21,185 nucleotides of DNA from a virus, in IMG/VR virus record IMGVR_UViG_3300049460_000217, positions 1 through 21,185 of that record. One strand, given 5' to 3'. The notes below the pieces were generated by a model. It was not told where the DNA came from, ran no database searches, and was given only the letters and a program-made list of their open reading frames with translations. The position numbers were made by a program, and so were the translations under genes. Below, piece by piece: positions 1 to 21,185 of the stretch (position 1 is its first letter; every line of letters starts with the position of its first letter).

Positions 1-64
1 TGGGATGCTTGAGCGTGACCGTGCGCGCCGCGTGATTGATCGCAACCGGGATCGAATTAATCAT
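1..64 (-). CDS. Partial late-operon gene (5' end only)
   Basis: The first 21 codons of a further minus-strand gene are present, starting MINSIPVAINHAARTV and running off the left edge. Its ATG (64-62) overlaps the TGA stop (63-61) of the SWIM protein gene in the same ATGA arrangement used by other genes here, which is the main reason to call it. The reading frame stays open to base 1. Too little is present to name a family; position in the structural operon makes a virion or baseplate protein likely. Confidence 0.6.
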   Translation of the reverse strand, partial: MINSIPVAINHAARTVTLKHP

Positions 65-1101
65 TTCGCGTTCTTCATGATTTCGTTGAACTGTTCCTGC
101 GTGATCGCGCCGAGCGCGAGCAGGTTGCGCGCGCTACGCTCGATCTTCTTTGCGGCGGCCGACGGCTTTTTCGCGTCCACCTTGGCCTTTTCGACGGCGG
201 CTTTCTTCATCGACTCGCGCGCGCGGCGCGCGGCGTTCGCGGCCTGCTTTTGTGCCGTCGTCTTGAGGTTGGTGCTCGACTTGCGCTTGGCGTGCTGTTC
301 TGCCGCGTGTGTGCGCGCGTCAGCGGCCTTGGTGCGCTCAGTCTTGAGCTTTGTGCCATCGAGCGCGGCGCGGGCCTTGATGACCTGCTGCGCGATTTTT
401 AGCTGCGTGTTCGCGTCTTTCAGAATGACGTGCATCGTGCGCAATACGTGCTTGCACGCGACGCCATGCAGTTTCGGGTTGCGGATTTTCGGGTAACCCG
501 TTTCCGCGCGCCCATAGTTGTACTTGCCGATGGTCGCGATGTAGCGGAACCAGTAGCGGTGACGGCCGCAATCGCAATCGAACTTCAGCCGTCCATTCGC
601 AACCGTCTTGCCGATCTTTTTCTGATCGTTCGGCGACGCGCCCACGGCTGCATCGAAGTCCATAAACTCGACGTGCACATGGTGGCGCGTGACGTCCGAA
701 TCAGGCCCGGCGTTCGTGATGAAGTGAAACAACGGGCCGCGTATCGAGACGGGCACCGCGACGCGGATTTCCTTGTTCGCGCGCTGCTTGTCCGCGTCCA
801 GCGCGAGGTCGATCACGCCTTGCGCGGTGATGCCGCCGACGAACTTCTTTTTGAGGTTCGTGACATTCGACTGGAACGCGCGCAGGTCTTTCTGCGTGAT
901 CGGGCGCAGCGCGCCGCGCAGCGACGTTTGCAGCAGCCGCCCGCCGTCATACTCGCCCGACACCTCATTCGGGTTGAGAATGGTCGACGCGGCTTGCCGC
1001 TGTTCGAGGTCAGCCTGCGCGTTGCGTTGGGCTTCACCGCGCGCCGACGGCAGGCGCGCGGTTGCCCGGTTAATCAAGTGCTGAATATGCTCGTTCTTCA
1101 T
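61..1101 (-). CDS. SWIM zinc-finger virion-associated protein
   Basis: A 346-residue protein with the pattern C176-x-C178 ... C216-x-H218, which fits the SWIM zinc finger (CxC-xn-CxH). The segment between is aromatic and basic, ending GVACKHVLR. The N-terminal ~170 residues are mixed alpha/beta with no family I recognise. Residues ~225-325 are strikingly Lys/Ala/Arg-rich, predicted helical or coiled coil, and could contact nucleic acid. SWIM domains bind DNA or protein in other families; a role here as a DNA-contacting structural or injected protein is inference. The ATG at 1101 lies inside the preceding gene (32-base overlap) and has no strong Shine-Dalgarno, but there is no later good start without losing the N-terminal domain. 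The gene sits in the tail/baseplate operon. Confidence 0.75.
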   Translation of the reverse strand: MKNEHIQHLINRATARLPSARGEAQRNAQADLEQRQAASTILNPNEVSGEYDGGRLLQTSLRGALRPITQKDLRAFQSNVTNLKKKFVGGITAQGVIDLALDADKQRANKEIRVAVPVSIRGPLFHFITNAGPDSDVTRHHVHVEFMDFDAAVGASPNDQKKIGKTVANGRLKFDCDCGRHRYWFRYIATIGKYNYGRAETGYPKIRNPKLHGVACKHVLRTMHVILKDANTQLKIAQQVIKARAALDGTKLKTERTKAADARTHAAEQHAKRKSSTNLKTTAQKQAANAARRARESMKKAAVEKAKVDAKKPSAAAKKIERSARNLLALGAITQEQFNEIMKNAK

Positions 1102-1390
1102 TGTCAGTCAGATAGCCCGTCTGGCGCTTGATGATCTGCAACTGCGAGTAGTTCGGCAGCACAAGCGCCTGTTCGGGCAGTTCCTGTTCGAGCGTATCGA
1201 GCCCGGCCGCCGCGAAGATCACCATGTATTGCGCACGGTCACCGTAGACGCGGCGCGCCGCCAGCGTGATATCGAAACGCTCATCGGGCAGCGTCTGGTA
1301 GCGGATCGCGGTCGACCAGTCCGGCGTTTGCACGGCGAACCGGCGAACCGCCCGCACGAATGCGGCCGTCGATACGGGCGTGATTGCCAT
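1070..1390 (-). CDS. LysM / tail protein X-like small tail protein
   Basis: A 106-residue protein. The central part contains RFDITLAARRVYGD, followed about 12 residues later by an AAGLDTLEQELPEQALVLPN segment. This spacing of an R-[WF]-D-x-[IL]-A-x-x-x-Y-G-D block and a hydrophobic LP-x-x-x-x-L-x-[IL]-P block is what is seen in LysM-like tail proteins of the P2 gpX type, which sit at the tail tube/baseplate hub. The similarity is by eye and is not proof. The start overlaps the tail-fibre-assembly stop as TAATG (stop 1392-1390, ATG 1390-1388), implying translational coupling. The 3' end overlaps the SWIM protein gene by 32 bases. Confidence 0.6.
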   Translation of the reverse strand: MAITPVSTAAFVRAVRRFAVQTPDWSTAIRYQTLPDERFDITLAARRVYGDRAQYMVIFAAAGLDTLEQELPEQALVLPNYSQLQIIKRQTGYLTDNEERAYSALD

Positions 1391-2049
1391 TACGAGGCTT
1401 GTGCGGTATCAGTTGCGCCAGCGGCCTGTGTCTGCTGCGCTGCCTTCGCCGCCAGTTCAGCCAACACCTGCGCCTCGACGGCATCTGCATCCGGCTTGGC
1501 GGGCCATTGCAGGTTGGCGGGGAAGTCGGCCGCGTTCACGACGTTGGCGAGCGCCAACTGATAGGCGGCCCACGCCTTGAACATGCCGACTTCGAGCGGC
1601 GTAAGCAGGTCGGCGGCGTAAGCATCGTTTTTGCCCGCGTTCGCCGTGCGCGCCTCGCTCATGAGCGTGTCAAATTCCGCCATCGCATCGGCCTTCGCCT
1701 TGGCAGCGACGGCGGCCGGGTCGATCACCCATGCGCCGTTTTCCCAAATGTACTGATCGGACGGGCGCGGCGTCGCTGTGAGCCCGGCGTCTTCGATGCT
1801 AATGCCCGGCATGAGGATTTCAGCGGCCTCGCCGGTGTCGGTGCGATACAGCATCTGGCCGCGAAAGTCCGGCTTGATGACCCATGCGCCGCCGATGAAG
1901 AACGGCCATTCGTTGCGCTGCCGGTCGGGCAGTGCAACGTCCGTCGTGAATGCGGGCAAAAGCCAGCGGTCCTGATTGAGCGGGTCCGGGTCGGCCAGGC
2001 GGCTGCTGATGTATTCGCCCGTCGCATTGTTGTATTGATGGATAAGCAT
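1390..2049 (-). CDS. Tail fibre assembly protein
   Basis: A 219-residue protein following the tail-fibre gene with a 14-base gap, the usual place for a fibre chaperone. The N-terminus (MLIHQYNNATGEYISSR) and two tryptophan-containing GAW repeats (WPFFIGGAWV near residue 48 and YIWENGAWV near residue 100) match the Caudovirales tail-fibre-assembly family (Mu U / lambda Tfa / T4 gp38 relatives). The C-terminal ~60 residues are Ala-rich and helical. The family helps fold and trimerise the distal fibre and in some phages stays attached as an adhesin. The start is supported by GAGGTT about 8 bases upstream of ATG 2049. Confidence 0.85.
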   Translation of the reverse strand: MLIHQYNNATGEYISSRLADPDPLNQDRWLLPAFTTDVALPDRQRNEWPFFIGGAWVIKPDFRGQMLYRTDTGEAAEILMPGISIEDAGLTATPRPSDQYIWENGAWVIDPAAVAAKAKADAMAEFDTLMSEARTANAGKNDAYAADLLTPLEVGMFKAWAAYQLALANVVNAADFPANLQWPAKPDADAVEAQVLAELAAKAAQQTQAAGATDTAQAS

Positions 2050-2063
2050 GGGGATAACCTCGT

Positions 2064-3509
2064 TTAGTAAGCGCGAATCATCGCGAGCATTGCGACCGAG
2101 CGCACGCGCACTTCAGTGCCGCCTGCCGCCCCGATGGTGATGGTGTGAGAGTGCCCGCCTGCAGCGCCCACGCCGACGTTGTGGCCGTGCGTGCCTTGAG
2201 TGTCCGTCCACGGCCAAACAGGGGTGTCGATGGAGAAGCCGCTGCTCACGGAACCCCGGTCGGTGTCGCCGACACTCTGCGGAACCTGTTGCGAAAAGTT
2301 GTGGCCGTGCGCGCCTTGACCGTCCGTCCATGCGCTATGCGCATGATCGCCGACGGCGGCGGCCGACGCGGCATGAATATGCGAGAGGTTCTGGCCGTCC
2401 TGCCACGTACCGATGCCGCGCGAGGTGTCGACCCCCCGGCTGTCATCCCAACACCGGATCGACTCGCCGCGCACCTCAGGAATGCGGAACGTGGTTGCGT
2501 TGTCGCCCGACGAAAAACAGCCAAAACTGTTGGCCGACCATTGCGCTTCCGTCACGAGCGCGCCGCTCGACTGCGCATACGCCCAAAGCGCGGGATAGTC
2601 TGCGCGATTGAGCAGGGCACCATTGAGCTTCAGATAGCCCGCGCGCGCCGACGTGCGCGGCTCCCACGCGATCTGGCCGACCAGTGCCGTGCTGATCGCG
2701 GCCGTGACAAACTCAGTCGTCGCAAGCTGCTTGGTGGACGTCCCGGCCGCCGCCGTCGGGGCTTGCGGCACGCCGCTGAATACGGGGCTTGCGAGCAGGG
2801 CAATGCCGCCCTTGTCGACGTTGTCGATGCTCACCTTCAGAGCGCCGCTGCCGTCGCTGGCAAGGCCGATTGCGATCTTGTTCGCACCTTGCCCAGTCAC
2901 GCCGCCTTGCTGGACCGGCGTAAAGCCGAGCAGCGGCTGTTTCGTGACGACAACGGCCGTCAGCGCGGCAACGTCGGCATCCGTCGCATACTGCGGGTGC
3001 GGGTCGGGCTCTGCCTTGTGCTGGAGGATCAGCGCGGCCATGCCCTGAGGGTCGGTTGCGACCGTGACGGTCACAGAGTTCTGAGGGAATGCCGACGTGT
3101 CGAGCGTGTACGCGAACGGGATATCGAAGCCCGCCGACTTCACGAACAGCGCCGAGTCGGCGCGACTCCACACGGCCCAAAGCGTGTTACCGGCATAGAA
3201 GCCGATTTCGCCGATGGATTTTCCGTTGGGGCTCTTGCCGTTCGGGTCCGTGTCGGTGATGGTCGTGCCGATCTGGATCGACGTCGCATTGGGGTTCGTG
3301 CCGCTCGAAATCGCATAGCGCGCAATTTCATTCTTGAGCGCGACCATCGAGCGCGCAGCCGTGTCGTCGGCGTCGCCCGTACCGCCGAGCGAGTAGAGTC
3401 CAAGGCCGATAGCGATATGCGTCAACTGCACCGAAAAGCCGGTCGCATCCCCGGTCGGCATGAGAGCCAGACCGGCGTTGGTGATTTTGGGGTTGAGGGT
3501 AACTGTCAC
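2064..3509 (-). CDS. Tail fibre with collar domain and HxH-rich tip
   Basis: A 481-residue receptor-binding fibre starting at GTG 3509. The N-terminal ~150 residues resemble the baseplate-attachment domain of P2 gpH-type fibres. Next come a DPHPQY motif (169-174), typical of phage fibres, and a lambda-Stf-like linker (SPVFSGVPQAPTA, 241-253). A tail-collar domain follows (about 277-375, including GYLKLNGALL and FRIPEVRG). The tip has five HxH motifs at H377/379, H389/391, H401/403, H441/443 and H453/455. In the T4 gp37 tip, HxH motifs hold iron ions along a trimeric needle; the same architecture is likely here. The assembly protein is encoded directly downstream. The leader contains an RBS-masking hairpin, described separately. 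Confidence 0.9.
   Translation of the reverse strand: MTVTLNPKITNAGLALMPTGDATGFSVQLTHIAIGLGLYSLGGTGDADDTAARSMVALKNEIARYAISSGTNPNATSIQIGTTITDTDPNGKSPNGKSIGEIGFYAGNTLWAVWSRADSALFVKSAGFDIPFAYTLDTSAFPQNSVTVTVATDPQGMAALILQHKAEPDPHPQYATDADVAALTAVVVTKQPLLGFTPVQQGGVTGQGANKIAIGLASDGSGALKVSIDNVDKGGIALLASPVFSGVPQAPTAAAGTSTKQLATTEFVTAAISTALVGQIAWEPRTSARAGYLKLNGALLNRADYPALWAYAQSSGALVTEAQWSANSFGCFSSGDNATTFRIPEVRGESIRCWDDSRGVDTSRGIGTWQDGQNLSHIHAASAAAVGDHAHSAWTDGQGAHGHNFSQQVPQSVGDTDRGSVSSGFSIDTPVWPWTDTQGTHGHNVGVGAAGGHSHTITIGAAGGTEVRVRSVAMLAMIRAY
2178..2330 (-). repeat. Direct repeat encoding duplicated HGHN unit of the fibre tip
   Basis: Two 33-base copies (2178-2210 and 2298-2330) match at 30 positions and are offset by 120 bases, in frame. 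They encode WTDGQGAHGHN and WTDTQGTHGHN in the tail-fibre tip, so this looks like an internal duplication of a metal-binding unit. Confidence 0.8.
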
Positions 3510-3510
3510 T

Positions 3511-3548
3511 GGTGACCTCAGAATGGATGCTCCGATTCTCAGGTCACC
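3511..3548 (-). promoter_or_regulatory. RBS-sequestering hairpin of the tail-fibre mRNA
   Basis: Arms 3511-3524 and 3535-3548 form a 14-bp inverted repeat with one mismatch and a 10-base loop. On the transcribed (minus) strand the 3' arm reads ATTCTGAGGTCACC, so the Shine-Dalgarno GAGGT lies in the stem, and the GTG start (3509) begins one base after the stem ends. Folding should restrict ribosome access. This is one of the few long leaders in an otherwise abutting operon. Confidence 0.7.
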
Positions 3549-3550
3549 TC

Positions 3551-3570
3551 ACGCGCGCGGCGGCGCGCGT
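3551..3570 (-). repeat. GC-only hairpin in the tail-fibre leader
   Basis: ACGCGCGC (3551-3558) and GCGCGCGT (3563-3570) are perfect complements around a 4-base loop. On the transcribed strand no T-run follows, so it is not a normal intrinsic terminator for the late operon. The plus-strand side is followed by TTTT but no plus-strand gene ends here. It stacks directly before the RBS-masking hairpin. Confidence 0.5.
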
Positions 3571-3579
3571 TTTCCTACG

Positions 3580-4062
3580 CTAGATGCTGAAATACATGTC
3601 GGCCATTTCGTCAGCGAAGTCCGTCGTATCTTCGACAGACAGCGAGCGGTGCGATGCGTACATGAGCGCGAGCACTGCGACCTGCCCGTTGGTGAGATCC
3701 GGGTTGAGTTCGTACCGCGTGCCCGCTGCCGCGACACCGCGCACCTGCACCGCGCCGGAAGGGTTGTGCTTTTGCACCGGCGCAAGCAGTTCGAGCATGC
3801 CCGTCGACTCAGCCCGAAAGTACAGGTCGATGGCCGCCGCGATCATGCTTTCGTCAAAGAGCAGGTCACGCGCCGCCGCGCGCGGGTCGTTTGACGTCAC
3901 CATTGCGCCGGGCTCGCGCGAGCCTGGCGGCAGCTCCTGCGAGACGATGACAAGGCCGGTTGCTTCCGCGTCGCCGGGCTCGCCTGCATCGCAAGCGGCG
4001 AGCAGGTTGACGGCCGGGCCTTTGTAGCCGTTGATTTCAACCTGAAGTGTAATGACGCTCAC
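3580..4062 (-). CDS. Unrecognised structural-operon protein, 160 aa
   Basis: I do not recognise a family. The protein is acidic and mixed alpha/beta. It starts MSVITLQVEI from a GTG (4062-4060) that overlaps the upstream gene's TGA (GTGA). No signal peptide or membrane segment is visible. The C-terminal third (from about residue 120) reads as helical, ending DFADEMADMYFSI. It lies between the 275-aa structural protein and the tail fibre, so a tail, completion or neck role is possible, but that rests on position only. Confidence 0.65.
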   Translation of the reverse strand: MSVITLQVEINGYKGPAVNLLAACDAGEPGDAEATGLVIVSQELPPGSREPGAMVTSNDPRAAARDLLFDESMIAAAIDLYFRAESTGMLELLAPVQKHNPSGAVQVRGVAAAGTRYELNPDLTNGQVAVLALMYASHRSLSVEDTTDFADEMADMYFSI

Positions 4063-4886
4063 GATTGCACCTCATCATCGTCACCGATCACAGGGACGCG
4101 CAGGGTCGGCTGTGTGTACGAGCGCACCTCAGTTACCACGCCGCTGGCATCCACGGAATCGTCAATCACAACGCCGGTGCGCAGGTTGACCGCGTTGACT
4201 TCCGTGACAACCGGATAGCCTGCCGGTGCCGCCTTGCCGTCGTTGGGCTCGCCGTCGCCCGGTGCCTGGAATACGGGCACGGTCGCATGCAGCACGAAAT
4301 CCGCGACATTCACGCGCAGGTTCTTCTGCGCTTCCTGCGCAATCGCGCCGACGTTGATATCTTCGAGCACGACGGGGAAATCAAGGCTCTGCCCGGCGAA
4401 CTCGTGCGCCATGCTGAAGCGCCGCCCGAACGGGCCGTTCGTAAAGAGGTTGAACTGCAACGCGAGGCTGTGCGCCGAGTGCCGCTCAGACGCGATGAAC
4501 ACGATCTGCGCGCGGTAATCGTTCGCGCTCAGGCGCACCTTGTACGCGCGATTCAGTTCGTCGCCGGGCAGCATGACGTCGACTGCGCCGCCGATGGACG
4601 CACCATAGTCCACCAGTGACGGCGTGAAATCTTCGTCAATGCAGACGATGCAGACGGGCAACAGAGACGACAGGCCCGGCCCGGACACGTTCTGATTCTT
4701 GCGCCACTCGTTGAGCACGTCCTCGACCTTGTCGACCATGCGGCCGGGCGCATAGACGATGCTTTTCGAGAGGCCGCGCGCGACGTACTCTTTCATTTGC
4801 GGCGTGTCAGCCACAAGGCCGCTATAAAAGCGGCCGAGGTATTGGCCGAACGCCTGTTCGAGTGCAGAGAACAGGCTCAACGTCAT
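4059..4886 (-). CDS. Structural protein of unknown role, 275 aa
   Basis: The gene starts at ATG 4886 (MTLSLF), overlapping the previous TGA as ATGA. A GTG three codons upstream (4895) is a possible alternative but has no Shine-Dalgarno. The N-terminus (FSALEQAFGQYLGRFYSG) is helical, followed by a beta-rich body. The segment FTNGPFGRRFSMAHEFAG near residue 150 and a Pro/Gly-rich linker near residue 215 stand out. Small beta-rich proteins at this place in myovirus operons include tail terminator and tail completion proteins, but no diagnostic motif supports either here. It is probably translationally coupled to both neighbours, since all three genes overlap by 4 bases. Confidence 0.7.
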   Translation of the reverse strand: MTLSLFSALEQAFGQYLGRFYSGLVADTPQMKEYVARGLSKSIVYAPGRMVDKVEDVLNEWRKNQNVSGPGLSSLLPVCIVCIDEDFTPSLVDYGASIGGAVDVMLPGDELNRAYKVRLSANDYRAQIVFIASERHSAHSLALQFNLFTNGPFGRRFSMAHEFAGQSLDFPVVLEDINVGAIAQEAQKNLRVNVADFVLHATVPVFQAPGDGEPNDGKAAPAGYPVVTEVNAVNLRTGVVIDDSVDASGVVTEVRSYTQPTLRVPVIGDDDEVQS

Positions 4887-5752
4887 ACTCCCCACGCGCG
4901 GCGCGCATGTTCGATTACCGGGTTTTCGGCGGGCGCGACCGTGCTGTCGTCATCGGGCAGATTTTCGAGCGGCACGAGCGCACCGGTGCTGAACGAGCGG
5001 GCACGCGCGCGGAAATCGGCCGTTGCGCGCGAACTGATCGACAACGGCGCGACGTGGCCGCCCGTACTGTCGAGCAGCACCGCGCCGTTTTTACCCGTCG
5101 CGCGCGAGGCGATGGACAGCAATTCCTCGTTTTCCTCTTTGAGGCGTTCAATCGTCTGCACTGCCAGCAGGTGATCCGCCTGCATCGAATCGAACAGGTT
5201 GCGCATCATGGCGTTTGACATATGCCATTCCTGCATGACGGCATCGAACAGCGTGCTGTCGTCGGCGAGCGTGCTGTCGAACATGAAACCGCGATTGGTC
5301 GAGTAGTTCGGCTCGAACACGTAATCGAACCCGGCAAAGATCGTCGGGAACGACGGCCGGATATTCGGCGCGGCCTCAATCGCCGACGAGAACCCGCCTT
5401 GCTTCGAGTGAAAAAGCCGCTCTGCAATCGAGCCCGCGTCCGTGTCGAGAAACTCAGCCTCGTGCGTGATGTTGCCCTCATCGTCGGCTGCTAGGTACGT
5501 CGTCACAAGCGCGGGCTCGATGTTGACTACCTTACCGTCGAACACAAGCGACTCAGGCGGGTTGAGCCCGAACCGGGCACGAATCCAGTGCCCGTAAAAG
5601 CCGGTGAGGTCGCGGTTGCGCACGCGCTCTTGCACGGCGTTACTGTTCACGAGCGCGGCGAGCGCGCCGAGGTTGAAATTGCGGTCCTTGCCGACGAACT
5701 GGCGGCCCCGCTCGTGCACGTTGTACGTGATCTTTCCGGTTTTGCTTCCCAT
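4883..5752 (-). CDS. Probable prohead protease / head maturation protein
   Basis: A 289-residue protein. Residues ~35-125 have the layout of phage prohead proteases: a GFYGHW block with H55, then VNIEPALVTTYLAADDEGNI leading into EAEFLDTDAGSIAERL, and finally GGFSSAIE with S122/S123. In gp21- and HK97-type maturation proteases a His after a Gly-Tyr/Leu-Gly block and a Ser in a G-[FI]-S-S/R block form the catalytic centre, with an acidic residue (here perhaps E98 or E100) between. Residues ~165-215 (ADHLLAVQTIERLKEENEEL) form a likely coiled coil, as in scaffold-protease fusions. A good GAGGGG Shine-Dalgarno precedes ATG 5752. The location amid baseplate genes is unusual but capsid genes may lie to the left of the window. 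Assignment is by motif reading only. Confidence 0.55.
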   Translation of the reverse strand: MGSKTGKITYNVHERGRQFVGKDRNFNLGALAALVNSNAVQERVRNRDLTGFYGHWIRARFGLNPPESLVFDGKVVNIEPALVTTYLAADDEGNITHEAEFLDTDAGSIAERLFHSKQGGFSSAIEAAPNIRPSFPTIFAGFDYVFEPNYSTNRGFMFDSTLADDSTLFDAVMQEWHMSNAMMRNLFDSMQADHLLAVQTIERLKEENEELLSIASRATGKNGAVLLDSTGGHVAPLSISSRATADFRARARSFSTGALVPLENLPDDDSTVAPAENPVIEHARRAWGV

Positions 5753-5763
5753 ATTCCCCTCGT

Positions 5764-7074
5764 TTAACTCAGTGTGCCGTTTGCGAGCACCGGCATCACG
5801 CCCGATGCACCGTTTGACATTGCAAGGCCGCCCGTTACGCCGATGCCCTCGAACACGGTCGACAGTTGAAGTTCGATCATGAGGCGCGCGGCCAGCACCG
5901 ACCGGAACGCCTTGGCGACTTCGAGCAGGCCGAGGCCGTTGTCCGTCGTGACAGGCAGCGTCACGCGCACGCGGCTCGTGCGAAAGTGCGTGATGGGCGT
6001 CGCTGGTGACACGCCATCGGAGAACGTCGCAATGCCGTTCGCGTCAACCGTGTAGTCTGTGACCGTCTTTGTCGCGCCGACGGGCGTCTGAATCAGCCCT
6101 GTCAGTACGCCGACCTCAAGCTGCGCGCCCCACATATAGAACGCATCGCCTGCCGCGCCGGTGTCCGACGTCGGATCGACGGTGAATTTCGCGCCGCCGA
6201 CGGCTGTTGCCGGAAGTGCTGCCGTGATCGAAACGCGGTGCCAGGCGACGGTGTCGTCTAGCGTGATGTTCTGAGTGGCGTATTGCGTGTCCGCGCTATC
6301 GCGCAGGCGAAGCGTGTAATTGCCCGGCATGCCTGCGCCGAGCAGATAAACCGACCCGGTAAATGTCTTGCTCGCCGCTGCAATGGCCGTTTCCGTCTGC
6401 GCGGCCCAGTCGTTGCCCGCCGCCGTGCGCGTGACCTTCGCACCCGTATTCGTGCCGTCCGGTGCGATGACTGAGTTTGACGTGACCGTGGCATTGGACA
6501 GGGTCCAGTTCGCGCCCGCACTCGCCAGATTCGAGTTCTGAATCAGGTTCGTGCGCGCGACCGGATAGAGCTTCTGCTCCCCCTGCCAGTCGGTGCGGTA
6601 GATCGTCGGCAGGCCGTCCATGCTGTCCGGGTCATAGACCGCCTGCACGTTCGTGCCAATGTCGATGATCGTGCGCGGCGTGACGTGATCCGGGTATTCA
6701 TTGGCCGTCGCAATTGGGTGCCAAAGCGGCTCGACCTTCCACACATTCGGCCAGGTGGCCTGAAGGTATTGCTTCAGAAATAGCATGCCCCGACGCGGGT
6801 TGCGCGCAAGGGCGGCCTTCAGCAGAAACGCGGTTCGCGTGTCGTCGCGGCGGATGATCGCGAGGCCGTTGAGCTTGAGCACGCGCTCCATCAATTCGGC
6901 ATCGCCGAGGTGCGGCATGCCGGTGAAATTCAACTGGCGTTCGCGGTCGCGGATCATGGCGTTGAAAACGGACGTGAAAACCGCTTTCAGTTCCGTTTCC
7001 AGTTCGTCATATTCCGCGCTGTTCGCGAGCGGTTGTAGCGCGGGCGCGTCGATAGGCAGCAGGTCCGTCGTCAC
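5764..7074 (-). CDS. Baseplate protein with inserted carbohydrate-binding-like module
   Basis: A 436-residue protein starting at GTG 7074, just after the baseplate J stop. Residues 20-170 (with RRDDTRTAFLLKAALARNPR and LFLKQYLQATWPNVWKVEPL) look like a gpI-type baseplate wedge. Residues 173-337 begin RTNLIQNSNL and end QTPVGATKTV, with APDGTNTGAKVTRT and FYMWGAQLEVG inside. That is the signature of the jelly-roll carbohydrate-binding-like modules common in phage fibres of Burkholderiales and pseudomonads. The C-terminal 100 residues (HFRTSRVRVTLPVT onwards) return to baseplate-like sequence. The module therefore appears inserted into a baseplate core and could add host-glycan binding near the tail tip. 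Confidence 0.7.
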   Translation of the reverse strand: MTTDLLPIDAPALQPLANSAEYDELETELKAVFTSVFNAMIRDRERQLNFTGMPHLGDAELMERVLKLNGLAIIRRDDTRTAFLLKAALARNPRRGMLFLKQYLQATWPNVWKVEPLWHPIATANEYPDHVTPRTIIDIGTNVQAVYDPDSMDGLPTIYRTDWQGEQKLYPVARTNLIQNSNLASAGANWTLSNATVTSNSVIAPDGTNTGAKVTRTAAGNDWAAQTETAIAAASKTFTGSVYLLGAGMPGNYTLRLRDSADTQYATQNITLDDTVAWHRVSITAALPATAVGGAKFTVDPTSDTGAAGDAFYMWGAQLEVGVLTGLIQTPVGATKTVTDYTVDANGIATFSDGVSPATPITHFRTSRVRVTLPVTTDNGLGLLEVAKAFRSVLAARLMIELQLSTVFEGIGVTGGLAMSNGASGVMPVLANGTLS

Positions 7075-7075
7075 G

Positions 7076-8518
7076 TCAATGGCTCCACATGCCGTCGTTG
7101 TACGTCGCCTGCGTCACATTCACGGTGAGTGAGGCGGCCGTGACATAGCGATACTGCTCAGGCAGCAGGCCCACCGATGCCGGGATAACGATCTGCAAAT
7201 CGCTGCCGTCATCCTGAAGCGCCACGACGCCGGTTTTCGAGTCCGTGAGCGTCGAGTTGATTTTCTTGGTCGACAGCGTGAGCATGCCGCGCTTGGTAGC
7301 CGCCGCGCCCTTGCCGTAGATCGCAAGCACCTCCGAAATGATTTCCGCCGTTACATCGGCCGGATCATGCACGACGGACACCTGCGCATTGATCGTCACC
7401 GGCAGCGGCGTCTCGACCTCATCCACGAACTTGACCCAGTAGGAGTCATCGGCCGCCGCGATGATCTTCTTGATTTGCGTCTTGATATAGGTCGGGTCGC
7501 TGCCGTCGGAGGTCGCGAATGCTACGAACAGCCGGTTGATGTTGTTGATGTTGCCGCCGCGCACGGTTTCCTCGACCTGCTCATTCCAGACGGACAGGAA
7601 ATCGAGGTTGTTGAGATTGCGGCGGATCAACGCATCGAAGTTGCCGAGGTAGACGGCCGACGAATCATATTGCGGCGGCACACTCGCCCACTCGCGCAGC
7701 GTGTCGATATCGACAGGATCAGCACCCGGATTAACGACGGCCGTCATTGCGAACGTGGCTTGCCGGTCGTTGGTGTCGACGGTCGTTTCCAGCGTGAAAA
7801 CCGCGTTCACATCGACCGCGAGCGCGCCGTAGGTTTCCTCAACCACAAAGTCAATTTCGGTGCCATTGGAAGGCTGGACGCCAAACGTGTTAGCCCAACC
7901 GAACTTGACCCAAAGCTGCCGCAGTTCATCCGTGGCGAGGTCGTATCCGGGCTCACCCGCGAGCAGGTTCGCAAACTCAGGCGTGTACGGGTAGAGCGTG
8001 CCGCCGACGGTTACCGAAAGGCCGCTGATCTGCTGTTCGGTATCCGTGTTCGGCGTGATCTGAACCGGGTAGAAGGGTGCGGAGTTCGAAACCGTGTGCG
8101 TGAGCGGGCGAGTCGTCATCTGCTTGGCGTTCACCGCGCCGCTTCCGCCTGCGGCGATGGTCACCGACGATTCAGCGACGTACACCCGGCCGTAGGAGTC
8201 GAGAAAGCGGCGACCGGTGACGATATTGAGCGGCACGGCGGCCGGGTTTTTGCCGGTGAGCGTGACGCGCGGCGGAACCGCGAACGGCAGGATGCCCTTC
8301 ATCGCGGCATCCGCGAGCACGGTCGTATCGCGCGTCTTGTTGAACGCCTCGACGCTCTCGACGTCGATCTGCGACGACAGCATGGCGAGCATCGTCGCCT
8401 GCGCCGACAGCGACATAAGCAGGCGCGGGTCGCTTGCCTGATAGTAGAGGGCGGCCGTCGGGTAGTCCTGCGCAGCAGCCTGCACGGCGGTCCAGAAGTC
8501 GTCGCGGCTGTAAGCCAT
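7076..8518 (-). CDS. Baseplate J / gp6-like wedge protein
   Basis: A 480-residue protein. The N-terminal DPRLLMSLSAQATMLAMLSS segment, the central CAP-like beta region (residues ~85-200) and the C-terminal PLPVTINAQVSVVHDPADVT segment followed by a helix fit the baseplate J family (P2 gpJ, T4 gp6), which forms the wedge ring of contractile-tail baseplates. The length is in the usual range for longer members. ATG 8518 immediately follows the TAA (8521-8519) of the upstream gene, so the two are translationally coupled. The neighbouring genes before and after are the ones expected for a gp25-J-I order. Confidence 0.85.
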   Translation of the reverse strand: MAYSRDDFWTAVQAAAQDYPTAALYYQASDPRLLMSLSAQATMLAMLSSQIDVESVEAFNKTRDTTVLADAAMKGILPFAVPPRVTLTGKNPAAVPLNIVTGRRFLDSYGRVYVAESSVTIAAGGSGAVNAKQMTTRPLTHTVSNSAPFYPVQITPNTDTEQQISGLSVTVGGTLYPYTPEFANLLAGEPGYDLATDELRQLWVKFGWANTFGVQPSNGTEIDFVVEETYGALAVDVNAVFTLETTVDTNDRQATFAMTAVVNPGADPVDIDTLREWASVPPQYDSSAVYLGNFDALIRRNLNNLDFLSVWNEQVEETVRGGNINNINRLFVAFATSDGSDPTYIKTQIKKIIAAADDSYWVKFVDEVETPLPVTINAQVSVVHDPADVTAEIISEVLAIYGKGAAATKRGMLTLSTKKINSTLTDSKTGVVALQDDGSDLQIVIPASVGLLPEQYRYVTAASLTVNVTQATYNDGMWSH

Positions 8519-8812
8519 TTAGTTGTCGCTCCCAAGCTGTACGAGTTCGCCCGCGACCTCGATATAAAGGTTGCGCTTGTCCGGCCCGGTGTCCTGCGCA
8601 TAGATGTTGACCGCGCCACGCGGCTGCGCGCCGAGGAGCGGCACGTCGTTGCGCAGCTTGGCGATGACAGCGTCTGCAAGTCCGGACGCGAGCGGCTTTT
8701 GCAGCATGTCGGTGACGTTCTGCCCATAATCGCTGCCCAGATAGCCATTGAGCGGCGTTGCGAGCCAGTGGGACGTCATATCAACGAGGTCGGAAGCGGG
8801 GATTTTTGCCAT
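8519..8812 (-). CDS. Small baseplate wedge candidate (gp25-like), 97 aa
   Basis: First gene of the leftward operon. It has a short helical N-terminus (PASDLVDMTSHWLATPLNG), then a DYGQNVTDMLQKPL segment, a central helix (ADAVIAKLRNDVPLL) and a beta C-terminus (LYIEVAGELVQL). Size and position directly before baseplate J match the gp25/gpW lysozyme-like wedge proteins, which bridge sheath and baseplate, but the classic gp25 ER/GER motif is not seen, so the call is tentative. No convincing Shine-Dalgarno precedes ATG 8812. Confidence 0.55.
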   Translation of the reverse strand: MAKIPASDLVDMTSHWLATPLNGYLGSDYGQNVTDMLQKPLASGLADAVIAKLRNDVPLLGAQPRGAVNIYAQDTGPDKRNLYIEVAGELVQLGSDN

Positions 8813-8841
8813 GCGTCAATGCTACGGCCGCGCCGTATCCC

Positions 8842-8855
8842 ATAGACATGTTGTT
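8842..8855. promoter_or_regulatory. Degenerate copy of the ATAGAYA operator
   Basis: ATAGACATG followed by TTGTT has one perfect half-site (ATAGACA) of the palindrome at 8883-8896 and a degenerate second half. It lies 30 bases before the start of the leftward late operon, a sensible place for control of that promoter. I could not identify a convincing leftward -35/-10 pair. Confidence 0.35.
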
Positions 8856-8882
8856 TTCCTACCGGCTGTTCGGCTTAAAAAT

Positions 8883-8896
8883 ATAGATATGTCTAT
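8883..8896. promoter_or_regulatory. Palindromic operator ATAGATATGTCTAT
   Basis: An imperfect palindrome with 6 of 7 arm positions complementary (half-site ATAGAYA). Its last T is the first base of the -35 hexamer of the rightward promoter. The same arrangement recurs at 14973-14986, which argues for a real binding site of a phage or host regulator. Confidence 0.6.
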
Positions 8897-8924
8897 TGCC
8901 ATAGTTGCGCTTGGTCATTAATAT
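8896..8924 (+). promoter_or_regulatory. Rightward sigma70-like promoter for the 8950-14954 operon
   Basis: -35 TTGCCA (8896-8901), 17-base spacer, -10 TAATAT (8919-8924). The transcript would begin near 8931, which excludes in-frame start codons at 8905 and 8923 and supports ATG 8950 for the first gene. The -35 overlaps the operator, so bound regulator would block (or touch) RNA polymerase. Confidence 0.55.
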
Positions 8925-8949
8925 GTCGATATTCCGATACGGGGATGCG

Positions 8950-9153
8950 ATGACCACCACGGCTAGATACCTCTGCGCGACCTGCGGCGCGACACACGAG
9001 CGGCGAAACCTCGCCGTCGAGTGCTGCTCGACGGGCAGCGCATTGACAGCCGACGAACTGGAGGCCATAGGCCAGACGCGGCTGTTTGAGGATGGCCTGC
9101 CGCCAGCGCACCCTGTAACGGTCGAGCCGGACGGACAGCAGCGGCTGTTCTGA
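8950..9153 (+). CDS. Small Cys-rich protein with C-terminal QxxLF, 67 aa
   Basis: First gene of the rightward operon. The start at ATG 8950 is chosen because the predicted transcription start is downstream of earlier in-frame starts and GGGG lies 5 bases before it. C9-x2-C12, H16 and C25-C26 suggest a small zinc-binding fold. The protein ends GQQRLF, a QxxLF peptide like those that bind the bacterial sliding clamp. I recognise no family. An early host-takeover role is possible but is inferred only from position and motif. Confidence 0.65.
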   Translation: MTTTARYLCATCGATHERRNLAVECCSTGSALTADELEAIGQTRLFEDGLPPAHPVTVEPDGQQRLF

Positions 9154-9214
9154 TCCATCCGGATTTTCTGGCGGGCCTCATGCGCGAATGGTGAGGACTA
9201 CAAACTGGGCACAC

Positions 9215-9385
9215 ATGGCAGCGCACAAGACTGACGCAGTCAAGGTTGCCGTCTCGCTGGTCGTAAAGGGCAAGTGCCCGACGGCCTACGCGGCGGCAAA
9301 GCAGACAGGCGTATCGGCTTCCTCGATACACCGCGACCCGACGTACAAGGCATGGAAGGCGCAGAAGGAGCAGAGCAAGCAATGA
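9215..9385 (+). CDS. Small helix-turn-helix protein, 56 aa
   Basis: The segment TAYAAAKQTGVSASSIHRDP has the pattern of a helix-turn-helix (helix, AAKQTGVS turn, recognition helix SASSIHRD), preceded by a helix (TDAVKVAVSLVVKGK). Similar short phage proteins are DNA-binding or terminase-small-subunit-like HTH units. I chose ATG 9215 (MAAHKTD) because the HTH fold starts there; ATG 9188, nine codons upstream, is also possible. Neither has a strong Shine-Dalgarno. The stop overlaps the next ATG as ATGA. It is a candidate, untested, for the factor acting on the ATAGAYA sites. Confidence 0.6.
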   Translation: MAAHKTDAVKVAVSLVVKGKCPTAYAAAKQTGVSASSIHRDPTYKAWKAQKEQSKQ

Positions 9386-9756
9386 ACGTAATGACACTCG
9401 CGCAATTTAGGGAAGCGCTCAAAGCGCAAGGCGTCAAGTCGCACGAGCATTTCGCGTTCGTGTGCCCGATGTGCGCCACGATCCAATCGTCGCGCGACCT
9501 GATCGCGGCAGGTGCGGGCGCGGATTTCGATGCGGTCGAAAAGTATCTCGGTTTCGCGTGCGTGGGCCGCTTCACAGACGCCGGTTCGCCGCGCAACAAG
9601 CCGGACGGCAAGCCCTGCAACTGGAGTCTTGGCGGCCTGTTCCGCCTGCACAAGCTGGAGGTGGAGACAGAGGACGGCGAGCGCCATCCGCGTTTCGAGC
9701 TTGCCACGCCCGAACAGGCGCAGGCACACGCGGCAGCAGGGCAGGTGACGCAATGA
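9382..9756 (+). CDS. Conserved phage zinc-ribbon-like protein, 124 aa
   Basis: ATG 9382 overlaps the upstream TGA (ATGA); the longer open frame from 9274 would run through the HTH gene and is discarded. C28-x2-C31 (FVCPMC), C60 and C79 suggest a zinc ribbon. The sequence SSRDLIAAGAGADFDAVEKY, then GRFTDAGSPRNKPDGKPCNW and SLGGLFRLH belongs, from memory, to a hypothetical family widespread in Burkholderiales and Pseudomonas phages. Its function is unknown. The last ~25 residues are Ala/Gln-rich and probably disordered. Confidence 0.8.
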   Translation: MNVMTLAQFREALKAQGVKSHEHFAFVCPMCATIQSSRDLIAAGAGADFDAVEKYLGFACVGRFTDAGSPRNKPDGKPCNWSLGGLFRLHKLEVETEDGERHPRFELATPEQAQAHAAAGQVTQ

Positions 9757-10307
9757 TCGCGCAGGCAACGCCGTATCAGATAGAACTGTTGCAGCACACG
9801 TTAGGGCTCACAGGCAAGACGCGCGGCAATCACACGCCGCACCGCAATCTGTTCGTCGCGGATGCCGGGCATCACGACATGAAGCACCTCGCAGCGCTGG
9901 AGGGAATGGGCCTGATGGAGCGCCGCCGCTCGCCGGGCTTTCTCGCGGCCGGTGACATTGTGTTTGCTGCAACCGATACAGGCCGGGCGACTGCGCTCGC
10001 GGCTCTGCCGGAACCGAAGCCGCGCACGCGATACGAGGATTATCTCGATGCCGACGGCTGCGCGGGCAATACGTTCGGCGAGTTTCTGTGCGGCGACCGC
10101 ATGCCAAAGTTCGAGCAGCGCCGCCCGTTGTTCGGCGATAGCTGGCGCAACACGGAATACCGCATGTACCGCAACCATGCCTTTTACAAGCGCGACGTTG
10201 AGGGCGACTGGTGCAAGACGATGAAAGAGGCCAAGGCAAGCTACAAGGCCGCGCTCAAACGTCAGCACGAGAAACAGCGCGCTGCACTGCGGAGGCCCGC
10301 CCAATGA
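9753..10307 (+). CDS. Unknown protein with winged-helix-like N-terminus, 184 aa
   Basis: The ATG at 9753 overlaps the upstream TGA. Residues ~8-85 (IELLQHTLGL, HRNLFVADAGHHDMKHLAAL, EGMGLMERR, then DIVFAATDTGRATALAAL) read like a compact alpha-beta fold with the 'L-x-x-x-G-L-x-x-R ... T-x-x-G-R' logic of winged-helix proteins. Residues ~100-184 contain GEFLCGDRMPKFEQRRPLF and a very basic helical tail (KEAKASYKAALKRQHEKQR). No enzyme motif is visible. Similar proteins occur in phages of beta-proteobacteria with no assigned role. The end overlaps the next gene by 4 bases. Confidence 0.7.
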   Translation: MIAQATPYQIELLQHTLGLTGKTRGNHTPHRNLFVADAGHHDMKHLAALEGMGLMERRRSPGFLAAGDIVFAATDTGRATALAALPEPKPRTRYEDYLDADGCAGNTFGEFLCGDRMPKFEQRRPLFGDSWRNTEYRMYRNHAFYKRDVEGDWCKTMKEAKASYKAALKRQHEKQRAALRRPAQ

Positions 10308-10969
10308 TCGGCTATGCGTTCTACGGGCACGATCAGACCGAACTACTCGCGTTCTCTCATGAGGGCATCCGCGCGCCGCGCAAAGACGTGATCGGCGAGG
10401 TCGTGATGGCCGAAAGGTGGCAGGCGTACATGCAACGCTTTGCGCCGTCGATTCACGATGAATGCGACGAGTACGGGTTTCGCACGCTGATGGCGTCGTT
10501 TCCGTTTCCGCTCTCGCAACGTCTCGCCACGGTCGCAGCATCGTTTATCCAGTGGCTTGGCACGAACTGCGGCCGGTGCTTCATCGGCGACGCAGAAAAG
10601 ATCGCGGCTGCACTGCACGACCGGCTCGACGCATGGGCGGCCGCCTGGGCCATTGAGAACGCCCGGCATCCGTCCATCAATGGCGGCGTTCGGATCATTG
10701 AGGCCGCGCTCGCGCCTGCGGATCACTACGTTCATGGTCGTTTGAACCGACTGCCAGACCTCACCGCCGAGGATTACGAGGCGGTCGAGCATGTCGTGCT
10801 TTGGCTTGGCTCGACGGACGGTAAGGCGTTTTTCGCCGATTGCCAGCGCGAGATTAATGCACGGCTCGAAAAGGAGCGGCACGAGCGCATTGCCGAATGG
10901 CGCAAAGAGCAGGTCGCGCGCCAACGTGCAACGGCAAAGCCGACCAACAAACGGGATGAATGGCGATGA
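10304..10969 (+). CDS. Unrecognised helical protein, 221 aa
   Basis: ATG 10304 overlaps the upstream TGA (ATGA) and is preceded by a full GGAGG at 10291-10295; the frame extends upstream to 10211 but that would overlap the previous gene by about 100 bases. The protein is mostly helical with several aromatic and Cys positions (TNCGRCFIGDAEKIAAALHD near residue 85) and a basic, Glu/Arg-rich coiled C-terminus (residues ~185-221). No catalytic motif or membrane segment was found. Its function is unknown; location suggests an early gene. Confidence 0.7.
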   Translation: MIGYAFYGHDQTELLAFSHEGIRAPRKDVIGEVVMAERWQAYMQRFAPSIHDECDEYGFRTLMASFPFPLSQRLATVAASFIQWLGTNCGRCFIGDAEKIAAALHDRLDAWAAAWAIENARHPSINGGVRIIEAALAPADHYVHGRLNRLPDLTAEDYEAVEHVVLWLGSTDGKAFFADCQREINARLEKERHERIAEWRKEQVARQRATAKPTNKRDEWR

Positions 10970-11322
10970 ATTTCGACCTCAGAAAGCCGTGCGCCCAGTG
11001 TCCGTTTCGTACCGACGTCGAGCCGTACCTGCGCACCGAACGCGTCGAAGAACTGTGCGATGCGATCACGCACAACGACAAGACGTTTCAGTGTCACAAG
11101 ACGCTCAAGCACGACGACGACGGCCGCGCGATCCCGACGGACAAGGATCAGCACTGCGCGGGCGCTCTCATCATGCTCGAACATATGCAGCGACCGAACC
11201 AGTTGATGCGCATTGCGTACCGGCTTGGCTATTACGACAAACACAAGCTGGACATGAGCGCGCCGGTGTACATGCAGGCCCGCGACATGATCGACGCTTA
11301 CGCGAAGCACAACGGGGATTAA
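10966..11322 (+). CDS. DUF6283-like four-Cys protein, 118 aa
   Basis: KPCAQCPFRTD near the N-terminus (C9, C12), a downstream FQCHKT (C43, H44) and QHCAGALIM (C64) followed by a helical C-terminus fit, by eye, the DUF6283 family (C-x2-C-P-F-R ... F-x-C-H-x-T ... C-A-G). Four conserved Cys and a His suggest a bound zinc or iron-sulphur cluster; the biochemical role is unknown. ATG 10966 overlaps the previous TGA; ATG 10960 adds two residues and has poorer Shine-Dalgarno spacing. It is directly followed by the PP-loop enzyme, so the two could act together. Confidence 0.7.
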   Translation: MNFDLRKPCAQCPFRTDVEPYLRTERVEELCDAITHNDKTFQCHKTLKHDDDGRAIPTDKDQHCAGALIMLEHMQRPNQLMRIAYRLGYYDKHKLDMSAPVYMQARDMIDAYAKHNGD

Positions 11323-11327
11323 AGCAT

Positions 11328-12083
11328 ATGCAACGCACGCAACTTTGGGCCTCTGGCGGCGGCGTCCAGTCAGCCGCCATCGCAGCCCTAATAGTTCAGG
11401 GAAAGATCAGGCCCGATCTGGCCGTAATCGTAGACACAGAGCGTGAGCAGTCTACGACGTGGACCTACATGAATGAGGTCATTTCGCCCGCGCTGGCTTC
11501 CGTCGGCGTGACGCTGCATCGCGTCAGAAAAAGCGAGTTCGAAAAGAAAGACCTTTACGCGGGTGCGCAGGATGACACGCTGCTTATCCCGGCCTTCACG
11601 ACCCAAAGTGGAGATATCGGAAAGCTCTCGAATTACTGCTCATCCTATTGGAAGCGCGAGGTCGTTAAACGGTGGGCAAACGCTCACGGTGTCACGGCGG
11701 TTGATATGTGGCTTGGTATCAGCGTCGATGAAATGAATCGCGTGCAGAAGGGCACCCGCGCCAAGTGGCAAACCCGCTACCCGCTGATCGAGCAGCGTAT
11801 GAATCGCGGCGACTGCATCGCGCTCGTACAGCGCATGGGCTGGCCGACACCGCCGCGTAGCTCTTGCATCATGTGCCCGAACCATACGGCCCACGAGTGG
11901 CGTGACATTCGCGACAACAAGCCTGAGGACTGGCAAGCCGCTATCAGGTTCGATCACGAGATTCGGAAGCGCGATCCGCATGTCTACGTGCACCACGATT
12001 GTGTACCGCTGGAGCACGCGGACCTTGATGAGCAAAACGGCGTCCTTTTCGGCCACTGCGATAGCGGCCATTGCTTTACCTGA
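11328..12083 (+). CDS. PAPS-reductase-like PP-loop ATP pyrophosphatase
   Basis: A 251-residue protein starting at ATG 11328 with GGGGA 9 bases upstream; the open frame from 10791 is rejected because it overlaps two genes. S9-G-G-G-V-Q-S15 is the PP-loop of the adenine-nucleotide alpha-hydrolase superfamily. LGISVDEMNR (130-138) and a YPLIEQ ... NRGDCIALVQRMGW block, followed by SSCIMCP (C180, C183) and CDSGHC near the end (C244, C249), match the phage PAPS-reductase-like family. Members activate a substrate with ATP, often for sulphur or base chemistry; the Cys set may hold an Fe-S cluster or zinc. Classical assimilatory sulphate reduction is unlikely for a phage. Nucleotide or tRNA modification, or sulphur-based DNA chemistry, are alternatives that the sequence cannot separate. 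Confidence 0.8.
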   Translation: MQRTQLWASGGGVQSAAIAALIVQGKIRPDLAVIVDTEREQSTTWTYMNEVISPALASVGVTLHRVRKSEFEKKDLYAGAQDDTLLIPAFTTQSGDIGKLSNYCSSYWKREVVKRWANAHGVTAVDMWLGISVDEMNRVQKGTRAKWQTRYPLIEQRMNRGDCIALVQRMGWPTPPRSSCIMCPNHTAHEWRDIRDNKPEDWQAAIRFDHEIRKRDPHVYVHHDCVPLEHADLDEQNGVLFGHCDSGHCFT

Positions 12084-12113
12084 TAACTCACCATCCAACG
12101 TCACGTACATACC

Positions 12114-13064
12114 ATGACTCAACTTCGCATCAAGCGCGTCCACCCGGACGCCCAACTCCCCCAGTTCGCCACGGCAGGCGCGGCCTGCATCGACCTGCAC
12201 GCCATTGAAGCGCACGCGTTCAAGCCGCACCCGGTAGACCGTCACGCGTGCATTTTCCGCACCGGCCTCGCGGTCGAAATCCCGCCCGGCTTCGTTCTGA
12301 AAATCTACTCGCGCAGCGGGCAGGGCTTTAAGGACGCGGTACGCCTCTCGAACTGTGTCGGCGTGATCGATTCCGACTATCGCGGCGAAATCATGGTGTC
12401 GCTGCGCGCCGACGGCGACGACGGCAAGGCAATCAACAAGGTCCGTACTGGTGACCGTATCGCTCAGGCGATGTTGGAAATCGCGCCGCGCTTCGAGATT
12501 ATCGAGGTCGCTGAACTGTCGGAGACGGCACGCGGCGCGGGCGGTTTTGGCTCGACGGGCACCGGCGCAATTCCCGCCGTCGACGTGCTCGCCGGTGATG
12601 ACTGCGCGGACCTGCTGCGTGGCACGCCCTACGAGGCAGGCATGGAAGCGATGGCACTCGCACGGAAGTGGGAAGAAAAGGGTGTGATTGTCACTATCTC
12701 GCGCAAGTCGAAACAGCCGCCCGTAATGGGTGAGCACTACCCGGTCACGAACGCATGGCCGAAACTCGTGAGAAAGGATGATGTAGCGGTTCCGGCAGAA
12801 ACGGCGGTGCTCGACATGGTTCAGTACGAGCGCGACGACGAGAGCATTCAATGCGCGCTGCTGCTCACCGACCTCAAAGAGGTGCCGCTCGACGTCATCG
12901 CCGGTTGGACGCTTGAGCAGTGCATTCAGGTGCACGACTGGGCGCTTGCCGTGCACATGAACGCATCCGATAACGATGATGTGGTAGTGCCGCCGCGCCC
13001 GGCAGTGCTCGATGCCTACGAAATGACGGCAGAAGAACGCCGCGATTCTTACCGGATCGTCTGA
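12114..13064 (+). CDS. dut: dUTPase with C-terminal extension
   Basis: A 316-residue protein. Residues 1-150 are a trimeric dUTPase (dUTP to dUMP + PPi) with all five motifs: AACIDLHA (23-30), YSRSGQGF (65-72), GVIDSDYRGEI (83-93, catalytic Asp in the family), GDRIAQAML (113-121) and RGAGGFGSTG (140-149). The residue before RSG is Ser rather than the usual Pro. The enzyme keeps uracil out of phage DNA and supplies dUMP. Normal dUTPases end soon after motif 5; here ~165 more residues follow, with YEAGMEAMALARKWEEKG (173-190), then WTLEQCIQVHDWALAVHMNA (265-284) and SDNDDVVVPPRPAVL. The last part resembles stand-alone phage hypothetical proteins, so this looks like a fusion. No clear Shine-Dalgarno precedes ATG 12114. 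Confidence 0.95.
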   Translation: MTQLRIKRVHPDAQLPQFATAGAACIDLHAIEAHAFKPHPVDRHACIFRTGLAVEIPPGFVLKIYSRSGQGFKDAVRLSNCVGVIDSDYRGEIMVSLRADGDDGKAINKVRTGDRIAQAMLEIAPRFEIIEVAELSETARGAGGFGSTGTGAIPAVDVLAGDDCADLLRGTPYEAGMEAMALARKWEEKGVIVTISRKSKQPPVMGEHYPVTNAWPKLVRKDDVAVPAETAVLDMVQYERDDESIQCALLLTDLKEVPLDVIAGWTLEQCIQVHDWALAVHMNASDNDDVVVPPRPAVLDAYEMTAEERRDSYRIV

Positions 13065-13065
13065 C

Positions 13066-13644
13066 ATGATCGCGCTGATAAAGAAGCCGCTGCGCGCGTA
13101 CACCGTCCACGATGGCGAGGACGGGTACACCGTCGTTTTCGGGCGCACCAACGGGGTGGCGCGCGCGCAAGGCGCGAACGAACTCAATTGCGGGTTTGAG
13201 GACGTCGCATATTGCAGGCGTGCACCGGAGTTCGACCAGTACGCGCCCGGCCCAGTACCGCCAGAAGCCTGCATCGAGCAGGGCAATTGGTGGTTTGAGT
13301 GCATGGAGTGCACCGAACACGTCAATGACGAGACGCCCGATCCCGTCTACCTTGGACAGTTCGTGTTCTGCTCGAAAGGGTGTCACGCCGTGCACGAGCG
13401 AGACAGGCGCGCGGAGGTCGATTTCGAAGACATGGCCTGCGAGCTTCTGGAGGCCCGCTATCCAGGCGCAGTGTTGCGGCACGTCCATCGCATCAGGCGC
13501 GATCACCTCGTGCCTATCGAGGTTCATTTCACGTTTCCGGGCGGTCAATACTGGGTGCACTGGGTGAGCGGCGAATCGACCGCTTCCGCGCATCCCGACG
13601 ACGTCGACGCCTTTGTTTCCCTCTACCGTAAAAGCAAAAAATGA
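13066..13644 (+). CDS. Zinc-ribbon phage protein, 192 aa
   Basis: ATG 13066 follows the dUTPase stop by one base. C79-x2-C82 (FECMEC) and C102-x3-C106 (FCSKGC) define a probable treble-clef or zinc-ribbon module. The N-terminal ~60 residues (RAYTVHDGEDGYTVVFGRTN) form a beta-rich domain seen in other phage hypotheticals. The C-terminus (residues ~135-185; EVHFTFPGGQYWVHWVSGE) is also beta-rich. There is no catalytic motif. Its stop overlaps the start of the macrodomain gene (ATGA), implying coupled expression. Confidence 0.7.
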   Translation: MIALIKKPLRAYTVHDGEDGYTVVFGRTNGVARAQGANELNCGFEDVAYCRRAPEFDQYAPGPVPPEACIEQGNWWFECMECTEHVNDETPDPVYLGQFVFCSKGCHAVHERDRRAEVDFEDMACELLEARYPGAVLRHVHRIRRDHLVPIEVHFTFPGGQYWVHWVSGESTASAHPDDVDAFVSLYRKSKK

Positions 13645-14954
13645 AAATCAAATTCTGCGATACCAATTCCGACGTTGCGAACGCACTGCACACCGTTTTC
13701 GCGGGCGTCGCTGACGTGACCGTGATGAACGGCAACATTCTGACGGTGACGGGAGACGCCATCGTGAGCCCGGCCAACAGCTACGGCTATATGGACGGCG
13801 GCATCGACCTCGCCTATGTCCGGCATTTCGGCCTGGAGATTCAGCGGCGCGTGCAATCGGCCATCGGCACGTACTACGATGATGGTGTGCCCGTTGGCGA
13901 GGCCGTCACGGTCAAGACGGGACACGCCAAGGTGCCGCTGCTGATTTCCGCGCCGACCATGCGCCTGCCCGGCGACGTGCGCGGCACCGATAACGCCTAT
14001 CTGGCGATGCGCGCCGCCCTCAGGCAGGCGCGGCAGCACAACGTCCAGACGCTGCTGTGTCCGGGCCTATGCACGCTTACCGGCCGTATGGACCCGACGG
14101 AAGCCGCCGCGCAGATGCACCGCGCCTACGTCGAGTTCGTGCAGAACGGCCATATCAACATCGAAGCGAAAGACCTCGCCGACTGGCTCACGAGCTTCAT
14201 TCAGAATCACGCGAACCTCACGCAACACCCGGCTGTCATCACCGCAGAGCGCGCGCTCAGTGTCGTGCCGCGCGAAAACCTCGAACACGTCACGTCGATG
14301 ATGCTCGAACAGGTTCGCCGCCGCCTGTGCACATTCGAGCGCGAGCCGGGCGCGCGTGCGCTCGCGCTGATCGCCGACCTGCTGTGCATGGGCTCGATGA
14401 CGCGCACGCCCGACAACGTCGCGCAGGGCGTGCGGATGATGCGCGATAACGCAGAGAGCGTCCGCGCAATCCTGCGTTCGGCCGCCGACCATTTCAGCAT
14501 TGAGCCGGGCGACGAAAGCGAACTGCCGGAAAAAATCCACGTCCTCAAAACGCTGGCGGGCAATGGAGCACTGACGGCAGAGCACGACAAGCTGGAGAAC
14601 GCAGCGCGCGCTATCGCGCCGTACTACGGCGAGACGTGGGAGCACGAGCCCGATGAGGACGGTAAGGGCGTACAGGTCGGCACGCGTCACGAGGACGGCT
14701 CGCTCAACGCGTTCATTCGTGCCTATGTTTCCAACTACTCGATGGACGATGCGGACGATTACGCGCTGGCCGACTATCTCACCCTTGCACGCCCGGCCAA
14801 TATCGCCGCGCTGTTCGACCTGATCCGCGAGCAGATGAAGCTGATCCGATTGCAGGCAAAGGAAGTAGACGACCTGCGCGCCGCCTTTGCGCTGGGCGTC
14901 GGCGAAGAACTCAAGCGCCTTGAAGCGGACGGGGCTTTGATCGTACCGGTCTGA
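13641..14954 (+). CDS. Macrodomain fused to Ead/Ea22-like C-terminus
   Basis: A 437-residue protein. Residues 1-170 look like a macrodomain: GNILTVTGDAIVSPANSYGY (31-50) followed by MDGGIDLAYV carries the D-A-[IL]-V-x-x-A-N and G-G-[IV]-D hallmarks of ADP-ribose binding. LLISAPTMRLPGDVRGTDN (100-118) and CPGLCTLTGRM (140-150) supply later loops. Macrodomains bind ADP-ribose or its derivatives, and some remove ADP-ribose from proteins or nucleic acids. Residues ~200-340 are helical, of no known family. Residues 370-415 (ALADYLTLARPANIAALFDL, then coiled coil) resemble the C-terminus of phage Ead/Ea22-like early proteins. Start ATG 13641 overlaps the upstream TGA. A role against ADP-ribosylation or NAD-derived signals of host defence is attractive but untested. 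Confidence 0.8.
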   Translation: MKIKFCDTNSDVANALHTVFAGVADVTVMNGNILTVTGDAIVSPANSYGYMDGGIDLAYVRHFGLEIQRRVQSAIGTYYDDGVPVGEAVTVKTGHAKVPLLISAPTMRLPGDVRGTDNAYLAMRAALRQARQHNVQTLLCPGLCTLTGRMDPTEAAAQMHRAYVEFVQNGHINIEAKDLADWLTSFIQNHANLTQHPAVITAERALSVVPRENLEHVTSMMLEQVRRRLCTFEREPGARALALIADLLCMGSMTRTPDNVAQGVRMMRDNAESVRAILRSAADHFSIEPGDESELPEKIHVLKTLAGNGALTAEHDKLENAARAIAPYYGETWEHEPDEDGKGVQVGTRHEDGSLNAFIRAYVSNYSMDDADDYALADYLTLARPANIAALFDLIREQMKLIRLQAKEVDDLRAAFALGVGEELKRLEADGALIVPV

Positions 14955-14961
14955 TTTTTTT
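14928..14961 (+). terminator. Weak intrinsic terminator after the macrodomain gene
   Basis: GACGGG (14928-14933) can pair with CCGGTC (14946-14951) with one mismatch across a 12-base loop, followed three bases later by seven T residues (14955-14961). The stem is short and overlaps the end of the coding sequence, so efficiency is doubtful, but the location between two promoter-led operons fits. Confidence 0.35.
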
Positions 14962-14972
14962 CGCATGCACCC

Positions 14973-14986
14973 ATAGATACGTCTAT
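14973..14986. promoter_or_regulatory. Palindromic operator ATAGATACGTCTAT
   Basis: Second copy of the ATAGAYA palindrome. Including the attached -35 (through 14991) it matches 8883-8901 at 17 of 19 positions, with the -35 hexamer in the identical place. Confidence 0.6.
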
Positions 14987-15013
14987 TGACAGCCTCAATT
15001 GTGACAACATACT
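14986..15013 (+). promoter_or_regulatory. Rightward sigma70 promoter for the 15048-18328 operon
   Basis: A consensus -35 TTGACA (14986-14991), 16-base spacer and -10 CATACT (15008-15013); TACTAT at 15010-15015 with an 18-base spacer is the alternative. Transcription would start near 15020, leaving a leader of about 28 bases before ATG 15048. Confidence 0.65.
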
Positions 15014-15022
15014 ATTGAGGCT
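14991..15022. promoter_or_regulatory. Perfect 9-bp inverted repeat bracketing the promoter
   Basis: AGCCTCAAT (14991-14999) and ATTGAGGCT (15014-15022) are exact reverse complements 14 bases apart. One arm lies just after the -35, the other over the expected transcription start. The half-site centres are 23 bases apart, about two helical turns. It looks like an operator for a dimeric repressor, distinct from the ATAGAYA palindrome beside it. Confidence 0.6.
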
Positions 15023-15047
15023 CCCACACACCACGACGGGGCACACC

Positions 15048-15614
15048 ATGACACTGACGCATCACCCTAATTCGAGCCTGCCGCTTGAAGGGCTCAAGCA
15101 GGAAATCCGCGACCTGTTTTCTCAGGTCACGACAGGGTTCGAGCCAACGGAGAACGAGATTCAGATGCTGGAAAGTGGGCTCGACTGCCTCTTTTTGCCG
15201 GAACTTCCAATTGACGATTACGCGGCGGCGCGCGTGTCGTTGGAAGCCACGATTGCATGGCTGGAAGCGGGCAACGACGCGCTGGAAGCGGCGAAGGAAC
15301 TGCGGTTGAACGTGAGCCGCCTCGTCGCACCTGAACCGACCGCGACGCCCGCAAAGCCTACGGAACTCGCCGCGCGCACGAGCTATTCATCGCTGGCGAT
15401 GCCGGGCATATTGTTCTGGATCACAGAGCAGGACTCGCTCAACGAACTGTGCCCCGCCGAGGTGTTGCTTGGACAGGCGAGCAGGATGCGCGGCGACGTG
15501 CACGAGAGCCAGAAACGCATGCTGTCGTACCCGCCCGGCGTGCGCTACGAAAAGGTGCAGACGCTGGTTCGCATGCACAACGCGGAACAGGCCGATCCGG
15601 GGCTGAAATCGTGA
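15048..15614 (+). CDS. Unrecognised protein, 188 aa, first gene of second operon
   Basis: The start is ATG 15048 (MTLTHHPNSS), because the in-frame start at 15015 lies at or before the expected transcription start. GGGG lies about 5 bases upstream of the ATG. The protein is acidic and helical, with a segment (residues ~20-80) rich in LEGLKQEIRDLF and DYAAARVSLEATIAWLEAG. A Pro/Ala/Thr-rich linker follows (~95-108), then a C-terminal domain containing MPGILFWITEQDSLNEL. I recognise no family, signal peptide or membrane segment. Confidence 0.7.
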   Translation: MTLTHHPNSSLPLEGLKQEIRDLFSQVTTGFEPTENEIQMLESGLDCLFLPELPIDDYAAARVSLEATIAWLEAGNDALEAAKELRLNVSRLVAPEPTATPAKPTELAARTSYSSLAMPGILFWITEQDSLNELCPAEVLLGQASRMRGDVHESQKRMLSYPPGVRYEKVQTLVRMHNAEQADPGLKS

Positions 15615-15793
15615 GCGAGAAAGAGGCGCGCGATGTGCGCAAGCTGATCGAGATTTTCAACATCGTGACAGGCATCGTGACGTTGCTGCTCGTTGTAGCG
15701 GCGTGCTTCTATCCGATGGTGCGGGACTACCGGCTGTGCGTCTCGCAGGGGCATACCGGCTACTTCTGCTACTTCCTGCTGCGAGCACCGTGA
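15611..15793 (+). CDS. Small single-span membrane protein, 60 aa
   Basis: GTG 15611 overlaps the upstream TGA (GTGA). After a charged N-terminus (SEKEARDVRKLIEI) comes a hydrophobic stretch, FNIVTGIVTLLLVVAACFY, long enough to cross the membrane once. A short tail with two Cys follows (LCVSQGHTGYFCYF). It could be a small holin-like, superinfection-exclusion or other inner-membrane protein. No endolysin gene lies nearby, so a lysis role is not supported by context. Confidence 0.6.
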   Translation: MSEKEARDVRKLIEIFNIVTGIVTLLLVVAACFYPMVRDYRLCVSQGHTGYFCYFLLRAP

Positions 15794-16026
15794 GCGAGCG
15801 GCAACCTGACGCGTACATGGCGCGCGTCTATCTCGCGCAGGCGGCGGCTGTCCGTCGGTTCAATGACGGACGGTATGAACGCCTGATCGGATGGGCGCAG
15901 AAGCGGCGGCGGCAGCACGCGGAAGGCGTGCGCCTCGCGCGCGAACGCGAAAGCGACCGCAAGCGCGCTATTGCCGCGATCAACTTCACGCCCGTACAGG
16001 GCGATTTGTTCGAGGGGCTTTTGTGA
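15790..16026 (+). CDS. Small basic protein with QGDLF motif, 78 aa
   Basis: GTG 15790 overlaps the upstream TGA; ATG 15817 is an alternative that drops nine residues. The protein is helical and strongly basic (LIGWAQKRRRQHAEGVRLAR), ending FTPVQGDLFEGLL. The QGDLF peptide near the C-terminus resembles sliding-clamp-binding motifs. No family is recognised. A short DNA-associated protein acting on replication is a reasonable guess, no more. Confidence 0.6.
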   Translation: MSERQPDAYMARVYLAQAAAVRRFNDGRYERLIGWAQKRRRQHAEGVRLARERESDRKRAIAAINFTPVQGDLFEGLL

Positions 16027-16214
16027 GAAGTGTTTTCAGCTACGCGCAAGCAGACCTGCGCATCAAGGCAGAGCGGGTCATACGCGCTGATCGTCTCGCC
16101 GACGGCCGCGACGTTTCGCACCTGAATTTCGAGCAGCAGTATCACGAGGCGTTGCGCGCGTATCGCGACGCACTTATCCACATCAATCGAACGCTGGACA
16201 TTCTCTTTCCATGA
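16023..16214 (+). CDS. Small helical protein, 63 aa
   Basis: GTG 16023 overlaps the upstream TGA. The sequence reads as two amphipathic helices (YAQADLRIKAERVIRADRLA and FEQQYHEALRAYRDALIHIN) with a short link, which suggests a helical hairpin or dimer. There are no Cys, membrane segments or known motifs. It is called as a gene because of the unbroken GTGA/ATGA coupling on both sides. Confidence 0.55.
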   Translation: MRSVFSYAQADLRIKAERVIRADRLADGRDVSHLNFEQQYHEALRAYRDALIHINRTLDILFP

Positions 16215-16558
16215 CGACTCAGCGACCACCACTAAACGATGACGCAATCGCGCGCCTGACAATCGCCGCGCTGCGCGAACACGGACAAATGCGGCTCAAG
16301 CCGCTTTGCGCGCTCGTGCACGTCCACCACAAACGCTTAGGCCCGGTGCTCACCGCGCTCGCGATCAGCGGCCGTTTGCAGCGCATCGCCGACGGCCAGC
16401 GCGAGGGCTCGACGGTCTACCTGTACGCGGCAATCGGCGAGGACGTCGAGCCGCCCGCCGCGCCCGCGCGTGCACAGATTTCGTTCAACGCGGCGGCCAC
16501 GCTCGCGGCTTTTCAGGCCACGGCGCAGCGCTTCGCTATGGGCTCGCTGGCGGTATGA
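16211..16558 (+). CDS. Winged-helix-like small protein, 115 aa
   Basis: ATG 16211 overlaps the upstream TGA. Residues ~12-75 (IARLTIAALREHGQMRLKPL, then HVHHKRLGPVLTALAISGRL, QRIADGQREGSTVYLYA) follow a winged-helix pattern: two helices, a recognition helix and a beta wing. The C-terminal ~35 residues are Ala-rich. It may be a DNA-binding regulator. Its closest functional relatives cannot be named from the sequence. Confidence 0.6.
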   Translation: MTTQRPPLNDDAIARLTIAALREHGQMRLKPLCALVHVHHKRLGPVLTALAISGRLQRIADGQREGSTVYLYAAIGEDVEPPAAPARAQISFNAAATLAAFQATAQRFAMGSLAV

Positions 16559-16836
16559 ACATCATTCACGAGCACGACACCGGAAAGGGTTTCAAAATCC
16601 GGCGCGGCGGCGCGTATCGCGGCAGCACCGGCGAGGTGCGCTACGTGCACATGATCCACAAGCCGGGCAGCGGGTACGGCGTGACGTGGGATAGCGTCAG
16701 CATCGAGGCCTATTACAAGCAGGGCATAGGAGCCGCGTTTTACAGCGAGCGCGAAAAGCGCCAACACGGCTACATGACAATGAAGGCGTTTAAGGACTGG
16801 GCTGTCCGCGACGTCACACCGGAGGATTTGAAGTGA
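16555..16836 (+). CDS. Unrecognised beta-rich protein, 93 aa
   Basis: ATG 16555 overlaps the upstream TGA. The frame is open upstream to 16306 but that would bury the whole gene before it. It starts MNIIHEHDTGKGFKIRRGG and continues with alternating hydrophobic strands (VRYVHMIHKPGSGYGVTWDS), then a short helix near the C-terminus (MTMKAFKDWAVRD). This looks like a compact alpha/beta fold. Function unknown. Confidence 0.6.
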   Translation: MNIIHEHDTGKGFKIRRGGAYRGSTGEVRYVHMIHKPGSGYGVTWDSVSIEAYYKQGIGAAFYSEREKRQHGYMTMKAFKDWAVRDVTPEDLK

Positions 16837-17198
16837 TCGTCTATCTCGCGAAACTGAAAAGTCGCAAGGAAATGGAGCGCACCATACCGCGCAATGAACT
16901 GGGTTGGTGGCATGACGTCTGCCCCGGCGACTCGCTAATCCTGCGCGATGCGACGGCCGCCGATTTCAAGGGCATCATGCTCAATGAGGGCGTCTCGACA
17001 GACCCGGCCAACTTCCTATGCGAGACGTGCGAGCGGCCCGCGCTCGTAAGCCGCAAGGCCGTCGAATGGCTCTCGATCATCGTGCCTGTCACGCATACTG
17101 GCGCAACGGTGACACACGATAACGCGGCTCTCACGAAAGCGCGCGCCCGCGAGCTTTGGGAACACGAGGCCCGCGAGCGCGAAAAAGCGGAGCTATAA
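16833..17198 (+). CDS. Unrecognised protein with CxxC, 121 aa
   Basis: GTG 16833 overlaps the upstream TGA and is preceded by a strong GGAGG (16821-16825). One CxxC pair occurs at C63-C66 (FLCETCERPA); C30 is the only other Cys. The C-terminal ~25 residues are a charged helix (ARARELWEHEAREREKAEL). No family is recognised. Its end marks the end of the tightly overlapping gene run that began at 15048. Confidence 0.6.
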   Translation: MIVYLAKLKSRKEMERTIPRNELGWWHDVCPGDSLILRDATAADFKGIMLNEGVSTDPANFLCETCERPALVSRKAVEWLSIIVPVTHTGATVTHDNAALTKARARELWEHEAREREKAEL

Positions 17199-17202
17199 AG
17201 AG

Positions 17203-17219
17203 TCTCCCTCAACAGGAGA
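17203..17219 (+). promoter_or_regulatory. Small hairpin over the RBS of the 17225 gene
   Basis: TCTCC (17203-17207) pairs with GGAGA (17215-17219) around a 7-base loop. GGAGA is the Shine-Dalgarno for ATG 17225, so the stem would mask it. The stem is only 5 bp and may be weak or fortuitous. A TATAAA just upstream (17194-17199) could be a -10, but I see no -35. Confidence 0.35.
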
Positions 17220-17224
17220 TAATC

Positions 17225-17476
17225 ATGTCCGCTGATTTTGACACCCGCCGTCAGCCCACGCCCGTATGCCCTTCATGCGGCCACGCGCTCACAACCAATG
17301 AACTGTCCGGCATTTTGTCGGACCTCGAAGGCGCGCCGGTTGACCTTGTGCGCCTGGCACCCGATGAGAAGTTCGCACAGATCGCGTGCCCGGTTTCCGA
17401 GTGCTGCACGCCGTACTGGATCAGCGGCGGCTACGTGCCGCTGTATGCGTCCGGGCTGACGCGCGACGACGTCTAA
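17225..17476 (+). CDS. Zinc-ribbon protein, 83 aa
   Basis: The start at ATG 17225 is fixed by the AGGAGAT Shine-Dalgarno 5 bases upstream; the frame opens earlier but within the previous gene. C15-x2-C18 (CPSCGH), C55 and C60-C61 suggest a rubredoxin-like or zinc-ribbon fold. It is the only gene in the operon with a free-standing, near-consensus RBS, which may make it the most strongly translated. Function unknown. Confidence 0.65.
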   Translation: MSADFDTRRQPTPVCPSCGHALTTNELSGILSDLEGAPVDLVRLAPDEKFAQIACPVSECCTPYWISGGYVPLYASGLTRDDV

Positions 17477-17497
17477 CCTGCTAACTCTTTCCGCCCC

Positions 17498-18328
17498 ATG
17501 ACTCATCACTACCCAATGCCCACCACGGCCGCCAATGCGCTAATGGCCGCTTTCGAACGCGCGTACGAGCATGGCGATATGCCCTTGCTCACGCCGCACA
17601 AGCCCGCGCACCCGTCGCTCGCGCGCGTCTCGCAGACAACGCACGACAGGGCGGCGCGCGTCATCGAGCGCTGCCGGTTTCACATTACCGGGTACGTGCT
17701 CAGTGACACATGGGATTTGCGCAAGGCCATCGTTGAGGAAGGCGCGGTGCGCTGGCTTCCGAATCGCGAGGACTTCACTCGCGTAATGGCATGGCAGGAC
17801 ACGAAAGGCCCGAACACGCCGCCCGATGAGGCAATCGGCGATGAGCTTATCGGCACCGCAACGCAGGCCGTCAGCGCGCCGCCTATCGTGCTCGCCGCGC
17901 CTGCCGCCGCACCGTCGCGGCCGGTGCTCACCGCGCCGCCGTCCGCGCGCCTGCTCGAATCGACAGAGGAAGCGCTTGGCGTGCTCGCCGGTGAGCTTGG
18001 ATGCGTGCACAACGAGGATATCCCGCACAACGCGGGCTGGTTCGTGCCTGGCAAGGCGAGGGCATACGCGAGCGCGCTCGACGCCATCAAGGGGCTTGTC
18101 GCGAGCCTGAAGGCTGGCGGCACGGTGTACGAAAGCGGCGCGGTGCACGAGGGCGAGTTAGTCGTGACGGGAGATATTGTGCTCGCGGGCGAGGTCGCGG
18201 ACGGCACCACGAGGCCCGGCGAACCGGCAGGGCAAACCACCATGACGGGCAAGCCAAAAGCCTTGCATGTTGTCGTCACGCCCAAGGTCATCAAGCCCGT
18301 CGATGACCGGCAGGGCGGCCTGTTCTAG
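17498..18328 (+). CDS. Phage protein with disordered linker and C-terminal QGGLF, 276 aa
   Basis: The N-terminal ~105 residues (ERCRFHITGYVLSDTWDLRK, then EEGAVRWLPNREDFTRVM) resemble a hypothetical domain frequent in phages of Burkholderiales. Residues ~120-150 are an Ala/Pro-rich linker. The C-terminal part (STEEALGVLAGELGCVHNED, then KARAYASALDAIKGLVASLK) is helical, followed by a beta-like tail ending QGGLF, a sliding-clamp-binding-like peptide exactly at the C-terminus. No Shine-Dalgarno is visible before ATG 17498; the leader is pyrimidine-rich. The TAG stop (18326-18328) shares CTAG with the stop of the opposing gene. Confidence 0.7.
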   Translation: MTHHYPMPTTAANALMAAFERAYEHGDMPLLTPHKPAHPSLARVSQTTHDRAARVIERCRFHITGYVLSDTWDLRKAIVEEGAVRWLPNREDFTRVMAWQDTKGPNTPPDEAIGDELIGTATQAVSAPPIVLAAPAAAPSRPVLTAPPSARLLESTEEALGVLAGELGCVHNEDIPHNAGWFVPGKARAYASALDAIKGLVASLKAGGTVYESGAVHEGELVVTGDIVLAGEVADGTTRPGEPAGQTTMTGKPKALHVVVTPKVIKPVDDRQGGLF

Positions 18329-19031
18329 GCCGGATTGAGCGCAACAGTCACCGCGCCGTAAGCGTATGACACGTTGAATGTGCCGGGCGCTGGCACCTGC
18401 GTACCGGCCGCAATCGCGGCGTTCGAGAGGGCACCGAAAGACGATTCGCCGTCGTAGGTCGAACCCTTGTTGTACTGCGACGTCGAAGACACCCCTATTG
18501 CATAGCCAGACGGCGGCGTAAAGACGTTGGACACACTGCCCGAATAGCTGCCACCTTGCCCCGCGATCAGCAGCAGACACATCGCTTTGGGCAGCGTGAT
18601 CGCAGAGAACACACATGAGGTCGACGCCGTCGCTTTCTTCGTCACCGGCGCAACAGAATTGAACGGGCTCGCCTGATTGACGCCCGACAGATTCATGATG
18701 CCGATGTTGACGGATTTGACCGTCGAGCCGCTAAACGTGTACGAGGTCGGTTCGCTCGCTGTCGCGATTTTGTAAAAACCGCCGATGAAACCGTTGTCGT
18801 TGTGCGACGTGAAAAGCAGCGACGTATGCAGCGTCCAACCGGCGCACGCGAGCGATACAGCAGCGGCCGTATCGTCGCAGGTGAACACCGCATAAAGCAG
18901 GTTGCCCGCGACGATGCCCGACGGCGCGGCAATCGTCGCGGTGCTTGTCTGCGAGCCGCCGTCCGATGCCGACACGAGCTTGACGCCAGCGACAACGACA
19001 GGCGCGCGATAGCGCGTGACGGCCGGGATTA

Positions 19032-19035
<4 letters not shown>
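18325..19035 (-). CDS. Beta-rich virion protein, 236 aa
   Basis: GTG 19035 overlaps the collagen-like gene's TGA (GTGA), so the longer frame to 19197 is rejected. The protein starts [12 protein letters not shown] and is a Ser/Thr/Gly-rich beta protein: [20 protein letters not shown] (residues ~35-55), [10 protein letters not shown], then [13 protein letters not shown] and a C-terminal strand pair. The 'P-x-G-[VI]-x-x-G-[DN]-L-L' and 'G-W' blocks occur in many phage tail and fibre-associated proteins. It probably decorates or ends the fibre encoded just upstream. No enzyme motif is seen. Confidence 0.65.
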
Positions 19036-21013
<1,978 letters not shown>

Positions 21014-21037
21014 GTGTGCAAAGCCTTGGAAGATAGG

Positions 21038-21154
21038 GCGATGGCCTGCCTTTGCGCCTCTGCACGGTTGCCCTCACATGAACCAACTACGGGGCATCGT
21101 TGCGAAGTGCCGTAGCCGAGCTTGGTGCGTGAGCGCAGGGAGACAGGCCATCGC
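21038..21154 (-). ncRNA. Structured leader resembling C4 antisense RNA
   Basis: GCGATGGCCTG (21038-21048) and its exact reverse complement CAGGCCATCGC (21144-21154) close a ~117-base element. Inside, TGCGC/GCGCA and GCAC/GTGC continue the outer stem, CTACGG/CCGTAG forms an inner hairpin, and GTTG/CAAC (or GGTT/AACC) another. The minus strand across it translates in one frame to GNRAEAQRQAIALSSKALHT, a peptide I recall from spurious ORFs called over C4 antisense RNAs of P1/P4-type phages, where C4 represses genes by pairing with ribosome-binding sites. The identification is by pattern memory, not by a model search. The sequence to the window edge (21155-21185) shows nothing further. Confidence 0.42.
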
Positions 21155-21185
21155 GGAAACATCGCGGCGGGGCGGCGCGTTTGCG

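Follow-up and report, generated by a model that had tools for sequence, protein, structure and literature searches.

A phage protein that joins a macrodomain to a C-terminal extension with a probable, remote Ea22-like segment

Macrodomains recognise ADP-ribose, a piece of NAD that serves in the immune signalling of bacteria. According to Iyer and colleagues, macro domains occur in 4.5% of small, 40% of medium and 56% of jumbo phages, as a rule in stand-alone proteins, and the proposal has been made that they act against soluble ADP-ribose derivatives (PMC9503650). A layout of two parts is found in the antitoxin DarG, whose macrodomain is followed by a domain that blocks DarT (PMC11481870). Ea22 of phage lambda is encoded by one of the earliest transcribed genes of that phage, is pro-lysogenic and tetrameric, and combines a conserved N-terminal and coiled-coil core with exchangeable C-terminal domains; its molecular partner is not known (PMC10834534, PMC7093339). 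Here we describe a phage protein in which a macrodomain is followed by a long extension that ends in a segment probably related to Ea22.

The stretch of DNA under study, referred to as the window, comprises the 21,185 nucleotides of IMG/VR record IMGVR_UViG_3300049460_000217 and is probably a fragment. On the minus strand, its left part codes for baseplate, tail fibre and tail fibre assembly proteins. A collagen-like ORF of 554 aa with GDKGxxGDKG repeats (19032-20696, minus strand) probably specifies a tail fibre. The macrodomain gene belongs to a block on the plus strand, together with a DUF6283 gene and the three genes that head the following list.

11301-12083, plus strand: PAPS-reductase-like gene (phrog_424; also the PADLOC SspD model, E 5.6e-10)
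12114-13064, plus strand: dUTPase with a long C-terminal extension (PF00692, E 1.3e-16; phrog_135)
13066-13644, plus strand: phrog_8514 gene (E 4.6e-32), directly upstream of the macrodomain ORF
13641-14954, plus strand: ORF of 437 aa, macrodomain and C-terminal extension with an Ea22-like end
13641-14156, plus strand: macrodomain, residues 1-172 (PF01661, phrog_2613)
14157-14501, plus strand: middle part, residues 173-287, predicted helical
14502-14828, plus strand: residues 288-396, sharing homology with an Ea22-like ORF that stands alone in a Burkholderiaceae prophage (L105:9716-10642)
14727-14876, plus strand: residues ~363-412, probable Ea22/Ead-like core segment (DDADDYALADYLTLARPANIAALFDLIRE...) that passes into a long predicted helix (hhalign)
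14983-15020, plus strand: promoter-like TTGACA...TACTAT flanked by the inverted repeat GCCTCAAT/ATTGAGGC

The ORF extends from an ATG at 13641 to a stop codon that ends at 14954, exactly as initially annotated, and its start overlaps the stop of the phrog_8514 gene by four bases (ATGA). The order of phrog_8514 gene and macrodomain is common to the window and to two related phages, L002 and L003. The promoter-like element occurs once in the window, is kept in both relatives and probably marks the start of the next transcription unit; the inverted repeat around it looks operator-like. The C-terminal extension of the dUTPase spans ~165 residues and is shorter in the L003 version of this protein (L003:6151-6966). 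The PAPS-reductase-like gene was not seen at the corresponding place in L003.

What kind of phage carries this gene? The L002/L005 locus belongs to Paraburkholderia sp. C35, contig NZ_QBUY01000024.1 (~93 kb). The two ends of this contig share an exact overlap of 77 bases, and its genes include a Rep3 initiator, a ParA-type ATPase and one of ParB type; a search of it for a tyrosine integrase found none. On these grounds the contig reads as a circular phage-plasmid. Since G003 carries a ParA gene as well, the window phage is probably of the same kind, a phage-plasmid of soil Paraburkholderia.

The N-terminal part of the protein is a macrodomain with certainty, by sequence statistics as well as by structure. 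PF01661 (Macro) matches residues 42-158 with an E-value of 6.8e-13 (49 bits against a curated cut-off of 22), and phrog_2613 covers residues 1-174 with an E-value of 9.2e-49. The hallmark motifs that the initial annotation had pointed out, D39-A-I-V-S-P-A-N-S and M-D-G-G-I-D56, are present exactly. Structure prediction, named there as a check against known macrodomain structures, returned the macro fold: AlphaFold pLDDT for residues 1-170 ranges from 91 to 98 (~97 for the domain), and the structural neighbours of the model are macrodomains, headed by yeast Ymr087w (1njr; Z 19.7, rmsd 2.3 Å over 166 aligned residues, 30% identity). The same structure ranks first in a sequence-only search of the PDB, so that Ymr087w (1njr, 1txz, 1ty8), titled an ADP-ribose-1''-monophosphatase, is the closest solved structure by sequence and by fold.

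An alignment of 43 macrodomain sequences shows S47, M51, G53, D56, P105, M107, P110 and G148 to be invariant, with D56 present in 43 of 43 and N46 in 42. The pocket signature of the phrog_2613 family, PANSxGxMDGGID and APTMRxP, is present. We take the catalytic residues of Ymr087w to be N80, D90 and H145; N46 and D56 align with the first two, whereas the position of His145 is occupied by Ser103 in the window protein and by Ala in L002, and varies across the family. Because the fold and the pocket residues, including N46 and D56, are conserved, binding of ADP-ribose is very likely and catalysis of some kind is likely. Because His145 is replaced by Ser or Ala, the phosphatase mechanism of Ymr087w may not carry over.

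Could the macrodomain then simply clear ADP-ribose-1''-phosphate, or a related by-product, within a block of nucleotide-metabolism genes, without any role in counter-defence? The yeast phosphatase is the best match in both structure and sequence, and the same block contains the dUTPase and the PAPS-reductase-like gene, all of which would suit a housekeeping enzyme. The absence of a counterpart to His145 argues against it, as does the outcome for RNA repair: the window genes examined include none recognisable as KptA or an RNA ligase. We regard this explanation as unlikely.

Macrodomains of this family are widely distributed in phages. One scan of viral contigs yielded 178 relatives, and nearly all of the ~50 whose ORFs were examined are stand-alone proteins of ~150-240 residues. 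Members of phrog_2613 and proteins annotated as 'Appr-1-p processing', such as gp176 of Sinorhizobium phage phiN3 and a protein of Microcystis phage Mae-JY35, likewise carry the domain at the N-terminus and share PANSxGxMDGGID and APTMRxP with the window protein, at ~30-53% identity for most, but they stop at ~170-200 residues and lack the extension. Proteins of the Salmonella elements Gifsy-1, SEN4 and SEN5 (274 aa) resemble the window protein in that a phrog_2613-family macrodomain is followed by a C-terminal extension; theirs, however, is a cysteine-containing stretch of ~100 aa without kinship to the one described here. In this Salmonella group the macrodomain gene is part of the tail fibre operon, with a side tail fibre gene on one side and a tail fibre assembly gene on the other; in SEN5 and Gifsy-1 (L013/L014) the genes overlap by short stretches. 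The macrodomain part of the window protein is ordinary, and what is unusual is its joining to the extension.

Is the extension a genuine part of the protein? The initial annotation had counted ~270 residues after the macrodomain, and these prove to be real coding sequence. One full relative is known, the L002/L005 protein (435 aa), which is 76% identical overall and 70% identical over the extension (residues ~173-437, ~265 aa). At a synonymous divergence of ~0.6 between the window and L002, the macrodomain has a dN/dS of 0.17 and the extension one of 0.31; by part, residues 169-230 score 0.17 and residues 231-290 score 0.61. Both halves are under purifying selection, and the extension, given its dN/dS of 0.31, is a real, constrained protein part. 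Outside this pair it is rare. Pfam, PHROG and NCBIfam searches of the extension gave chance-level matches only, tblastn against 50,697 phages, run with the extension and with its last part, returned nothing relevant, and one scan of genome contigs plus repeat scans of viral contigs recovered only the two to three loci already known. Relatives of residues 173-287, for which helices are predicted at low confidence, were detected only between the window and L002. AlphaFold run on the extension alone gave a pLDDT of 41.7, and a long C-terminal helix is predicted at low confidence only.

L003, a relative of 93.6 kb with syntenic neighbours, encodes a version of 180 aa in which the macrodomain is followed directly by the last ~10 residues; its downstream promoter region matches that of the window, and the extension module was found nowhere in the whole L003 record. 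Either loss in L003 or gain in the window and L002 would account for the last residues that they share. Since so close a relative lacks the extension, the macrodomain can do without it. These observations also bear on the possibility that the module is a mere passenger, added to a stand-alone macrodomain by illegitimate recombination, with the two parts acting independently and the module dispensable. The short L003 version between matching flanks, the stand-alone state of nearly all surveyed relatives and the faster evolution of the extension would all fit such an accident, whereas it would hardly explain why two phages that have diverged this far at synonymous sites both retain an in-frame module shaped by purifying selection. 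We consider a passenger fusion possible, if doubtful.

The initial annotation had called the end of the extension Ead/Ea22-like. The Pfam family itself offers no support: PF13935 (Ead_Ea22), which matches lambda Ea22 at 1e-28, finds no match in the window, L002 or L003 up to an E-value of 10. Remote homology is nonetheless indicated by two other lines of evidence. When a three-sequence profile of the extension was aligned by hhalign with eight lambdoid Ea22/Ead proteins, residues ~363-412 fell on the Ea22 core over 53 columns (probability 74, E 2.8e-5 for this single comparison); the probability drops to 25 if only the two close sequences are used. A column-shuffle control with another gap setting gave a score of 34 for the real alignment, compared to at most 19.5 in 100 shuffles. 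The second line is a bridging prophage ORF. Searched against 398 genomes of the bacterial family, the extension profile retrieved an ORF of the L100/L105 prophage (E 3.3e-10), which aligns with residues 288-396 at 36% identity over 109 columns (pairwise E 2e-11); this ORF contains DADDERLRAYLAAANPNTVLELFDCVR, and a piece of it matches PF13935 weakly (E 0.084). Too few relatives of it were found for a deeper Ea22 profile. We conclude that residues ~363-412, a short segment, are likely to be remotely homologous to Ea22/Ead, which makes the original label a fair but remote call. The ~50 residues shared with lambda Ea22 and P22 EaD (PF13935, IPR025153) sit where the coiled coil of Ea22 begins. The arrangement differs, however: in Ea22 the core is N-terminal and followed by variable C-termini, whereas in the window protein it lies at the C-terminal end, behind the macrodomain.

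The two-part layout also invites comparison with DarG, and the protein might act as a DarG-like antitoxin mimic whose macrodomain reverses ADP-ribosylation of DNA while its C-terminal part blocks DarT. DarG macrodomains are indeed among the structural matches (Z 16.8), and a DarG profile matches weakly near the start of the macrodomain (PADLOC, E 0.006; NCBIfam, E 0.078, 12 bits against a cut-off of 250). This match is confined to residues ~26-68 and leaves the extension uncovered, so that the protein does not classify as a DarG. The macrodomain resembles Ymr087w more closely than it does that of DarG, the second domain of DarG has no detected similarity to the window extension, and the homology that the extension does show is to Ea22-like proteins. 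All this renders a DarG mimic quite improbable.

How might a macrodomain and an Ea22-like protein have come together? The L105 prophage has a stand-alone macrodomain gene (5527-6045) with a four-base overlap to a small ORF upstream of it (both within 5141-6045), which carries an Ea22-like motif and is not recognised by Pfam; the longer Ea22-like ORF lies ~3.7 kb downstream of the macrodomain gene. Most likely the fusion arose when a gene for a macrodomain became joined to one for an Ea22-like protein; both gene types are neighbours in this related prophage. Their neighbourhood is not general: a search with PF13935 of 49 other macrodomain phage records and one prophage-carrying genome revealed no adjacency of Ea22 and macrodomain genes, the sole match being in G526 (E 5.9e-4, below the cut-off), away from its macrodomain gene. 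We found no other instance of the macrodomain-Ea22 architecture, in agreement with the initial annotation, which knew of no such system, and none of the papers searched pairs 'macro domain' with 'Ea22'.

We propose that the protein serves a temperate phage-plasmid as an accessory factor that processes ADP-ribose and is probably expressed early, that it carries an Ea22-type oligomerising or partner-binding tail, and that it counters host ADP-ribose signals; we put the chances of this proposal at about even. The macrodomain would bind, and probably hydrolyse, a small ADP-ribose derivative or an ADP-ribosyl adduct by chemistry of the MacroD/Ymr087w type. The end of the extension, through its Ea22-type core, would render the protein oligomeric or, in line with the targeting that the initial annotation had suggested, tether it to a partner. 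This is the simplest reading; the aligned segment corresponds to the start of the coiled coil of tetrameric Ea22, and the oligomerisation idea rests on some 50 residues. The most likely benefit would be to rid the host of ADP-ribose-based signals or adducts while the phage infects or becomes established. The use against host defences that had been suggested from the outset is plausible but generic, having already been proposed for phage macro domains (PMC9503650), and among the window proteins that were scanned with PADLOC no ART, TIR, toxin or other ADP-ribosylating or NAD-defence gene was recognised.

A bolder version, which we view as a long shot, would couple the sensing or erasing of ADP-ribose to the decision between lysis and lysogeny: the macrodomain would read or remove an NAD-derived alarm, and the Ea22-like tail would relay this to the pro-lysogenic machinery. 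If true, the phage-plasmid would choose its life style by the NAD-immune state of its host.

What is new here is a variant of architecture within a known macrodomain family. Phage macro domains are widespread and mostly without tested substrates, and Ea22 is without a known molecular partner. Their occurrence as a natural fusion, together with their adjacency in the L105 prophage, is a clue that both may act in one pathway. Thin as this clue is, with one fusion lineage and one neighbourhood, it suggests a testable connection of ADP-ribose metabolism to the early development of phages.
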